A stretch of DNA of 64,000 nucleotides from Paracoccus methylovorus (GTDB lineage: Bacteria > Pseudomonadota > Alphaproteobacteria > Rhodobacterales > Rhodobacteraceae), in assembly GCF_016919705.1 (NCBI RefSeq), contig NZ_CP070368.1, forward strand, positions 1,736,001-1,800,000, given 5' to 3'. The translations under genes were made by a program, and so were the position numbers. Under the pieces are notes generated by a model that saw only the letters and a program-made list of their open reading frames with translations, had not been told where the DNA came from and made no database searches. Of this stretch, positions 1 to 64,000 are shown piece by piece (within the stretch, counting starts at the first letter, position 1; every line of letters begins with the position of its first letter).

Positions 1-396
1 GTCGGGACGATCAAGATCGCAAACAACGCAATTTCGACCTATCGCCAAGCGTATACCGCCGGAAACATTACAATCGGGGCAAACCAAAGTGGTGTGATCC
101 AAACGCTCACGGTCACGCCGGGGCGTTCCGGTCCATTGAAAATTGACTTTCAGTTTTTGCGGGCCGGTGCCGCAACCGGGTTCGACGTCCGGTTGGTTAA
201 AAACGGCAATGTAATGATATCGGATGACCTCGCGCCGGGGCGGTTAATTAGCAATCGCTACGTTTTAAGTTTTGTCGATGTAGCCGCTGCAGCGGGCGTT
301 TCCGCGACATATACGGTTGAGGTTGTGGTTGCTGCTGGTGGCGGCAACTTTATAGCAAGTCAAAGGTTCCTTGGTGCGCTGGATATTATAAAATGA
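1..396 (+). CDS. Phage tail-tip/fibre protein, C-terminal part (5' end outside window)
   Basis: The reading frame is open from base 1 to the stop at 394-396, so the gene starts to the left; the GTG at 94 is internal, not a start. About 131 residues are visible. They begin with a VGTIKIANNAIS-like stretch, a pattern often seen near the C-terminus of lambda J-like tail-tip proteins. The rest is rich in short beta strands and glycine/alanine turns, which suits a fibre or tip domain. It probably forms the tip of the tail and contacts the host surface. The assignment rests on this short stretch and on the lysis genes that follow; a family search with the full protein would be decisive. Confidence 0.5.
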   Translation, partial: VGTIKIANNAISTYRQAYTAGNITIGANQSGVIQTLTVTPGRSGPLKIDFQFLRAGAATGFDVRLVKNGNVMISDDLAPGRLISNRYVLSFVDVAAAAGVSATYTVEVVVAAGGGNFIASQRFLGALDIIK

Positions 397-450
397 TTTG
401 GCGCCCGCTCATAATCTGCTAACTTAATCCACAAGGAAGGAAACCGACCA

Positions 451-636
451 ATGCAATACAGAATTACCAACAAGAAGAACCAAACAGCCACGCTCGAAGC
501 GGATCGTTATGAAATCGATGGGTCAGGAACCCGGTTTTATGGCGAGAACGACGAAGTTATCGCGTCGTTCTACGATGGGGAAATTATCTCCGTTGCGCCG
601 GCCGCGCTGCAATTCGATTCGGGCGATGAATCGTAA
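451..636 (+). CDS. Small phage protein, unknown function
   Basis: A 61-residue acidic protein with a strong ribosome binding site (AAGGAAGG) 9 bases ahead of the ATG. The sequence alternates polar and hydrophobic residues in a way that suggests a small beta-rich fold, and it ends in an acidic tail. It sits between the tail protein and a second small coiled-coil protein in a tight plus-strand run, so it is probably a late phage gene. I do not recognise the family. Confidence 0.55.
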   Translation: MQYRITNKKNQTATLEADRYEIDGSGTRFYGENDEVIASFYDGEIISVAPAALQFDSGDES

Positions 637-682
637 AGCGCGGCGTCGTGCCGCTAGCATCTCAAAGAGGAAACCCAAGATT

Positions 683-859
683 ATGAACGCAGTAGCATTG
701 CGCGCCGCGCTGGAAGAGTCGAAAGCGGAAAACGAGTATCTGCGCCAAAGAAACCTGAACCTGCGGATCGCGATTGAAAACCTGTCGCAGCAGGTGGCGG
801 ATCTGACGCCGAACGAGGAAGCCGCAGAAGGCGAAGCCGAGGCGGCCCCCGCTCAGTAA
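683..859 (+). CDS. Small coiled-coil phage protein
   Basis: A 58-residue protein. Residues 5-40 (ALRAALEESKAENEYLRQ and onward) have clear heptad spacing for a coiled coil, and an Ala/Glu-rich tail follows. The start at 683 is chosen because AGAGGAAA lies 8-9 bases upstream. An in-frame ATG at 626 overlaps the stop of the previous gene and would add 19 basic residues without a good ribosome binding site. A hairpin terminator follows at 884-907. The role is unknown; small coiled-coil proteins are common between tail and lysis genes. Confidence 0.5.
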   Translation: MNAVALRAALEESKAENEYLRQRNLNLRIAIENLSQQVADLTPNEEAAEGEAEAAPAQ

Positions 860-883
860 GGCTGCCGGAAGGCCGATGCAGAC

Positions 884-907
884 AGCCCGCCTCGCGCGGG
901 CTTTTTT
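884..907 (+). terminator. Rho-independent terminator
   Basis: A 7-bp GC stem (AGCCCGC / GCGGGCT) with a 5-base loop is followed directly by six T. It ends the small late-gene unit 451-859. The T run is followed by CATG, the same arrangement as the terminator ahead of the endolysin. Confidence 0.8.
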
Positions 908-927
908 CATGACCAAACGGAGAGACG

Positions 928-1215
928 ATGACAGACCCGGATTACCGGCGCGATCTGGCGCGCATTGAAACCAAGCTGGATCGCGTGGAGACGGCCATTG
1001 TCAGCCTTGCTCGCATGGAAGAGCGGATGGTTACACTGTTCAACCGCATGGACCGATATGATGGTGAACTACGTGACGTCCTTAAGCGCGTGGCCGAGAT
1101 TGAGCGGCTGACTATCGGGCGTGGCCATTTCTTTCGGTGGCTGGACCGCGGGGGGGCGGCGCTGGTGGCCCTAATTGTCGCCTATGTCTTCAATCAGTGG
1201 GTGGGGAAGGGCTGA
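928..1215 (+). CDS. Phage coiled-coil protein with C-terminal membrane anchor
   Basis: A 95-residue protein. Residues 5-65 form a charged amphipathic helix with heptad repeats (DLARIETKLDRVETAIVSL), and residues 73-90 form one hydrophobic segment (GGAALVALIVAYVFNQW). This layout, a long coiled coil plus a terminal membrane anchor, is common among accessory proteins of phage lysis cassettes in Rhodobacterales. A ribosome binding site GGAGA lies 5 bases before the ATG. The 3' end overlaps the opposite-strand gene at 1190-1408 by 26 bases. It could modulate the holin or act as a spanin-like protein; that is inference from topology and place only. Confidence 0.6.
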   Translation: MTDPDYRRDLARIETKLDRVETAIVSLARMEERMVTLFNRMDRYDGELRDVLKRVAEIERLTIGRGHFFRWLDRGGAALVALIVAYVFNQWVGKG

Positions 1216-1408
1216 GCTCAATGCCCAACTCCTTCGCCAACCCCTCCAGCGCCGCCACCGTCGGGTCGTAGGCCCCTTTGGCCTTCGGAAACCTGGCCTT
1301 CCGTGCGCGATAGAACCGCAGCCACTTCGGCAGTTCTTCCAGTGGATAGGTGGCTGACCAGATTTCGCCGGTCAGCGTGAAGGTCGTGTCGTCATGAGTG
1401 GTTTTCAT
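1190..1408 (-). CDS. Small phage-type protein, unknown function
   Basis: Taken from the ATG at 1408, this is a 72-residue protein beginning MKTTHDDTTFTLTGEIW and ending SPSPPTD. The open frame continues upstream but the extra residues are rich in Pro, His and Arg and look non-coding. No strong ribosome binding site is visible. The Trp/Tyr-rich middle (LPKWLRFYRARKARFPK) looks like a genuine small protein. It is transcribed against the lysis genes and overlaps 928-1215 at its 3' end. I do not recognise the family. Confidence 0.45.
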   Translation of the reverse strand: MKTTHDDTTFTLTGEIWSATYPLEELPKWLRFYRARKARFPKAKGAYDPTVAALEGLAKELGIELSPSPPTD

Positions 1409-1589
1409 GGCGGCGTTTTGCGGCACCCAGCCATGGGCTGCAAGACCGCCCGGATGATGACGGCCCCCAGAGTGTGCGTGATGTTCGGGAACTGGGGGCC
1501 GGCCTGCCCAATAGGATCCGGTGTCGGCAGACTTGGGTAATATAGGTGATGCCGCGTAAGCGTCAATTTTCCCTACCGCTTTGCGGTGT

Positions 1590-2021
1590 TCAGTTGGCGA
1601 ACGCATCAATCAGGTTGAGGACAGCCAGCACCTTTCGGGTCTCGCTGTCGACACGATAGATCCGGTCGTCATCGCGGTAGTAATTCCAACCATGGCGAGC
1701 TTCCAGATCGTAGCGACGGGGGTCTCGCACGACGATATAGTCTTTCGTGCGAAGGATGTCTCCCACCCGGTTCCCATAGCGGGCCACGTGCTTGCGCGCT
1801 TGCCCCGGCGGGACACATGGCGGGTTCTTTTTGGCAAGCCCCGGTGGGCAGTCGGCGATATATCTCGCTTGTGGTCGAGGCTTGCGGTGATCGCCCCTGT
1901 GTTCATCGTGGCGTGCTTGGTGACCCTTTCCATTCCCTCTACCGGGATCGGAGAATGCAGGCGCCGCGCCAAGGGTGCCTGCAATGACAGCGATTGCTGC
2001 CAGTGTGGGTGCGAGCTTCAT
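1590..2021 (-). CDS. RcnB-like exported protein
   Basis: A 143-residue protein with a clear Sec signal peptide at residues 1-24 (Lys, hydrophobic core, then AAPAFS) and a predicted periplasmic location. The mature part is very basic and His/Arg/Gly-rich. It contains a CPPGLAKKNPPCVPPG stretch with two Cys, and it ends in the YYRDDDRIYRVDSETRKVLAVL pattern typical of short RcnB-type proteins. E. coli RcnB is a periplasmic protein linked to nickel/cobalt homeostasis, but this family is broad and metal binding is not shown here. AAGGAG lies 7 bases before the ATG at 2021; the ORF extends further upstream without such a site. It is opposed to the lysis genes, so it is probably cargo. Confidence 0.65.
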   Translation of the reverse strand: MKLAPTLAAIAVIAGTLGAAPAFSDPGRGNGKGHQARHDEHRGDHRKPRPQARYIADCPPGLAKKNPPCVPPGQARKHVARYGNRVGDILRTKDYIVVRDPRRYDLEARHGWNYYRDDDRIYRVDSETRKVLAVLNLIDAFAN

Positions 2022-2240
2022 GTCTATGCTCCTTAAGATCGTCGCAGATGGATACGCCGATCCGACGACCAAGTTGCATCACGATTGATTGCTAGGCGGG
2101 CTGTTGCCATTTCATGATCGGTTTTCGGCTGGCCTCTGCTTGCACCTTGATGATCTCCGCGAGTGCGCGCGCATCGCGGGTACCGACCCCCGTAGGCCCT
2201 GACGAAATGTAGGAACGCCTCCAAACATAACCGCATCCGC

Positions 2241-2263
2241 CCCGCCTTCGTGCGGGGTTTTTT
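2241..2263 (+). terminator. Rho-independent terminator before endolysin
   Basis: A stem CCCCGC / GCGGGG with a 6-base loop is followed by six T. It lies directly ahead of the endolysin ribosome binding site, so endolysin expression would depend on read-through, antitermination or a promoter inside this short space. A second small terminator-then-gene unit with the same TTTTTTCATG junction occurs at 884-928. Confidence 0.7.
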
Positions 2264-2276
2264 CATGGAGAAACGT

Positions 2277-3101
2277 ATGTACCCAGCAGGGTTCAAGGGC
2301 CGCGCCAAGCGGCTCACTGTTATTGATATTGCCCGCGTCGGGCGGCTGATCGGCACCGGAGAGGATGAAATCCGAGCCGTCATCGAGGTCGAAACTTCCG
2401 GCGGCGGATTCGACAACAAAGGTCGGCCGAAGATGCTGTTCGAGCCGCATGTGTTCTGGCGTGAGCTGGGCCCCGGCCAAAAGCGCACCACAGCCGAGGC
2501 AACAGGTCTCGCCTATCAAAGGTGGGGTAGCGCGCCGTATCCCAAGGACAGCTATCCGCGCCTGGCATTGGCCATGAAGATCGATGCCGCAGCCGCGCTG
2601 CGCTCGGCGAGCTGGGGCTTGGGTCAGGTCCTGGGCTTCAACCACAAGGCTGCGGGCTATGCCTCGGCCGGCGATATGGTCGAGGCATTCTGCGACAGCG
2701 AGACCGCGCATCTGGAGGCGATGATCAGTTTCATCATCTCCGAAGACCTCGATGACGAATTGCGCCGGCATGATTGGTCAGCTTTCGCCCGTGGCTACAA
2801 CGGTGCCGGTTACGCCACTCATGGCTACCACACCAAGCTCGCGGCCGCTTTCAAGCGCTGGCAGGCGATCCCAGACGCGCTGGCACCGGCCTGCCCGAAG
2901 ATCGGTCTTGGTTCGCGCAACGATGCGGTGCGCCACGCGCAGGCTCGTCTGACCGCGCTTGGGTTCGACACCAAGGGCACGGACGGGATTTTCGGCGCGA
3001 ACACCCGTGCCGCCACCATCGCTTTCCAGAAATCCGCCGGCCTCGCACCGGACGGCATTATCGGCCCGATCAGCTGGGCCGCGCTTCTCAAGGAGAACTG
3101 A
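2277..3101 (+). CDS. Phage endolysin: N-acetylmuramidase with peptidoglycan-binding domain
   Basis: A 274-residue protein that should cleave glycan strands of the host wall at lysis. Residues about 10-185 match the N-acetylmuramidase (DUF3380) family: VIEVETSGGGF, with the likely catalytic Glu at 37-39, then GRPKMLFEPHVFW and an ASWGLGQVLGFN segment. Residues about 205-270 form a peptidoglycan-binding type 1 domain (LGSRNDAVRHAQARLTALGF, DGIFGANTRAATIAFQ). The start at 2277 is chosen because GGAG stands 7 bases upstream; the ATG at 2265 overlaps that site. There is no signal peptide, so export would need the holin encoded 3 bases downstream. Family assignment is firm, precise cleavage site less so. 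Confidence 0.9.
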   Translation: MYPAGFKGRAKRLTVIDIARVGRLIGTGEDEIRAVIEVETSGGGFDNKGRPKMLFEPHVFWRELGPGQKRTTAEATGLAYQRWGSAPYPKDSYPRLALAMKIDAAAALRSASWGLGQVLGFNHKAAGYASAGDMVEAFCDSETAHLEAMISFIISEDLDDELRRHDWSAFARGYNGAGYATHGYHTKLAAAFKRWQAIPDALAPACPKIGLGSRNDAVRHAQARLTALGFDTKGTDGIFGANTRAATIAFQKSAGLAPDGIIGPISWAALLKEN

Positions 3102-3104
3102 TTT

Positions 3105-3503
3105 ATGCAAGCCATCATCGACGCGGCAATGCCGCACTTTCTTGAACTGCTCGGCCTGGCGCTGACCGGTATCATCGGCTGGGCCGCGTCCAAGGCCCGC
3201 CAGAAATGGGGCATCGAGATCGAGGCGCGCTATCGCGAGGCGCTGCATTCGGCGCTGATGACGGGTGCGCTGCTGGCGGTCAAGCACGAGCTGACGGGGC
3301 GGGCGGCTATCGATCTGATCCTGCGCTACATCAGGCATAGCGTGCCCGACGCGATCATGGGCCTGGACGCCCGGCCGGATGTTCTGACCGATCTTGCCAA
3401 GGCCAAGCTGGAACAGGCGGCCGCCGAGAAGGCAAGGGACGTGACCAGTGTTGCGGTGGATAAGCTGGCCGAGGCGCTGCGCAAGGCCGGCGCACCAGCC
3501 TAA
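3105..3503 (+). CDS. Holin-like phage membrane protein
   Basis: A 132-residue protein with one N-terminal hydrophobic helix (residues about 9-28, FLELLGLALTGIIGWAASKA), then a long charged region ending in a coiled-coil-like Ala/Lys/Glu helix. This resembles LLH-type phage holins, which have a single membrane segment and a long soluble tail. The gene begins 3 bases after the endolysin stop, the usual place for a holin. A terminator follows at 3512-3531. The holin role is inferred from topology and neighbourhood. Confidence 0.7.
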   Translation: MQAIIDAAMPHFLELLGLALTGIIGWAASKARQKWGIEIEARYREALHSALMTGALLAVKHELTGRAAIDLILRYIRHSVPDAIMGLDARPDVLTDLAKAKLEQAAAEKARDVTSVAVDKLAEALRKAGAPA

Positions 3504-3511
3504 ACGATAAA

Positions 3512-3534
3512 AGCCGGGCTAGTGCCCGGCTCTT
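3512..3534 (+). terminator. Rho-independent terminator after lysis genes
   Basis: An 8-bp perfect stem (AGCCGGGC / GCCCGGCT) with loop TAGT is followed by CTTT. It lies 8 bases past the holin-like gene stop. The T tract is short, so termination may be partial. Confidence 0.7.
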
Positions 3535-3716
3535 TAGATCATACGCTGACCTGATAATCATCAACTAGACAACCAATATTTGTTAACCAACAGAACAATA
3601 CTTGTTAACTGGCAGATCAACTAATGTGCGACAGATCAGCGCGGTAGATGTCTATTTGGTTAGGTCCACAGTGGGTGACAGCAAGGGTGCTCAAGCCCTG
3701 ATGCAGCCTCCTGAGC

Positions 3717-4217
3717 TTACACGGTTACGACATTGCCGCTCTGGTTTGGTGTGATCAGCTTGGACAGATCAAAACCTTGGGTTCGTGCAGCCGTCAGGTA
3801 CATTTCTTTTATCTCATCCGGCAGATGATGATTCCGGGCTAGCAGCCACAGATTTTTACGATCCGGTGTGCCGACAAGCGAAACCGAATAATCGTCCGCG
3901 AGGGCAAGAATCCAGTAGTCACCTTTGGTGAACGGTATCCAGCGAAGGTATTCGGGCAGGAACGTGACCGTTAGCTTAGCGTTGGATTGGTCAGTCGGTA
4001 TGGCTTGGCCAAGCGCCCGTACCGGCTTCCCGTCCTCGTCGATGCAGCGGTTATCTACTTGGATCGAGCCATCATCATCCAGGCTGTAAGTCGCTGTGAT
4101 GTCTTCTGCTCCCTCGTCTTCCCATCTGAGGGGAAGGCGGCAGATCTCGAACCATGTTCCAAGATATCTGTCGAGATCGACATGCGGGATAGTGATGACT
4201 TCGCTGGCGGGGTTCAT
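3717..4217 (-). CDS. Lipocalin family protein (Blc-like) without signal peptide
   Basis: A 166-residue lipocalin. It has the family hallmark near the N-terminus (DLDRYLGTWFEICRLP), the YSLDDDGSIQVDNRC strand, the GDYWILALADDYS strand and a C-terminal LLARNHHLPDEIKEMY helix. Bacterial lipocalins of this group bind lipids or other hydrophobic ligands, usually as outer-membrane lipoproteins. This copy has no signal peptide or lipobox, so it would stay in the cytoplasm unless the start is wrong. The start at 4217 is chosen because AAAAGGA lies 7 bases upstream; the longer frame to 4256 adds 13 residues and still no signal. It lies between lysis genes and the SRAP gene, so it is probable prophage cargo. 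Confidence 0.82.
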   Translation of the reverse strand: MNPASEVITIPHVDLDRYLGTWFEICRLPLRWEDEGAEDITATYSLDDDGSIQVDNRCIDEDGKPVRALGQAIPTDQSNAKLTVTFLPEYLRWIPFTKGDYWILALADDYSVSLVGTPDRKNLWLLARNHHLPDEIKEMYLTAARTQGFDLSKLITPNQSGNVVTV

Positions 4218-4280
4218 CAGGCATTCCTTTTGGGGTTTTGCACCTTCGAAACCCATTCTGCGCAGATTTGTTCCGCCCAG

Positions 4281-4316
4281 CCCTGCTCCGGTTCACCCTC
4301 GGAGCGGGGCCTTTTT
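4281..4316 (+). terminator. Rho-independent terminator
   Basis: A 10-bp stem (CCCTGCTCCG / CGGAGCGGGG, one G-U pair) with a 9-base loop is followed by five T. It is oriented to stop plus-strand read-through from the lysis genes before the SRAP gene, whose start is at 4379. Confidence 0.65.
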
Positions 4317-4378
4317 GCGTTTAAGGCGTCGAGTTATGCGGGCTACCATGTCCAGGCTGACGATTCGGAGGCCAGCCC

Positions 4379-4999
4379 TTGTGCAATCAGTATGTCCCGC
4401 CCGCGAACTTCGATGAATTCCGCCAGATCTACGACTATGAAGCCGAGAACCTGACCGGCAACGAACCGTGGTTTGATGAGGCTTTCCCAGACCGGACACT
4501 ACCGATCGTGCGCCGGGACGAGGCGGGGATGCAGTTGGTCAAGGCGCGCTGGGGCATGCCGTCGCCCCCGAAGTATCTGAGCAAGTCCGGCCGGGATAGC
4601 GGCGTCACCAACATCCGCAACGCCGGCAGCCCGCACTGGCGCCGCTGGCTGGGGCCGGAGCATCGCTGCTTGGTCCCGGTCAAGCGGTTCGCAGAACCGG
4701 GGCCGGACGGTCGCCCGGTCTGGTTCGAAAGTGCGGACGGCCGTCCCATGATGTTCGCCGGGATCTGTGTCGACGGCTGGGTCAGCATCCGCAAGGTCCG
4801 CGACGGCGAGACTGAGGATGATCTGTTCGGCTTTCTCACGACCGAACCCAATGCCGAGGTGGGTGCGATCCACCCCAAGGCCATGCCGGTGATCCTTCGC
4901 ACGCGCGAGGAATGGGACGCATGGCTGACACTGCCTTGGCATGAGGTGCGACACATGCAGCAGCCGCTACCGGACGGGGCGCTAAAGCAAACCGGTTGA
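4379..4999 (+). CDS. SOS response-associated peptidase family (SRAP; YedK/HMCES-like)
   Basis: A 206-residue SRAP protein. Proteins of this family covalently cap abasic sites in single-stranded DNA through an N-terminal Cys. The start is the TTG at 4379, with GGAG about 9 bases upstream: it places Cys directly after the initiator Met, as the chemistry requires. Expected active-site residues are present: Cys2, Asn78 in VTNIRNAG, Glu106 in VKRFAEPG and His165 in AIHPKAMPVIL. The opening is MCNQY rather than the common MCGRF. No LexA box is seen upstream. Together with the Y-family polymerase at 5879-7081 it gives the prophage a DNA damage-tolerance kit. Confidence 0.88.
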   Translation: MCNQYVPPANFDEFRQIYDYEAENLTGNEPWFDEAFPDRTLPIVRRDEAGMQLVKARWGMPSPPKYLSKSGRDSGVTNIRNAGSPHWRRWLGPEHRCLVPVKRFAEPGPDGRPVWFESADGRPMMFAGICVDGWVSIRKVRDGETEDDLFGFLTTEPNAEVGAIHPKAMPVILRTREEWDAWLTLPWHEVRHMQQPLPDGALKQTG

Positions 5000-5038
5000 A
5001 GATGCGAGCCGGCTACAGAATGCGGATGTCATCGCGAC

Positions 5039-5782
5039 TTATCTAATTGGTGGCGTGAAACGTTGATGCTTTATCGTTTCGTTAATCCTGATATAGGTAA
5101 TAGCCTGTTCACGAAATGCCTTATGCTGGAGACGAATTCCGTACAGCTCATACCGCTCCGGCCAAATGTGCTTCGCAACGCAAAGAATTTGATCCGCCGC
5201 GCGAACAACATTCACAGTGGCTAAGTGACGTGCAGCGCCGTCTCCAAGATGAGAAAAGTAGACAGTACCGTTCTCTTCGCCCGGCTTGAAATCCATTGTT
5301 GTCATCAATTCGATAGCATCCGAGTTCGGATGCCCCCCGGTATCGATCATCTCATCGTATAAGCTAATAATAGCCTCGAAGAGCCTTTTATCGCGCATTT
5401 GCATCGCGGCTCTGGCTGCGCCAAAGCCGTTCCTACGGAAATTATCGCGGCTCTTCGGGTTGGTGCCCCTTTCAGACCATATTTTCAACCAGCCGCTATC
5501 ATGCATAAAGAGGTGCGCGTATAGCATCGACTCTAGCGAAAGTCGGAGGAGCGAAGGTATCTGCGATGCATTTCCAGCCTTCGATAAAACTGCCGCTGTC
5601 CGCCAAGTACTAAAAGCAAAATTAACTAACCCAACGGACCGGTAGCCCTTCGCATGATCTAGATTTCCTATAAACAGTGAAAGGGTCGCGTCAGCAGAGG
5701 CAACTGCGAGAACCGTCGGCCCCCTTTCTAGGTTGTCGCGGATCATTTGAGTATAGCTGTCGAGATCAATAATATTTGCCAT
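5039..5782 (-). CDS. Unrecognised AT-rich protein, probable prophage cargo
   Basis: Taken from the ATG at 5782 (MANIIDLDSY), this is a 247-residue soluble protein, largely helical by composition. Its longest conserved-looking piece is LLRLSLESMLYAHLFMHDSGW, which loosely resembles the Arg/Glu helix of DUF5677-type proteins, but I cannot assign a family. Its codon use is visibly AT-richer than that of its neighbours, a sign of recent transfer. No clear ribosome binding site is seen, and the frame stays open to 5857. It is convergent with the SRAP gene and lies downstream of the polymerase on the same strand. Genes in this position are often immunity or anti-phage cargo; that is only a positional guess. 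Confidence 0.6.
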   Translation of the reverse strand: MANIIDLDSYTQMIRDNLERGPTVLAVASADATLSLFIGNLDHAKGYRSVGLVNFAFSTWRTAAVLSKAGNASQIPSLLRLSLESMLYAHLFMHDSGWLKIWSERGTNPKSRDNFRRNGFGAARAAMQMRDKRLFEAIISLYDEMIDTGGHPNSDAIELMTTMDFKPGEENGTVYFSHLGDGAARHLATVNVVRAADQILCVAKHIWPERYELYGIRLQHKAFREQAITYIRINETIKHQRFTPPIR

Positions 5783-5878
5783 TCGATACCGATAACATTT
5801 CAAACGTAGGCCCACTAGCAGTAGCTGGATATGCAGTGGTTCTACCACGTTACCCAAAATCGCGCTCTTCGTCCCGCA

Positions 5879-7081
5879 TTATCCGCGCTCGAAAAACCCC
5901 GGATGCGGCCGATTGACGCCGAACCGAATGGTGCCCTGTCCGAACCGCTGGTTGATGAAATCGGCCGCAGCCGAGGCGCGCTCGCCTTGCGTGCGCTCGG
6001 CCGGGGCCACCGGCAGCAGTAAGTCTCCGGTGCGCGAGGTCAGATAGTCGACGTCGCCCAGGTGCACGCCGATGGCCGCCAAGCGGCCGCCCCGGATTTC
6101 GGGCCAAGCCCGGCGCCATAGAGCCCGATTGATCCGCATGAACTCCAGCGTGTCCTGCGTCGGAGCGCAGCGTATCGAACGCGCCCAAGGAAAGCGTCCC
6201 ATGGGCGAAAGGTGAAGGGCAAAGCTGCCCGCGACCCGGCCGTCGCGCCTGAGCCGGGCCGCCGCCTTTTCGATTAGCCAGCGCGACACCAGATAGGCTT
6301 CGGCCGGCGCGCGGAACTCGGGCGCCAGCACCTTCGAATTTCCGAAGCCGCCGCGCTGGGTCTTGACCAGCGGGATCGGCTCGCCTTGCAGCGCCCTGAC
6401 GAAACGCTCCCCCTCGACCGATCTCCAGATCGCCCGCGCATGCCGCGGATCGAGGCGGCAGAGCGACACTATGTCACGCACGCCGGCACGCTCCAGACGC
6501 TCGCGCATCGAGCGCGAGATGCCCGGCAGATCGTCCAGCGCCAGATGGGCGATCCGGTCGGGCATGTTGCCCCGGTCGAGGTGCTGGCAGCCGTTCGGCT
6601 TTTCCAGCTTGCCGGCGATCTTGGCCAGCAGGTGATTGGGCCCCATCCCGGCGCTAAACCGCAGGCATTCTCCCACTTCCTGCGCCACCGCGTCCTTGAG
6701 CCGTGCGACCAAGGCCCGGGCGCTGTCGATCTCGGTTTCCTCGCCGGACAGCACAATCTGGAATTCGTCCACCGACCGGATGCGCTCCAGCTCAGCATGG
6801 CGATCCAGCACGGCCGCGACGCGCAGGTTGAACCGCACATAGAGCCGGTGCCGCGAGGGCAGGAACACGATGCCGGGGCATAGCTGCCGAGCCTCTGGGA
6901 CGCTGGTACCGGTCTTTACGCCGAAGGCCTTGGCCTCATAGCTGGCCGCGACACAACACCCCTTTTCATTCTCCATGGCGGTGATCGCCACCGGCCGGCC
7001 CCGAATCGAGGGGTTCAACTGTTGCTCGACAGACGCGAAGAAGCTGTTCATGTCGATGTATAGCGTGCGTAGCGGTCCCAT
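5879..7081 (-). CDS. Y-family DNA polymerase (DinB/UmuC-like)
   Basis: A 400-residue translesion polymerase. The palm motif LYIDMNSFFASVEQ supplies Asp10, and SVDEF supplies Asp105 and Glu106 for metal binding. The finger segment AASYEAKAFGVKTG and the helix-hairpin-helix LDDLPGISRSMRERLERAGV (about residues 187-206) follow, then a little-finger region. The SIDEAF motif common in DinB is SVDEFQ here, and no beta-clamp motif is obvious at the C-terminus. A GTTC-N7-GTTC LexA box lies 37 bases upstream of the start (7119-7133), so SOS control is likely. It is divergent from the small gene at 7154. It is probably a prophage-borne paralogue rather than the chromosomal dinB. Confidence 0.88.
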   Translation of the reverse strand: MGPLRTLYIDMNSFFASVEQQLNPSIRGRPVAITAMENEKGCCVAASYEAKAFGVKTGTSVPEARQLCPGIVFLPSRHRLYVRFNLRVAAVLDRHAELERIRSVDEFQIVLSGEETEIDSARALVARLKDAVAQEVGECLRFSAGMGPNHLLAKIAGKLEKPNGCQHLDRGNMPDRIAHLALDDLPGISRSMRERLERAGVRDIVSLCRLDPRHARAIWRSVEGERFVRALQGEPIPLVKTQRGGFGNSKVLAPEFRAPAEAYLVSRWLIEKAAARLRRDGRVAGSFALHLSPMGRFPWARSIRCAPTQDTLEFMRINRALWRRAWPEIRGGRLAAIGVHLGDVDYLTSRTGDLLLPVAPAERTQGERASAAADFINQRFGQGTIRFGVNRPHPGFFERG

Positions 7082-7118
7082 TACCCCAGATCCTGCGGAT
7101 GTTCATCGGCCCTCTGAT

Positions 7119-7133
7119 GTTCTATAAATGTTC
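7119..7133. promoter_or_regulatory. LexA (SOS) box, alphaproteobacterial type
   Basis: The sequence GTTC-TATAAAT-GTTC matches the alphaproteobacterial LexA consensus GTTC-N7-GTTC exactly. It lies between the divergent polymerase (start 7081) and the 106-residue gene (start 7154). The spacer TATAAAT could itself serve as a -10 element, so bound LexA would block both directions. Confidence 0.8.
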
Positions 7134-7153
7134 TTGTTCGGCAAGAGGGCGAA

Positions 7154-7474
7154 ATGGACAGGAAGCAACAGCTCAGCAACGTCAGCTTCGGGGGTGCGTG
7201 GTCAGAGCAGATCGCCGATGACGAGGCGCTTGCGCTGGCCATGGCCCGCCTAGACGGGGCGGTGATCGATACGCTGGTCGAGGATCTGCGCGGGGATGGT
7301 GAGCTGGAGGCCGCCTTTACCCGCGCCGCCGCCGCGCACCCGAAAGGCTATATGCTCCTGAGGGCGTGGACGCGCGCGCTTGCCATGCCGAACGCCGGCC
7401 TGCGGTCCGCCGAGTTGAAGCGAATCGCTGCTGCCTTGCGGGCTGGCATTGGCGTGAGGCTTCCGAAACCGTGA
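7154..7474 (+). CDS. Small protein divergent from the SOS polymerase, unknown function
   Basis: A 106-residue, Ala-rich, mainly helical soluble protein with AGAGGG 6 bases before the ATG. It starts 20 bases past the LexA box that also controls the divergent polymerase, so it is probably SOS-induced. I do not recognise the family and see no DNA-binding or catalytic motif. The helix RAWTRALAMPNAGLRSAELKR could be a small helical-bundle core. A partner or regulator of the polymerase is one possibility, based on position only. Confidence 0.6.
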   Translation: MDRKQQLSNVSFGGAWSEQIADDEALALAMARLDGAVIDTLVEDLRGDGELEAAFTRAAAAHPKGYMLLRAWTRALAMPNAGLRSAELKRIAAALRAGIGVRLPKP

Positions 7475-7524
7475 CAGATGCTGCGAAGTTCGGGAGATCG
7501 ACCAGGGCCGATGGAGAGGTCAGA

Positions 7525-7968
7525 TTAAAAATTCATACCATTCAAGAAGACCATAAGTTCTCGGGTTTTCTCCACGGCGTCACCGCAAAAACGGAGGAAA
7601 ACTTTTTCTCGGTCTCTGTCCCGTCGGCTCAAATCGAAATCCTTGGTAAGCCGGACCACATGGCGGGAAAGAATTTCTTCATGGATCAATAAGTCAGCCT
7701 TTGAGCTATGCAGCTGAAGGCGGAGGACGCGTAACCAGCCTGCATCTATGTGTCGCCATACACTTACCTGCGTTGTGCCGACTCTCAATGCTAGTTTGGG
7801 ATGATTTTCGAGTATCAGTTCCAACCCTCGCGCTGCTTCTAATACAGCGGGGCCACCCGTTACCAACTTGACGATATTGTCCCTATGTGCCGGTTCCATC
7901 ATTTTGCCATCTCGCCGGTTGACTTCCATATTTTCGATGCATTGCAAGAATTGTCTAGGGCGGATCAT
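7525..7968 (-). CDS. Unrecognised protein next to the attachment site
   Basis: Taken from the ATG at 7968, this is a 147-residue protein rich in Arg, Lys and Leu with no membrane segment. The frame stays open to 8094, and the upstream residues (ALANWPEFQRRSQSL) also look protein-like, so the start may lie further up; no convincing ribosome binding site is seen at any start. GC content is lower than in the chromosome. A stretch PALRVG-like region through QVSVWRHIDAGWLRVLRLQL may be a helical core. It is the last gene before the tRNA and so probably prophage cargo. Function is unknown. Confidence 0.45.
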   Translation of the reverse strand: MIRPRQFLQCIENMEVNRRDGKMMEPAHRDNIVKLVTGGPAVLEAARGLELILENHPKLALRVGTTQVSVWRHIDAGWLRVLRLQLHSSKADLLIHEEILSRHVVRLTKDFDLSRRDRDREKVFLRFCGDAVEKTRELMVFLNGMNF

Positions 7969-8082
7969 CAGAGATTGAGAACGCCGCTGAAATTCTGGCC
8001 AGTTCGCGAGAGCAGGGGCTACATACGCGAGAACACCTATGAGTTTCTCCGCAACCAAACAATGCGGGTTGGAGCGCCCAGA

Positions 8083-8113
8083 GTGCCCCCACATGGTTTC
8101 CCCTTGGGGGCAC
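8083..8113. repeat. Inverted repeat beside the tRNA 3' end
   Basis: An 8-bp perfect dyad, GTGCCCCC / GGGGGCAC, has a 15-base loop. It lies 45 bases downstream of the tRNA 3' end. There is no T tract on the minus strand, so it is not a typical intrinsic terminator; it could aid tRNA processing or be part of a phage attachment region. Confidence 0.35.
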
Positions 8114-8157
8114 CCCTACACTTACCGAATTGTTAAATAAGGTAAATTTAGGGGGTT

Positions 8158-8190
8158 TGGTAGGCCCGGAGGGACTCGAACCCCCAACCA
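8158..8190. other. Candidate phage attachment core (attR) at tRNA 3' end
   Basis: The T arm and acceptor end of the tRNA, the part phages commonly duplicate on integration, sit exactly at the junction between phage-like genes and chromosomal genes. The duplicate needed to prove this would lie left of the window. Confidence 0.4.
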
Positions 8191-8233
8191 AGGCGTTATG
8201 AGCGCCCTGCTCTGACCATTGAGCTACAGGCCC
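8158..8233 (-). tRNA. tRNA-Ile2 (CAU anticodon)
   Basis: A complete 76-base cloverleaf with encoded CCA. The acceptor stem starts GGGCCTG, the D arm has GCTC, the anticodon loop is CTCATAA (anticodon CAT), the T loop is TTCGAGT and the discriminator is A. It is read as the minor isoleucine tRNA rather than elongator Met because C4-G69 and C5-G68 are present in the acceptor stem and the anticodon arm resembles E. coli tRNA-Ile2; TilS uses such features to convert the C34 to lysidine. The 3' end faces the prophage. Confidence 0.9.
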
Positions 8234-8477
8234 CGAACGGCGCCACCATTGGCCGAGCCGGCTCGTTTCGTCAAGGACAAGATCGCCCTTGGCCGGGAAA
8301 GTTGCGGGGGCGCGGCCGTCATAAGCCCTATGATCTGCACGGCTGCCATGTGGATTGGCAACCGCGCAGCCTTCCTGGACAGAGGCTACGCAAAGCTCCC
8401 CAAGACCCGACCGGCACGGGAACCAAGCGCTTCGGTGTCGCGTTCTCTTGGCTCAATAGCCAAGAGGATTTCCCCCC

Positions 8478-9077
8478 ATGTCCGACCTGCTTGTCATTGC
8501 CTTCGACGACGAGGCCACCGGCTTCGAACTGCGCACCGAATTGGTCAAGATGCAGAAGGAGTATCTGATCCAGCTTGAGGATGCCGTAGTCGTCACCCGC
8601 CCCACGGCCGACAATATCCAGTTGCATCAGGCCGTAAACCTGACGACCGCGGGTGCGCTTGGCGGCGGGTTCTGGGGTACGTTGGTGGGGCTGATCTTCC
8701 TCAATCCGCTGATCGGGGCCGCAGTGGGTGCCGGCGCAGGCGCCATTGCCGGCAGGTTTTCGGATATCGGCATCAACGACGATTTCATGCGCGAACTTGG
8801 CCAGTCCATTCCGCCGGGCGGTTCGGCCGTATGCATCCTTGTCCGCAAGATGACCGCCGACAAGGTGCTCGCACGGGTGGAAAGCTTCCGCATCCGGGGG
8901 CGTGTGCTGCAAACATCGCTGCCCGAGGCCGAGGAAGAGCGGCTGCGTCAGGCTTTTGCCGGCGGAGAGTTGGGCTCGGCGCTTGGCATGCCGCAGGTGG
9001 ATCAACCCGCATCTGGCACCGCTTCGGCGGAAATTTCCGCATCTACAGTTACATCCGCGCCCTCAACGCAGGCCTGA
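8478..9077 (+). CDS. DUF1269 domain membrane-associated protein
   Basis: A 199-residue protein of the DUF1269 family. It opens with the characteristic MSDLLVIAFDDEATG strand and an ELVKMQKEYLIQLEDAVVV helix-strand. A glycine-zipper hydrophobic segment follows (residues about 57-95, with repeated GxxxG and Ala/Gly), which probably inserts in the membrane. A soluble strand-helix domain (GGSAVCILVRKMTADKVL) and a Ser/Ala/Pro tail complete it. The biochemical role of the family is unknown. It is the first chromosomal gene after the tRNA. Confidence 0.85.
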   Translation: MSDLLVIAFDDEATGFELRTELVKMQKEYLIQLEDAVVVTRPTADNIQLHQAVNLTTAGALGGGFWGTLVGLIFLNPLIGAAVGAGAGAIAGRFSDIGINDDFMRELGQSIPPGGSAVCILVRKMTADKVLARVESFRIRGRVLQTSLPEAEEERLRQAFAGGELGSALGMPQVDQPASGTASAEISASTVTSAPSTQA

Positions 9078-9116
9078 CGCTTGACGCAGGGGGCATGGGC
9101 GTGACAGGACGCGCCC

Positions 9117-9869
9117 ATGCCCCGCCGCATGGACACACTCGACGAACCCGAGGCGCCGATGCCACGCCGCCGCCGCAGCATGCGCTGGCGGCCGCTGCTG
9201 CGACCGCTGCTGTGGCTGTGGTCCTGGCTTCGCTGGATCGGGTTGCGAATTCTGGCGCTGATGTTCGTGCTGGTCTTTCTGTTTTCCTTTATCAACCCGC
9301 CGACAACCTGGACCATCATTCAGGGCCAGCGCGAATTCCCCGGCCGGCCGGCGCATGAATGGGTCAAGCTGGACCAGATAGCGCCCAATGCGGTGCGCGC
9401 CGTGGTCGCGGCCGAGGACGCCAATTTCTGCAACCACTGGGGTTTCGACATGGTCGAGATCCGCCGGGTCATCGCCTCGGGCTCGGCGCGCGGGGCCTCG
9501 ACCATCACGCAGCAGACGGCGAAGAACGTCTTTCTGTGGCAGGGTCGCAGTTGGCCACGCAAGGTGATGGAGACCGTCTATACCCCGATGATCGAGGCGC
9601 TGTGGTCCAAGCGGCGCATCGTCGAGGTCTATCTGAACATCGCCGAGTTCGGCCGGGGCGTCTTTGGCATCAAGGCGGCGTCGGAATATTACTTCAAGAC
9701 CACGCCCGACAAGCTGACCCTGCGGAAGGCTGCTGCGCTGGCCTCGATCCTGCCCGCGCCGCGCACGCGCAACCCGCAGACCGATTCGGCCCGGACCCGC
9801 TCGATCATCAGCGGGGCCGAGACGATCCGGGCGGATGGCCGCGACTCCTGCCTCAGGCTCGGGCGCTGA
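9117..9869 (+). CDS. mtgA: Monofunctional biosynthetic peptidoglycan transglycosylase
   Basis: A 250-residue GT51 enzyme that polymerises lipid II into glycan strands at the inner membrane. After a basic N-terminus, one membrane helix lies at residues about 45-62 (LRILALMFVLVFLFSF). The catalytic motif VVAAEDANFCNHWGFD with the essential Glu follows, then GASTITQQTAKNVFLW with the conserved Gln-Gln-Thr-Lys, then KRRIVEVYLNIAEFGRGVFG and AALASILPAP. Length and motif order are typical of MtgA. The start is uncertain by a few residues (a second ATG is at 9129). Confidence 0.93.
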   Translation: MPRRMDTLDEPEAPMPRRRRSMRWRPLLRPLLWLWSWLRWIGLRILALMFVLVFLFSFINPPTTWTIIQGQREFPGRPAHEWVKLDQIAPNAVRAVVAAEDANFCNHWGFDMVEIRRVIASGSARGASTITQQTAKNVFLWQGRSWPRKVMETVYTPMIEALWSKRRIVEVYLNIAEFGRGVFGIKAASEYYFKTTPDKLTLRKAAALASILPAPRTRNPQTDSARTRSIISGAETIRADGRDSCLRLGR

Positions 9870-9954
9870 TCCGCCCTGCCCCGCCATGGCGGTTGAAACC
9901 GCGGCGCGGCGGGCGTATCAACCATAAGCCCGAGAACGAACCGGTTTTCCCCTT

Positions 9955-10644
9955 ATGAATACTCCCTCGCCCAGCTCCACGATTCGCCTTTACCACGTCG
10001 CCCTGTCGCCCTTTTGCCGCAAGGTCCGGCTGGTGCTGGCCGAAAAGCGGATCGAGGTCGAACTGGTCGAAGATCGCTTCTGGGAGCCCGGCTCGGAAAT
10101 CATGCGGCGCAATCCGGCGGGGAAACTGCCGGTGCTGCGCATGGACGGACGGCTTTTGGCCGAAAGTCAGGCGATCTGCGAATATCTGGACGAGATCCAG
10201 CCGCAACCCGCGCTGATGCCGGCGTTGCCGGCCGAGCGTTACGAGGTGCGCCGCCTTTGCGCCTGGTTCGACGACAAGTTCAACGCCGAGGTGACAAGGC
10301 CGGTGATGAACGAGCGGGTGTGGAAAAAGGTCATGCGCCTTGGCTATCCGGATTCGCGCACGGTCAAAAGCGGGCTGTCGGCGATCCGCTATCATCTCGA
10401 TTATATGAAAAGCCTGCTGGAACATCGCCGGTGGCTTGCGGGCGACGTGATGACGCTGGCCGATTTCACGGCCGCCGCACATCTGTCCTGCCTCGATTAT
10501 ATCTCGGACGTGGACTGGACCTATTCGACCGAGGTTCAGGAATGGTACGCCAAGATCAAGTCGCGCCCCGCCTTCCGCAGCCTTCTTGCCGATCACCTGC
10601 CGGGCGTGCATCCGGCGCCGCATTATGCGCTGCTCGACTTCTAG
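9955..10644 (+). CDS. GST-fold protein, FzlA-like
   Basis: A 229-residue glutathione transferase-fold protein. The N-terminal thioredoxin-like part begins [22 protein letters not shown] and includes NPAGKLPVL and [11 protein letters not shown]; the helical C-terminal part contains [19 protein letters not shown]. The distinctive C-terminus ([27 protein letters not shown]) and the adjacent queG gene resemble FzlA of Caulobacter, a GST-like protein that binds FtsZ and is needed for constriction. The FzlA reading is from memory of the family; an ordinary GST is the alternative. The stop overlaps the likely queG start. Confidence 0.8.
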
Positions 10645-11677
10645 ATTGTCCGATCCGGCGGAAATCCGGTCGCGACTGGAACAGCAGGCAGGGGCCGAGG
10701 GATTCTCGGCCCTTGGCATCTGCGCCCTCGACGCCAACCCGCAACTGCCCGAGCGGCTGGCCCAGTTTCTGGAAAAGGGCCGGCACGGCCAGATGGGCTG
10801 GATGGCCGAGCGGACGCATTGGCGCGCCTCGCCCGCAGATCTGTGGCCCGAGGCGCGCTCGGTCATCATGCTGGCCGAGCTTTACACCCCCGAGCATGAC
10901 CCGACCGAGATCATCCGCCACAAGGATCGCGGCGCAGTCAGCGTCTACGCGCAGGGCAAGGACTACCACGATCTGGTCAAGAAACGGCTCAAGCGGCTTG
11001 GCGGCTGGCTGGTCGGGCTGACAGGTTGCGAGATCAAGGTCTTTGTCGATACCGCCCCGGTGATGGAGAAACCGCTGGCTCAGGCGGCAGGGCTGGGCTG
11101 GCAGGGCAAGCATACCAACCTGCTGTCGCGCGAACTGGGAAGCTGGTTTTTCCTGGGCGCGATATTCACGACGCTGGACCTGCCCAAGGATGGGGCCGAA
11201 CGCTCGCATTGCGGATCGTGCCGGGCCTGCCTAGACGCCTGCCCGACCGGGGCTTTCCCCGCGCCCTATCAGTTGGATGCGCGACGGTGCATTTCCTATC
11301 TGACCATCGAACACAAGGGCCCGGTCGATCCCGAGTTGCGGCCGATGCTAGGCAACCGCATCTATGGCTGCGACGATTGCCTTGCCGCCTGCCCGTGGAA
11401 CAAATTCGCGCAGTCGGCGACCGAAATGCGCTATCACGGGCCGCATGGTGGCCCGGCGCTGGCAGAGTTGGCGGTCCTGGACGATGCCGCATTCCGCGAG
11501 CGTTTTTCAGGCAGCCCGATCAAGCGCATCGGACGCGACCGCATGGTGCGCAATGTGCTTTACGCAATCGGCAATTCGGGGCTTGCACATCTGCGCCCGG
11601 TCGCCGAATCCTTGGCGGATGACCCCGACCCTGCGGTCGCCGATGCGGCACGCTGGGCATGCGAGCGATTGCGATGA
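10625..11677 (+). CDS. queG: Epoxyqueuosine reductase
   Basis: A 350-residue cobalamin-dependent iron-sulfur enzyme that performs the last step of queuosine synthesis in tRNA. Two 4Fe-4S ligand sets are visible: [16 protein letters not shown], then [14 protein letters not shown]. The region [26 protein letters not shown], including the conserved Asp, fits the family, and the C-terminus shows a short HEAT-like repeat ([12 protein letters not shown]). The start is placed at ATG 10625, overlapping the previous gene by 20 bases; a TTG at 10646 directly after that gene's stop is an alternative. Coupled to the upstream gene. Confidence 0.93.
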
Positions 11678-12615
11678 TCCACACCCCACCAAGCCCGCTG
11701 CGCGGCATCTTGCTAAAATGCCTCAGCGTGCTGGTGTTCACCATCATGGCTTCGATCGTCAAGGCAACCGCCGACGGGGGGCTTGGCGTGCCGCCGGGGC
11801 AACAGGTGTTTTTCCGTTCGCTGTTCGCCATTCCGGTCATTCTGGTCTGGCTGGCGTTTCGGCACGAACTGGGTATCGGCCTGCGGACTTTTCGGCCCAT
11901 GGGGCATTTCTATCGCGGCATCATCGGCACCGCCGCCATGGGGCTGGGTTTCTGGGCGCTGGCCTTGCTGCCTTTCCCCGAGGTCACGGCCCTGGGCTAT
12001 GCCGCACCGCTGCTGACCGTGATCTTTGCCGCCATGTTCCTTGGCGAAGACGTACGGCTGTTTCGCCTGTCCATGGTGATGCTGGGCTTGCTCGGCGTCG
12101 TCATCGTGCTGTCTCCGCGCCTGACCTTTGGCGGTGAAATGGGCTATAAGGAAAGCTTGGGCGCGATGGTCACGCTGTCGGGCGCAGCCTGCGCGGCGCT
12201 GGCGCAGATATTCGTGCGCAAGCTGGTGCAAGAGGAACGCACCTCGGCCATCGTCTTCTGGTTCTCGGTGACATCGACGTTGCTTGGCCTGTTGACCCTG
12301 CCCTTTGGCTGGGTGCTGCCCGACGCCCCGACCACCGCACTGCTGGTCACGATCGGGCTATTGGGCGGGCTGGGGCAGATCCTGCTGACCTCGGCCTATC
12401 GCTATGCCGACGCGTCGCTGGTGGCACCCTTTGAATATGCCTCGATGCTGCTGGCACTGCTGATCGGCTGGTTCATTTTCGACGAGGCACCAACGGTGGT
12501 CATGTTGATCGGCGCAACGCTGGTTATCACCGCCGGCATCCTGATCATCTGGCGCGAACGGCAACTCGGGTTGGAGCGCAACCGCCAGCGCAAGGCCATG
12601 ACCCCGCAGGGCTAG
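11674..12615 (+). CDS. DMT-superfamily (EamA) transporter
   Basis: A 313-residue inner-membrane protein with about ten hydrophobic segments in two EamA repeats (residues about 10-140 and 155-290). The second repeat includes [29 protein letters not shown], a classic DMT signature. The family exports or imports small metabolites; the substrate is not evident. The start ATG at 11674 overlaps the queG stop in ATGA, so translation is probably coupled. The stop overlaps the stop of the opposing sulfotransferase in CTAG. Confidence 0.9.
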
Positions 12616-14009
12616 GGCCGACCGGCAAAGCCAAAGGCGACATAGTCGCGCAAATACACTTTTTTCGCAGCGGCACGCAGTTCCTGATCGTTCAGGAAAT
12701 CCGGGATGGCCGCGGGATTTGGGAAATCCGCAGGCGTCTTGATCCCAACCCCTTGGGCAAACCATGGCAGGTCGCGGGGCAAATCCGCCTCGCGCAGCAC
12801 CATGTCGGGCGCGCCAAAACGGGCAAATCCCGCCAACACCTCGGACTGACTGGCCCAGCCGGGATAGGTCGGCAGCGTCGTCTGCCCGTTCAGGTTGCGG
12901 CGCAAAAAGTCCAGAAAGGCCGCAAACAGTTCGGCCTTGCGGCCCTGATCCAGCGCGGCCAGCCCTTCTTCGGACGGCAAGGGCACGCGATGGATCTGGC
13001 GCATCAGATCGCGCAACTCGGCCTGCTGCCTGCCCCGAAGCAGCGCTTCAAACGCATCCCACGCGCGCAGCAACGGGTGGCGCAAGACGGTAAAGCTGCG
13101 ATGGCCGACATGCTGGCGCTTCCATTGGCGCAGGCTGTTTTGGTTGAAATCGCCCGCGACCTCGCCCATGCGCCGCAGCCAGTCCGACACCGCGCCGGTC
13201 GGACCGCCCTTGATGGGCATGAAGATCATTCCACTGCCCACCTCGGCCCCCAGGAACGAAGGCACGGCCGGCCCCTTGCGCGGTTCGAAATTCGGGATGC
13301 GGCGCAACATGAACGGGTCCAGACGGGCAAGCTCCGCCTGCATGTCGTCGAAGTTCTCGACCTTTTCGGACAGTTCGCGCGGGTTCTGCGGCACCTGATC
13401 GCTGGCAGGCTCGACCCGTTCCAGATCGGTGCGGCCCAGCCAATGCAGCAGGCCGGTCATCACCGCGGCATCGCGCAGATCCTCGTATCCCAGCCAGAAC
13501 GCGGCCTGACCGGTTACTTGCAAGCGGTGCATGATCTTGAACTGGAATTCCTCGATCTCTCCGGTCACCCGGCAGAATTCGGCGCCATCGAAACGCACCG
13601 CGGCCGGAATCGCGGTTTCGGTTTCGTTCAGCTTCCACTGGTTGGTGGCACGCGCCAGTTCGGTCGAGACATAGCTGTCCACCGGATTGCGGGTCAGGAT
13701 GATCTTGGCGCAGGCCCGGTCCGCCATGATGGCATCAAAGACGCGCGGGTCATGGTCGTGGAAATAGCGAAACCCCGACAAATGGTTCGGCTTGTCGAAA
13801 AGGGCGGCCAGCAGCCGGTGCGGATCGGCCTCGCGTTCGGCCATGGTGATGCCCTTGAGCTCATCCTTGTCGGGCCAGCCCATCATGTAGGGGTTGAACG
13901 CCTCACCAAAGCAGGTGACGCGCTTGACGGCATTCAGCGTCGCCTCCAGCAGGTTCGAGCCGGTGCGCATCTCGGCGAAGATGACGAAACTGCGGAAAGG
14001 CTGGGTCAT
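12612..14009 (-). CDS. PAPS-type sulfotransferase (NodH/LPS sulfotransferase-like)
   Basis: A 465-residue enzyme predicted to transfer sulfate from PAPS to a glycan. The 5'-phosphosulfate loop is visible at residues 14-22 (MRTGSNLLE) and the 3'-phosphate site at about 106-115 (LTRNPVDSYVS). The length is about twice the core domain. The second half contains a further sulfotransferase-like segment, HRSFTVLRHPLLRAWDAF (about residue 304 onward), so it may be a tandem protein. Its start overlaps the GT14 gene stop in ATGA and it is the last gene of the minus-strand glycan block. CysQ, which removes the by-product PAP, is encoded at the head of the same block. Confidence 0.82.
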   Translation of the reverse strand: MTQPFRSFVIFAEMRTGSNLLEATLNAVKRVTCFGEAFNPYMMGWPDKDELKGITMAEREADPHRLLAALFDKPNHLSGFRYFHDHDPRVFDAIMADRACAKIILTRNPVDSYVSTELARATNQWKLNETETAIPAAVRFDGAEFCRVTGEIEEFQFKIMHRLQVTGQAAFWLGYEDLRDAAVMTGLLHWLGRTDLERVEPASDQVPQNPRELSEKVENFDDMQAELARLDPFMLRRIPNFEPRKGPAVPSFLGAEVGSGMIFMPIKGGPTGAVSDWLRRMGEVAGDFNQNSLRQWKRQHVGHRSFTVLRHPLLRAWDAFEALLRGRQQAELRDLMRQIHRVPLPSEEGLAALDQGRKAELFAAFLDFLRRNLNGQTTLPTYPGWASQSEVLAGFARFGAPDMVLREADLPRDLPWFAQGVGIKTPADFPNPAAIPDFLNDQELRAAAKKVYLRDYVAFGFAGRP

Positions 14010-15700
14010 GGTGCAGGGTTTCCTTGGGCAGTCGGCGGTTCGGGATTGGTGGCGGGGAAATCCCCCATCAGTTGCGGGCGTAGCCCCGCATTGCGCAGCC
14101 TTTGCAGAAAGCGCCCCATGCCGGCAATCTCGCGCATGGGCGGCAGATCGTTGGCAGTATCGGGATTGCCGCCCAAACGGTGCAGGATCGCCCCCAGCAC
14201 GGCCGAGGGTCGGGCGCAGAAATCGGCCAGGTCCCAGATCTGCGTCTGCGCCTTGAGCCAGACCGAGTTCAGCACCTCCATCTGCGCAAGTTCGGTGCGT
14301 TGAAGAATGGCCGCAACACGACGAATATCGTCAAAAGGCATGTCGGAATGCAGCAGCGGCACCACCCACGCCCCGGTGATGACAAAGATGCGCGCATTCG
14401 GATCGGTGGCGAGAAACCAGTTCATATCCTGTTCGTCGCGCGGGCTGAACTGCCAGACCTGCATCCGTCGGGTGATGCGGATCAGGTTGGCCAGAAAGCC
14501 GCGTTGGTCAAGATCACGCAGCACCGCACTGTCTGAAAGCGCGCCCGGCCCGATCGGCTGGCGGCCGGCGAATTCCACGCCATGCACGGCAAAGACATGC
14601 CCATGCACATCGGCGTCGATTCGACTGGCGAGCCAAGGCTCAAACCCGGGAAACAGGTCGGTAAAGCCTTGAAACAGCGCATAGGGGGCCGAGGTCTTGC
14701 CGTTCTCGCGGTCTTTCAGCGGAAAGCGGCTTTGCATGTAAAGCCCCGGACGGCCAAGCCGGCGCCGGGTCACCGCATGGCTGATGATGCGGTCCACCCG
14801 CCCGGGGCGCGGCTCGGCAGCCGAGGGTTTGTTGCTGCAAGAATAAGGAAAATGCTGATAAAGGCCGCGCGCGCCGCGCCAGATCTTGCGCGCGACAAAG
14901 CAGCGCGATTGCTGCAACAGCTCGCGATGATCGTCGTAAAAGATATAGGGTTTGCCCTGATCGTCGAACTTGGCCAGCGTCAGCGAGCGGCTTTCGATAT
15001 GCGTGGAATGCCGCCGGGCAAGCGTCTGGAAATAGCTTTCATCCGGGATCCAGACCCGGTTGAAATAGCGGTCGAACTCTTGCCGGCGCGGATCGTTCAG
15101 GATCGCATGCAGCGTCGCCCGCGTCAGGCACCACCATTGCGAACCCAGATGCGGCACCAAACCCTGCGGAATGCGGCGGCTTACCTGCAGCCGGCGCTGC
15201 AGCTCGACATAGCGGTCGAAAAGCTTGCGCTGCCGCCGGAACGAGAACGGAAAACGCAGGGTAAAGCGTTCCTCGTTCAGCCCTCCCACGGTCCAGCCGA
15301 CATCCTCGGCCGTCACGCTTTCGATGAAATCACGCCCCGGGTGCAAAGCAAGATAAGCGCAGATATCCCGCACCGGCCGCAACGGCAGGCAAGCACCCGA
15401 GACGACCAGAACATGCGTCACATCCTTAAAGCCCGCCAGCAGCAGGCCGGCCGCGTCCTGCGTGGCGCGCACCAGACTGAAGCTGCCCCATTCGCAGTCA
15501 TGGCGCGGGCTGAACAGCACCTGCGGCAGTTCCGCAAGCTCGGCTCGCATTGCCTCAATCGCATCTGCCGGGGTCTTGGCGTCGATATGGACCGACACCG
15601 CAGCGCCACCCTGCGCCCAGACCCGCGCCACGCCGGCGGCGATGCGCAGCTCCTCGTGGCACAGCATGACCACGCCCAGCCTGACCGGCGCGGCGCTCAT
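14006..15700 (-). CDS. GT14 core-2/I-branching-type glycosyltransferase, Rhodobacterales form
   Basis: A 564-residue protein. The N-terminal 290 residues match the Branch (GT14) fold: LGVVMLCHEEL, VHIDAKT, a FSPRHDCEWGSFSLVRATQDA segment, VVSGACLPLRP, LGSQWWCLTRA and PDESYFQTL. GT14 enzymes add beta-linked GlcNAc or xylose. The C-terminal half is a separate soluble domain of the kind found with this enzyme in Rhodobacterales (DUF5928-like). No signal or membrane segment is seen, so it acts in the cytoplasm on a nucleotide-sugar donor. It is joined by ATGA overlaps to the GT upstream and the sulfotransferase downstream, which suggests one pathway. Confidence 0.82.
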   Translation of the reverse strand: MSAAPVRLGVVMLCHEELRIAAGVARVWAQGGAAVSVHIDAKTPADAIEAMRAELAELPQVLFSPRHDCEWGSFSLVRATQDAAGLLLAGFKDVTHVLVVSGACLPLRPVRDICAYLALHPGRDFIESVTAEDVGWTVGGLNEERFTLRFPFSFRRQRKLFDRYVELQRRLQVSRRIPQGLVPHLGSQWWCLTRATLHAILNDPRRQEFDRYFNRVWIPDESYFQTLARRHSTHIESRSLTLAKFDDQGKPYIFYDDHRELLQQSRCFVARKIWRGARGLYQHFPYSCSNKPSAAEPRPGRVDRIISHAVTRRRLGRPGLYMQSRFPLKDRENGKTSAPYALFQGFTDLFPGFEPWLASRIDADVHGHVFAVHGVEFAGRQPIGPGALSDSAVLRDLDQRGFLANLIRITRRMQVWQFSPRDEQDMNWFLATDPNARIFVITGAWVVPLLHSDMPFDDIRRVAAILQRTELAQMEVLNSVWLKAQTQIWDLADFCARPSAVLGAILHRLGGNPDTANDLPPMREIAGMGRFLQRLRNAGLRPQLMGDFPATNPEPPTAQGNPAP

Positions 15701-16722
15701 GCCCAGTTCCCCTTGGAGATCAGGCCCAGATCCTCAAGCTGGCGCCAATCCTGCAATTCGCAGGATTCCTCGCACCAGAAATCCGGGTCGTCCCGCAACC
15801 CGGCGTGATAGGCGAGGTATTCCTGGCTGTTGGCGTAATGCTGACGACGGGTCAGTTCCTCGGCGGATTTCTCGACAAAGGTGGACAGGAATTTGGCGTG
15901 CAAAAGACAGCCCGAGGCCTTTTCCCCGCCGTTCTCGTCATAGACCCGGTTCAGCGAGCGTGGCAGCAGCATATGGGTCGAACTGAGATAGGCTTGACCG
16001 CGTCGCCATCGGACCAGCGGAATCTTGTTCAGCGCCGGCGCACTTTCGGGGTCGTCCGCGAAAAACGCCCGCGCGCGCGGCCCCCCCTGAATCCAAAGAT
16101 TGCCATATTCGCCATTCTTGCGGATGACATAATTGGCCGGATCGAACCAGCGCGCCACCTGAAACGGGTCCTGCCCGGCGCGATAGGGCTGCGCAGTCAG
16201 CGAACCCTTGGGATACATGTCCAGCAACATGGCCGAGAAGGATCGGATATTGCTGGCGTCCAGCCAATCGGTCAGCGCCTGCAAGGGCCTTGTGTCGTGA
16301 TGCGGATAGATCAGGAATTCGTCGCAATCCACCGTCAGGCACCAATGTCCTGCGCCATACCGGCGCAACAACCAGTTCAGCCAGTCGAGCCCAAAGAGCG
16401 CATCCTTATAGCTGGCATGGGTCAGCCAGACCGAGACATCGGGCTGATTGGCCAGATATTCGCATCCGCCATCATCCGAGCCATTATCGACCACCAGAAA
16501 ATGCCGGATACCCATCGCCCGGTAATAATCCAGAAACCACGGCAGACGCAGCGCCTCGTTACGGATGGCGGTGAACAGCAGGATATCGCCCGGTTGGATT
16601 TGGGCGGTACGGTCCCACAGCGGACGCAGCCGCCGGCGACACCGAAACGCGCGCCATAACAGCCATTGACGGCGGGCGCGGAGTCTAAGCTTTTGCCGAA
16701 GAATCCTGAACAGGCGCGGCAC
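15697..16722 (-). CDS. Glycosyltransferase family 2-like protein
   Basis: A 341-residue protein with a GT-A fold of the GT2_4/GT92-like kind: IQPGDILLFTAIRNEALRLPWFLDYYRAMGI, then HFLVVDNGSDDGG and a WCLTVDCDEFLIYP segment that supplies the DxD-type metal site. The last part is Trp/Tyr-rich and ends EDLGLISKGNWA. The N-terminus is very basic (about 35 residues). The start is GTG at 16722; an ATG nearby is out of frame. Probably adds one sugar in the surface glycan pathway; donor and acceptor are unknown. Confidence 0.8.
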   Translation of the reverse strand: MPRLFRILRQKLRLRARRQWLLWRAFRCRRRLRPLWDRTAQIQPGDILLFTAIRNEALRLPWFLDYYRAMGIRHFLVVDNGSDDGGCEYLANQPDVSVWLTHASYKDALFGLDWLNWLLRRYGAGHWCLTVDCDEFLIYPHHDTRPLQALTDWLDASNIRSFSAMLLDMYPKGSLTAQPYRAGQDPFQVARWFDPANYVIRKNGEYGNLWIQGGPRARAFFADDPESAPALNKIPLVRWRRGQAYLSSTHMLLPRSLNRVYDENGGEKASGCLLHAKFLSTFVEKSAEELTRRQHYANSQEYLAYHAGLRDDPDFWCEESCELQDWRQLEDLGLISKGNWA

Positions 16723-16756
16723 GGACCATCTTACCTTTTGCCGCTGTTACATAACC

Positions 16757-17986
16757 TTAACGCGCATGTGGCGCAATGATTGGGCTCAACCCGGCGTAGA
16801 AAAGTGCAAAATGCCCGTCCCAATCGGGCACCGGCCAGGGCGGCAGCCGCACTGGCGGTGCAGCAGCCAGACGCGCAACTTCCGCCGCCCAGTCGCCCGC
16901 AGCGTCCGGGGACAGCCAGGTCGCGTAGTCGCCCAACATCTCACGCGCCGCAGGCGAAGGGGCGGCGAGGACGGGAATGCCCCGCCCCGCCGCCTCGGTC
17001 AGCGGCAGGCCGAAACCTTCGGCCCGGCTGGGCATCAACAGGCCATGGCTGCGGCCGATCAGTTCGGCCACCGCACCGTCGTCAAGATCGGACAGCTCGC
17101 GCACCGGACCATCGGGCGGCAGCCGGTCAAGCCGGGCAAAGACCTCGCGATTCTCCCAGCCACGGCGCCCGATGATGAAAAGCTGCGGCGGATCGGGCCG
17201 CAGGGTCAATTGCTGCCATGCGTCCAGAAGAAGGGCGTGGTTCTTGCGCGGCTCGATGGTGCCCAACGTAACGAAGAAAGGGCGCGAGAGATCCAGATCC
17301 GCGGGCAGTCCGGCTGCATCTGGCGCAGCCAGCCGGGTGCCGATCGGAGCCGCAATGACCGGGGTCGCATCCGGCAGGTTCAGCCGGTCGCGCCAGCGCA
17401 GCACATCGGCACGGGTCGCCCCCGAGACGGTCAGGACCAACTCGGCCTGCCCCAGCGCCGCGATGAAACGAGCGCGGAACTTGTCATCCTGCCCGGCGCG
17501 GGTGAATTCGGGATGGTCCAGCGGAATCGTGTCGTGGATCAGCACAGCGCGGGGCAAGGGGCGCAGGTTTTGCAGCAACTCCCGTTGCAGATTGGCGTGG
17601 CCGACATTCAGATAGACCGCCTGCCCCAGATACGCTTGCGCGACAGGGCCAAGGCCGTGCCCGTCACGCCCGGCGCGCGCCAGCGCCATGCGACGCAGCG
17701 CGGCCTCGGCCCGCGCGGGCAAGCTATAGCGTCCCCGCAAACGATCCAGAAAATCGGGCGGCGGCAGGTCATCCAGCTTGCCGCCCAACCAGCGCAAAAT
17801 AGCTGCCCCGGCCAGCGGCGGCAGCAGCAACTGACCCCGCCGCACCCGGCAAAGCAGCAGATGCGGGCGGGTTTGCAGATGAGCCAGCCATTCGGCCTCG
17901 ACCCGGTCTATACCCGTCGCCGGGCCGCCGCCAAGCCGCGAGATCAGCCGTGAGACGTCCAGCAGAACAGCCGCGTCAGGCCCCAT
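16757..17986 (-). CDS. Glycosyltransferase, GT4 family
   Basis: A 409-residue GT-B enzyme. The C-terminal donor domain is clear: FFVTLGTIEPRKNHALLLDAW, LFIIGRRGWENREV and the GT4 motif SRAEGFGLPLTEAAGRGIPVLA with the acidic donor-binding residue. The N-terminal acceptor domain begins LLDVSRLISRLGGGPATGIDRVEAEW. The start at 17986 (MGPDAAVLLD) overlaps the galE stop; the frame is open to 18022. It should transfer a hexose from a nucleotide sugar, possibly UDP-Glc or UDP-Gal supplied by the adjacent galU and galE. Confidence 0.85.
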   Translation of the reverse strand: MGPDAAVLLDVSRLISRLGGGPATGIDRVEAEWLAHLQTRPHLLLCRVRRGQLLLPPLAGAAILRWLGGKLDDLPPPDFLDRLRGRYSLPARAEAALRRMALARAGRDGHGLGPVAQAYLGQAVYLNVGHANLQRELLQNLRPLPRAVLIHDTIPLDHPEFTRAGQDDKFRARFIAALGQAELVLTVSGATRADVLRWRDRLNLPDATPVIAAPIGTRLAAPDAAGLPADLDLSRPFFVTLGTIEPRKNHALLLDAWQQLTLRPDPPQLFIIGRRGWENREVFARLDRLPPDGPVRELSDLDDGAVAELIGRSHGLLMPSRAEGFGLPLTEAAGRGIPVLAAPSPAAREMLGDYATWLSPDAAGDWAAEVARLAAAPPVRLPPWPVPDWDGHFALFYAGLSPIIAPHAR

Positions 17987-18974
17987 ATCCGCCGTTCTGG
18001 TGCCAGCGCCAGGCATCGCCAATCATCTGCGGCAGGGTTGAACGGGTGGGGTTCCAGCCAAGCACCGACACCGCCTTTTCACTGCCCGAGACCAGCTTGA
18101 CCGCATCGCCACCGCGTCGCGGTCCCTCGGTCAACGGCACAGGCCGATTGGTCACATGGTGGGAATGGTCGATCACCTCGCGCACCGAGAAGCCGTTGCC
18201 GGTGCCAAGGCAAAAGACCTCGTGCCCGCCAGCCGCCACCTTGCCGTCCAGCAGGTATTTCAGCCCCAGCACATGCGCATCGACCAGGTCCATCACATGC
18301 ACATAATCGCGGATACAGGTGCCGTCCGGCGTGGGATAATCCGTGCCGTGAATGGTCAGCGCCGCGCGCTTGCCGTCGATGGCGTCAAGGATCAGCGGGA
18401 TCAGATGCGTTTCGGGTTGGTGGAACTCGCCCACCTCGGCATCCGGGTCCGCGCCGGCCACGTTGAAATAGCGGAAGATTACCGACTTCAACCCGTCCGA
18501 GGCCCCGAAATCCTTGAGCATATCCTCGATCGCGCGCTTGCTGGCGCCATAGGCGTTCAGCGGCGTCTGTGCGGTCATCTCGTCCAACACCACCCCATCG
18601 TGGTCGCCGTAAGTGGCGCAGGTCGAGCTGAACACGAAGTTCCGCACACCCGCCGCCAGCGTCGCCTCGATCAGGCTGAGCGAGGCGCTGACATTGCCGC
18701 GCCAGTATTTGCCCGGCTCGCGCATCGCCTCGCCCACCTGGCTGAGTGCGGCGAAATGCATCACGGCGACGGGCTTATGCCGGGCGAACACCTCGTCCAG
18801 CCGCGCACGGTCCAGCAGATCGCCCTGTTCGAAGGGGCCGAATTTCACCGCCTGCTGCCAGCCGGTGCACAGGTTGTCATAGGTGACGGGCTCAAAACCC
18901 GCCGCGCGCAATGCCTTGCAGGCGTGCGAGCCGATATAGCCCGCGCCGCCAGTTACCAGAACCTTGTCTGTCAT
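17976..18974 (-). CDS. galE: UDP-glucose 4-epimerase
   Basis: A 332-residue extended short-chain dehydrogenase that interconverts UDP-glucose and UDP-galactose. The NAD motif is VTGGAGYIGSHACKAL at residues 7-22, Ser-Thr of the active site is in FVFSSTCATYGD, and YGASKRAIE supplies Tyr and Lys. The regions KSVIFRYFNVAGADPD and HVMDLVDAHVL are typical. It follows galU by 6 bases and overlaps the next glycosyltransferase, so it belongs to the sugar-nucleotide supply of this block. Confidence 0.96.
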   Translation of the reverse strand: MTDKVLVTGGAGYIGSHACKALRAAGFEPVTYDNLCTGWQQAVKFGPFEQGDLLDRARLDEVFARHKPVAVMHFAALSQVGEAMREPGKYWRGNVSASLSLIEATLAAGVRNFVFSSTCATYGDHDGVVLDEMTAQTPLNAYGASKRAIEDMLKDFGASDGLKSVIFRYFNVAGADPDAEVGEFHQPETHLIPLILDAIDGKRAALTIHGTDYPTPDGTCIRDYVHVMDLVDAHVLGLKYLLDGKVAAGGHEVFCLGTGNGFSVREVIDHSHHVTNRPVPLTEGPRRGGDAVKLVSGSEKAVSVLGWNPTRSTLPQMIGDAWRWHQNGGYGA

Positions 18975-18980
18975 ATCCCG

Positions 18981-19871
18981 TTATTCCGCCGCCTTGCGCA
19001 TTGCCAGGACGTCGGACAGGTAATCCGCGAATTCGTCCTTGAGTTCGTCACGCGCCAGACCGAAGGCCACGGTCGCCTGCAGGAAGCCGGCCTTGGAGCC
19101 GCAGTCGAACCGCTGGCCGCGGAAACGCAGGCCGTAAACGTCCCGCCCTTCGGCGATCTCGTCGGCGATGGCGTCGGTCAGTTGGATCTCGCCGCCCGAG
19201 CCTTGCTTGAGCTTGTTGAGACTGCCCAGCACTGTCGGCGCCAGAATGTAACGGCCGATGACCGCAAGGTTCGAAGGCGGGTTTTCCTTGGGCTTTTCAA
19301 TCATGCCTTTGGCACGGACGATGGCGCCCATGTCCTCGGCCACGTCCAGGACGCCGTAAGCCTTGGTCTTTTCGACGGGGACTTCCATCGTGGCGACCAT
19401 GCTGCCGCCGGTTTCCTGATAGGCTTCGATCATCTGCTGAAGACAGGGTGGTTCGCCCATGATCACGTCGTCGGTCAGGATGACGGCAAAGGGCTCATCG
19501 CCAACAAGACGACGCGCGCACCACACCGCATGGCCAAGGCCCAACGCCTTATGCTGGCGGATATAGGCGATGGCGCCCGAGTCCATGTTGGTCGAGCGCA
19601 GGATATCCAGCAGTTCGGTCTTGCCGGCCTTTTTCAGATTCGATTCCAGCTCGTGGGCATGGTCGAAATAATCCTCGAGCGCACCCTTGCCGCGCGAGGT
19701 GACAAAGATGAATTCCTCGATCCCCGCCGCACGCGCCTCGTCGATGGCATACTGGATCAGCGGGCGATCCACCAAGGTCATGATCTCCTTGGGAATGCTT
19801 TTCGTGGCGGGTAGAAAGCGGGTGCCCAGTCCAGCCACGGGGAAGATGGCCTTGGTGACTTTGCGAGTCAT
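18981..19871 (-). CDS. galU: UTP--glucose-1-phosphate uridylyltransferase
   Basis: A 296-residue nucleotidyltransferase making UDP-glucose from UTP and glucose 1-phosphate. The N-terminal signature KAIFPVAGLGTRFLPATKSIPKEIMTLVDRPLIQYAIDEA and the FAVILTDDVIMGEPPCLQQM segment are diagnostic. An AGGAGA ribosome binding site lies before the ATG. The 153-base gap ahead of it is AT-rich and probably holds the promoter of the galU-galE-GT unit. Confidence 0.96.
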   Translation of the reverse strand: MTRKVTKAIFPVAGLGTRFLPATKSIPKEIMTLVDRPLIQYAIDEARAAGIEEFIFVTSRGKGALEDYFDHAHELESNLKKAGKTELLDILRSTNMDSGAIAYIRQHKALGLGHAVWCARRLVGDEPFAVILTDDVIMGEPPCLQQMIEAYQETGGSMVATMEVPVEKTKAYGVLDVAEDMGAIVRAKGMIEKPKENPPSNLAVIGRYILAPTVLGSLNKLKQGSGGEIQLTDAIADEIAEGRDVYGLRFRGQRFDCGSKAGFLQATVAFGLARDELKDEFADYLSDVLAMRKAAE

Positions 19872-20024
19872 GAATTTCGGTCTCCTGATTCCTGCGCCGA
19901 CACGGGGCGTGTATCTCTTTCAGCGCCTGCGCAACAAGCGTCTGGTCAGCACAGTCGTTCCCTAAAAATAGCAAATCGATTCAATTTTTGCACTATACGG
20001 CGTTTTTTCGCTGGGTCACCTCCG

Positions 20025-21245
20025 TCATCCAGGCAAATTTCCCCGCTCGCGCAAAATGCGCGCATTCTTGCTCAGAAATATGACAGGCGGATCACCGGGG
20101 CGGGATGGCGCCCAAAGTCCACCACATTGTTCCCACCAGCCACCCGGAGCAAGGGTCCGCCGATGCGGTAGAAAACCGGGCGTCAGCAGCAATAACGTCA
20201 CCGTCTGGCCCTGTGCCACGACCTGCGCCGCACGGGCGCGCAAAGCGCGCGCCTGCCAATACCAGCCCGCCAGAAACAGCGGCTCACCGGCCATCGCCAT
20301 CCGCGGCATGGGCCGCAACGGCGGCGGCGGGGGGCGAGACCATGGGGCCGGCGGCGCTGGCGACGGTCCCTGCCCCTCAGCCAAGCCCCGCTCAAGCGTC
20401 GCAAGGATCGGCGCGATGGCAAAGGGGTCAAGCCGTCCGGCCACCATATGCCGCAACAGCCGTCGCCGCTGGCTGTCGCGCAGGCCGCCGATGTCGCCCC
20501 CATGCCGCGCGGCAAAGATCGCGGCCGACCGGCCGATGGCGGTCAGGTCACGCGGCACCCCTCCTTTGCCACGGCCGGGGCCGGGGGCGATACCGTGGAT
20601 CACCTGCGCCGAGGGAACCACTGCGGTCAGCCCCTGCGGAAAGCGCGCAGCCATGCGCATGTTCACGTCGCTTTCGTCCAGATAATAGGGGAATGCCGGA
20701 TCAAAGCCGCCGATGGCCAACAGCGCCTCGCGCCGAAAACCGCAATTCGTGCCGATAGTACTGACCGGACAGCCGTTTTCGGGCGACAGCAACGTGGTCT
20801 TTGCGATATCCAGCGGCTCGGTGGCACCCGAAGGGGTGATCCGCTCGGCCCGCACCTGCCAGCGCAACCCGTCCGGGCCGCGGGTAAAGCCGGTGGCTGC
20901 GACAACGCGCGGATCGGCAAGGGGACGGGCCAGCGCCTCGGCCCAGCCCGACTCGGCCAACGCGTCATCGTCGATGAACAGCACCACCTCGCCGGCTGCC
21001 AGCGCCAGTCCTTCGTTGCGCGCGGCGGAAATATTGGCGTGGTCAAAGGCCAACCGTTTCAGTGGCAGGTCCGGGCGCATGCCCGAAGAGGCCGGATCGG
21101 CGACCAGCACCACCTCGAAATCGGGATGGGTCTGGCCCGCCAGCGCGGTCAGACAGCGCGCAAGTGCCTGTGGCCGGTGGCGCGAGATGACGACGATACT
21201 TGCCGAAGGCATATGACTTGTCGAAGGCTCATGGCCCTCGGGCAT
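20025..21245 (-). CDS. Glycosyltransferase family 2 protein
   Basis: A 406-residue protein. Residues about 12-230 are a GT2 domain: ASIVVISRHRPQALARCLTAL, LVADPASSG, ISAARNEGLALAAGEVVLFIDDDALAE (DDD metal site) and TIGTNCGFRREALLAIGGFDPAFPYYLDESDVNMR. The remaining 170 residues are Pro/Arg/Ala-rich with no recognised domain. The start ATG overlaps the kdsB stop in TGATG, so the two are coupled. It probably acts on a Kdo-containing core or other surface glycan, judged by its coupling to kdsB. Confidence 0.85.
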   Translation of the reverse strand: MPEGHEPSTSHMPSASIVVISRHRPQALARCLTALAGQTHPDFEVVLVADPASSGMRPDLPLKRLAFDHANISAARNEGLALAAGEVVLFIDDDALAESGWAEALARPLADPRVVAATGFTRGPDGLRWQVRAERITPSGATEPLDIAKTTLLSPENGCPVSTIGTNCGFRREALLAIGGFDPAFPYYLDESDVNMRMAARFPQGLTAVVPSAQVIHGIAPGPGRGKGGVPRDLTAIGRSAAIFAARHGGDIGGLRDSQRRRLLRHMVAGRLDPFAIAPILATLERGLAEGQGPSPAPPAPWSRPPPPPLRPMPRMAMAGEPLFLAGWYWQARALRARAAQVVAQGQTVTLLLLTPGFLPHRRTLAPGGWWEQCGGLWAPSRPGDPPVIFLSKNARILRERGNLPG

Positions 21246-22045
21246 CAGGCGATGCCCATCCGCTGCATCATCGCCTCCAGCTTGGGCACATCCGAGGGGT
21301 TGTTCAGTTCCCAGAACTCACGGCCCTTCGCCTCGACCTCGACGCAAAGGATGCGCCGACCGCGTTCCAGAAAGCGCAACTGTTCAAGGCCCTCCAGCAC
21401 CTCCAGCCGGCCTTCTCCCCACGCCGGATATTCCGCCAGCGCCTGGGGGCGATAGGCATAGACGCCGACATGATGGTATACGGGGGTCGGGTCGCTGGGA
21501 CCGAAATCAGCCCCGGCATAGGGGATGACCTCCTTGGAGAAATAAAGCGCACGGCCGTCATGGCCGAAAACAGCGGTGGTGCCACCCACGCGCCCCGCCA
21601 CCCGGTCGGCGATCAGTTCAGAACGCATGGCACCAGAACAGCGCAGCACCGGCGTCGCCACATCGGCCCCCGGATCGGCGCGCAGGCCGGCGATCAGTTC
21701 CTCGACGAACCAGGCGGGGGTCAACGGCGCGTCCCCTTGCAGGTTCACCACGATCTGGGGCGACAGTCCCAGCCGTTCCACCGCCTCGGCACAGCGCTCG
21801 GTGCCGTTGCGGGCCGTGGTCGAGGTCATGGCGACCTCGGCCCCGAACCCCTCGGCATGGGCGCGGATGCTGTCGTCATCCGTGGCGACGATTACACGGT
21901 CAACGCCCTGAACGGCACGCGCCGCCTCCCAACTGCGGCGGATCAGCGAAAGCCCCTCGCCGGTCGCGCCACGCAGTTCGACCAGCGGCTTGCCGGGATA
22001 GCGCGTCGAGGCATGCCGCGCCGGAATGACGATAACGACGGACAT
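21245..22045 (-). CDS. kdsB: 3-deoxy-manno-octulosonate cytidylyltransferase
   Basis: A 266-residue enzyme that activates Kdo as CMP-Kdo for lipopolysaccharide or capsule. The signature VIVIPARHASTRYPGKPLVEL, the DDDSIRAHAEGFG and RNGTERCAEAV segments and VVNLQGDAPLTP match KdsB/CMP-sugar synthetases, and YHHVGVYAYRPQAL is typical. The start at 22045 has AAGGA 8 bases upstream, inside the end of cysQ; the longer frame to 22120 would overlap cysQ and lacks family similarity. Confidence 0.92.
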   Translation of the reverse strand: MSVVIVIPARHASTRYPGKPLVELRGATGEGLSLIRRSWEAARAVQGVDRVIVATDDDSIRAHAEGFGAEVAMTSTTARNGTERCAEAVERLGLSPQIVVNLQGDAPLTPAWFVEELIAGLRADPGADVATPVLRCSGAMRSELIADRVAGRVGGTTAVFGHDGRALYFSKEVIPYAGADFGPSDPTPVYHHVGVYAYRPQALAEYPAWGEGRLEVLEGLEQLRFLERGRRILCVEVEAKGREFWELNNPSDVPKLEAMMQRMGIA

Positions 22046-22049
22046 GCGA

Positions 22050-22847
22050 TCAGTCCTTGACCAGCAGCACGCCCGGGGCAAAGGCGATAAAGAACGGATT
22101 GTCGAACCCCGGCTTGCCATATTTCAACGGTGTGTGGTCGTCGAAGCGCACCACTTCGCCGCCTGCTCCGCGCAGCACCGCATCGCCGGCTGCGGTGTCC
22201 CATTCCATCGTGCGGCCCAGACGCGGGTAAAGATCGGCCTCGCCCGTGGCGACAAGGCAGAATTTCAGCGAGGAACCAGCCGAGGTCATGTCCCGCACCC
22301 CATAGCGGCCGATATACTCGTCGGTTGCGGCATCCCGGTGCGATTTCGAGGCGACCACCATCAGCGCCCGGTTGTCGGGGGTCGAGTTGACGCCGATGGG
22401 CGTGACCTCGCCCGGCTTTTCACCGAAGGGAGCCTTTTCCTCGACCGAGCCGCCCTGCGCGGTGGTATAGAACAGCCGCCCCTTGGCCGGGGCATAGACC
22501 ACGCCAAAGCGGGGCACACCGTTTTCCACATAGGCGATGTTGACGGTAAAATCGCCGCGACGCTGCACGAATTCCTTGGTGCCGTCCAGCGGATCGACGA
22601 TCAGGAAGGTTGAAAGGCTCTGGCCATGGGTTTCGGCCTGCTCTTCGGTCACCAGCGCAATGTCGGGAAAGGCCGCGCGCAACCCGGCCGAGATCAACGC
22701 ATCCGCGGCCTCATCGGCCTCGGTCACGGGCGAAGAATCGGATTTCGCCCGCACCTCGAAATCGTCGCTGCCATAGATCTTCATGATCTCGTCGCCGGCC
22801 TGCAAGGCAAGGCGTCGCATTTCCGCAATCATTTGATCGAATTGCAT
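22050..22847 (-). CDS. cysQ: 3'(2'),5'-bisphosphate nucleotidase
   Basis: A 265-residue member of the inositol monophosphatase fold that hydrolyses PAP, the by-product of PAPS-dependent sulfation. Metal-site motifs are TEEQAE, then IVDPLDGTKEFVQRRGDFTVNIA, and the C-terminal WDTAAGDAVLRGAGG. The start at 22847 has GGAAAGGAAAA upstream; the open frame to 23060 is non-coding. It heads the minus-strand run into kdsB and the glycosyltransferases and ends 4 bases before the kdsB start. Its presence with a sulfotransferase downstream supports a sulfated product, although CysQ also serves sulfate assimilation. Confidence 0.93.
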   Translation of the reverse strand: MQFDQMIAEMRRLALQAGDEIMKIYGSDDFEVRAKSDSSPVTEADEAADALISAGLRAAFPDIALVTEEQAETHGQSLSTFLIVDPLDGTKEFVQRRGDFTVNIAYVENGVPRFGVVYAPAKGRLFYTTAQGGSVEEKAPFGEKPGEVTPIGVNSTPDNRALMVVASKSHRDAATDEYIGRYGVRDMTSAGSSLKFCLVATGEADLYPRLGRTMEWDTAAGDAVLRGAGGEVVRFDDHTPLKYGKPGFDNPFFIAFAPGVLLVKD

Positions 22848-22991
22848 GGTTTTTCCTTTCCGACCCGTAGCCTCGGGGATGCGGTGCCGATTGAATACGG
22901 CTGTCGGCTTCCTTATGATGCGGCGGACCGCGCAGGGCAAGCATCCCTCACGGACCGCAACAGAAACCCAAGGCAGGAAACCGACCGGCCG

Positions 22992-23813
22992 ATGTTCACC
23001 CAGCGCCGCAGCCGCAACATGGTCGAGGCCGCGTTCACCACGCTGTCGCTGATCTATCATGTCACGGTGAATAACCTGCGCAAGGGGCAGCGCAATGCCG
23101 TGGTCGGGCTACTCATGACGGTCGTGCAGGCCGTCGCGATGGTTCTGGGCTTTTATCTGTTGTTTGCCATGATGGGGGTGCGGCGCGCGCCAATCCGGGG
23201 CGACTACATCCTTTACATCATGTCCGGGATATTCATGTTCATGGCCCATTCGCAGGCCATGGGCGCGGTGGCCGGTGCCGGCAATCCCAGCAACCAGATG
23301 ATGAAGCACGGGCCTATGAACACCGCGGTGATGATCTCGGCCGCAGCGCTTGCTTCGCTTTACCGACAGACCTTTTCCAGCATCGTGGTGTTGTCGGGTT
23401 ATCATTTCCTGATTGAGCCCATCCATATCGACAACCCGCTGGCCTGCTATGCGATGCTGCTGCTTGCCTGGTTTTCGGGCTGCTGCATCGGGCTGATATT
23501 CCTGTCGATGCGTCCGTGGTGGCCGCAGGCCGCGCAGGTGCTGACCCAGCTTTACCAGCGCCTCAACATGGTGTTTTCCGGCAAGATGTTCGTGGCCAAC
23601 ATGATGCCTACCATGATGCTGCATATGTTTTCCTGGAACCCGCTGTTTCATATCATCGACCAGACGCGGGGCTTCGCCTTCATCAACTATTCTCCGCGAA
23701 ATTCGTCCTTGGAATATCCGATCTATGCCACGCTGACATTGCTGATGATCGGGCTTATGGCGGAATTCGTGACCCGCAAGGCCGTTTCGCTCAGTTGGTC
23801 GGCCGCACGTTGA
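22992..23813 (+). CDS. ABC-2 type polysaccharide export permease (KpsM/Wzm-like)
   Basis: A 273-residue inner-membrane protein with about six hydrophobic segments and many Met residues. The N-terminal amphipathic region (MVEAAFTTLSLIYHVTVNNLRKGQRNAVVG) and the NPLFHIIDQTRGFAF stretch fit ABC-2 permeases of capsule and O-antigen export. It is divergent from cysQ, with 144 bases between. No ATPase partner gene lies beside it; dnaK follows. It probably exports the glycan made by the adjacent block, with an ATPase encoded elsewhere. The start at 22992 is the first good ATG; the larger frame upstream overlaps the cysQ promoter. Confidence 0.82.
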   Translation: MFTQRRSRNMVEAAFTTLSLIYHVTVNNLRKGQRNAVVGLLMTVVQAVAMVLGFYLLFAMMGVRRAPIRGDYILYIMSGIFMFMAHSQAMGAVAGAGNPSNQMMKHGPMNTAVMISAAALASLYRQTFSSIVVLSGYHFLIEPIHIDNPLACYAMLLLAWFSGCCIGLIFLSMRPWWPQAAQVLTQLYQRLNMVFSGKMFVANMMPTMMLHMFSWNPLFHIIDQTRGFAFINYSPRNSSLEYPIYATLTLLMIGLMAEFVTRKAVSLSWSAAR

Positions 23814-23922
23814 GCCGGCGCCACGTCTTGCCCCCGCCGCGCTTTGGCACCGGCTTTTGCGCGGCCTTGCGCGGACCTCCAGGCCGCGGGCGCCGAGAGC
23901 ATATTTTCTGCTGCTCGGCCAG

Positions 23923-23951
23923 CTTGCAGCCCGCCAGACCCCTTCCTATAT
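23923..23951 (+). promoter_or_regulatory. Sigma-32 (RpoH)-type promoter of dnaK
   Basis: CTTGCA, 17 bases, then CTATAT matches the alphaproteobacterial heat-shock promoter pattern (CTTG, 17-18 bases, CYTATNT). Transcription would start near 23958, giving a 5' leader of about 110 bases before the dnaK ATG. Confidence 0.7.
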
Positions 23952-24068
23952 AGGCCCATGAAGCGCGAAGGGCCCCTGAACAGGTCCCTTCGGTCAATCC
24001 AGGGATCGGGCTTCGGGGGCCGCTCAAGGACCCAAGGCCCAGAATATCGCCGCAAGAAAGGTTATTGC

Positions 24069-25985
24069 ATGTCCAAAGTCATCGGCATCGACCTCGGAAC
24101 CACCAACAGCTGCGTCGCCATCATGGACGGCAGCCAGCCCAAGGTTATCGAGAATTCGGAAGGCGCGCGTACCACGCCCTCGATCGTTGCCTTCACCGAC
24201 AGCGAGCGTCTGGTCGGCCAGCCGGCAAAGCGCCAGGCGGTGACCAACCCCTCCAACACCGTCTTCGCCGTAAAGCGCCTGATCGGCCGTCGCACCACCG
24301 ACGCGGAAGTCGAGAAGGACAAGCACCTTGTCCCCTACTCCATCGTCGATGGCGGCAATGGCGACGCTTGGGTCGAGGTGCATGGCGACAAATATTCGCC
24401 CAGCCAGATTTCCGCCTTCATCCTGCAGAAGATGAAGGAAACCGCCGAATCATACCTGGGCGAGTCGGTCACCCAGGCCGTCATCACGGTGCCCGCCTAT
24501 TTCAACGACGCCCAGCGTCAGGCCACCAAGGACGCCGGCAAGATCGCGGGTCTTGAAGTCCTGCGCATCATCAACGAGCCGACCGCGGCTGCGTTGGCCT
24601 ATGGCCTCGACAAGAAAGATTCCAAGACCATCGCCGTCTATGACCTTGGCGGTGGCACCTTCGACATCACCATTCTGGAAATCGACGACGGGCTTTTCGA
24701 AGTCAAATCCACCAACGGGGACACGTTCCTTGGCGGTGAGGACTTCGACATGCGCATCGTGAACTATCTCGCCGATGAGTTCAAAAAAGAGCATGGCGTC
24801 GATCTGACCAAGGACAAGATGGCCCTTCAGCGCCTGAAAGAGGCGGCCGAGAAAGCCAAGATCGAGCTGTCCAGCTCTAGCCAGACCGAGATCAACCAGC
24901 CGTTCATCTCGATGGACAAGGATTCGGGCACCCCGCTGCACATGGTCATGAAGCTGACCCGCGCCAAGCTGGAAAGCCTGGTCGGCGACCTGATCAAGCG
25001 CACGATGAAGCCGGTTCAGGACGCGTTGAAAGACGCGGGCATGTCCAAGGGCGACATCGACGAGATCGTGCTGGTCGGCGGCATGACCCGTATGCCGAAA
25101 GTGGTCGAGGAAGTGACCGCCTTCTTCGGCAAAGAGCCGCACAAGGGTGTGAACCCCGATGAGGTCGTGGCGCTTGGCGCCGCCATCCAGGCCGGCGTGC
25201 TGCAAGGCGACGTCAAGGATGTGGTCCTGCTGGACGTGACCCCGCTGTCTCTGGGCATCGAGACGCTGGGCGGCGTGTTCACCCGCCTGATCGACCGCAA
25301 CACCACGATCCCGACCAAGAAATCGCAGATCTTCTCGACCGCCGAGGACAACCAGAACGCCGTGACCATCCGGGTCTTCCAAGGCGAACGCGAGATGGCC
25401 GCGGACAACAAGCTGCTGGGCCAGTTCAACCTGGAAAACATCCCACCGGCACCGCGCGGCATGCCGCAGATCGAGGTGACCTTCGACATCGACGCGAACG
25501 GCATCGTCAGCGTCAGCGCCAAGGACAAGGGCACCGGCAAAGAGCAAAAGATCACCATCCAGGCATCGGGCGGTCTTTCGGACGATGAAATCGACCGGAT
25601 GGTCAAGGATGCCGAGGCGAATGCCGAAGCCGACAAACACCGCAAGGAACTGGTCGAGGCCAAGAACCAGGCCGAAAGCCTGATCCACTCCACCAAGAAA
25701 TCGCTGGAAGAGCATGGCGACAAGGTGGACGGCTCGACCGTCGAAGTGATCGAACTGGCCATCGGCGCGCTGGAGGAATCCCTCAAATCCGAGGATGCCG
25801 GCAAGATCAAGGGCGGCATCCAGAACCTGATGGATGCCTCGATGAAGCTGGGCGAGGCCATCTACAAGGCCAGCCAGGCTGAAGCCGGCGCGGGCGAAAC
25901 CGATCGCGAGGCAGGCCCGCGCGACGTGGATGACGAGATCGTCGATGCCGACTTCGAGGATCTCGGCGAAGACAAGCGCAAGTAA
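24069..25985 (+). CDS. dnaK: Molecular chaperone DnaK (Hsp70)
   Basis: A 638-residue Hsp70. The ATPase domain opens [17 protein letters not shown] and holds [32 protein letters not shown] and the [12 protein letters not shown] signature. The substrate-binding domain begins near [22 protein letters not shown], and the C-terminus ends in an acidic [12 protein letters not shown] motif, a docking tail. It works with DnaJ (next gene) and GrpE in protein folding. The start at 24069 is set by the family; AAGAAAGG lies upstream. Confidence 0.99.
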
Positions 25986-26003
25986 GCGCGATGTGAACCC
26001 ATC

Positions 26004-26036
26004 GGCCGGCCCGCTGCAGACCCGCACGGGCCGGCC
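26004..26036 (+). terminator. Strong dnaK-dnaJ intercistronic hairpin
   Basis: A perfect 10-bp GC stem (GGCCGGCCCG / CGGGCCGGCC) has a 13-base loop and is followed by ATTTCTT. The weak T tract suggests partial termination or an RNA-stabilising structure that lowers dnaJ expression relative to dnaK. Confidence 0.6.
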
Positions 26037-26066
26037 ATTTCTTGAAAGACCCCGGACGCAAACAAC

Positions 26067-27224
26067 ATGGCGAAACGTGATTATTACGAGGTTCTGGGCG
26101 TTGCACGGGGCGCCTCGGCCGATGAAATCAAAAAAGCCTACCGCACCAAGGCAAAGCAGCTTCACCCGGACCGCAACAAGGATTGCAAGGTTTCCGAAGC
26201 CGCGTTCAAAGAAGTGAACGAGGCTTACGAATGCCTTAAGGACGACCAGAAGAAGTCCGCCTATGACCGCTTCGGCCATGCCGCTTTCGAGAACGGCGGC
26301 GGCTTTGGCCGTGGGAACGGTCAGGGCCACGGTGATTTCGGGTCGGCCTTTGCCGACGTGTTCGAGGATCTGTTCGGCGATATGATGGGCCGCCGCGGTG
26401 GTGGGGGCGGCCGCTCGCGCGCCAGCCGCGGTCAGGATCTGCGCTATAACCTGCGCGTATCGCTGGAAGAGGCTTATAACGGCGTTCAAAAGACCATCAA
26501 CGTGCCCGGCTCGGTCGCTTGCGCCGCCTGCAATGGCACAGGTGCCGAAGGCGCGGTCGAGCCCGCCACCTGCCCCACCTGTTCGGGCATGGGCAAGGTT
26601 CGTGCGACCCAGGGTTTCTTCACCGTCGAACGCACCTGCCCGACCTGTAACGGCCATGGTCAGATCGTCAAGAATCCCTGCTCGGAATGCAGCGGCGCGG
26701 GCCGCATCCAGAAAGAGCGCACGCTGTCAGTGAACATCCCGGCCGGAGTCGAATCCGGCACCCGCATTCGTCTGGCGGGCGAGGGCGATGCCGGAATGCG
26801 CGGCGGACCAGCCGGAGATCTCTACATCTTCATCGAGGTCAAGGAACATCCGATCTTTATCCGCGACGGCCGCATGCTGGCCTGCCAGGTGCCCGTCAGC
26901 ATGGCCACCGCAGCTTTGGGTGGCGAGATCGAGGTGCCGACCATCGACGGCGGCCGCTCGCGCGTCAAGGTCCCTGCCGGCACCCAATCGGGCAAACAGT
27001 TGCGGCTGCGCGGCAAGGGCATGCCGCCTTTGCGTCATGGGCCCGGACTGAACGGCGAAGCTGGTGACATGCTGATCGAGCTCGCCGTCGAAACGCCGGT
27101 GAACTTGACCGCCCGCCAAAGGGAACTCTTGCGCGAATTCGAAGCCATCAACGCCGACAACAACCCCCAAACCCAAGGGTTTTTTCATAAAATCAAGGGG
27201 TTTTGGGATGAGATGAAAGGTTGA
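26067..27224 (+). CDS. dnaJ: Chaperone protein DnaJ (Hsp40)
   Basis: A 385-residue type I J-protein. The J domain (residues 1-70) has the HPD motif in [13 protein letters not shown] Gly/Phe-rich linker follows. Four zinc repeats are visible: [24 protein letters not shown] and CSECSGAG. The C-terminal substrate-binding domains include ILRV-type strands and [15 protein letters not shown]. It stimulates DnaK ATPase and delivers substrates. It is 81 bases after dnaK, behind a hairpin. Confidence 0.98.
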
Positions 27225-27269
27225 TCGGGCGTTAACCGCCTATTCATGCTTCCATGCCAGTCTGACGGT

Positions 27270-28070
27270 ATGGAACCGAATCGTGCCTTTCAAGAAGCGC
27301 CGCTGCCGTTGTTTTCCGCGGCATCGGATGCTGTGCAAATCTCAGGGGACGAGGCAACGCGCTCGGGAATGCCTCTTCCCGCCCCGCATGGCCGCCTACC
27401 CAGTTACATCGCCGACCACCGCGCCCGACTGCGGGAACGCTTCATGCAGGGTGGGGCGACGGCCATGCCGGATTACGAATTGCTTGAACTGGTGCTGTTC
27501 CGCGCCATTCCGCGTCAGGATGTAAAGCCATTGGCGCGTCGGCTTCTGGATCGCTTTGGCGATTTTAACCGGGTGCTCTCGGCCCAGCCAACTCGGCTGG
27601 CCGAGGTTTCTGGCGTCGGACCTGCCGTCATGCAGGAGCTGAAGATCGTCGAAGCCGCGGCCCAACGACTGGCACGCTCGCGCGTTATGCACCGTCCGGT
27701 GCTGACCAGTTGGGATGCGCTTCTGGACTATTGCCACACTGCGATGGCGCACCGCGACACCGAACAGTTCCGCGTGCTCTATCTGGACCGCAAAAATGTG
27801 CTGATCGCTGACGAGGAACAGGCCAACGGCACCGTCGACCACGTCCCGGTCTATCCGCGCGAGATCCTGCGCCGTGCGCTGGAACTAACCGCCAGCGCGC
27901 TGATTTTGGTGCATAATCATCCTTCTGGCGATCCGACTCCCTCACAAGCCGATATCAACATGACGAACCGCATCGTCGCGGCAGCCGAAGTGATGGGAAT
28001 CGCCCTCCATGACCATCTGATCATCGGTAAATCAAGCGAACTCAGCTTTCGCAGCCAAGGGCTGCTTTAG
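27270..28070 (+). CDS. radC: RadC family JAB-domain protein
   Basis: A 266-residue protein. The N-terminal part has a helix-hairpin-helix (LAEVSGVGPAVMQELKIVEAA). The C-terminal JAB/MPN metal site is complete: TASALILVHNHPSGDPTPSQADINMT, with His-x-His-Pro, Ser and Asp. A DNA repair role was long suggested but is not established for RadC. ATG 27270 is preferred over 27246, which adds eight poorly fitting residues. Confidence 0.93.
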   Translation: MEPNRAFQEAPLPLFSAASDAVQISGDEATRSGMPLPAPHGRLPSYIADHRARLRERFMQGGATAMPDYELLELVLFRAIPRQDVKPLARRLLDRFGDFNRVLSAQPTRLAEVSGVGPAVMQELKIVEAAAQRLARSRVMHRPVLTSWDALLDYCHTAMAHRDTEQFRVLYLDRKNVLIADEEQANGTVDHVPVYPREILRRALELTASALILVHNHPSGDPTPSQADINMTNRIVAAAEVMGIALHDHLIIGKSSELSFRSQGLL

Positions 28071-28252
28071 CGCAAACACTAGAAAAAGTGGGTCTTCCTG
28101 CGCAACCAAAATCCCACACCTGCGGCGATTTGCGGCGGCGCAGCACACCGGGGCCGCTGGACTGACGCGGATTTGATCGCTAGAACCGCGCGGCGAGGGC
28201 TGTGCTACTAATGCGGCCCGTTCCGTCGTATCGCCCCGATTCCGGGGCATAA

Positions 28253-30173
<1,921 letters not shown>

Positions 30174-30185
30174 GGAGAGGCAACA

Positions 30186-31544
30186 ATGACCTTGAGAAAC
30201 GCATCGCTCACGGCTGTTGCGGCCCTGACCGTTGCCCTGGCAGGCGGCGCAGTGGCACAGGACGCAAGCACTGCACCGGGTACAACGGCCCCCGCAGGCT
30301 CGAGTTATCAGACGAACCAGACCGCCACCCCGGCAGCCAACGCTCCGACCCCTGAAGCCACGGCCGAGCCGGCGGCAAATGAGGTCGAAGCCGAGTCCGC
30401 CGAGCCCACACAAATCCCCGTAGCCGAGGAACCGGCTGCGGAGGCTGTCTCGGATGAGCCGGCGGAAGAACCGGCCGCTGACGAGCCTGCAGCAGAAGAA
30501 GCGCAAGCAACCACGGAAGAGACGGCGACCGACGAAACGGTTGTCGAGGAAACTGTGGCGGAAGAACCCGCAACAGAGCCTGTTGAAGACGGCGCTGTAG
30601 AAGAGGTCGCTGCCGAGGAAACTCCGGCCGAGGCCGAAGCTGCCGCCGAAGAACCGGCTGCCGAGGAAGCGGAAGCAACCACGGAAGAAGCCCCCGCCGA
30701 GGAGGCCGCGGCCGAGGAAGCTCCGGCAGATGAAGCCGAAAGCGACGAAGCGGTGGAGGAAGAACCTGCAGCCGAGGAGACCGGTGAGGCTGCTGCAGCC
30801 GAGGAGGCGGGTGACAGCCACGCCGCCGCGCATATCGAAGACATCTCGTTCAGCTTCGAGGGTCCCTTCGGTAAGTTCGACCAGCATCAGTTGCAGCGCG
30901 GGCTGCAGGTCTATACCGAGGTTTGCTCGGCCTGCCACGGCCTGCGTTATGTGCCGCTTCGCACCCTCGCCGACAAAGGCGGCCCGCAGCTGCCCGAGGA
31001 CCAGGTCCGCGCCTATGCCGAGAACTTCGACATCACCGACGCGGAAACCGGCGAGGATCGCCCACGTGTTCCGACCGACCACTTCCCCACCGTCTTGGGC
31101 GAAGGCTTGGGGCCGGACCTCTCGCTGATGGCCAAGGCGCGCGCTGCGTTCCACGGTCCTTACGGCACCGGCATTTCGCAGCTGTTCCGTGGCACCGGTG
31201 GCCCGGAATACATTCATGCGATCCTGACAGGCTATAACGGCGAGGAAAAGGAGGAGGCGGGCACTGTTCTTTACCATAACGCCGCCTTCGCCGGGAACTG
31301 GATCCAGATGGCCCCCCCGCTTTTCGACGAGCAGGTGACCTATGAGGATGGTACCGAAGCAACGGTTGATCAGATGGCCCGCGACGTCGCGGCCTTCCTC
31401 ATGTGGACTGCGGAGCCGAAAATGATGGATCGCAAGCAGGTCGGCTTTGTCTCGGTGATCTTCCTGGTTGTGCTTTCTGTGCTGCTCTACCTGACCAACA
31501 AGAGGTTGTGGCATTCGGTTAAGCATCCGCGCAAACCGGAGTGA
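30186..31544 (+). CDS. petC: Cytochrome c1 with long acidic domain
   Basis: A 452-residue c1 subunit. Residues 1-24 are a Sec signal. Residues about 25-215 form an Ala/Glu/Pro-rich acidic region built of irregular EEPAAEE-like repeats; this is a Paracoccus hallmark and about doubles the protein. The haem motif [15 protein letters not shown] follows, and a C-terminal membrane helix ([20 protein letters not shown]) anchors it. It receives electrons from the Rieske protein and passes them to cytochrome c552 or c550. A strong terminator follows. Confidence 0.97.
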
Positions 31545-31563
31545 TCGCTTTGCCCTGATCTTG

Positions 31564-31589
31564 GAAACGCGCCCTACGGGGCGCGTTTT
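31564..31589 (+). terminator. Terminator of the petABC operon
   Basis: A stem of about 10-11 bp (AAACGCGCCC / GGGCGCGTTT) with loop TACG runs into a TTTT-CATTT tract 20 bases past the petC stop. Confidence 0.88.
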
Positions 31590-31681
31590 CATTTCCGCCG
31601 CGCGTTTCCGGCGGCTCGATATGGACAAGCCGGTCCAGCCCGGATCAGATGAAACATGGCGGCATTGACGAGGGGCTGAAC

Positions 31682-32551
31682 ATGGCAATCTACAATCTCG
31701 GCTCGATCAATATAGATCACGTCTACCGTCTATCCGCCCTCCCCAGGCCCGGCGAAACGCTGCACGCGCAATCCTATACGCAAGGTTTGGGCGGCAAAGG
31801 TGCGAACCAGTCCGTCGCCGCCGCCCGTGCGGGGGCCAATGTCGTGCATCTGGGTGCCATGGGCATGGGCGACGACTGGGTGTTGGGGCGACTTGCCGCT
31901 GCGGGCGTGCAGACCTCGGCCATCGCTCGGCTGCCGGATATCGCCACCGGCCACGCAATCATTCTGGTCGACGCCACGGGCGAAAACTCGATTGTGCTGT
32001 ATGGCGGCGCCAATTTGGCCTTGCCAACTGATTTGACCAACCGCATCGAATTCGGCCCGGATGATTTCCTGTTGATGCAGAATGAAACCAGCCTGCAGGC
32101 CGAAACTGCAGCCCGCGCGCGCGAGGCCGGCGCACGCGTGATCTATTCCGCAGCCCCCTTCAGCATTGCAGCCCTGCGCGAGGTTCTGTCGCATGTCTCA
32201 ATTCTGGCAGTCAACGACGTCGAAGCCCGCGACACCTTTGCCGCCTTGGGCGAAGACCTGCCGGTTGACGGCCTGCTGATCACACGCGGCGCAGATGGGG
32301 CCGAGTTCCGCGATAAGCGCAGCGGACGGATCTGGCGCCAACCGGCATATACTGTGCAGGCGGTAGACACGACCGGGGCCGGAGATTGCTTTACCGGCTG
32401 GTTCACTGCTGGACTGTCGCGGGGCGAAGATATCCCCAGCGCCCTGCGCCACGCCGCGGCGGCCGCAGCACTGCAAGTGACGCGCAAGGGTGCAGGGGAC
32501 GCCATGCCCGACCGCGATGAAGTGCTCACCTTTCTGAACGCCTGCGGCTGA
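31682..32551 (+). CDS. PfkB-family (ribokinase-like) carbohydrate kinase
   Basis: A 289-residue sugar kinase. The first PfkB signature GLGGKGANQSVAAARAGANV and the catalytic DTTGAGDCFTGWF with the base Asp are complete. The length and the LGSINIDHVYRLSALPRPGET opening are close to ribokinase. No sugar transporter or catabolic genes sit nearby, so the substrate remains open; it stands alone between petC and the S49 peptidase. ATG 31682 fits the family; the frame is open a little further upstream. Confidence 0.87.
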   Translation: MAIYNLGSINIDHVYRLSALPRPGETLHAQSYTQGLGGKGANQSVAAARAGANVVHLGAMGMGDDWVLGRLAAAGVQTSAIARLPDIATGHAIILVDATGENSIVLYGGANLALPTDLTNRIEFGPDDFLLMQNETSLQAETAARAREAGARVIYSAAPFSIAALREVLSHVSILAVNDVEARDTFAALGEDLPVDGLLITRGADGAEFRDKRSGRIWRQPAYTVQAVDTTGAGDCFTGWFTAGLSRGEDIPSALRHAAAAAALQVTRKGAGDAMPDRDEVLTFLNACG

Positions 32552-32590
32552 GAGCTTGCCCGCAGGCCCGCATCTGCCTATCTGGAACCT

Positions 32591-33394
32591 ATGAGAGTTC
32601 CATTCCTGAACCGCCCGGCCACTGTCGCCGTCCTGCGCCTGCAAGGCGCCATCGGAGTTGCCATCCGCGGCGGCCCCGCCCTGTCCGACGCGGCCTTGGC
32701 GCCCCTGCTGGAGCGCGCCTTCAAGCGGCGCAAACCCGTGGCAGTCGCCTTGGCGCTGAACTCTCCCGGCGGCTCGCCGGTGCAGTCCAGCCTGATCGGC
32801 GCCCGCATCCGGCGCCTGGCCGAGGAATACGACATTCCCGTCCATGCCTTTGTCGAGGATGTGGCGGCCTCGGGCGGCTACTGGCTTGCCAGCGCAGCGG
32901 ACTTCATCTGGGCCGACGACAGTTCGTTGCTGGGCTCAATCGGAGTGATTTCGTCGGGCTTCGGCTTTGCCGAACTGATCCAGCGACACGGGATCGAGCG
33001 TCGCGTGCATACTGCCGGACGCTCAAAATCAATGCTGGATCCATTCCGCCCCGAAACCCCCGAGGATATCGAGCGGGTAAACCGCCTGCTCGGCCCGATC
33101 CACGACGCTTTCAAGGAACAGGTGCGTGCGCGGCGCGGCGCGCGGCTGCCCAGCGATCGCGACCTGTTCACCGGCGAAATCTGGACCGGACGCGAAGCAG
33201 TCGAGCTGGGACTGGCCGACGGCATCGCCCATATGGTGCCGAAAATGCGCGAACTTTACGGCAAAGAGGTCCGCTTCCTGACCTATGGCCAGCGCGTGCC
33301 ATGGTTCCGCCGCTTTGGCCTGTCCGCCGACGATTTCATCGACAGTATCGAGGAACGCGCCGCCTTCGCACGTTTCGGGGCCGGCCGCGGATGA
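32591..33394 (+). CDS. S49 family peptidase (SppA-like)
   Basis: A 267-residue serine peptidase of the short SppA type. The catalytic Ser lies in FVEDVAASGGYWLASAAD and the general-base Lys in RSKSMLDPFRPETPED. ALALNSPGGSP and SSLLGSIGVISSGFGF are typical. No N-terminal membrane helix is seen, unlike classical SppA, so it may be cytoplasmic or peripheral. It is expected to degrade signal peptides or other membrane peptides. It overlaps the next small gene in ATGA. Confidence 0.9.
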   Translation: MRVPFLNRPATVAVLRLQGAIGVAIRGGPALSDAALAPLLERAFKRRKPVAVALALNSPGGSPVQSSLIGARIRRLAEEYDIPVHAFVEDVAASGGYWLASAADFIWADDSSLLGSIGVISSGFGFAELIQRHGIERRVHTAGRSKSMLDPFRPETPEDIERVNRLLGPIHDAFKEQVRARRGARLPSDRDLFTGEIWTGREAVELGLADGIAHMVPKMRELYGKEVRFLTYGQRVPWFRRFGLSADDFIDSIEERAAFARFGAGRG

Positions 33395-33501
33395 TAAAGA
33401 CCGTCCTGCTGTGCCTGCTCATCATCATCGCGCTGGCGCTGGCCGCCGGCCCGGGGGTGCGTCGTGTAATCGCGAAACTGCTGGGGATCAGGCTGAAATG
33501 A
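33391..33501 (+). CDS. 36-residue single-pass membrane microprotein
   Basis: A tiny frame with a hydrophobic segment at residues 4-18 (TVLLCLLIIIALALA) followed by a basic tail (RRVIAKLLGIRLK). It is linked by ATGA overlaps to the S49 peptidase upstream and the SDR downstream, so translational coupling on both sides supports a real gene. Topology would put the basic end in the cytoplasm. Function is unknown; it could help membrane placement of the peptidase, which lacks its own anchor. Confidence 0.55.
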   Translation: MIKTVLLCLLIIIALALAAGPGVRRVIAKLLGIRLK

Positions 33502-34268
33502 CCGCGCTTGTCACCGGGGGGGCCCGCCGCCTGGGCCGGGCCATCACGCTGTATCTGGCGCGGCGCGGGCTGGACGTCGCGATCCACTATCAGTCCGCGG
33601 ACACCGAGGCCCAGGCTACCGCCGCCGAGGCCCGCGCCTTGGGCGTGCGGGCCGAGATATTCGGGGCCGACCTGCTGGATCTGGATCAGAGCGAGGCGCT
33701 GATCGACCGCGCCCATGCCGCGCTTGGACCGCTGAGCCTGCTGGTGAACAATGCGTCGATCTTTGAATACGACAATATCGCCACGGCGACGCGCGAAAGC
33801 TGGGACCGGCATATGGGATCGAACCTGCGCGCGCCATTCAGCCTGACGCAGGCCTTCGCCCGTCAGGCCCCCCCCGCAGACCGCAGCGGCGGGGAACCGG
33901 TGGCACGCAGCCTGGTCGTCAACATGATCGACCAGCGGGTGTTGAAACCGACGCCAGAGTTCATGACCTATTCGCTGGCAAAAGCCGGGCTGTGGTGGCT
34001 GACGCGCACTTCGGCGCAAGCCTTGGCACCCGATATCCGAGTGAACGCCATCGGCCCCGGCCCGACCCTGCAAGGCATTCGGCAGTCCGACAGCCATTTC
34101 AACAATCAACGCGCAGCAACCATTCTGCAACGCGGAGCTGGACCCGTGGATGTCTGTGCCGCGCTTGGCTATTTGATGGACGCGCCCTCGGTTACGGGCC
34201 AGTTGATCTGCGTGGACGGCGGCCAGCATCTGGCGTGGCGCACACCCGATGTGCTGGGCGTCGAATAG
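33498..34268 (+). CDS. SDR family oxidoreductase, pteridine reductase-like
   Basis: A 256-residue short-chain dehydrogenase. The NAD(P) motif is TALVTGGARRLGRAI, and NNASIFE is present. The usual active-site Ser is replaced by Asp in VVNMIDQRV, with YSLAK supplying Tyr and Lys. That Asp-Tyr-Lys pattern is typical of PTR1/FolM-type pteridine reductases (dihydromonapterin or dihydrofolate reductase) rather than general SDRs. The start at 33498 overlaps the microprotein stop. A role in folate or pterin reduction is inferred from the motif. Confidence 0.85.
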   Translation: MTALVTGGARRLGRAITLYLARRGLDVAIHYQSADTEAQATAAEARALGVRAEIFGADLLDLDQSEALIDRAHAALGPLSLLVNNASIFEYDNIATATRESWDRHMGSNLRAPFSLTQAFARQAPPADRSGGEPVARSLVVNMIDQRVLKPTPEFMTYSLAKAGLWWLTRTSAQALAPDIRVNAIGPGPTLQGIRQSDSHFNNQRAATILQRGAGPVDVCAALGYLMDAPSVTGQLICVDGGQHLAWRTPDVLGVE

Positions 34269-34569
34269 AGCAAAAAACCGCCGATCTGCGGCAAGTTGTC
34301 CACTTTGCCCGAGGCGTTCACACAATCTTCACGATTCTGGCAAGAAATTCAGTGGATTGCAGAGAGGAGAAAAAATATTTTGGAAAATCAGCACTTTATA
34401 ATACTGCCCGAAATTTGGGCAGATCAACGAAACCCCAAGAAACGCTAATTGAACGTGTGATACTCCCAAGCTGATTCACAGAGTTATCCACAGATTCCGT
34501 GGACAGGATTCAACTTGAACTTTCCCGCACGAACTTGCAGCCGCGCCCCAGAATCGTTTGGTTAGCAAT
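34269..34569. other. AT-rich 301-base gap with DnaA-box-like motifs
   Basis: No coding frame is supported here. The stretch 34366-34420 is strikingly AT-rich for this genome. A perfect DnaA box (TTATCCACA) lies at 34484-34492, with related sites at 34296-34304 (TTGTCCACT), 34472-34480 (TGATTCACA) and, on the other strand, 34351-34359 and 34498-34506. It may be a replication-linked region or a DnaA-responsive control region ahead of uvrC. Confidence 0.5.
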
Positions 34570-36441
34570 ATGACCGATTCCCCCCCAGAAATGCGTGCCG
34601 CCAAAACCGGCCATGCGCTGATCCAGGACTATCTAAGGACGCTCGACGGTTCGCCGGGTGTCTACCGGATGCTGGATGCGCAGGGGGCGGTGCTTTACGT
34701 CGGCAAGGCGCGCAACCTCAGGGCTCGGGTTTCGAACTATGCGCGCGGCGCGGGGCATTCGGCACGGATCGCACGGATGATCCGCGAAACCTGCTCGATG
34801 ATGTTCCTGACCACGCGCACCGAGACCGAGGCGCTGCTGCTGGAACAGAACCTCATCAAGCAGCTCAAGCCGCGCTACAACGTGCTTTTGCGCGACGACA
34901 AGTCGTTCCCGAATATTCTGGTGGCCAAGTCGCACCCTTTTGCCCAGATCAAGAAGCATCGTGGCGCCAAGGCGGAAAAGGGCGATTATTACGGCCCCTT
35001 TGCCAGTGCCGGGGCGGTGAACCGGACCTTGAACCAGCTTCAGCGGGTGTTCCTGCTGCGCTCTTGCACCGATGCGACGTTCAGCAGCCGGACGCGGCCC
35101 TGCCTGCTTTACCAGATCAAGCGGTGCAGCGCACCTTGCGTCGGCCGGATCGGGCTTGATGACTACAACGCGCTGGTGGCCGATGCCGAGCTGTTCCTGC
35201 AAGGCAAGTCCACCGCGATTCAGGCCCAGTTGGCACGCGAAATGACCGTGGCCAGCGAGGCGATGGAATACGAACGCGCCGCCGCCTTGCGCGACCGCAT
35301 CAAGGCGCTGACCGCCGTGCAGTCGGTGCAGGCGATCAACCCGCGCGGCGTGGCCGAGGCGGATGTGATCGCCCTGCATATGGAGGCCGGGCAAGCCTGC
35401 GTGCAGGTGTTTTTCATCCGTGGCAACCAAAGTTGGGGGAACCGGGACTTCTACCCGAAACTCAACGGCGTCGAGTCCGCCGACGAGGTGATGCAGGCGT
35501 TCCTGGCGCAATTCTATGATGGCAAGGTGCCGCCACGGCTGATCCTGCTGTCGCATGGGATCGAAGACCCGGACCTGATGACCGATGCGCTGTCGGAAAA
35601 GGCTGGCCGCAAGGTTGTCTTGGGCATCCCCCGGCGCGGCGAAAAAGCCGAACTGGTGGAAAACGCCCTGCGCAATGCCCGCGAAAGCCTTGCCCGCCGC
35701 ATGTCGGAAAGCGCTGCCCAACTGCGACTGCTGGAGGGGCTGACCGAGGCCTTCGACCTGCCCGCCCCGCCGCAGCGCATCGAGATCTATGACAACAGCC
35801 ATATCCAGGGCACCAATGCGGTTGGCGGCATGGTGGTGGCCGGACCCGAGGGCTGGATCAAAAGCCAGTATCGCAAGTTCAATATCAAGGGCACCGAAAT
35901 CACCCCGGGCGACGATTTCGGCATGATGAAAGAGGTGCTGACCCGCCGCTTTTCACGCCTGCTCAAAGAGGACCCCGACCGTCAGACCGACAGTTGGCCC
36001 GATCTTTTGCTGATCGACGGCGGGGCGGGGCAGGTTTCGGCGGTGCATGAGATCATGGCCGATCTGGGGGTCGAGGATATTCCGATGATCGGCGTCGCCA
36101 AGGGCGAGGACCGCGACCACGGGAAAGAGGAATTCCACCGCCCCGGCCAGCGTCCCTTTGCCCTGCGTATGAACGATCCGGTACTGTATTTCATCCAGCG
36201 CCTGCGGGACGAGGCGCATCGCTGGGCAATCGGGACGCATCGCGCCAAGCGGGCCAAGGCCACGATGGCCAACCCGCTGGACGAGATCGCTGGCATCGGC
36301 GCAGCGCGCAAGCGCGCTCTGCTGGCGCATTTCGGCAGCGCCAAGGCGGTCAGCCGCGCTGGTCTGGCCGATCTGGTCGCGGTCGAGGGGATCAGCGAAT
36401 CCATGGCGCAAAAGATCGTGGATCACTTTCACAAGGGCTGA
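34570..36441 (+). CDS. uvrC: Excinuclease ABC subunit C
   Basis: A 623-residue nucleotide-excision-repair nuclease. The GIY-YIG domain is [27 protein letters not shown]. The UVR-binding segment ([25 protein letters not shown]) follows, then the RNase H-like domain with [17 protein letters not shown] and [16 protein letters not shown]-terminal helix-hairpin-helix pair ([22 protein letters not shown]) ends it. It makes both incisions around a lesion bound by UvrAB. ATG 34570 is preferred over TTG 34558. No LexA box is seen in the gap upstream. Confidence 0.98.
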
Positions 36442-36453
36442 CAGGGGGCCAGC

Positions 36454-36891
36454 ATGGAAGACACTGTCCGACAGTTCTTTACCCGCTACGAACGCCTGTT
36501 TGGGCAGGCGCTGGCTGGTCAGGCGGACATGCAGGACATTGCCGCCCTCTATGCGCCCGAATTCGTCGCAGCCTCTCCGGCGGGGGTAAGGGCGGGTCGC
36601 AACGACGACCAGCTAAAGCAAGCCATGGCGCAGGGGTATGAGCATTATCGCGCCATCGGCACCAAAGCGATGACGATCCGTGAGATCCGCCTTTCGCCCA
36701 TGGACGCGCTGCACTGCGTGGCCCATGTCAGTTGGAGGGCGGTTTATGATCGCGGCGAGGCCCCCGACGTGCAGATCGAGTTCGAGGTGCATTACCTCGT
36801 CCAGATTCTTGACGGCACGCCCAAGGTCTTTGGCTGGGTATCGGGCGATGAACAGGCGCTGCTGAAACAGCACGGCATCATCGCCGATTGA
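36454..36891 (+). CDS. NTF2-like (SnoaL-type) protein
   Basis: A 145-residue protein with the NTF2-like cone fold pattern: an N-terminal helix pair (VRQFFTRYERLFGQAL, MQDIAALYAPEFVAASP), then four long strands including LHCVAHVSWRAVYDR and DVQIEFEVHYLVQI. The family includes small enzymes and ligand binders; no catalytic residues can be assigned. It starts 12 bases after uvrC and is probably co-transcribed. Confidence 0.75.
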   Translation: MEDTVRQFFTRYERLFGQALAGQADMQDIAALYAPEFVAASPAGVRAGRNDDQLKQAMAQGYEHYRAIGTKAMTIREIRLSPMDALHCVAHVSWRAVYDRGEAPDVQIEFEVHYLVQILDGTPKVFGWVSGDEQALLKQHGIIAD

Positions 36892-36913
36892 CCCGAGAGC
36901 CCGTCAGACCAGA

Positions 36914-37540
36914 CTAGCGGCAGCGAGCCGGGTTCACCCCCACCGCACGCAGCCCCCAATCGGTCATCTGCGTGACAAGCTGCTGGCCGGCCGCGTCAAA
37001 GGCCGGGATCAGGTCGGCTGTCCGCGTCGTCGGCGCCTCGGCCGTCGCGGTGAACCGCCCGCGCGAAACGACGCGCGCATCCATCTCGTTCACCATCTGC
37101 GCATTGACGGACAGCCTGATGATCGCGCCCTGCCCCACAACCTCGGCATTGAAGTCATTGATTTCACTGATGAGCGCGTAATCGCCCGAGGTGCCCAATG
37201 GTGCCCTGCCGACATGGGTAAAGGCGTCGTAAACGCCAAAGCCGCGCACCAGCAAGGTCTGCAAAGTCACCGGCACCGTGTCGCCCCAGCGCGCGTCGGG
37301 CAGGTATTGCGTCTGCAACTCGTTTGGGCGGATCATGATGCGGTCGGTATCCAGCGTGCCGCGCGTTTTGGGCGGCTCGATTACCAGCTCCGCCCGCCGG
37401 CCCTGCCCGCATTGCCGCGGCACATCCGAGGGCGGGCGCAGTTCAAACACGTCGCGGTCAGGCTCTCCCTTCAGCGCGCTCAGTGCGGCGCAGCCCGGCA
37501 GGGTCATGGTCAGGACAAGAAGGGCGACGGTAAGGCGCAT
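36914..37540 (-). CDS. ABC-type transport auxiliary lipoprotein (MCE system)
   Basis: A 208-residue lipoprotein. Residues 1-17 are a lipoprotein signal ending in LPGC, which gives an acylated Cys. The mature domain matches the ABC-transport auxiliary component (PqiC-like) fold, with RIMIRPNELQTQYLPDARWGDTVPVTLQTLLVRGF. These proteins work in the periplasm with MCE proteins in lipid transport. The start at 37540 has AGGAG 6 bases upstream, directly after the MCE gene stop. It is the last gene of the operon. Confidence 0.85.
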   Translation of the reverse strand: MRLTVALLVLTMTLPGCAALSALKGEPDRDVFELRPPSDVPRQCGQGRRAELVIEPPKTRGTLDTDRIMIRPNELQTQYLPDARWGDTVPVTLQTLLVRGFGVYDAFTHVGRAPLGTSGDYALISEINDFNAEVVGQGAIIRLSVNAQMVNEMDARVVSRGRFTATAEAPTTRTADLIPAFDAAGQQLVTQMTDWGLRAVGVNPARCR

Positions 37541-37551
37541 CATGGACTCCT

Positions 37552-38853
37552 TCAACGGCGAAACTCGGGCGCACGCGGCCCCGAGAAGATTTGCGACGGG
37601 TTACGCCTCAGCGCCGTGACCAGATCGTTCACATTGCCGACCAGCGTCCGCAAGTCGCTGGCCATGCGGGTGAATTGCGGCAGCCCGTCACGGGTGAAAG
37701 CCTGCACCGGGCCGCGCGCGCTGTCCAGCATCCCGCGCAGGCTGGCAAAGGCGGCGTCAGCGCTGTCGGCGGCATCGCGTAGCCGACCAGTGATCTCGGG
37801 CAGGTCGGCCGCGACGCGATCAATGGCCTCGTTCGCCTTGCCCAGCGTCACGCGCAGATCGGCCACCACCGGCTCAACATTGCTGTTGATAACCCGGTCG
37901 GCACCGTCAAAAGCCCGCTCGGCCGAGGCAAGCGTCCGCTGCCCGACCTCAAGCGCCGCATCAAGGCTATCCAGACTTTGATCCGCCCGCGTGGTCAGCC
38001 GGGACAGATCCTCTTGCAGGGTGGCGGCTGTCTGGTCCAGGCGCTGCGTCAGCGAGGTCAGGTCGCCCGAAACATAGGTGCGGACCTCGTCCAGCAGGGC
38101 TGTGCCCGATTCCAAAGTCGTATCGACCTTGGCCGCGCTTTCGGTGAACTTGGCCAGCGCGGTATCGGCATTGCCAAGCGTCGTCTCGGCCGCGGCGCTG
38201 AGACCGTCCAGCCGTTCACCGAAAGCCGAGATATCCGTGGCCGCCGAGGCGATGGACTCGGTCGCTGTCGTCACATCGGCCAGCGCCTTGTCCAGATTGG
38301 CACTGGATCGTTCCACATTATCCAGAATGTTGCTGACCCGACTTTGGTTTTCGTCGCCCAAAAGCTGGGTCAGTTGCTCGGCCACGGTATTGAGGCGCGA
38401 AACCATCTCGGGGCCCTGATCGGACAGGGTTTGCAGGGCGGAGCGGTTGGCCGCGATGACCGGGACCGAATCCGGGTCCACCTCGCGCAGCAGCGGCGCA
38501 TCAGACCGCCCTGCGGTGATCGCCACTGCGGTCACACCCGTGACGCCCTGTATCTCGATCGAGGCACGGGAATCGGTGCGCACTGGCGTATCTTCGGCCA
38601 CTTCGACGCGCACGCGGACAGCGCCGTTCACGCTCTGCGACAGCTGCATGTTCACGACCCTGCCGACGGAAAGCCCGGCGAAAGTGACCTCAGACGACAC
38701 GCTCAGCCCCGACACCTCCGGGAAATAGATGTCGTAATAAGCAAACTGCCGGTCCAGTTCGAGCTTGGCGAACCACATCAGAAACAACAGCAGGCCCAGG
38801 AAGCCGGCGATGGTAAAGGCTCCGATCAGGACATAGTTTGCCTTGGTCTCCAT
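37552..38853 (-). CDS. MCE (MlaD-like) substrate-binding protein
   Basis: A 433-residue periplasmic protein anchored by one N-terminal helix (residues 7-28). The MCE domain lies at about 40-115 (YDIYFPEVSGLSVSSEVTFAGLSVGRV). A very long Ala/Leu/Asp/Thr-rich helical region (about 140-420) could form a tube or coiled coil, longer than E. coli MlaD (183 residues) and more like the extended MCE proteins. It should pass phospholipids or other lipids between membranes. It follows the ATPase by 4 bases. Confidence 0.93.
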   Translation of the reverse strand: METKANYVLIGAFTIAGFLGLLLFLMWFAKLELDRQFAYYDIYFPEVSGLSVSSEVTFAGLSVGRVVNMQLSQSVNGAVRVRVEVAEDTPVRTDSRASIEIQGVTGVTAVAITAGRSDAPLLREVDPDSVPVIAANRSALQTLSDQGPEMVSRLNTVAEQLTQLLGDENQSRVSNILDNVERSSANLDKALADVTTATESIASAATDISAFGERLDGLSAAAETTLGNADTALAKFTESAAKVDTTLESGTALLDEVRTYVSGDLTSLTQRLDQTAATLQEDLSRLTTRADQSLDSLDAALEVGQRTLASAERAFDGADRVINSNVEPVVADLRVTLGKANEAIDRVAADLPEITGRLRDAADSADAAFASLRGMLDSARGPVQAFTRDGLPQFTRMASDLRTLVGNVNDLVTALRRNPSQIFSGPRAPEFRR

Positions 38854-38857
38854 GGGC

Positions 38858-39634
38858 TTACTCCTTTGCGCGGCCGGTGGTCAGGGCGGCGCGGGCGCGC
38901 GGGCCGTGGAAATATTCATGCACCCAAGGGTGATCGACCTGAAGCATCTCGGCCATGGTGCCGCTGACCAGCACCTTTTTTTCCGCCAGCACCGCGATAC
39001 GGTCGCAACAGGCATGCAGCGTATCCAGGTCATGCGTGACCAGAAAGACCGACAGGTCCAGCGCGTCACGCAACTCGACGATCAGCCGGTCAAAGGCATC
39101 GGCGCCAATGGGGTCCAGCCCTGCCGTCGGTTCGTCCAGAAACACGATCTCGGGGTCCAGCGCCAGGGCACGGGCAAGGCCGGCACGCTTTTTCATGCCG
39201 CCCGACAGGTCCGAGGGGTATTTGTCGTTCGCATTCCACGGCAATCCGGCCATCGAAACCTTGAGTTCCGCCAGCCCCTGCCGCGTCTCGGGCGACAGCC
39301 CGGGCACGGCACGCAACGGCACCTCGACATTCTCTCGCACGGTCAGCGAGGAAAACAGCGCCCCGCTTTGGAACATGACGCCCCAGCGCCGCTCCAACGC
39401 CTCGCGCGCGGGACCGGCAAGCCCGCCCACGTCCTGCCCGAAAACCCGCACAGTTCCGGCAGCCGGGCGGTTCAGCCCGACGATGGTCCGCAGCAGCACC
39501 GATTTCCCGGTGCCAGAGCCACCAACCACACCCAGAATCTCGCCCCGCCGCAGATCGAGGTCCAGCCCGTCATGCACGACATGCCGTCCGAACTGGGTGC
39601 GCAGCCCCCTGACCTCGACGATATTGGCGCTCAT
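38858..39634 (-). CDS. ABC transporter ATPase (MlaF-like)
   Basis: A 258-residue ATPase with Walker A GGSGTGKSVLL, Q-loop FQSGALFSSLTV, signature LSGGMKKRAGLARAL, Walker B IVFLDEPTAGLDPI and switch His in LVTHDLDT. The LSGGMKKR signature and close length are typical of the Mla family. It powers the MlaE-like permease, whose gene overlaps it upstream (ATGA). Confidence 0.95.
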   Translation of the reverse strand: MSANIVEVRGLRTQFGRHVVHDGLDLDLRRGEILGVVGGSGTGKSVLLRTIVGLNRPAAGTVRVFGQDVGGLAGPAREALERRWGVMFQSGALFSSLTVRENVEVPLRAVPGLSPETRQGLAELKVSMAGLPWNANDKYPSDLSGGMKKRAGLARALALDPEIVFLDEPTAGLDPIGADAFDRLIVELRDALDLSVFLVTHDLDTLHACCDRIAVLAEKKVLVSGTMAEMLQVDHPWVHEYFHGPRARAALTTGRAKE

Positions 39635-40725
39635 ATCCCCACCTCAGCGAAGAAGATCGAGAACAGCGCATCGACGACGATCACGGCGAAAATCGCGTTG
39701 ACCACGGCGCGCGAAGTCTCGGCGCCCAGCGATTCCGCATCCTTGCCAACCTTCATCCCGGCATGGCACCCGATGATACCGATGATCAGCGCGAAAACCG
39801 GCGCCTTGGACAGGCCGACGATGACATGATCGACGCTGGTATCCGCAAGCAGCCGGTAGCGAAACAGCGAGGGCGAGATGCCCAGTTCGATCCACGACAT
39901 CAGCGCACCGCCGACCAGCCCGGAGATATTCGCAACCAGCCCCAGAATCGGCAGCGTAATCACCAAAGCCAGCACGCGCGGCAGGATAAGCACCATGTCG
40001 GGGTCCAGCCCCAAGGTGCGCATGGCGTCGATTTCCTCGTTCATCTTCATCGAGCCGATCGAGGCGGTCAGCGCCGAAGCGGTGCGACCCGCAACGATAA
40101 TCGCCGTCAGCAATATGCCCAATTCACGCAGGATCGAAATGGCGATCAGGTCGATGACAAAGATCTCGGCCCCGAACTGCTTGAGTTGCGCCGCGCCCTG
40201 AAAGGCCAGGACGACACCGATCAGAAAGGACATCAGCGCCACGATCGGCACGGCGCGCAGCCCGGTTTCATGACAATGCCAGATCAAAGAGGTAAAACGG
40301 AAATCGCGCGGATGCCGAATTCCGCGCACGAGCGCAGCCAGAAAACGGCCCAGATATTCAGCGATCTCGCGCAAGAACACCACTGCGGCGACCACGCGGC
40401 GGCCGGTCTGTTCCAGCATCAGCCGCCAGCCTGCCCGTCCAGCGGTTTCCGTGTCGGGCTGTGGCAGTGCCTGCCGCACATTGTCGAGCAACCGCGCATG
40501 CGCGGTGGTCAGCCCCTCAAGACCCGCGCCCTCGCGTTCACGCCCGACCAGATACCATGCGGCGGCGGTATCAAGGCGTTTCAGCCCCGACAACTCCAGC
40601 CGATGCGCTGTCCCGGCCTCGGGCGGCAATTGGCCCAGCGTCCAGACGGTGAACTCGCCCTCCAGCCGCATCACACCGTCCGAAGCGGTGGCGCCAAGCT
40701 TGGGATCGGCAGAAAGGCTGGCCAT
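39631..40725 (-). CDS. MlaE-family permease with N-terminal STAS domain
   Basis: A 364-residue inner-membrane protein. Residues about 10-95 form a STAS-like domain (GEFTVWTLGQLPPEAG, LDTAAAWYLV), and residues about 120-360 are the MlaE permease with six helices, including MSFLIGVVLAFQGAAQLKQFGAEIFVIDL and the GRTASALTASIGSMKMNEEIDAMRTLGLDP signature. Fusion of STAS and permease (separate MlaB and MlaE in E. coli) is common in alphaproteobacteria. ATG 40725 has AGGA at proper spacing. First gene of the operon. Confidence 0.94.
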   Translation of the reverse strand: MASLSADPKLGATASDGVMRLEGEFTVWTLGQLPPEAGTAHRLELSGLKRLDTAAAWYLVGREREGAGLEGLTTAHARLLDNVRQALPQPDTETAGRAGWRLMLEQTGRRVVAAVVFLREIAEYLGRFLAALVRGIRHPRDFRFTSLIWHCHETGLRAVPIVALMSFLIGVVLAFQGAAQLKQFGAEIFVIDLIAISILRELGILLTAIIVAGRTASALTASIGSMKMNEEIDAMRTLGLDPDMVLILPRVLALVITLPILGLVANISGLVGGALMSWIELGISPSLFRYRLLADTSVDHVIVGLSKAPVFALIIGIIGCHAGMKVGKDAESLGAETSRAVVNAIFAVIVVDALFSIFFAEVGI

Positions 40726-41151
40726 GATCATCCTGATCGCAAAAGATAAATCGGATTCATTCAGTGATTGCGGGATTTTGTCAAATCCGCAGGGTATTTC
40801 CCTTGGCTTGCTGTGGCCAATCCGCCCCGCACCCACCACCGGTTTGCCTTAACATCCGGCTTTGCCAAGAGAATTTTCAGCGTTTTTTAAAGTCGCCCAT
40901 ATTGACTAAAATGTCTAACCTAGATTAATTGGCCGCGTTCCGTTTCTTCTTATTGAAGTGGTGACGACCTCTTCAATCGCTGGCCTTAACTATGCTGCAG
41001 ATCGGTATCGCGTGCGACCGGCAGGAAGAAACACGCACGGCATGAATCGGGGTTCCCGCGACTCACGATCCATGTCGGGGAAGGCTCCTCGGGATCTGAA
41101 TGAACCAGTGTCATTTTAACGATAATCCCGAGGACAACCGCCCCGCGCAAT
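40726..41151. other. 426-base intergenic region between MCE operon and LysR gene
   Basis: No frame here is convincing as a protein. For the minus strand, TTGACA (40779-40784) and ATGAAT (40755-40760) with 18-base spacing form a possible promoter for the MCE operon. The stretch 40860-40970 is AT-rich. A 9-bp perfect inverted repeat (CCTCGGGAT / ATCCCGAGG) at 41087-41095 and 41125-41133 encloses 29 bases and could be part of an untranslated RNA. Confidence 0.45.
40755..40784 (-). promoter_or_regulatory. Candidate promoter of the MCE operon
   Basis: On the minus strand a perfect -35 TTGACA is followed after 18 bases by ATGAAT as a weak -10. Transcription would begin about 25 bases before the permease ATG. 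Confidence 0.4.
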
Positions 41152-42069
41152 TCAACCCTGTGCCAGACCGCGCATCATCCTGACCGGCTCGGTCCGCGCC
41201 AGACGCAGAATATGTGCCATATAGGGCTGTTGCAGATCCTCGGTCCGCAGCGCCGCGTAAAGCCGGCGCAACATGCCGTGGCGACCCAAGGGCAGCAGCG
41301 CCAGTTCGGGATTGCGGGCCTGCGCGCGCAGCACCCAGTCGGGCATCACTGCCACGCCGCGCCCCGAAGCGATCAGCATCAGCGCGATAGCCGTCTGCTC
41401 GACCTGCCGGACATGGGCCGGCTCTACCCCCGCCGGGTCGAGGAATTGTGAAAATACGTCCAGACGCGGGCGTTCCATCGGATAGGTAATCAGCGTCTCG
41501 CCCGCCAGATCGGCGGGTTCGGCATAGCCCTTGGCGGCCAGCGGATGGCCGGCCGCGACCACCATGGTCGGGGCATAGTCGAACAGCGGCTGAAAAGTAA
41601 TGCCGGCAATATCTTCCGGGTCGGACGAGATCACCATGTCCACTTGTCCTCGCTGCAACGCCGGCAGCGCCTTCAGCGCCAAGCTGGATCGGATGTCCAG
41701 ATCGACCTCGGGCCAGGCGCGGCGGAACTGATCCAGCACGGGCAAGAGCCAGTCGAAGCAATGATGGCATTCCATCGCCATGTGCAAACGCCCGGCGCGG
41801 CCCAATTCGACGGCCCGGAACTCGGCCTCGGCGGCCTCGATCAGCGGCAATACCCGTTCAGCCGTGCGCAAAAGCCGCATCCCTGCCGCCGACAGCCGCA
41901 AGGGCTTGGTGCGGCGCAGGAACAGTTCGACTCCCGCCTGCTCCTCCAGCGCCTTGATCTGATGCGACAGCGCCGATTGCGTCAGGTGCAACACCTCGGC
42001 CGCGCGGGCAAGTCCCCCTTGCTCATGAATGGCGCGCAGGCTGCGCAGATGACGTAGTTCAAGGTGCAT
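41152..42069 (-). CDS. metR: LysR-family regulator, MetR-like
   Basis: A 305-residue LysR protein. The N-terminal winged helix (residues 3-62: LELRHLRSLRAIHEQGGLARAAEVLHLTQSALSHQIKALEEQAGVELF) and the co-inducer domain with GRLHMAMECHHCFDWLLPVLDQF match MetR, which activates methionine genes with homocysteine. It is divergent from metF, separated by 91 bases that contain a 17-base palindrome, as expected for MetR control. Confidence 0.88.
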   Translation of the reverse strand: MHLELRHLRSLRAIHEQGGLARAAEVLHLTQSALSHQIKALEEQAGVELFLRRTKPLRLSAAGMRLLRTAERVLPLIEAAEAEFRAVELGRAGRLHMAMECHHCFDWLLPVLDQFRRAWPEVDLDIRSSLALKALPALQRGQVDMVISSDPEDIAGITFQPLFDYAPTMVVAAGHPLAAKGYAEPADLAGETLITYPMERPRLDVFSQFLDPAGVEPAHVRQVEQTAIALMLIASGRGVAVMPDWVLRAQARNPELALLPLGRHGMLRRLYAALRTEDLQQPYMAHILRLARTEPVRMMRGLAQG

Positions 42070-42086
42070 CTTGATCGGTGCTCATG

Positions 42087-42103
42087 ATAATCTTGAAGAT
42101 TAT
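42087..42103. promoter_or_regulatory. Palindromic operator between metR and metF
   Basis: ATAATCTTGAAGATTAT is a perfect 8-bp dyad around a central G. It contains the T-N11-A pattern of LysR-type sites and lies 18 bases from the metR start and 58 bases from the metF start. Probable binding site for the MetR-like protein, although it does not match the E. coli TGAA-N5-TTCA box exactly. Confidence 0.65.
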
Positions 42104-42160
42104 GAATTTGTCTCACGTCACGGCGCATGTCACAAGACCCGCGACATAAGGATAAATGCC

Positions 42161-43036
42161 ATGCCCACGCCCGCGACCTCTCCGGCCGTCAGTTTCGAAT
42201 TTTTTCCGCCCCGGAACCTCGATCAGTCGTTCCGCTTGTGGGAAACCGCGCGTGCGCTGGCACCGCTGGGCCCGGATTTCGTTTCGGTCACCTATGGCGC
42301 AGGCGGCACCACCCGGCAATTGACGCATGAGGCGGTGACCGCCCTGGCCAGCCATTACGGGTTGAACGTGGCCGCGCATTTGACCTGCGTGGATGCCACG
42401 CGCGAAGAAACGCTGCAGATCGTTCAGGACTATGCGGCCGCCGGTGTGCATGAGATCGTGGCGCTGCGTGGCGATGCGCCGCAGGGGCAGGATCGCTTTG
42501 CCCCCCACCCCGAAGGCTTTGCCAATTCGGCCGAACTGATCGCCGCCATCGCGGCACGCGGCGACATGACCATCCGCTGCGGCGCCTATCCCGAACCGCA
42601 CCCCGGAAGCCCCGATACCGCCGCCGATGTCGCCTGGCTGAAGCGCAAGGTGGATGCCGGCGCAGCCTCTGCGATAACGCAGTTCTTCTTTGACGCCGAA
42701 ACCTATTTCCGCTTTCGGGATTCTTGTGTCGCCGCCGGAATCGACGCGCCGATCATTCCCGGCATTCTGCCGATCCAAAGCTGGGCCGGCACGCGCCGCT
42801 TTGCCGAACGTTGCGGCACCTCGGTTCCCAAATGGGCCGAGGACGCCTTTGCCGCTACCGGCAAGGAAGGCGAGGCCACGCTGGCACTGGATATCTGTGT
42901 CAAGCTGTGCGAGCGGCTGGTCAAAGGCGGCGTGGACAGGCTGCACTTCTATACGCTGAACAAGCCCGAATTGGTGCTGAAGGTCTGCGCTGCACTGGGG
43001 ATTGAGCCGAAAGGCGAGTTTTCCCGCGTGGCCTGA
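42161..43036 (+). CDS. metF: 5,10-methylenetetrahydrofolate reductase
   Basis: A 291-residue FAD enzyme that makes 5-methyltetrahydrofolate for methionine synthesis. Family features are SFEFFPPRN near the start with the catalytic Glu, FVSVTYGAGGTTR, HLTCVDATREE, EIVALRGDAPQG, AITQFFFDAETYFRF and PIIPGILPI. The start at 42161 has AAGGAT upstream; the frame is open back to 42071 but that part overlaps the operator. Confidence 0.97.
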   Translation: MPTPATSPAVSFEFFPPRNLDQSFRLWETARALAPLGPDFVSVTYGAGGTTRQLTHEAVTALASHYGLNVAAHLTCVDATREETLQIVQDYAAAGVHEIVALRGDAPQGQDRFAPHPEGFANSAELIAAIAARGDMTIRCGAYPEPHPGSPDTAADVAWLKRKVDAGAASAITQFFFDAETYFRFRDSCVAAGIDAPIIPGILPIQSWAGTRRFAERCGTSVPKWAEDAFAATGKEGEATLALDICVKLCERLVKGGVDRLHFYTLNKPELVLKVCAALGIEPKGEFSRVA

Positions 43037-43064
43037 GCGGGCCACACCAAGGCAGAAAAGCAGA

Positions 43065-44201
43065 TCAGCCATCCGGCTGTTCCCCCGCGCTGGCCACCGT
43101 GTCGGGCTGCCCGCCAGCGGCCAGCGGGACCGCTTCGGCCCCCGCCGCATTCGACGCCGGCGATTTCACCTGAATCCGCCGGCGACGTGGGCGCGGCGGG
43201 GCCGCGTCGGCCAGCGCCCCGGTCAGCAGCGCAGGGCCCGTATAGGGGCGCGGCACGGTTGGATGCAGGCCCTCGGACGGATCGGCCCCGGCCAGCCGCG
43301 GCGCGCGCGCCAGAAAAGCCTTGCCCCAGTTGCGCCATGAACCGACCGAAGGCGCGGTGGAATCGCAGGAAAAATGCGCGCGCCAATCGGACGGCAGTGG
43401 CAGGCCGAATTGCTCGGCCCGCGACATCATCCAGACCAGCGGGATATTGGCCAAGGGCCGCGCATATTCCAGCCCCGAAAGCTGGCCGCCCACATCCGGA
43501 TGGCAGCCCCGAAACCACATCTGCTCGACCCGGCCGGGGGCCGAGGCGCTGTCCCAGATCATCGGTTGGAACGCCGCCCGCGTCTCGTCCAGCGCCAGCG
43601 CCTGCACGCCATGTTCAACCTCGGCACCCAGATGTGCGTCGTGAAAGCGAAAGCGCGGCTCGGTCAGCATCCACAGCAGCGGCAGCCTGATCCCCAGCGC
43701 CATCACGGTATCGAACACGCCGATCATGCGGATCGGCACCGTGGGATGGCATATCGCCGGATCAAGGCGCCCCACCAGCCGGTCGCGGCCGCTGCGGTAA
43801 AGCTGCCAAGCCTGCTGCACATTGCGGCGCGACGCACGGGCATGGGTCAGCAACCCCACGCGCCCGATCATGCCCGCAAGCGAGCGCACGGCAAAAGCGC
43901 CGCGGGAATAGCCGAACAGGAACAAGGGATTGCCCGGCCGCCATTCGCGCGCAAGCCAGGCATAGGCATCGCATATATGCCGCTCCAACGTCGAACCCAT
44001 CGCCAGTTCGGGCAGCGTGCGCCATGCCTCCCATTGCTGGCCGGGGGCGTAATGCACCCGGACCGGCGCCGGTCGCGCCCCGTATTCACCCGACAGCAGA
44101 GCGTAGATGCGGGCGATAGAGGACCTTCGCCCCTCGGTCAGCGAGGCGAAAGTTCCATCCATCAGGACAACCTGACATATCGGCGGGCGGGTCGATTCCA
44201 T
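43065..44201 (-). CDS. DUF2235 alpha/beta hydrolase domain protein
   Basis: A 378-residue protein of the DUF2235 family, an alpha/beta hydrolase-like group that includes type VI secretion phospholipases (Tle1). The opening CQVVLMDGTFASL, the nucleophile elbow LFLFGYSRGAFAVRSLAGMI (GYSRG) and VPIRMIGVFDTVMALGI with the Asp, plus a later FRGCHPDVGG with His, give a full catalytic set. The last 50 residues are Pro/Ala-rich and disordered. No VgrG or T6SS genes are nearby, so a secreted effector role is not supported. A plain hydrolase is possible. Confidence 0.85.
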   Translation of the reverse strand: MESTRPPICQVVLMDGTFASLTEGRRSSIARIYALLSGEYGARPAPVRVHYAPGQQWEAWRTLPELAMGSTLERHICDAYAWLAREWRPGNPLFLFGYSRGAFAVRSLAGMIGRVGLLTHARASRRNVQQAWQLYRSGRDRLVGRLDPAICHPTVPIRMIGVFDTVMALGIRLPLLWMLTEPRFRFHDAHLGAEVEHGVQALALDETRAAFQPMIWDSASAPGRVEQMWFRGCHPDVGGQLSGLEYARPLANIPLVWMMSRAEQFGLPLPSDWRAHFSCDSTAPSVGSWRNWGKAFLARAPRLAGADPSEGLHPTVPRPYTGPALLTGALADAAPPRPRRRRIQVKSPASNAAGAEAVPLAAGGQPDTVASAGEQPDG

Positions 44202-44242
44202 GATCAGACGCTAGCACGGAAAAACGAAGCGTCGATTAATGC

Positions 44243-45400
44243 CTACTCAAGTGCATTCACGGTCATGTGTGCCATCAACCCAAACCCGTTGAAGCGGGTG
44301 TTGGTGACGGTCGAATAGGCACCTGCACCGTGAAAGATGACATAGTCGCCTTCCTGGATATCGGCCGGCAGGGGCAGCTCGCCCGGCAGCCTGTCCACCG
44401 AATCGCAAGTGGGCCCAAAGATGACGCGGGGCATTTGTTCCCCCTCACGCGGGGTGCCCTCGGGCGTCAGCACCTGAAGCCGGTCGAGGTTGCCGACGAT
44501 GGGCAGCTCGAACAGCCCGCCATAGACGCCGTCGTTAAGGAATACGTTCACCCCATCGCGCACCGCCTTGACCCGGGTGATCAATGAAAAGGCGTCGGCG
44601 CAAAGACCCCGGCCCGGCTCGCAGACAAGCTGCGGCGCGTCGGCGCCAAAGGCTTCGTCGGTGATGCGGCGGATCAGTTCAAAGATCGCGGTCAGATCGG
44701 GTTCCACGCCCGTCACGCGATGCGAGGGAAAACCACCGCCCACATTCAGCCGCCGCGCCTTGACGCCTGCCATGTCGCATATCTCGGCTGCGGTGGTGAT
44801 ATAGCTTTCCCAAGCATGCGGATCGGTGCATTGCGTGCCCGGATGGAAGGTCAGCGACGGGATATAGCCGCGATCCGCCACAGCGCGCAGCAGTTCTGCC
44901 GCCAGTTCCGGCGTCGCACCGAATTTAGAGCCGAAATCATAGGCCGCACCCAGCACCGGCAGCTTGAACCGGGGCGAAATCTCGCAGTTCCCGGACGGGA
45001 CACGGGCAAAAATCTTTTCCAGTTCCGAGCGGCTGTCTACCGACCATGCCTTGATCCCTGCCTCGACCGCATGGGTGATTTCAGCCTGCGAGCGCACGGG
45101 GTTGTGGTAATGACGCGCCGCATCCGGGGTCAAACGGCCGATCAGGTCGATTTCAAAGGGCGAGGCCACGTCGAACCCCTTGATTCCGGCGGCCGAAAGC
45201 GTGCGGATGACCGCCTCGTCCGGGTTCGACTTGACCGCATAGGTGACAAGGCCGGGAAAGTCGCGCAGGAAACGCTGCGCCGAGGCGCGCAGGACCGAGG
45301 GCGCAAAGACCATCACCGGGTTTTCCGGCGCCAGCCTGCGAATGATCTCGGCGGGATTGCTCCAGACGGTCTTGGGGCCGCGGCCCTCGGTCAGTCCCAT
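44243..45400 (-). CDS. Class III PLP-dependent decarboxylase (ornithine/lysine decarboxylase-like)
   Basis: A 385-residue fold-type III enzyme of the ornithine/diaminopimelate decarboxylase family, probably making putrescine (or cadaverine). The PLP Lys is in LVTYAVKSNPDEAV, the phosphate-binding loop in LNVGGGFPSH, the EPGRGL motif follows and the substrate Cys/Asp region is FGPTCDSVDRL. AGGAAGG stands 8 bases before ATG 45400; ATG 45406 is also possible. It is divergent from an Lrp/AsnC regulator. Confidence 0.9.
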   Translation of the reverse strand: MGLTEGRGPKTVWSNPAEIIRRLAPENPVMVFAPSVLRASAQRFLRDFPGLVTYAVKSNPDEAVIRTLSAAGIKGFDVASPFEIDLIGRLTPDAARHYHNPVRSQAEITHAVEAGIKAWSVDSRSELEKIFARVPSGNCEISPRFKLPVLGAAYDFGSKFGATPELAAELLRAVADRGYIPSLTFHPGTQCTDPHAWESYITTAAEICDMAGVKARRLNVGGGFPSHRVTGVEPDLTAIFELIRRITDEAFGADAPQLVCEPGRGLCADAFSLITRVKAVRDGVNVFLNDGVYGGLFELPIVGNLDRLQVLTPEGTPREGEQMPRVIFGPTCDSVDRLPGELPLPADIQEGDYVIFHGAGAYSTVTNTRFNGFGLMAHMTVNALE

Positions 45401-45495
45401 CGGCATGTCCTTCCTGTGCGCGTTTGGGTGAAAATCAAGTCTGCGCCCTATGGGTTCCGATTGCTGCAATGAAAAGGGTGGAAATGGGCCGAGGC

Positions 45496-45512
45496 TTCGT
45501 TAATATGACGAA
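45496..45512. promoter_or_regulatory. Candidate operator between decarboxylase and AsnC-type regulator
   Basis: TTCGT-TAATATG-ACGAA is a 5-bp dyad with a 7-base AT-rich centre in the 139-base divergent gap. It could bind the neighbouring Lrp/AsnC regulator. Weak evidence, one site only. Confidence 0.3.
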
Positions 45513-45539
45513 AGTTTCGGCAGATTGACAGGTGCGCGG

Positions 45540-45971
45540 GTGGATGAACTTGATCGTGGGATTCTGGCTCATCTGGCGCAGGACGCCCGCATGTCCGTAG
45601 CGGTTCTGGCGCGCCGCCTCAAGGTGGCGCGTTCCACCGTGCAGGCGCGGCTGGAGCGGCTGGAAACCTCGGGCGCGATTGCAGGTTACACGCTGCGGCT
45701 GGGTGATTCCGCGCGCGAGCATCGCATCCGCGCCACCTGCCTTCTGACCATCGAGCCGCGCGCGCAGGCGGCGATTCTGGCCCGGCTGCGCAGCCTGCCC
45801 GAGGTCGAGCGGATCCATACCACCAGCGGGCGCGTCGATCTTTTGCTGCAACTGGCCGCGATATCGACCAGCCAGCTTGACGATGTGCTGGATCAGATCG
45901 GCGGATTGACCGGCGTTCGGTCAAGCGAGAGCCTGATTCACCTGTCAACCAAGCTGGACCGCGCCACCTGA
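45540..45971 (+). CDS. Lrp/AsnC family transcriptional regulator
   Basis: A 143-residue regulator. The N-terminal helix-turn-helix is DELDRGILAHLAQDARMSVAVLARRLKVARSTVQARLERLE, and the C-terminal RAM domain (ATCLLTIEPRAQAAILARLRSLPEVERIHTTSGRVDLLLQL) binds effector amino acids. GTG 45540 is chosen over TTG 45525. It is divergent from the decarboxylase, its likely target, which would link it to basic amino-acid or polyamine control. Its 3' end overlaps rsmD by 34 bases tail to tail. Confidence 0.9.
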   Translation: MDELDRGILAHLAQDARMSVAVLARRLKVARSTVQARLERLETSGAIAGYTLRLGDSAREHRIRATCLLTIEPRAQAAILARLRSLPEVERIHTTSGRVDLLLQLAAISTSQLDDVLDQIGGLTGVRSSESLIHLSTKLDRAT

Positions 45972-46534
45972 TCGTGTCCGGCGCGCAACAATGTGACGAT
46001 TGTGTCGCCATATTTACGCCGGTCGATCTGCACCAGCCCCGAAACGGGGGGCGGTGCGGCCGATTCTTCCCACACCACCACACCGCCGGGGGCGATCCAG
46101 CCGCCCGCCAAGGCCGATTCCAACGCGCGACCACCCAACCCCTTGCCATAGGGTGGGTCCAGAAACACCAGATCAAAGGGCGCGGCGCGATTTTCCCCCA
46201 GCCGGGTGGCGTCCTTTCGCCAGACATCGGTGACACCCATGGCGCGGGCCTTTTCGATATTGGCCCGCAGCAACGTCCGCGCCGCCACGCCGTCATCGAC
46301 AAAGGCCACCCGGACCGCGCCGCGCGACAGCGCCTCCAGCCCCAGCGCGCCGGTGCCGGCGAACAGATCCAGCACCCGCGCACCGGGAACCGGATTGCCA
46401 TGCGTGCCATTGACCAGCAGGTTAAAGATCGATTCGCGCACCCGGTCGGTGGTCGGGCGCAGATGCGCGGCCGCGTCCCCTTCGCCGACCTCGGCCAGTT
46501 TCAGCCCGCGCAAAGCGCCGCCGACGATTCTCAT
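45938..46534 (-). CDS. rsmD: 16S rRNA (guanine(966)-N(2))-methyltransferase
   Basis: A 198-residue methyltransferase of the RsmD family. It opens MRIVGGALRGLKL, has LRPTTDRVRESIFNLL, the SAM-binding VLDLFAGTGALGLEALSRGA and the catalytic DLVFLDPPYGKGL motif. It methylates G966 in 30S subunits. ATG 46534 has GAGG 8 bases upstream; GTG 46543 is an alternative. It follows the flavoprotein gene at close range. Confidence 0.95.
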   Translation of the reverse strand: MRIVGGALRGLKLAEVGEGDAAAHLRPTTDRVRESIFNLLVNGTHGNPVPGARVLDLFAGTGALGLEALSRGAVRVAFVDDGVAARTLLRANIEKARAMGVTDVWRKDATRLGENRAAPFDLVFLDPPYGKGLGGRALESALAGGWIAPGGVVVWEESAAPPPVSGLVQIDRRKYGDTIVTLLRAGHDQVARSSLVDR

Positions 46535-46544
46535 GTCCCGCACC

Positions 46545-47753
46545 TCATCCCAACAGCACCTTCAGGTCAGTAGCCTCTGTCACAGCCTCGGGGCTGGGCG
46601 ACTTGCCCCCTTCGATCAGGCGCTTTCCGATCATATAGGCGCGGGCGTCGTTCAGCGCATCCACGGCAATCAGCCGCCCGTCGCGGAAATACCAGACCGA
46701 TCCGCCACTGGCTGCGGGCCGCGTCACCACCCGGTCATAACCCTGGTTCAACCCGGCGATCTGCAACTTGGCATCGAACTGATCCGACCAGAACCATGGT
46801 TTCGGAACATAAGGGGTGGCGGTCCCCAGCATGTTTGCCGCCACCGTCTCGGCCATGTCGATGGCATTGCCGACGCTTTCCAGCCTCAGACGCCTCCTGC
46901 CCTTTTCAGCACCCAGCGGAAAGCTGGCGCAATCACCCGCCGCCCAGATCGCCGGGTCCGAGGTGCAACCGAACGCGTCCACCGCGATACCGTTGTCGAT
47001 GGCCAGTTCCGCCGCCTCGGCCAGCGCGGTTTCGGGCGTGATCCCGATGCCGCAGATTACCGGATCGGCGGGCAAATGGCGGCCGTCGGCCAGTTCGACA
47101 CCATCGGCGACGGTCGCTCCGGTAATGCGGGCAATGCCGGTGCCCTCGATGATCTGGACGCCGTGTGAGCTGTGCAGTTCCCGGATCATGTCGGCGGTCT
47201 CGGGCGCGGCGACGCGGCCCAGAATGCGCGGCGCGGCCTCGACCAGCGTGACCTCCAGCCCCAGTTTGCGGGCCACCGCCGCCGCCTCCAGTCCGATATA
47301 GCCGCCGCCGATCACGACAAGGCGGCGCCCGGCAATCAGCGCCGGTTTCAGACCGGCGATATCGGCAAGATTGCGCACCACATGCACGCCGGGCAGGTCG
47401 CCGCCCAGCGCCCCCGGCAGACGGCGGGGCGTGGCACCCAGCGTCAACGCCAGCGCGTCATAGGGGTATTCGCCGCGCTCTGTCACCACCGCGCGGCGCT
47501 CACGGTCGATCCGCGTCGCGCGCTGGTCCAAGGCCAGGGTAATGCGCTGTTCCTCCCACCATTCGGCGCCGCGCAGTGTCAGGCGGTCCAGCCCCATCTG
47601 GCCCAGCAGATAGGCCTTGGACAGCGGCGGACGCTGATAGGGGGGGGCCGGCTCATCGCCGATCACGGTGATCGCGCCCTCGTGCCCCAACATGCGCAGT
47701 TTCGCCGCCAGAGAGGCCGCCGCCTGTCCCGCGCCAAGGATCACGATGTTCAT
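46545..47753 (-). CDS. FAD-dependent reductase (ferredoxin/rubredoxin reductase-like)
   Basis: A 402-residue flavoprotein with the FAD motif IVILGAGQAAASLA at residues 3-16, the NAD motif LVVIGGGYIGLEAAAVARKLG, and the second FAD motif DPAIWAAGDCASFP. The C-terminal domain (PYVPKPWFWSDQFDAKLQIAGL) is typical of reductases for Rieske or 2Fe-2S ferredoxins, such as those of dioxygenases. No ferredoxin gene sits beside it, so its partner is unknown. A ribosome binding site GAGGG precedes the ATG. Confidence 0.9.
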   Translation of the reverse strand: MNIVILGAGQAAASLAAKLRMLGHEGAITVIGDEPAPPYQRPPLSKAYLLGQMGLDRLTLRGAEWWEEQRITLALDQRATRIDRERRAVVTERGEYPYDALALTLGATPRRLPGALGGDLPGVHVVRNLADIAGLKPALIAGRRLVVIGGGYIGLEAAAVARKLGLEVTLVEAAPRILGRVAAPETADMIRELHSSHGVQIIEGTGIARITGATVADGVELADGRHLPADPVICGIGITPETALAEAAELAIDNGIAVDAFGCTSDPAIWAAGDCASFPLGAEKGRRRLRLESVGNAIDMAETVAANMLGTATPYVPKPWFWSDQFDAKLQIAGLNQGYDRVVTRPAASGGSVWYFRDGRLIAVDALNDARAYMIGKRLIEGGKSPSPEAVTEATDLKVLLG

Positions 47754-47832
47754 TCTTCGCCCTCGCTGGTTTGCCCGCGGCGCGCAGCCTATAGTCGCCC
47801 CCGGAACGATGCAATTCACGGAGGAACCGCGC

Positions 47833-48315
47833 ATGTCCATCGCAAAAGGCGACAAATTGCCCGAAGGCAAGCTGCTGAAACCGGGCGCCAACGGCCCCGA
47901 AGACCTTGCTGCCGCCGATCTGGCCAAGGGGCGCGTGGCGATCTTTGCCGTGCCGGGCGCCTATACCCCGACCTGCACGAACGCCCATATGCCCAGCTTT
48001 GTGAAGAATGCCGACAAGTTTCGCGAAAAAGGCGTGTCGCGCGTGGTCTGCATTACCGTGAATGATCCCTTTGTCGCCGGAAACTGGGCCAAGGACACCG
48101 GCGCGACCGACGCCGGCATCGAGGTTCTGGCCGATGCCGATGGCAGCTTTACCAAGGCATTGGGAATGAACATCGAGGGTGCAGGTTGGATCAACGGCCG
48201 GTCGAAACGCTATGCCATGCTGGTCGATGACGGCACCGTCAGCGAAATTCAGGTCGAGGAATCGCCCGGCGCATGCTCGATTTCCTCGGGCGATTCGCTG
48301 CTGGATCTGGTCTGA
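47833..48315 (+). CDS. Peroxiredoxin (Prx5 type)
   Basis: A 160-residue thiol peroxidase. The active site PGAYTPTCTNAHMPSF carries the peroxidatic Cys at about residue 49, with Thr and the later Arg expected for peroxide binding. A second Cys in RVVCITVNDPF and another in PGACSISSGD could act as the resolving Cys. GGAGGA is upstream. Its last 67 bases overlap the 3' end of the HxlR gene on the other strand. Confidence 0.94.
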   Translation: MSIAKGDKLPEGKLLKPGANGPEDLAAADLAKGRVAIFAVPGAYTPTCTNAHMPSFVKNADKFREKGVSRVVCITVNDPFVAGNWAKDTGATDAGIEVLADADGSFTKALGMNIEGAGWINGRSKRYAMLVDDGTVSEIQVEESPGACSISSGDSLLDLV

Positions 48316-48962
48316 GGCTTCAGGCGGAACAGCGCCGTGAACTGCTGTGCGGCGTCAAGGTCGCCGCGCAGCCCGATCAGCCCGGCCGAGGCCATGGCCA
48401 CGGGCCCCGGGCCATAGACCGCCGCGGCCAGCGCATTGCCGCTTCCCTCCAGAACGAAATCCGCAGCCGGCGTCCGGACCGCCCGCACTTGCGGCATGCC
48501 CCGGGCGGACAACGCAACCTCGAACCCCTCTTTCCCCGATACGAATCCGCCGGTCAGGGTCAGCTCCCCCGCCCGGCTGCTGTCCACGGTGGCCGAGATC
48601 GAAATCATCAGCGCGGAAATGCTGATAAACTTGCTGGGATCGTGCCCCGGCATGATCAGCGCCCAGCGGCACAGCTCACGCAGCACAGGATACAGCGCGC
48701 GACCGGCATCGGTCAGCGCGTATAGCCCCAGCACATCGTCATGCGTCACCACCCCCGCCTGCACCAATTGGTTCAGGCGCTGGGTCAGCACGCTCGCCGT
48801 TACGCCGGGCAGCCCGGCGCGGATCATCTGGAACCGCTTGGGCACAAACATCAATTCGCGCACCACAAGCAGCGCCCAGCGGTCGCCGATGAAATTCAGC
48901 GCATGGGCGCCAAGACAGCCCTCTTCATAGCGCGTTCGCGGAGTTTTGCCGGTGCTAGTCAT
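48249..48962 (-). CDS. HxlR-family transcriptional regulator
   Basis: A 237-residue protein. The N-terminal 110 residues are an HxlR winged helix: CLGAHALNFIGDRWALLVVRELMFVPKRFQMIRAGLPGVTASVLTQRLNQLVQAGVV, with a conserved Cys at residue 16. The C-terminal 120 residues form an alpha-beta domain of the kind that accompanies HxlR in a subgroup and may bind a ligand. It is divergent from the DUF1428-VOC-YceI-GST run, which it may control. Confidence 0.87.
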   Translation of the reverse strand: MTSTGKTPRTRYEEGCLGAHALNFIGDRWALLVVRELMFVPKRFQMIRAGLPGVTASVLTQRLNQLVQAGVVTHDDVLGLYALTDAGRALYPVLRELCRWALIMPGHDPSKFISISALMISISATVDSSRAGELTLTGGFVSGKEGFEVALSARGMPQVRAVRTPAADFVLEGSGNALAAAVYGPGPVAMASAGLIGLRGDLDAAQQFTALFRLKPQTRSSSESPEEIEHAPGDSST

Positions 48963-49050
48963 GTTTTCGTATTATCAGTTGCTTTTTAATACTGCAACTG
49001 CCAACCTGCGATTCATCGACGCATTTGGCGCCACAAGAGGAGGAAGAAAG

Positions 49051-49407
49051 ATGACCTATTATTCCGGCTTCCTGCTGGCCGTTCCGACCGGCAACAAGCA
49101 GGCGTATATCGACATGGCCCAGGCAGCCTGGCCGATGTTCAAGCGTTACGGCGCCTTGCGCATGGTCGAGACCTGGGGCGTCGACGTGCCCCATGGCAAG
49201 GTCAACGACTTCTACATGTCGACCCAGGCCAAGGACGACGAAACCATCGTGTTTTCCTGGGTCGAATGGCCCGACAAGGAAACCGCCGACGCAAGCTATG
49301 AAAAGATGATGTCGGATCCCGAAATGCAGAAACCGCCGGAAATGCCCTTTGACGGGATGCGGATGATGTGGGGCGGATTCGAGCCCATCGTGGATGTGAA
49401 AGCCTGA
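49051..49407 (+). CDS. DUF1428 family protein
   Basis: A 118-residue protein of the DUF1428 (YbaA-like) family, a ferredoxin-like dimeric alpha/beta barrel: YYSGFLLAVPTGNKQAYIDMAQAAWPMFKRYGALRMVETWGDDV-like opening, FSWVEWPDKETADASYEKMM and PFDGMRMMWGGF. The biochemical role of the family is unknown. GAGGAGGAAG precedes the ATG. It is followed 11 bases later by the VOC gene. Confidence 0.9.
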   Translation: MTYYSGFLLAVPTGNKQAYIDMAQAAWPMFKRYGALRMVETWGVDVPHGKVNDFYMSTQAKDDETIVFSWVEWPDKETADASYEKMMSDPEMQKPPEMPFDGMRMMWGGFEPIVDVKA

Positions 49408-49418
49408 CGGAGAGCACC

Positions 49419-50207
49419 ATGTATCACGGCAAACCCTGCTGGTTCGAACTGTCCGCCGCAAAGGATGGGCTCGACAAGGCCGACGCCTTTTATGGCAAGG
49501 TTTTCGGCTGGACGACCGCCGATTCCGGGATGGAGGGCTTTACCTATCATCTGGCCAGCCATGGCGGCGAGATGATCGCCGGGCTAATGGAAATGCCCTA
49601 CGACTGCACCGATGTACCGCCGTTCTGGATGGTTTATTTCGACGTGGACGATGCCGACGCCACAGCGGCCAAGATCGGCACGCTGGGCGGCAAGGTCTTC
49701 CGCGAGCCAGCCGATATTCCGGGCACTGGGCGCTTTGCCGTGGTCTCGGACCCGCAGGGCGCGGCTTTCGGCATCCTGCAACCGGCACCGATGGACCCAC
49801 AGCCCCCGGTCGAAGCCGGCGCATGGAACCAAGGCAAGGAAAGCCACGGCAACTGGATCGAGTTGATGTCCACCGACCCCGGCGCGGCTTTCGATTTCTA
49901 CGCCGAGTTGTTCGGCTGGACGAAATCCACCGCAATGGACATGGGCGAGATGGGCACCTACCAGCTGTTTTCCTGGCGTGGCGGCGACATCGGCGGCATG
50001 ATGGGGCTGGGCAACGCGCCCGTTCCCTGCTGGCTGCCCTATTTCGGCGTAAACGGCGTCGATGCCGCCATCACCCGTATCCGCGACGGCGGGGGAGAGG
50101 TCCTGCATGGCCCGATGGAAGTGCCCGGCTCGGCCTTTATCGCGGTGGCCCGCGACCCGCAGGGCGCGCATTTCGCCATCGTCGGGCCCAAAGACGAAAC
50201 GCCATGA
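49419..50207 (+). CDS. Double VOC-domain (glyoxalase-like) protein
   Basis: A 262-residue protein made of two VOC domains, at about 5-122 and 133-255, joined by a Pro-rich linker. Each repeats the WFEL-type opening (GKPCWFELSAAKDGLDKADAFYGKVFGW, GNWIELMSTDPGAAFDFYAELFGW) and the DPQGAAFGIL / DPQGAHFAIV ending. Metal-binding positions of this family are partly present. It resembles CFP30B-type hydroxylase-like proteins, so the reaction cannot be named. Its stop overlaps the YceI start. Confidence 0.87.
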   Translation: MYHGKPCWFELSAAKDGLDKADAFYGKVFGWTTADSGMEGFTYHLASHGGEMIAGLMEMPYDCTDVPPFWMVYFDVDDADATAAKIGTLGGKVFREPADIPGTGRFAVVSDPQGAAFGILQPAPMDPQPPVEAGAWNQGKESHGNWIELMSTDPGAAFDFYAELFGWTKSTAMDMGEMGTYQLFSWRGGDIGGMMGLGNAPVPCWLPYFGVNGVDAAITRIRDGGGEVLHGPMEVPGSAFIAVARDPQGAHFAIVGPKDETP

Positions 50208-50839
50208 TCCGCGCCTCGCTCATTGTACTTGTCCTCTGGGCCGCCCCCGCTGCGGCCCAGGAGGTGACGCCGGACAATATCCCGCGTGGCCAGTCGGATT
50301 ATCACGCCGCCAGCGCCGGCGCTTATCGCCTGGACCCCGCGCATACGGCCGTGCTGGTCCGTGTGCCGCATATGGGCTTTTCGGTCAGCGTGTTTCGCTT
50401 TGGCGAGGTCTCGGGCAGGCTGGACTGGAACCCGGACGATCCGGCCCAGAGCAGACTTGAGGCCGAGGTGGCAATCGCCTCGATCACTACGCCGGTCGAG
50501 GGCTTTGCCCAGACCCTGACCGGCCCGGATTATCTGGACAGCGCAAAGAACCCCACGGCGCGCTTTACGGCCGACAGCTTCACAGCGGACAGCCTGACCG
50601 GGGGCAAGGTCTCGGGTCCGCTTACGCTACTGGGCCATACCCACCCTGCCACGTTCGAGGTCACGCTGATCGGCGCAGGCAAGGGCTATACCGGCGATGA
50701 GGCCGGCAATCCGGTCATCCGCGACCTGATCGGGTTGCATGCCGAAACCCGGATCGACCCGCAGGCATATGGCATGAACGCGTTTTTCACCGATCCGATC
50801 ACCATCGAGATCGATGCCGAATTCGCCCGGCAGGAGTAG
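50204..50839 (+). CDS. YceI family exported protein
   Basis: A 211-residue protein with an 18-residue Sec signal (LIVLVLWAAPAAAQ) and a lipocalin-like YceI beta barrel: YRLDPAHTAVLVRVPHMGFSVSVFRFGEVSGRLDWNPDDP, TGPDYLDSAKNPTARFTADSF, and GPLTLLGHTHPATFEVTL. The family binds isoprenoid quinones or similar lipids in the periplasm. It overlaps the VOC gene in ATGA. Confidence 0.92.
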   Translation: MIRASLIVLVLWAAPAAAQEVTPDNIPRGQSDYHAASAGAYRLDPAHTAVLVRVPHMGFSVSVFRFGEVSGRLDWNPDDPAQSRLEAEVAIASITTPVEGFAQTLTGPDYLDSAKNPTARFTADSFTADSLTGGKVSGPLTLLGHTHPATFEVTLIGAGKGYTGDEAGNPVIRDLIGLHAETRIDPQAYGMNAFFTDPITIEIDAEFARQE

Positions 50840-50842
50840 ACC

Positions 50843-51475
50843 ATGACGATTTCCATCACGACCTATGACTGGGTTCCCGATACGGCGGTGGGATATGTGC
50901 GCGACCTGCGCATCCGCTGGGCCTGCGAAGAGGCCGGCCTGCCCTATGACGTAGAAACCACCAGCGTGCGCGAAAAAACTCCGCAGCATTTCGCGCGCCA
51001 GCCCTTTGGTCAGGTGCCGATCCTGCGCGACGACGCGCTGTCACTTTTCGAAAGCGGCGCAATCCTGCTTTATCTGGGCGAACGCTCCGAGGTGCTGATG
51101 CCGCTCGACACCGCCGCCCGTGCCGATACTCAGCAATGGCTGATCGCCGCCCTCAATACGCTTGAGCCGGTGGTGATGGACATGGCGTTGGTGCGATTTT
51201 TCGACCACGACGCGCGGACGGAAGAACTGGCCCTGCCGCGCCTGCATGTGCGGCTAAAGCAGCTCGCCCCCCTGCTGAAGGCGCGAGACTTCATCGCCGC
51301 CGGGCGCTTTACCATCGCTGATATCATGCTGGCGGATGTGCTGCGGATCGTGGACCGCATGGGGGAACTGGCGTCTTATCCAGCACTTGCCGATTACATG
51401 AACCGCATGACCGCGCGTCCGGCGTTCCGACGCGCACATACTGCGCAGGTCCACCATTTCGCTCAGGCCGTGTGA
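50843..51475 (+). CDS. Glutathione S-transferase family protein
   Basis: A 210-residue GST. The thioredoxin-like half includes VRDLRIRWACEEAGLPYDVETTSV, NPFGQVP-like QPFGQVPILRDD and ESGAILLYLGER; the helical half contains FIAAGRFTIADIMLADVLRIVD. It begins 3 bases after YceI and overlaps the next GST. Substrate unknown. Confidence 0.87.
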   Translation: MTISITTYDWVPDTAVGYVRDLRIRWACEEAGLPYDVETTSVREKTPQHFARQPFGQVPILRDDALSLFESGAILLYLGERSEVLMPLDTAARADTQQWLIAALNTLEPVVMDMALVRFFDHDARTEELALPRLHVRLKQLAPLLKARDFIAAGRFTIADIMLADVLRIVDRMGELASYPALADYMNRMTARPAFRRAHTAQVHHFAQAV

Positions 51476-52137
51476 TGTTGACGCTTTATTATCACCCGCT
51501 GGCCGCCTTCTGCTGGAAACCGCTGGTGGCGCTTTACGAGGCTGGCACGCCATTTACTGCGCATATGGTCGACCTGTCCAAGCCCGAGGACGCAGCGGCG
51601 CTGGAAAGCCTTTGGCCCATGCGGCTGTTTCCGGTGCTCAAGGATGGCGAGACCGTGTTGCCTGAAAGCTCGATCATCGTCGAATATCTGGACCTGCATC
51701 GCCCCGGCCCCCGGCGCATGGTCCCTGCGGATCCCCATGCGGCGCTGCAAGTGCGGTTGTGGGACCGATTTTTCGACATGCATGTGCAGGCCGCGATGCA
51801 AGAGATCGTGTGGGACGCGTTGCGCCCCGAACCTCGCCGCGACCCGCAAACGGTGGCCGAGCAAAAGGCAAAACTTGACCGCGCCTATGCCACGGCCGAC
51901 CGGCATCTGGCCGGCCGCGATTGGGTGGCGGGCGATTTCTCGATGGCCGACTGTGCGGCCATGCCGGCGCTGTTTTATGCCGGCGCTATCCATCCCTTCG
52001 ATGCCCATCCGGCGCTTTCGGCCTATTTCGCGCGGCTGATGGACCGCCCCTCGGTCAGCCGGGTGATCGATGGCGCGCAACCGTGGTTCCAGTATTTTCC
52101 CTTTCACGACCGGATTCCGGCACGGTTCCTGACCTAG
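51475..52137 (+). CDS. Glutathione S-transferase family protein
   Basis: A 220-residue GST: LTLYYHPLAAFCWKPLVALYEAG at the start (with a Cys near the usual active-site region), RLFPVLKDGETVLPESSIIVEYLDLH, then WVAGDFSMADCAAMPALFYAG in the helical half. The start ATG 51475 overlaps the previous stop in TGATG; a GTG at 51472 is possible. A second GST beside the first suggests a duplication or a paired detoxification function. Confidence 0.87.
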   Translation: MLTLYYHPLAAFCWKPLVALYEAGTPFTAHMVDLSKPEDAAALESLWPMRLFPVLKDGETVLPESSIIVEYLDLHRPGPRRMVPADPHAALQVRLWDRFFDMHVQAAMQEIVWDALRPEPRRDPQTVAEQKAKLDRAYATADRHLAGRDWVAGDFSMADCAAMPALFYAGAIHPFDAHPALSAYFARLMDRPSVSRVIDGAQPWFQYFPFHDRIPARFLT

Positions 52138-52197
52138 CGCCTCTTGGCCTTTTGCCCGCGCTTCGCTATCCCCTTTTCGATTCAAGGGGTGAGCGAC

Positions 52198-55100
52198 ATG
52201 GCCATGGACAAGAATTTCGACGCGCAAACCGCCGAGGCGCGGATCGCGCGGGAATGGGCGGCAAAGAATGCCTTCGCCGCGGGCGCCAACGCGAAACCGG
52301 GGGCGGAAAGCTTTTCGGTCGTGATCCCGCCTCCCAACGTGACCGGCAGCCTGCATATCGGCCACGCGCTGAACAACACGCTTCAGGACATCCTTGTTCG
52401 CTGGCACCGGATGCGCGGTTTCGACACGCTTTGGCAGCCGGGTCAGGACCACGCCGGCATCGCCACCCAGATGGTGGTCGAACGCCAGATGGCCCTGCGA
52501 CAAGAGCCCGGCCGCCGCGATATCGGACGCGAGGCGTTCCTGCAAAAGGTCTGGGCCTGGAAACAGGAATCGGGCGACACCATCATCGAGCAGCTAAAAC
52601 GGCTTGGCGCGTCGTGCGATTGGTCGCGCAATGCCTTTACCATGTCCGGCGCCCCCGGCGCGCCTGCAGGCGAAGAGGGCAATTTCCACGATGCCGTCAT
52701 CAAGGTTTTCGTGGACATGTATGACAAGGGGCTGATCTATCGCGGCAAGCGGCTGGTCAACTGGGACCCGCATTTCGAAACCGCGATCAGCGATCTGGAG
52801 GTCGAGAACCGCGAGGTTCCCGGCCATATGTGGCATTTCAAATACCCGCTCGCGGGCGGCGAAACCTATGAATATGTCGAGCGTGACGAGAACGGCAACG
52901 TCACCCTGCGCGAAACCCGCGACTATGTCAGCATCGCCACCACCCGGCCCGAAACCATGCTGGGCGACGGCGCGGTGGCGGTGCATCCCGACGATGCGCG
53001 CTATGCCCCCATCGTCGGCAAGCTGTGCGAGATCCCCGTCGGTCCCAAGCAGCACCGTCGCCTGATCCCGATCATCACCGACGAATATCCCGATCCCGAT
53101 TTCGGCTCGGGCGCGGTCAAGATCACTGGCGCGCATGACTTCAACGACTACGCGGTCGCCATGCGCAACGACATCCCGCTGTATGTGTTGATGGACGGCA
53201 AGGGTCGGATGCGCACGGACGGCCTGTCCTATGAGGAAAGCGCCGGCATCGCCACCGCCGCCGCGCGGGGCGAGGATGTGGACGATGTGTCGAACGTGAA
53301 CCTCGTCCCCGAGGAACTGCGCGGCCTTGACCGTTACGAGGCACGCCAGCGCGTGATCGAGGCGATCACCGACGAAGGGCTGGCCGTCACCTATCTGCAC
53401 AAATCCATCGACAAGGAAACCGGCGCCGAGCATCTGGAGCGTCGGCCGCTGGTCGACAACAAGCCGATCATGCAGCCTTTCGGCGACCGCTCGGGCGTGG
53501 TCATCGAGCCGATGCTGACCAACCAGTGGTTCGTCGACACGGCCAGCATCGTCGGCCCGGCGCTGGAAGCCGTGCGGTCGGGCCAGACCAGAATCCTGCC
53601 TGAACAGCATGAAAAGGTGTATTTCCACTGGCTGGAGAACATCGAGCCCTGGACCATCAGCCGCCAGCTTTGGTGGGGCCACCAGATCCCGGTCTGGTAC
53701 GGGCTGGACCTGCGGCTGGAAGGTCAGGTCGAGGACGACCACGACGGCGTGCTGGACGAGGTCGAAATCTTCGCCCTGCTGGAAGAGGGGCTCGTGCATC
53801 GCGACGAGATCCATTACGCGGCCTCGGGTTTTGCCGAGGTGGCCGAAAGGTTCCGCGACTCGATCGCCGAACTGCCGCAGCCGCTGGAGATCGCCCGCAT
53901 CATCGAGGTCGCGGATCGCGAGGCCGCCATCGACGCCTTCGCGCAGGGGCTGGCCGATTACAACCTGACGCAGGACCCGACCAAGCTGGTCTATCCGGTC
54001 TGGCGCGATCAGGATGTGTTGGACACCTGGTTTTCCTCGGGGCTGTGGCCCATCGGCACGCTGGGGTGGCCCGAGGATACGCCGGAACTGCGCAAATATT
54101 TCCCGACCGATGTGCTGGTGACCGGCTTTGACATCATCTTCTTCTGGGTCGCCCGGATGATGATGATGCAACTGGCGGTGGTCGATCAGGTGCCTTTCCG
54201 CACCGTCTATGTCCATGGTCTGGTGCGCGACGAAAAAGGCGCCAAGATGTCGAAGTCGAAAGGCAACGTCATCGACCCGCTGGTGCTGATCGACGAATTT
54301 GGCGCCGATGCGTTGCGCTTTACCCTGACGTCGATGGCCGCCATGGGGCGCGACCCCAAGCTGGGTCCGAAACATGTAGAGGCGAACCGCAACTTCGTCA
54401 CCAAGATCTGGAACGCCACCCGCTTTGCCGAGATGAACGGTGTGAAGGGCGGCGTGACCCGGCCCGAACCGCGCCATGTCGTCAACCGCTGGATCATCGG
54501 CGAGGTCGCCCGCATCCGCCAGTCGACGGATGAGGCTCTGCAGGGCTTCCGCTTCAACGACGCCGCGACCGGGCTTTACGCCTTTGTCTGGGGCAAGGTC
54601 TGCGACTGGTATGTCGAATTCTCGAAACCACTGTTCGACGGCGAGTTCGGGGACGAGACCCGCGCCACCATGGGCTGGGTTCTGGACCAGTGCTACGCCC
54701 TGCTGCATCCCATCATGCCCTTTGTCACCGAAGAGCTTTGGGCGCTGACCGGCGAACGCGACGGGATGCTGGTGCATGGCGATTGGCCGGACTGCGGGGT
54801 CGAATTGATCGACGCCGAGGCAGACCGGCAGATGAACTGGGTGATCCAGCTTATCGAGAGCATCCGCTCGGCCCGCGCCCAGATCGGTGTGCCGGCCGGC
54901 GCCCGTCCTGACCTGATCGTGACCGAGGCCGATGCCGCGGCCCGCGCGGCACTGGCCGCCAACGGACCGCTGATCGAGCGGCTCGCGCGGGTCAATCCGC
55001 CCAAGGATGGCGCTGCGGGGCCGGGCATGATCTCGGTCGCAGCACTGGGGGCAAGCTTTGCCTTGCCGGTAGGCGAGATGATCGACGTGGCCGCAGAGAC

Positions 55101-55290
55101 CGCGCGGCTGGAGAAATCGGCGGCCAAGGCCGAGAAGGACGCACAAGGCCTGCGGGGGCGGCTGGCCAACCCGAAGTTCGTCGAAAACGCCGAAGCCGAG
55201 GTTATCGAGGAGACGCGCGGCAAGCTTGCCGCGTTGGAGGACGACCTGACCCGGATCCGGGCAGCGCTGGCGCAATTGGCCGCGATGTGA
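52198..55290 (+). CDS. valS: Valyl-tRNA synthetase
   Basis: A 1030-residue class I synthetase. The HIGH motif is in [22 protein letters not shown] and the KMSKS motif in [13 protein letters not shown]. The editing (CP1) region includes [19 protein letters not shown], and the C-terminal arm ([23 protein letters not shown]) is a coiled coil that contacts tRNA. The length is near the bacterial norm plus small insertions. ATG 52198 fits the family; the frame is open further upstream. Confidence 0.98.
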
Positions 55291-55326
55291 CCCCCGGCTT
55301 GTGCGGCCCGCGCTTATGGCGCGGCC

Positions 55327-55351
55327 GCATGGGTATTTGAACAACGAAGAA
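55327..55351 (-). repeat. Dispersed 25-base intergenic motif, copy 1
   Basis: Read on the minus strand, it includes TTCTTCGTTG and CAAATACCCATGC and matches the copy at 61035-61059 at 23 of 25 positions. Here it lies just after the stop of the minus-strand CbiX-like gene (55354), on the downstream side. Confidence 0.7.
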
Positions 55352-55353
55352 GG

Positions 55354-56046
55354 TCAGGGCCGCTCGGACAGGGCGGCCTTGATGCTTTCGGCGATCATCT
55401 GGGGCACCTGCGCAGCAAGGCCGACCGGGGGCAGGACAAGGCCGGGAAAGCCCGCTTGCGACAAGGCGGCGGGCAGGTCGTCAGTAACGTGTTCGGCCTG
55501 TGTGGCAAAAAGCGGCAGGCAGACCGCCTGCGTCGGTAAGCCGCGGGCGGCGTCGGTGATGAAGGGCGTCTCTTCGATGAAGCCGCAGGTCGTGGCGGCG
55601 ACATGCGGGGCAAGGTTGGCTGCCATCTGCCGCGCTGCCCGGGCCGGGGCGGGCGAGCGGCCGGAGCCATGGGCAGCGATGAAAAGATGGGTTTGCGCAA
55701 GTTGCCAGCCCTGCGTCCCGGCAGCCTGGGTGATGAGGTCAAGGCAGAGCGCGGGCAGGCCCGGATCGCTGCCAAAAGGCGGCAGAACATATGCACCGGG
55801 CGCACCGGCCAGCGTCAGGCGGCGCGGCAGTTCGACCTGCGTGAACCAGCCGGTCGCCATGAACATCGGATAGATCAGGGTTTCGTCATCAGCCCGATCC
55901 AGTGCGCCGGGCATGGCGAGAGTCGCGCCCCCGACCGCCACCTGGGGTGCGAGGGCGGCGACGCTGGCTGCCAGCGACTCGATGAGCTGTTGCTGCGGAG
56001 CGGGGTCGCCGGGCTGGCCATGGGCGACGATCAGCGCCTTACGCAC
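55354..56046 (-). CDS. CbiX/sirohydrochlorin chelatase-like protein
   Basis: A 230-residue CbiX-like protein. The first motif is KALIVAHGQPGDPAPQQQLIESLA, with the metal-site His, and a second site is HLFIAAHGSGRSPAPARAARQM; the two halves are similar, as in long CbiX forms. It should insert a metal in a tetrapyrrole such as sirohydrochlorin. The GTG start at 56046 overlaps the stop of the DUF4202 gene. No other sirohaem or cobalamin gene is near, so the substrate is open. Confidence 0.75.
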   Translation of the reverse strand: MRKALIVAHGQPGDPAPQQQLIESLAASVAALAPQVAVGGATLAMPGALDRADDETLIYPMFMATGWFTQVELPRRLTLAGAPGAYVLPPFGSDPGLPALCLDLITQAAGTQGWQLAQTHLFIAAHGSGRSPAPARAARQMAANLAPHVAATTCGFIEETPFITDAARGLPTQAVCLPLFATQAEHVTDDLPAALSQAGFPGLVLPPVGLAAQVPQMIAESIKAALSERP

Positions 56047-56602
56047 GGAAAGGTGCGGCGAAAGCTTCGGGAATCGCGAATTCCTCCAGCGCCCGGGCAC
56101 GGGACATGGCGGACATCTTGCGTGCGGTCTTTTCCACGATGCGCTGCAGCTCGTCCGGATCGCGCCCTTCGGCGAAGGGACCCATATACCAGCGGATGAA
56201 GGTGAAGCAGGCCACATCCTCGAGCGCCTGCACCTCTTCGTCGCGTTTGATGCCTTGCTTGGTCAGCATCTTTTCCGCATGGGCAATGTCCTCGTCGCCA
56301 TAACCGGCGTCACGCATGATGCCACTGATGCGAGCGGCGTGGCGGCGACCCTGCTCGGTCCGCCATGCCAGATAGCCGGCGCGGTCCATGGGATAGGCGT
56401 TGCGCGGCAGCAGGAAACGCTCGATATGCTGGCCGCGGCAGGCGATGCGCAGCGGCTCTGAGGCGTCGGGATAAAGCGCCTGCTGCTCGGCCGTCATGCG
56501 CTGGCCGTAGAGCAGCGCCTCGGGCTGGTCGTCGGCGCTCAGTTGCGGATCGGCGGAATTGGCCTTGTCGATGGCGTCGAAAGCTTTCTGAAGGCTGGTC
56601 AT
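56039..56602 (-). CDS. DUF4202 family protein
   Basis: A 187-residue all-helical protein of the DUF4202 family, matching the family's AFDAIDKANSADPQ opening and the HIERFLLPRNAYPMDRAGYLAWRTEQGRRHAARI core, with EVQALEDVACFTFIRWYM later. Reported neighbours in other bacteria include sulfur assimilation genes, and the coupling here to a CbiX-like (sirohaem) gene is in keeping with that. The exact role is unknown. Confidence 0.88.
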   Translation of the reverse strand: MTSLQKAFDAIDKANSADPQLSADDQPEALLYGQRMTAEQQALYPDASEPLRIACRGQHIERFLLPRNAYPMDRAGYLAWRTEQGRRHAARISGIMRDAGYGDEDIAHAEKMLTKQGIKRDEEVQALEDVACFTFIRWYMGPFAEGRDPDELQRIVEKTARKMSAMSRARALEEFAIPEAFAAPFRA

Positions 56603-56693
56603 GCTGTCCTCGTATTTTGGGCCATCATGCCGCAGCGGCGCGTGGCGTCAACGCGGATTGCCGTCGCTGGCGCGCGAGGCTAGGGTTTCGCCC

Positions 56694-57203
56694 ATGGAAT
56701 GGGGTGAATTCGCATTGGCGCTGGCGGTCTTTCTGGGCTCGCATGTGATCCCGGCACGGCTGCGCGGGCCGCTGGTCGCACGGCTTGGGAAACGCGCCTA
56801 TATCGCGGGCTACAGCCTGCTGTCGCTGGGGTTGCTTTACTGGCTGATTCTGGCGGCAGGGCGGGCACCCTTTGTCGAAATATGGCCGCAAGAGCCGTGG
56901 ATGCGCTGGCTGGTCAATCTGGTGATGCCGGTCGCAGTGCTGGCGGCACTGACGGGCGGCATGGCGGGACTGATGGCCGCATTCGCGCTGTGGGGTGCGG
57001 CGCATCTGATCGCCAATGGCGATCTGGCGCATGTGATCCTGTTCGGGTTGCTGCTGATCTACGCCTGTTTCGGCCTGGCGATCAGCCTGCGGCGCGGCAT
57101 CACGCTGCGGCCGACATGGCAGCGCATTGCCGTCGCCGTGCTGATCTGGGCGGCGCTTTTGCATCTGCACCCGTCCATGATCGGCGTCAGTCCCCTGCCC
57201 TGA
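56694..57203 (+). CDS. NnrU family membrane protein
   Basis: A 169-residue protein with about five hydrophobic segments and the NnrU pattern FALALAVFLGSHVIPARLRGPLVARLGKRAYIAGYSLLSLGLLYWLI. NnrU was first noted with nitrite and nitric-oxide reduction genes in Rhodobacter; here it is not beside denitrification genes. The ATG at 56694 has no clear ribosome binding site. Its stop overlaps the end of the opposing flavoprotein gene by 17 bases. Confidence 0.85.
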   Translation: MEWGEFALALAVFLGSHVIPARLRGPLVARLGKRAYIAGYSLLSLGLLYWLILAAGRAPFVEIWPQEPWMRWLVNLVMPVAVLAALTGGMAGLMAAFALWGAAHLIANGDLAHVILFGLLLIYACFGLAISLRRGITLRPTWQRIAVAVLIWAALLHLHPSMIGVSPLP

Positions 57204-58203
57204 GTTCAGGGCGGAACCCATCCGGAATACGGTCGTGGCCTTCGACGATCAGATCGGCCAGCATGACGGCAACCGCCGGCGCCATGGCCAGCCCGATCTT
57301 GAAGCCGCCGTTGGCTACGTAATGACCGGGACGTCCCGGCCATGCCCCGACCAGCGGCGCGCGAGACAGCGCGCGCGGCCGAAAACCGGCCCAACGGTCG
57401 ATCACCGGCGCATCGCCCAGCACCGGGCACATCGCGCGTGCCTTTTCAATCAGCGCCTCAAGCTGGCCATCCGTGGCAAGATCGGTCGCATCGCGTTCCG
57501 AGGTCGAACCGATGGCCACCGTCCCATCGGCATGGGGCACGATATGCAGGCCATCGGCAAAGACCTGCTGCTCGGCGGACAGGTCCAACGCAAGCAGCGC
57601 CGACTGCCCCTTGACGCCATTGCCGCCAAAGGGCGCAAGCCCCGCAACACCCGTCGCCCAGATCGCAGGGGCGTCGGGGGCGGCCTGCCCCTCGATGATC
57701 TCGCCACCCTGGGCGCGGATCGCGGCGGCCAGCGCGGCACACGCACGGCGCGGACTGACACGGGCGGTCAGCCGGTCCACCAGCCACAGCCCCGAGGGTG
57801 AGGCAGGCACCAGCGCCCCCAGCGGTGCATCGGTCAGCTCCAACCCTGCCCAGTCAGGCCAGTTCGTCCGCGCTGCCTCGACACGCTCGGCCATGCGGGC
57901 CTCGGCCCCCTCGGGGACGGGCTGCAGGCGGCCAAGCCGGATATAACCGGGATCGGCCCCGCCCGCCGCCTTGACCCCGGCCCACCAATCCGCGGCCGCA
58001 ATCAGGGCGTCCAGCTGCACCTGTTTCTTGGCGTTCCAGTTTTCCGGTGAATGCGGCGCCAGCGCACCGACATGGCCGCCCGAGGTCCCGGACCCGATCC
58101 GCTCTGCCTCGAACAGGCGCACCTTTTGGCCGCGCCGCGTCAGTTCCCATGCGCAGGCAAGGCCAAAGATCCCGCCGCCCGCCACCGTGATTTCGCTTGC
58201 CAT
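57187..58203 (-). CDS. FAD-dependent oxidoreductase (DAO fold, possible MnmC-type partner)
   Basis: A 338-residue D-amino-acid-oxidase-fold flavoprotein: the FAD motif is ITVAGGGIFGLACAWELTRRGQKVRLFEAE, followed by GSGTSGGHVGALAPH. The late segment PVIDRWAGFRPRALSRAPLVGAWPGRPGHYVANGGFKIGLAMAP is typical. In many bacteria a DAO domain is fused to the MnmD methyltransferase as MnmC; here it is divergent from mnmD by 49 bases, so it may supply the cmnm5s2U oxidase step, but other amine oxidase roles are possible. Confidence 0.82.
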   Translation of the reverse strand: MASEITVAGGGIFGLACAWELTRRGQKVRLFEAERIGSGTSGGHVGALAPHSPENWNAKKQVQLDALIAAADWWAGVKAAGGADPGYIRLGRLQPVPEGAEARMAERVEAARTNWPDWAGLELTDAPLGALVPASPSGLWLVDRLTARVSPRRACAALAAAIRAQGGEIIEGQAAPDAPAIWATGVAGLAPFGGNGVKGQSALLALDLSAEQQVFADGLHIVPHADGTVAIGSTSERDATDLATDGQLEALIEKARAMCPVLGDAPVIDRWAGFRPRALSRAPLVGAWPGRPGHYVANGGFKIGLAMAPAVAVMLADLIVEGHDRIPDGFRPELRAGD

Positions 58204-58252
58204 TCGATCCCTTTCGCCGCATCTGCCGCTGGAAAAAGAGGAGTTAGCGCGG

Positions 58253-58909
58253 ATGCAGCGGCCTGACCAGAGCAGCGCCGATCTGGACTGGCGCGAGGGG
58301 GCGGTTCCCGTCTCGCGCAGGTTCGACGATCCCTATTTCAGCCTGAACGGCGGGCTGGATGAAACGCGCCATGTCTTTCTGGCGGGCAACGATCTACCGC
58401 AGCGGCTGCGTCCCGGTTTTCATGTCGCGGAACTGGGGTTTGGCACGGGTTTGAACCTGCTGGCGCTAGCCCGGATCGCAACCGTCCCGGTCCGCTTTAC
58501 CAGCTTCGAGGCCTTCCCGATGAGCGTTGAAGAGCTTGCCCACGCCCATGCGGCATTCCCCGAACTTGCACCGCTGGCCACCCAGTTGCGCGACGGATGG
58601 TCGCAGGGACGCTTTACCGTGGGCACGGTCGAGGTTCAGGTCCTGCAGGCCGACGCCCGTCAGGCGCTGCCCACATGGACCGGCCGCGCCGACGCGTGGT
58701 TCCTGGACGGGTTTTCCCCGGCCAAGAACCCCGAACTCTGGGGCGAGGCGCTGATGGCGCAGGTGGCCGCCCATACCGCACCGGACGGCACTTTCGCCAC
58801 CTATACCGCCGCAGGCCATGTGCGCCGGGCGCTGGCAGCGGCCGGTTTTACCGTCACGCGCGCGCCCGGCTTTGCCGGCAAGCGGCACATGAGCCGCGGC
58901 AGGCTCTAA
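58253..58909 (+). CDS. mnmD: tRNA (5-methylaminomethyl-2-thiouridine)(34)-methyltransferase MnmD
   Basis: A 218-residue methyltransferase equal to the N-terminal domain of MnmC. Motifs are DWREGAVPVSRRFDDPYFSLNGGLDETRHVFLAGNDLPQR, the SAM loop HVAELGFGTGLNLLALAR and the WFLDGFSPAKNPELWG active site. It completes the mnm5s2U34 wobble base of several tRNAs. The strong AGAGGAG lies 8 bases before the ATG at 58253; upstream in-frame sequence is part of the divergent gene. Confidence 0.94.
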   Translation: MQRPDQSSADLDWREGAVPVSRRFDDPYFSLNGGLDETRHVFLAGNDLPQRLRPGFHVAELGFGTGLNLLALARIATVPVRFTSFEAFPMSVEELAHAHAAFPELAPLATQLRDGWSQGRFTVGTVEVQVLQADARQALPTWTGRADAWFLDGFSPAKNPELWGEALMAQVAAHTAPDGTFATYTAAGHVRRALAAAGFTVTRAPGFAGKRHMSRGRL

Positions 58910-59625
58910 CGGCGCACACGCGGAATGCGCGAGGGGGCAAGGTCGACCGGCGCATGCGGCGGGCGCCCCTGACTGCGCAGCCAAAAGGCCGACCCGCCCC
59001 GGCGCAGGAACAACGGCAACGTCAACACAACCCCGGCGGCGAAACCGGCGGCATGGGCGACATAGGCCACACCGTCATCGACCATGATGGCGCTGGACAG
59101 CAGTTGAATGCCGAACCAGACCAGCAAAAGCACCCATGCCGGAATGGTAAAGCGGCGGATGATGATAATGATGATCGCGATCACATCGACGCGCGCGCGC
59201 GGGAACATCAGCAGGTAGCCCCCCATCACCCCGGCGATGGCGCCCGAGGCCCCGACCATGGGGATCTGTCCCATCGGATCGGCAAGGATCTGTCCGGTAG
59301 CTGCCGCAAGCCCGCAGGCAAGGTAAAAGACCAGAAAGCCGAAATGGCCCATCTGGTCCTCAAGGTTGTCGCCAAAGACCCACAGAAACAGCATGTTGCC
59401 GGCGATATGCATGATCCCGGCATGCAGGAACATATGCGTCCCCAACCCCCACAGCCATTCGCCATGCGTGATCGCCACCGGATAAAGAGCCAGTCGATAC
59501 CACAGCCCCATCTGCCCGCCCGCCCAGGGGACGGTCAGCAGGAACATCGCCAGGTTCAGGACGATCAGCGCATGGGTGACATATGGCGTGCGCTCAGACG
59601 GATTATGGTCACGGATCGGGAACAT
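58906..59625 (-). CDS. Rhomboid family intramembrane serine protease
   Basis: A 239-residue membrane protein with six helices. The catalytic Ser is in GASGAIAGVMGGYLLMFPRA, and the His is in AYVAHAAGFAAGVVLTLPLF; LHAGIMHIAGNMLFLWVFGDN gives the oxyanion His and Asn. A run of Ile (VDVIAIIIIIIRR) between helices is unusual. It cleaves membrane proteins in the bilayer; targets are unknown. The ATG 59625 is the first with good similarity. Overlaps the mnmD stop by four bases. Confidence 0.93.
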   Translation of the reverse strand: MFPIRDHNPSERTPYVTHALIVLNLAMFLLTVPWAGGQMGLWYRLALYPVAITHGEWLWGLGTHMFLHAGIMHIAGNMLFLWVFGDNLEDQMGHFGFLVFYLACGLAAATGQILADPMGQIPMVGASGAIAGVMGGYLLMFPRARVDVIAIIIIIIRRFTIPAWVLLLVWFGIQLLSSAIMVDDGVAYVAHAAGFAAGVVLTLPLFLRRGGSAFWLRSQGRPPHAPVDLAPSRIPRVRR

Positions 59626-59727
59626 GGCCGCAGCCTGAAGCATCGGGCGGGGGTGCGCAAGCGGGCCTGTTCGGATCGCCGGGTCGCGTATAGCATCGGC
59701 TCCGAATCGCATCGAGAAGAGGGCCAG

Positions 59728-60996
59728 ATGACCAGCCTGACCGACCGCAAGAATGCCGCCATTTCGCGCGGCGTGGGCATGACCACGCAGATCTATGCCG
59801 AACGCGCCGAGAACGCCGAGATCTGGGACAAGGATGGCAACCGCTATATCGACTTCGCCGCCGGCATCGCCGTGGTCAACACCGGCCACCGCCACCCCCG
59901 GGTGGTCGAGGCGGTGCGCGCCCAGCTCGACCGGTTCACCCACACCTGCCACCAGGTGGTGCCCTACGAAAACTATGTCGCGCTGGCCGAGCGGCTGAAT
60001 GCGCTCGTCCCCGGCGACGGGCCCAGAAAGACCGCCTTCTATACCACAGGGGCCGAAGCGGTGGAAAACGCGGTCAAGATCGCCCGCCACTACACTGGGC
60101 GCGCGGGTATCGTCGCTTTTGCCGGGGGCTTTCACGGCCGGACCTTCCTGGGCATGTCGCTGACCGGCAAGGTCCAGCCCTACAAGGCCGGCTTTGGCCC
60201 GATGATGAACGATATCTGGCACCTGCCCTTCCCGAACGAACTTCACGGCACCAGCCAGGACGAGGCGCTGGCCGCGCTTGACCGACTGTTCAAGGCTGAT
60301 ATCGACCCCTCGCGCGTCGCCGCCATCATCGTCGAGCCGGTGCAGGGCGAAGGCGGCTTTTACGAAGCGCCCGCCGGCTTCATCCAGCGCCTGCGCCAGA
60401 TCTGCGACCAGTATTCAATCCTCTTGATCGCCGACGAGGTGCAGACCGGCTTCGCCCGCACCGGCAAGCTCTTCGCGATGGAGCACCATGGCGTCGCCGC
60501 GGATCTTACCACCATGGCCAAGGGGCTTGGCGGCGGCCTGCCGATCAGCGCGGTGACCGGCCGTGCGGATGTCATGGACAGCCCCGCGCCGGGCGGGCTG
60601 GGCGGCACCTATGCCGGGAACCCACTGGCGGTCGCCGCCGCCCACGCAGTGCTGGACGTGATCGAGGACGAAGGGCTTTGCGAACGCGCGACCCGTCTTG
60701 GCCAGCGGCTGAAACAGCGCCTTGCCGGCATCGCGGAAACCGTTCCCGAGATCGTGGATATCCGCGGCCCCGGCTTCATGAATGCGGTCGAATTCAACGT
60801 CGCGGGTACCGACAAGCCGAACCCCGATCTGGCCAACCGCGTCCGGGAAGAGGCGCTCAACCGCAACCTGATCCTGCTGACCTGCGGCGTGCATGGCAAC
60901 GTGATCCGCTTCCTCGCGCCACTGACCATCCAGGACGAGGTCTTTGACGAAGCTCTGGGCATTCTGGAAACCGCCATCCACGCCGCCCGTGCCTGA
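59728..60996 (+). CDS. gabT: 4-aminobutyrate aminotransferase (class III PLP enzyme)
   Basis: A 422-residue class III aminotransferase. The pattern RAENAEIWDKDGNRYIDFAAGIAVVNTGHRHPRVV, FYTTGAEAVENAVKIARHYTGR, GGFHGRTFLGMSLTGK, IIVEPVQGEGGFY, LIADEVQTGFARTGKLFAMEH and the PLP Lys in TTMAKGLGGGLPISAV matches GabT. It moves the amino group of GABA to 2-oxoglutarate; a related acetylornithine or putrescine transaminase activity is possible. No succinate semialdehyde dehydrogenase gene adjoins it in this window. Followed by a terminator. Confidence 0.92.
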   Translation: MTSLTDRKNAAISRGVGMTTQIYAERAENAEIWDKDGNRYIDFAAGIAVVNTGHRHPRVVEAVRAQLDRFTHTCHQVVPYENYVALAERLNALVPGDGPRKTAFYTTGAEAVENAVKIARHYTGRAGIVAFAGGFHGRTFLGMSLTGKVQPYKAGFGPMMNDIWHLPFPNELHGTSQDEALAALDRLFKADIDPSRVAAIIVEPVQGEGGFYEAPAGFIQRLRQICDQYSILLIADEVQTGFARTGKLFAMEHHGVAADLTTMAKGLGGGLPISAVTGRADVMDSPAPGGLGGTYAGNPLAVAAAHAVLDVIEDEGLCERATRLGQRLKQRLAGIAETVPEIVDIRGPGFMNAVEFNVAGTDKPNPDLANRVREEALNRNLILLTCGVHGNVIRFLAPLTIQDEVFDEALGILETAIHAARA

Positions 60997-61002
60997 AATG
61001 CC

Positions 61003-61030
61003 AAGGTCCGACCCCAAGGCCGGACCTTTC
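61003..61030 (+). terminator. Terminator after gabT
   Basis: An 8-bp stem (AAGGTCCG / CGGACCTT) with a 10-base loop is 7 bases past the gabT stop. It runs into TTCGGATTTCTTC, a weak T-rich tract. Confidence 0.6.
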
Positions 61031-61034
61031 GGAT

Positions 61035-61059
61035 TTCTTCGTTGCCCAAATACCCATGC
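61035..61059 (+). repeat. Dispersed 25-base intergenic motif, copy 2
   Basis: It includes TTCTTCGTTG and CAAATACCCATGC and matches the copy at 55327-55351 (opposite orientation) at 23 of 25 positions. Here it lies just downstream of the gabT terminator, so both copies lie after a gene's stop in the direction of transcription. Confidence 0.7.
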
Positions 61060-61077
61060 GACCGGGCAATGGGTAGC

Positions 61078-62034
61078 CTAGGCCAGCATTTTCGAACCCA
61101 TGGCCAAAAACTTCTGCCGGCGATCCTTGATCAGTTCCGCCGGCTTCTTGCCCTCAAGCTCGCCCAGCATGACGGTGACCGCCTCACCCACGGCCTCGAT
61201 CGCCTCCGCAGGCGCGCGTTGCGCGCCGCCCACCGGCTCGGTGATGATGCGGTCGATCACTTCCAGCTTTTTCAGATCCTGCGCGGTCAGCTTCAGCGCA
61301 TGGGCGGCCTCGCGCATCTTCTCGGCATCCTTCCACAGGATCGAGGCGCAGCCCTCGGGCGAGATTACCGAATAGATCGAATGTTCCAGCATGGCGATGC
61401 GATTGGCAGTGGCAAAGGCCACGGCACCACCGGACCCTCCTTCGCCGATCACGACCGAGACCAGCGGGACACCGATCTGCAGACATTTCTCGGTCGAGCG
61501 GGCGATGGCTTCGGACTGGCCCCGTTCCTCGGCCCCCTTGCCCGGATATGCGCCGGGAGTATCTACCAGCGTGATTACCGGCAGGCGAAAGCGGTCGGCC
61601 ATATCCATCAGCCGGATGGCCTTGCGATACCCCTCGGGCCGGGCCATGCCGAAATTGTGAAAGATCCGCGATTTTGTGTCGTTACCCTTTTCATGGCCGA
61701 TGACGACACAGGGCTTGTCCTTGAATCGCGCAAGCCCACCCATGACCGCGTGATCCTCGCCAAAGGCGCGGTCGCCGGCCAGCGGCGTGTATTCGGTGAA
61801 AAGCTGCTCGATATAGTCGCGGCAATGCGGGCGTTCCGGGTGGCGGGCGACCTGCGTTTTGCGCCAGGGATCAAGCTGCTTGTAAAGATCGCGCAGCATT
61901 TCCTCGGCCTTGCGGTCCAGCGCCGTCGCCTCTTTCTCCAGATCGACGCCTTCGCCCTTTCGGGCCAGGGCCCGCAGTTCCTCGGCCTTGCCCTCAAGAT
62001 CGGCAAGGGGCTTTTCGAACTCCAGGTAAGTCAT
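61078..62034 (-). CDS. accA: Acetyl-CoA carboxylase carboxyltransferase subunit alpha
   Basis: A 318-residue subunit that, with AccD, moves the carboxyl group from carboxybiotin to acetyl-CoA to make malonyl-CoA for fatty acid synthesis. Family marks are [21 protein letters not shown] at the start, [56 protein letters not shown] and [40 protein letters not shown]. The length is as expected. Confidence 0.98.
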
Positions 62035-62114
62035 GCAGGGCTCCGCGCTGTCATCCGGTCGGGTCAGGTCCGCGCCCTATATGATCGCCGAAGCCGGGGA
62101 TTGCAACTTTTGCC

Positions 62115-62549
62115 TTACCACCGCGACAGCGCGTCCTCGTCCTCGGTCCGTGCCTCAACCCAGACGCCGGGGCCTTCCGGTCCGATCTCGCGCTTCCAGA
62201 ACGGCGCGCGGGATTTCAGCCAGTCCATCAGATATTCCGCCGCCTGAAAGGCCGCTATGCGGTGACGCGCGGCAGTGGCGACCATCATGATCGGCTGGCC
62301 CACTTCCAGCCGGCCATGGCGATGTATGATGCGCCAGTCATCCAGCTCGAAACGCTCGGCCGCCTGCGCGCCATAGGCGGACAGCGCCTTTTCGGTCATG
62401 CCGGGATAGTGCTCGATCTCCAGCGCCACCAACCGGCCGCCCTCATCGCGCACCAGTCCGGAAAAGGTGACGACGGCCCCCGAACCCGCGCCGAAGCCCG
62501 CCAGTTCGGCGGCAAGGTCGAAAGGCGCGCTTTGAACCCGGGCGGCCAT
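62115..62549 (-). CDS. moaE: Molybdopterin synthase catalytic subunit
   Basis: A 144-residue MoaE. It has AVVTFSGLVRDEGGRLVALEIEHYPGMTEKAL, the DWRIIHRHGRLEVGQPIMMVATAARHRIAAFQAAEYLMDWLKSRAPFWKRE core with the active-site Lys residues. With MoaD it inserts two sulfurs in precursor Z to form molybdopterin. It is last in the pgsA-moaD-moaE unit; moaD ends one base before its start codon. Confidence 0.95.
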   Translation of the reverse strand: MAARVQSAPFDLAAELAGFGAGSGAVVTFSGLVRDEGGRLVALEIEHYPGMTEKALSAYGAQAAERFELDDWRIIHRHGRLEVGQPIMMVATAARHRIAAFQAAEYLMDWLKSRAPFWKREIGPEGPGVWVEARTEDEDALSRW

Positions 62550-62550
62550 C

Positions 62551-62802
62551 TCAGCCCCCGGTCATGGGCGGGAAAAACGCGACCTCGCGCACCCCGGCCA
62601 ATGGCGCATCCAGATCGGCCAGTTCCTGATCGAGTGCGACACGCACCGCCGACAGATCCGACAGCGCATGCGCATGCCATTCGTCCATTCCGGCCAGTTC
62701 CGCAACCAGATCGCGCACGGTGGCGGCCTCGGTCTCGATCCGCTCGCGCGGCTGGCCGATGCGTTCGCGCAGCCAGGCAAAGTAAAGCACGTCAAGCGCC
62801 AT
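62551..62802 (-). CDS. moaD: Molybdopterin synthase sulfur carrier subunit
   Basis: An 83-residue beta-grasp protein that ends in the Gly-Gly required for thiocarboxylation (FFPPMTGG). ATG 62802 (MALDVLYFAWLRERIG) has GAGG 7 bases upstream and is preferred to ATG 62808. It overlaps the end of pgsA, so translation is coupled. Confidence 0.93.
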   Translation of the reverse strand: MALDVLYFAWLRERIGQPRERIETEAATVRDLVAELAGMDEWHAHALSDLSAVRVALDQELADLDAPLAGVREVAFFPPMTGG

Positions 62803-63421
62803 GGTCATCCCTCAGGAAAGGCCGGGCCTTGGCGAAGTAATCCCAGCCGGTGATCGCCGTCAGCACCGCCGCGATCCAGATCAGAATCAACCCGACCTGC
62901 GTCGCCAGATCCGACCAGTCGTCGGACCAGGGCAGGCTGGTTTCGCCGACCAGCGGCGGGCGGCCGGTTTCATAATAGTTCAGGCCGGTGCCCAGGAAAA
63001 GCACGGCGATGGCGACCATCTGCGCCGTGGTCTTCCACTTGGCCAGTTTGGTGACCTGAAGCAGCCTTGCCTTATCGCCCAGGAATTCGCGCAGACCGGA
63101 CACGAAGACCTCGCGGAACAGGATCACGGTCGCAGGCAGGATCAGCCACGGGTTCATGCCGGAATAGCCGGTGATGACGACCACGGCGATGATGACCATG
63201 GCCTTGTCGGCGATCGGGTCCATGGCGGCGCCAAAGCGGCTTTCCTGCCCCCACGCGCGGGCCAGATAGCCGTCGAACCAATCGGTTATCGCGGCAATCA
63301 TGAACAGCGCCAAAGCCGCGAAATCGGCAAAGGGCCGGCTGAGGAAAAAGAACATCAGCGGAACCAGCGGCGCGGCCGCAAGTCGCAGAACGGTCAGGAG
63401 ATTGGGCAAGGTCCAGCGCAT
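62792..63421 (-). CDS. pgsA: CDP-diacylglycerol--glycerol-3-phosphate 3-phosphatidyltransferase
   Basis: A 209-residue inner-membrane enzyme with four to five helices. It has the CDP-alcohol phosphotransferase motif as DWFDGYLARAWGQESRFGAAMDPIADKAMV (DG-x2-AR-x8-G-x3-D-x3-D). It makes phosphatidylglycerol phosphate, the first step to phosphatidylglycerol and cardiolipin. It is followed by moaD and moaE, an arrangement common in alphaproteobacteria. Confidence 0.96.
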   Translation of the reverse strand: MRWTLPNLLTVLRLAAAPLVPLMFFFLSRPFADFAALALFMIAAITDWFDGYLARAWGQESRFGAAMDPIADKAMVIIAVVVITGYSGMNPWLILPATVILFREVFVSGLREFLGDKARLLQVTKLAKWKTTAQMVAIAVLFLGTGLNYYETGRPPLVGETSLPWSDDWSDLATQVGLILIWIAAVLTAITGWDYFAKARPFLRDDHGA

Positions 63422-63489
63422 GGCGTCAATCTAGGACGTCGGCGCGCCGGGGGGAAGGGGCGACCGAAGCCAACGGCCAAAGCACGCCC

Positions 63490-63930
63490 CTAGACCGCCT
63501 GACCGGCCGCCTGCGCATCATGGTCATGGGCGCAAAGCGCATGATTGCCGAGCACCTCGATAACCCGGCATTCCGCGATGGTGTCGCTGGCGCAATGATC
63601 CAGCATACGCTGCAATTCGTCGCGCAGCACCGTCAGGCGGGCGATCCGGGCCTGGATCTCGGCAAGCTGGCGCCGGGCGATATCGTCGGCAGCAGTGCAG
63701 GGTTGGTTCGGGCGATCCGACAGGCTTAGAAGTTCACGGATCGCCTCCAGCGGAAAGCCCAGATCGCGGGCGTGACGGATAAATGCCAGCCGTTCCAGCG
63801 TGCTTTGCGCGTAAAGCCGCTGGTTGCCTGCCGTGCGTTCGGGCTCGGGCATCAGGCCGATCTGTTCGTAATAGCGAATCGTCGGCACCTTGACGCCGGT
63901 GGCCTTGGCCAGCTTGCCGATGGGGAACAT
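63490..63930 (-). CDS. MerR-family metal-responsive regulator
   Basis: A 146-residue MerR protein. The winged helix is FPIGKLAKATGVKVPTIRYYEQIGLMPEPERTAGNQRLY. The dimer helix follows, and Cys residues at about 78 (QPCTAAD), 113 (DHCASD), 119 (AECRV) and 133 (ALCAHDHD) form a metal site like that of the ZntR/CadR/PbrR group. The target is probably a zinc, cadmium or lead exporter encoded to the right, since a MerR-type promoter points that way from just upstream of this gene. Confidence 0.9.
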   Translation of the reverse strand: MFPIGKLAKATGVKVPTIRYYEQIGLMPEPERTAGNQRLYAQSTLERLAFIRHARDLGFPLEAIRELLSLSDRPNQPCTAADDIARRQLAEIQARIARLTVLRDELQRMLDHCASDTIAECRVIEVLGNHALCAHDHDAQAAGQAV

Positions 63931-63940
63931 AAAAAACCTC

Positions 63941-63971
63941 TTGAAGCTCTAGTCGCTATAGGAATTAGGTT
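63941..63971 (+). promoter_or_regulatory. MerR-type promoter with 19-base spacer
   Basis: TTGAAG, then a 19-base spacer, then TAGGTT; the long spacer is the hallmark of MerR-controlled promoters. Within the spacer, CTCTAG-TCG-CTATAG is an imperfect dyad like the CadR/PbrR operators. It drives plus-strand transcription off the right edge, divergent from the MerR gene that starts 11 bases away. Confidence 0.65.
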
Positions 63972-64000
63972 CCGAATCACCAAAGACAAGGCCCGCCGAG

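What the first reader, a model, noticed from the sequence alone, without database searches (positions are those of the whole stretch)
12612..23813. Possible sulfated surface-glycan system
A minus-strand run links cysQ, kdsB, a GT2, galU, galE, a GT4, a GT2-like enzyme, a GT14 branching-type enzyme and a PAPS sulfotransferase. Several genes are joined by overlapping start and stop codons, and an export-type ABC-2 permease is divergent from cysQ. The PAP phosphatase at the head of the block with a sulfotransferase at the end suggests that the cell makes and sulfates a glycan. A GT14 enzyme plus a sulfotransferase recalls animal proteoglycan synthesis, a rare pair in bacteria. The sequence shows the genes and motifs; the product and its sulfation are inferred.
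Basis: partly seen in the sequence, partly recalled or inferred. Interest (0 to 1): 0.72.

Follow-up and report, generated by a model that had tools for sequence, protein, structure and literature searches.

The report
Likely sulfated surface-sugar gene block
A Paracoccus-like bacterium carries a gene block, kept in nearly the same order in most of the relatives sampled, that probably builds a cell-surface sugar chain and adds sulfate to it using an enzyme pair better known from animals; the product itself has not been seen.

Summary
In detail: ten genes lie where stated. The block is a family-wide Rhodobacteraceae feature. DUF5927 (the GT14's second domain) occurs in 204 of 248 genomes and a sulfotransferase match in 203. 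Where both places were printed, 155 of 158 are adjacent, GT14 first. Permease-cysQ-galU-GT2_4-GT14 precede the sulfotransferase in order in 30/31, 39/39 and 28/28 loci with enough flank. galE, kdsB, GT4 and GT2 vary.

The 465-aa protein has an N-terminal Stf0/NodH-like sulfotransferase domain with intact PAPS motifs and a degenerate C-terminal half. The GT14 has a Core-2/xylosyltransferase fold. A second GT14 in the genome also neighbours a sulfotransferase; 28 of 30 sampled relatives keep that pair.

Outside Paracoccus the block faces the LPS-transport operon (36 of 39 and 32 of 33 loci); it holds the genome's only kdsB. I therefore favour a sulfated LPS-type glycan over a capsule. Sulfation, acceptor and product are inferred. 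'Rare pair' is wrong for this family; 'proteoglycan-like' goes no further than fold.

The parts
12612..14009 (-). Two-domain sulfotransferase (465 aa): N-terminal Stf0/NodH-like PAPS sulfotransferase domain (about 1-236), C-terminal degenerate sulfotransferase-like part (about 250-465)
14006..15700 (-). GT14 glycosyltransferase (Branch, PF02485) with C-terminal DUF5927 (PF19349)
15697..16722 (-). GT2-like glycosyltransferase (Glyco_tranf_2_4, PF13704), GTG start
   Evidence: E 3.4e-34; upstream of GT14 in all 98 loci counted.
16757..17986 (-). GT4 glycosyltransferase (start 17986 or an upstream codon)
   Evidence: variable among relatives.
17976..18974 (-). galE, UDP-glucose 4-epimerase
   Evidence: TIGR01179 over cut-off.
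18981..19871 (-). galU, UTP-glucose-1-phosphate uridylyltransferase
   Evidence: TIGR01099 324.5 bits (cut-off 326.8).
20025..21245 (-). GT2 glycosyltransferase
   Evidence: PF00535; variable among relatives.
21245..22045 (-). kdsB, CMP-Kdo synthetase; only CTP_transf_3 match in the genome
22050..22847 (-). cysQ, 3'(2'),5'-bisphosphate nucleotidase (PAP phosphatase)
   Evidence: TIGR01331 over cut-off.
22992..23813 (+). Divergent KpsM/VexB-like ABC-2 permease, no ATPase beside it
   Evidence: start codon read; below the KpsM equivalog cut-off; position conserved.

Best explanation
The block is an ancestral assembly line of Rhodobacteraceae for a conserved envelope glycan, most likely a Kdo-linked LPS core-type oligosaccharide. 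GalU and GalE supply UDP-glucose and UDP-galactose, soluble GT2/GT4/GT2_4 enzymes extend the chain on the inner face of the membrane, and the GT14 (with DUF5927) adds a late or branching sugar. The sulfotransferase then moves sulfate from PAPS (made by CysD and CysNC encoded elsewhere) onto the GT14 product through its N-terminal domain; its degenerate C-terminal part probably positions the acceptor. CysQ destroys the inhibitory by-product PAP. Shown: gene content, order, co-occurrence, folds and motifs. Inferred: acceptor, sugar, linkage, sulfation, export route.
For: Conserved order and adjacency 155 of 158. Sulfotransferase fold, with Stf0, glycopeptide and heparan-sulfate sulfotransferases among the top rows, and PAPS motifs kept down to about 28% identity. 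cysQ found in 97 of 98 loci, GT2_4 and GT14 in 98 of 98. LPS context: outside Paracoccus lptC-lptA-lptB, often with kdsD, lie convergent just downstream (36 of 39, 32 of 33), and at least two of them in 16 of 19 divergent or outlier loci (read from the rows); sole kdsB inside. No enzyme of the block has a segment over the hydrophobicity threshold used. GT2_4 stays 50-70% identical to the window's across genera, unlike strain-variable capsules (general knowledge). Three inspected genomes keep GT14 but lack an adjacent ST (L214, L215, L216), while the two ST-only genomes matched only the C-terminal half: this fits ST acting after GT14.
Against: Lpt genes are not next to the block in any of 42 Paracoccus-group loci, the window's own genus. 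The lpt-hpf-ptsN group is a housekeeping cluster, so its neighbourhood may be accidental. kdsB is missing from many loci (16 of 31 and 17 of 28 have it; 38 of 39 in Paracoccus). The KpsM-like permease hints at capsule export, and the genome has KpsC/S/D-like and KpsM/E/ATPase-like genes elsewhere. No sulfate has been measured. galU, galE, kdsB and cysQ all have other uses.
Confidence: 0.5

Rival explanations
1. The product is an ABC-transporter-dependent capsule or exopolysaccharide: the glycan is built on a KpsC/KpsS-type Kdo linker, sulfated by ST, and exported by the divergent KpsM-like permease with an ATPase encoded elsewhere.
For: KpsM/VexB-like permease fixed at the head of the block; KpsS-like, Poly_export and KpsC-like genes and KpsM-KpsE-ATPase-like modules in the genome; sole kdsB in the block. 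A review passage says Paracoccus zeaxanthinifaciens subsp. payriae makes sulfated polysaccharide (PMC4189415, passages), and that species has an ST homologue (P0100, 68%; strain not stated). Vibrio sp. KMM 8419 has a sulfated capsule locus with kps genes, cysNDC and sulfotransferases (PMC11641403, passages).
Against: Permease far under the KpsM cut-off (43.7 of 300 bits); two better-scoring KpsM candidates exist elsewhere, also under the cut-off; no kpsC/S/T in the block; strong sequence conservation is unusual for capsules; lpt neighbourhood outside Paracoccus.
Confidence: 0.25
2. ST acts on a lipid, protein or small molecule; the neighbouring glycosyltransferases make something else and the order is frozen history.
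For: Top fold rows include Stf0 (trehalose) and glycopeptide sulfotransferases, and Foldseek's own first hit is a tyrosylprotein sulfotransferase (E 5.7e-4); GT14's best profile match is a protein xylosyltransferase; three inspected genomes keep GT14 without an adjacent ST.
Against: 4-bp overlap with GT14 and 155 of 158 adjacency; a second GT14 is also paired with a sulfotransferase.
Confidence: 0.2
3. ST is a catalytically dead scaffold and nothing is sulfated.
For: C-terminal half lacks a recognisable 5'-PSB and varies at R310.
Against: N-terminal PAPS motifs and the Glu at 36 are invariant in all 17 rows checked.
Confidence: 0.05

Closest known systems
Stf0 / NodH-type bacterial sulfotransferases (PDB 1tex; 9vki 'LPS sulfotransferase NodH'); LpsS of Sinorhizobium meliloti (recalled, from no call) as the LPS example
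   Same: N-terminal fold, MR[TS]GSN loop, GE motif, R/S 3'-phosphate motif
   Different: Here joined to a second, degenerate sulfotransferase-like part and bound genetically to a GT14; sequence match to 9vki covers only profile positions 7-152
Animal GT14: C2GnT-L and xylosyltransferase 1
   Same: GT-A catalytic fold and PDE/PAES motif
   Different: C-terminal DUF5927; no Xylo_C listed; bacterial; donor and acceptor unknown
Sulfated capsule locus of Vibrio sp. KMM 8419 (PMC11641403, passages)
   Same: Glycosyltransferases plus sulfotransferases plus PAPS synthesis plus ABC-type export genes
   Different: That locus differs between strains, has rml genes and GT2/GT61/GT4-type families, and no GT14 or cysQ in the passages read; here the block is family-wide and holds cysQ
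Red-algal carrageenan genes (Chondrus crispus, PMC7359372, passages)
   Same: GT14 and carbohydrate sulfotransferases proposed to act in one sulfated-glycan pathway
   Different: Eukaryotic; the role of GT14 there is also a hypothesis

Membership tests
PAPS sulfotransferase (Stf0/NodH-like) | Sulfotransferase fold | tested here: met
PAPS sulfotransferase (Stf0/NodH-like) | 5'-phosphosulfate loop, Glu after it, 3'-phosphate Arg/Ser | tested here: met
   R15, G17, S18, N19, G35, E36, R107, S115 invariant in 17 rows, 11 of them divergent; 5 shorter hits were dropped first. Motif roles are recalled. The window protein itself is under the Pfam cut-off (17.6 of 27 bits).
PAPS sulfotransferase (Stf0/NodH-like) | Sulfate transfer from PAPS | not testable with these tools
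   Needs an enzyme assay.
GT14 (Core-2/I-branching, xylosyltransferase) | Branch domain and GT-A fold with catalytic Glu | tested here: met
GT14 (Core-2/I-branching, xylosyltransferase) | Donor and acceptor specificity | not testable with these tools
   No assay; XT1 is best by profile, C2GnT by fold.
Animal-type proteoglycan initiation | Xylo_C domain after the GT14 domain (recalled feature of XT1) | tested here: not met
   Pfam lists only Branch and DUF5927 for the window protein at E up to 1, and no Xylo_C among the families matched by the 32 members.
ABC-dependent (group 2/3-like) capsule locus | KpsM over the equivalog cut-off with KpsT beside it | tested here: not met
   43.7 of 300 bits; neighbouring frames are cysQ and a dnaK-like frame, the latter labelled by eye.
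ABC-dependent (group 2/3-like) capsule locus | Capsule_synth (KpsC/KpsS-type) genes in the genome | tested here: met
   PF05159 over cut-off, about 670 kb away; the KpsS equivalog model is not reached (195.1 of 600 bits).
LPS core biosynthesis locus | Linked Kdo and LPS-transport genes | tested here: inconclusive
   Sole kdsB inside; lptCAB linked in 68 of 72 non-Paracoccus loci (two sets that may share genomes) but in 0 of 42 Paracoccus-group loci.
LPS core biosynthesis locus | Product is part of LPS | not testable with these tools
   Needs LPS analysis.

The most novel reading that the evidence does not exclude
Nearly the whole family Rhodobacteraceae, including marine roseobacters, carries an ancestral sulfated envelope glycan made by two independent GT14-sulfotransferase pairs (GT14-DUF5927 with the two-domain ST, and GT14-DUF5928 with a divergent Sulfotransfer_2 protein): a bacterial counterpart to the animal coupling of GT14 enzymes with glycan sulfation, with the DUF domains acting as coupling modules and the sulfated glycan as a likely attachment site for phages or gene transfer agents.
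Probability: 0.35. Interest if true: 0.82.

Novelty: new variant of a known kind. Interest (0 to 1): 0.62.

Why it matters
Sulfated bacterial glycans are known from scattered strains. If this reading is right, sulfation of an envelope glycan is an ancestral, near-universal trait of a large and widespread bacterial family. It would affect charge, phage and gene-transfer-agent binding (in Rhodobacter capsulatus the capsule is required for optimal GTA infection: PMC9552610, passages; whether this block makes it is unknown) and organic-sulfur flow, and would give function to two uncharacterised domain families, DUF5927 and DUF5928. Natural ST-less relatives (L214, L216) offer ready comparisons.

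Tried and rejected
GT14-ST fusion: an apparent single reading frame in L076 turned out to be a frameshift inside the GT14 end, not a fusion. DUF5927 as a sulfotransferase-like domain: its predicted strand-helix pattern looked suggestive, but profile comparison gave no support (probability 1.65%) and Pfam gave nothing; the fold search did not cover that part, so its fold stays open. The same comparison gave only 7.2% (E 0.005) between the two halves of ST, and the fold rows cover residues 4-243, so calling the C-terminal half sulfotransferase-like rests on the Sulfotransfer_2 matches in relatives. Kinase and guanylate-kinase rows were treated as general P-loop resemblance. The second sulfotransferase found no PDB relative at E 0.1.

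Papers: no paper held mentions DUF5927. Searches (15 of 16 listed; 10 of 20 listed) showed, by titles and abstract beginnings, none describing this pair in Rhodobacteraceae; subscription journals are mostly not held. Two searches also gave nothing on it. PMC7024282 spoke of Paracoccus carotenoids only; the review did report a sulfated Paracoccus polymer. PMC6473078 held only a reference on the capsule, and the Shark Bay paper nothing used here.

Limits of my own scripts: the Fisher p treats related genomes as independent and is not used as a probability. The 'dnaK' query, reused, was translated out of frame; its rows are not used. In one search the clustering merged some genes (GT14 with ST, several ORFs under 'ABCperm'), so its order strings were not used for counts; two searches were. 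Selection: the 40 loci L033-L072 were picked by me from genomes with both genes, 31 of them had enough upstream flank; of the 80 named loci, 67 had. The unnamed and named sets may share genomes.

Full report
CHECK OF THE OBSERVATION. The window lies in a 4.38-Mb genome of five contigs and is from Paracoccus or very near it: of 4165 related proteins found for the sulfotransferase, the 120 listed carry almost only Paracoccus names where they have one (65-87% identity), with an unnamed 98% match. All ten genes are there with the stated order and strand. Gaps of -11 to +34 bp join most genes, with one 153-bp gap between GT2 and galU. The scan found 6 promoter-like sites in the region where shuffles give 2.2; one 9-of-12 match lies in that gap, which is no proof of a promoter. 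Co-transcription of the whole block is therefore not shown.

CONSERVATION. Of 248 genomes drawn from the family (one per genus apart from the window's own, which has two), 204 have DUF5927 and 203 have an ST match at E 0.001. Comparing the two lists by hand gives 201 with both, 3 with DUF5927 only (G057, G171, G236), 2 with ST only (G133, G148) and 42 with neither. Two of the 201 (G074, G178) have only weak ST matches elsewhere in the genome, so at most 199 hold a true pair. For the 158 genomes with both places printed, 155 are adjacent on one strand with GT14 first; the exceptions are G074, G178 and G085 (two contigs). In loci with at least 9.4 kb upstream, the core permease-cysQ-galU-GT2_4-GT14 is complete and in order in 30 of 31 genus loci (L041 lacks permease and cysQ), 39 of 39 Paracoccus loci and 28 of 28 other named loci; galE is in 22, 39 and 21, kdsB in 16, 38 and 17, GT4 and GT2 each in 18, 14 and 12. 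In a class-wide draw DUF5927 was found in 5 of 385 genomes, all five in this family, and in none of 14 control genomes; beyond the class it was not searched. That the family is Rhodobacteraceae is inferred from the titles.

LOSSES. L216 and L214 keep the block up to GT14 and go straight to ptsN with no ST; L215 lacks ST next to GT14 too; L217 and L218 keep only an ST C-terminal half beside ptsN. G171 and G236 were not inspected at locus level. In the 248 genomes no full-length ST match occurs without DUF5927. The pattern fits ST acting after GT14, though numbers are small.

NEIGHBOURHOOD AND PRODUCT. Outside Paracoccus the block is followed, on the opposite strand, by ptsN, hpf, lptB, lptA, lptC, often kdsD, and an exonuclease gene (Pfam labels): at least two of lptABC in 36 of 39 unnamed-genus loci and 32 of 33 named loci with enough flank, and in 0 of 42 Paracoccus-group loci; in 16 of 19 divergent or outlier loci by the rows. 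In the window genome kdsB in this block is the only CTP_transf_3 match. These favour LPS. On the other side, the permease is KpsM/VexB-like, KpsS-like, Poly_export and KpsC-like genes lie at C1:1.08 Mb, and a KpsM-KpsE-ATPase-like module is present twice, though none of the Kps-type NCBIfam cut-offs is reached. So a capsule remains possible. Apart from the permease no protein of the block has a segment above the hydrophobicity threshold used, so assembly is probably on the inner face of the membrane.

PAPS SUPPLY. CysD and a CysN-APS kinase fusion are encoded together on C4. The genome's other PAPS_reduct-family gene is over the cut-off of NF002537, phosphoadenylyl-sulfate reductase, and of the cysH subfamily model, but below the cut-offs of both the APS- and PAPS-specific models. 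It contains CC and CAPC motifs, which by recalled knowledge mark iron-sulfur APS reductases. If so, PAPS would be made chiefly for sulfation and cysQ would have a clear reason to be here; this is inference, and the NCBIfam name points the other way.

SECOND PAIR. The genome's other Branch protein (L160 9061-10872) has DUF5928 and stands divergent from a Sulfotransfer_2 protein (E 4.7e-34). DUF5928 has a match in 203 of 248 genomes. A homologue of that sulfotransferase lies beside it in 28 of the 30 best-scoring loci, the only ones examined. So both Branch-domain GT14 genes found in this genome have a sulfotransferase next to them, which argues for a functional coupling rather than accident.

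VERDICT. The kind (sulfated bacterial surface glycan) is known; the GT14-sulfotransferase modules, their fixation across the family and the two-domain sulfotransferase appear undescribed in the papers I could search (listings only, apart from the passages cited). The chemistry is untested.

Noticed in passing
L160 8321-10872 (own genome C1 about 814.3-816.9 kb): Second GT14 (Branch + DUF5928) divergent from a Sulfotransfer_2 protein; pair kept in 28 of 30 sampled relatives.
   Followed up: partly
L198 9214-12536 and L199 8687-12009: A 3.3-kb KpsM-KpsE-ATPase-like module present twice, on contigs C1 and C2, 99.88% identical: recent duplication or mobile segment.
   Followed up: partly
L214, L216 (G057, G178); L217, L218 (G148, G133): Natural deletions: ST alone missing in the first two; only a C-terminal ST half matched in the last two.
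   Followed up: partly
L135, L151: Records titled Nocardioides marinus and Cytophagaceae carry genes of the Rhodobacteraceae block: probably contamination or mislabelling.
   Followed up: no
L076 8225-11395: Frameshift near the GT14 end in the Paracoccus halophilus record makes one long reading frame with ST; either an assembly error or a damaged gene.
   Followed up: no
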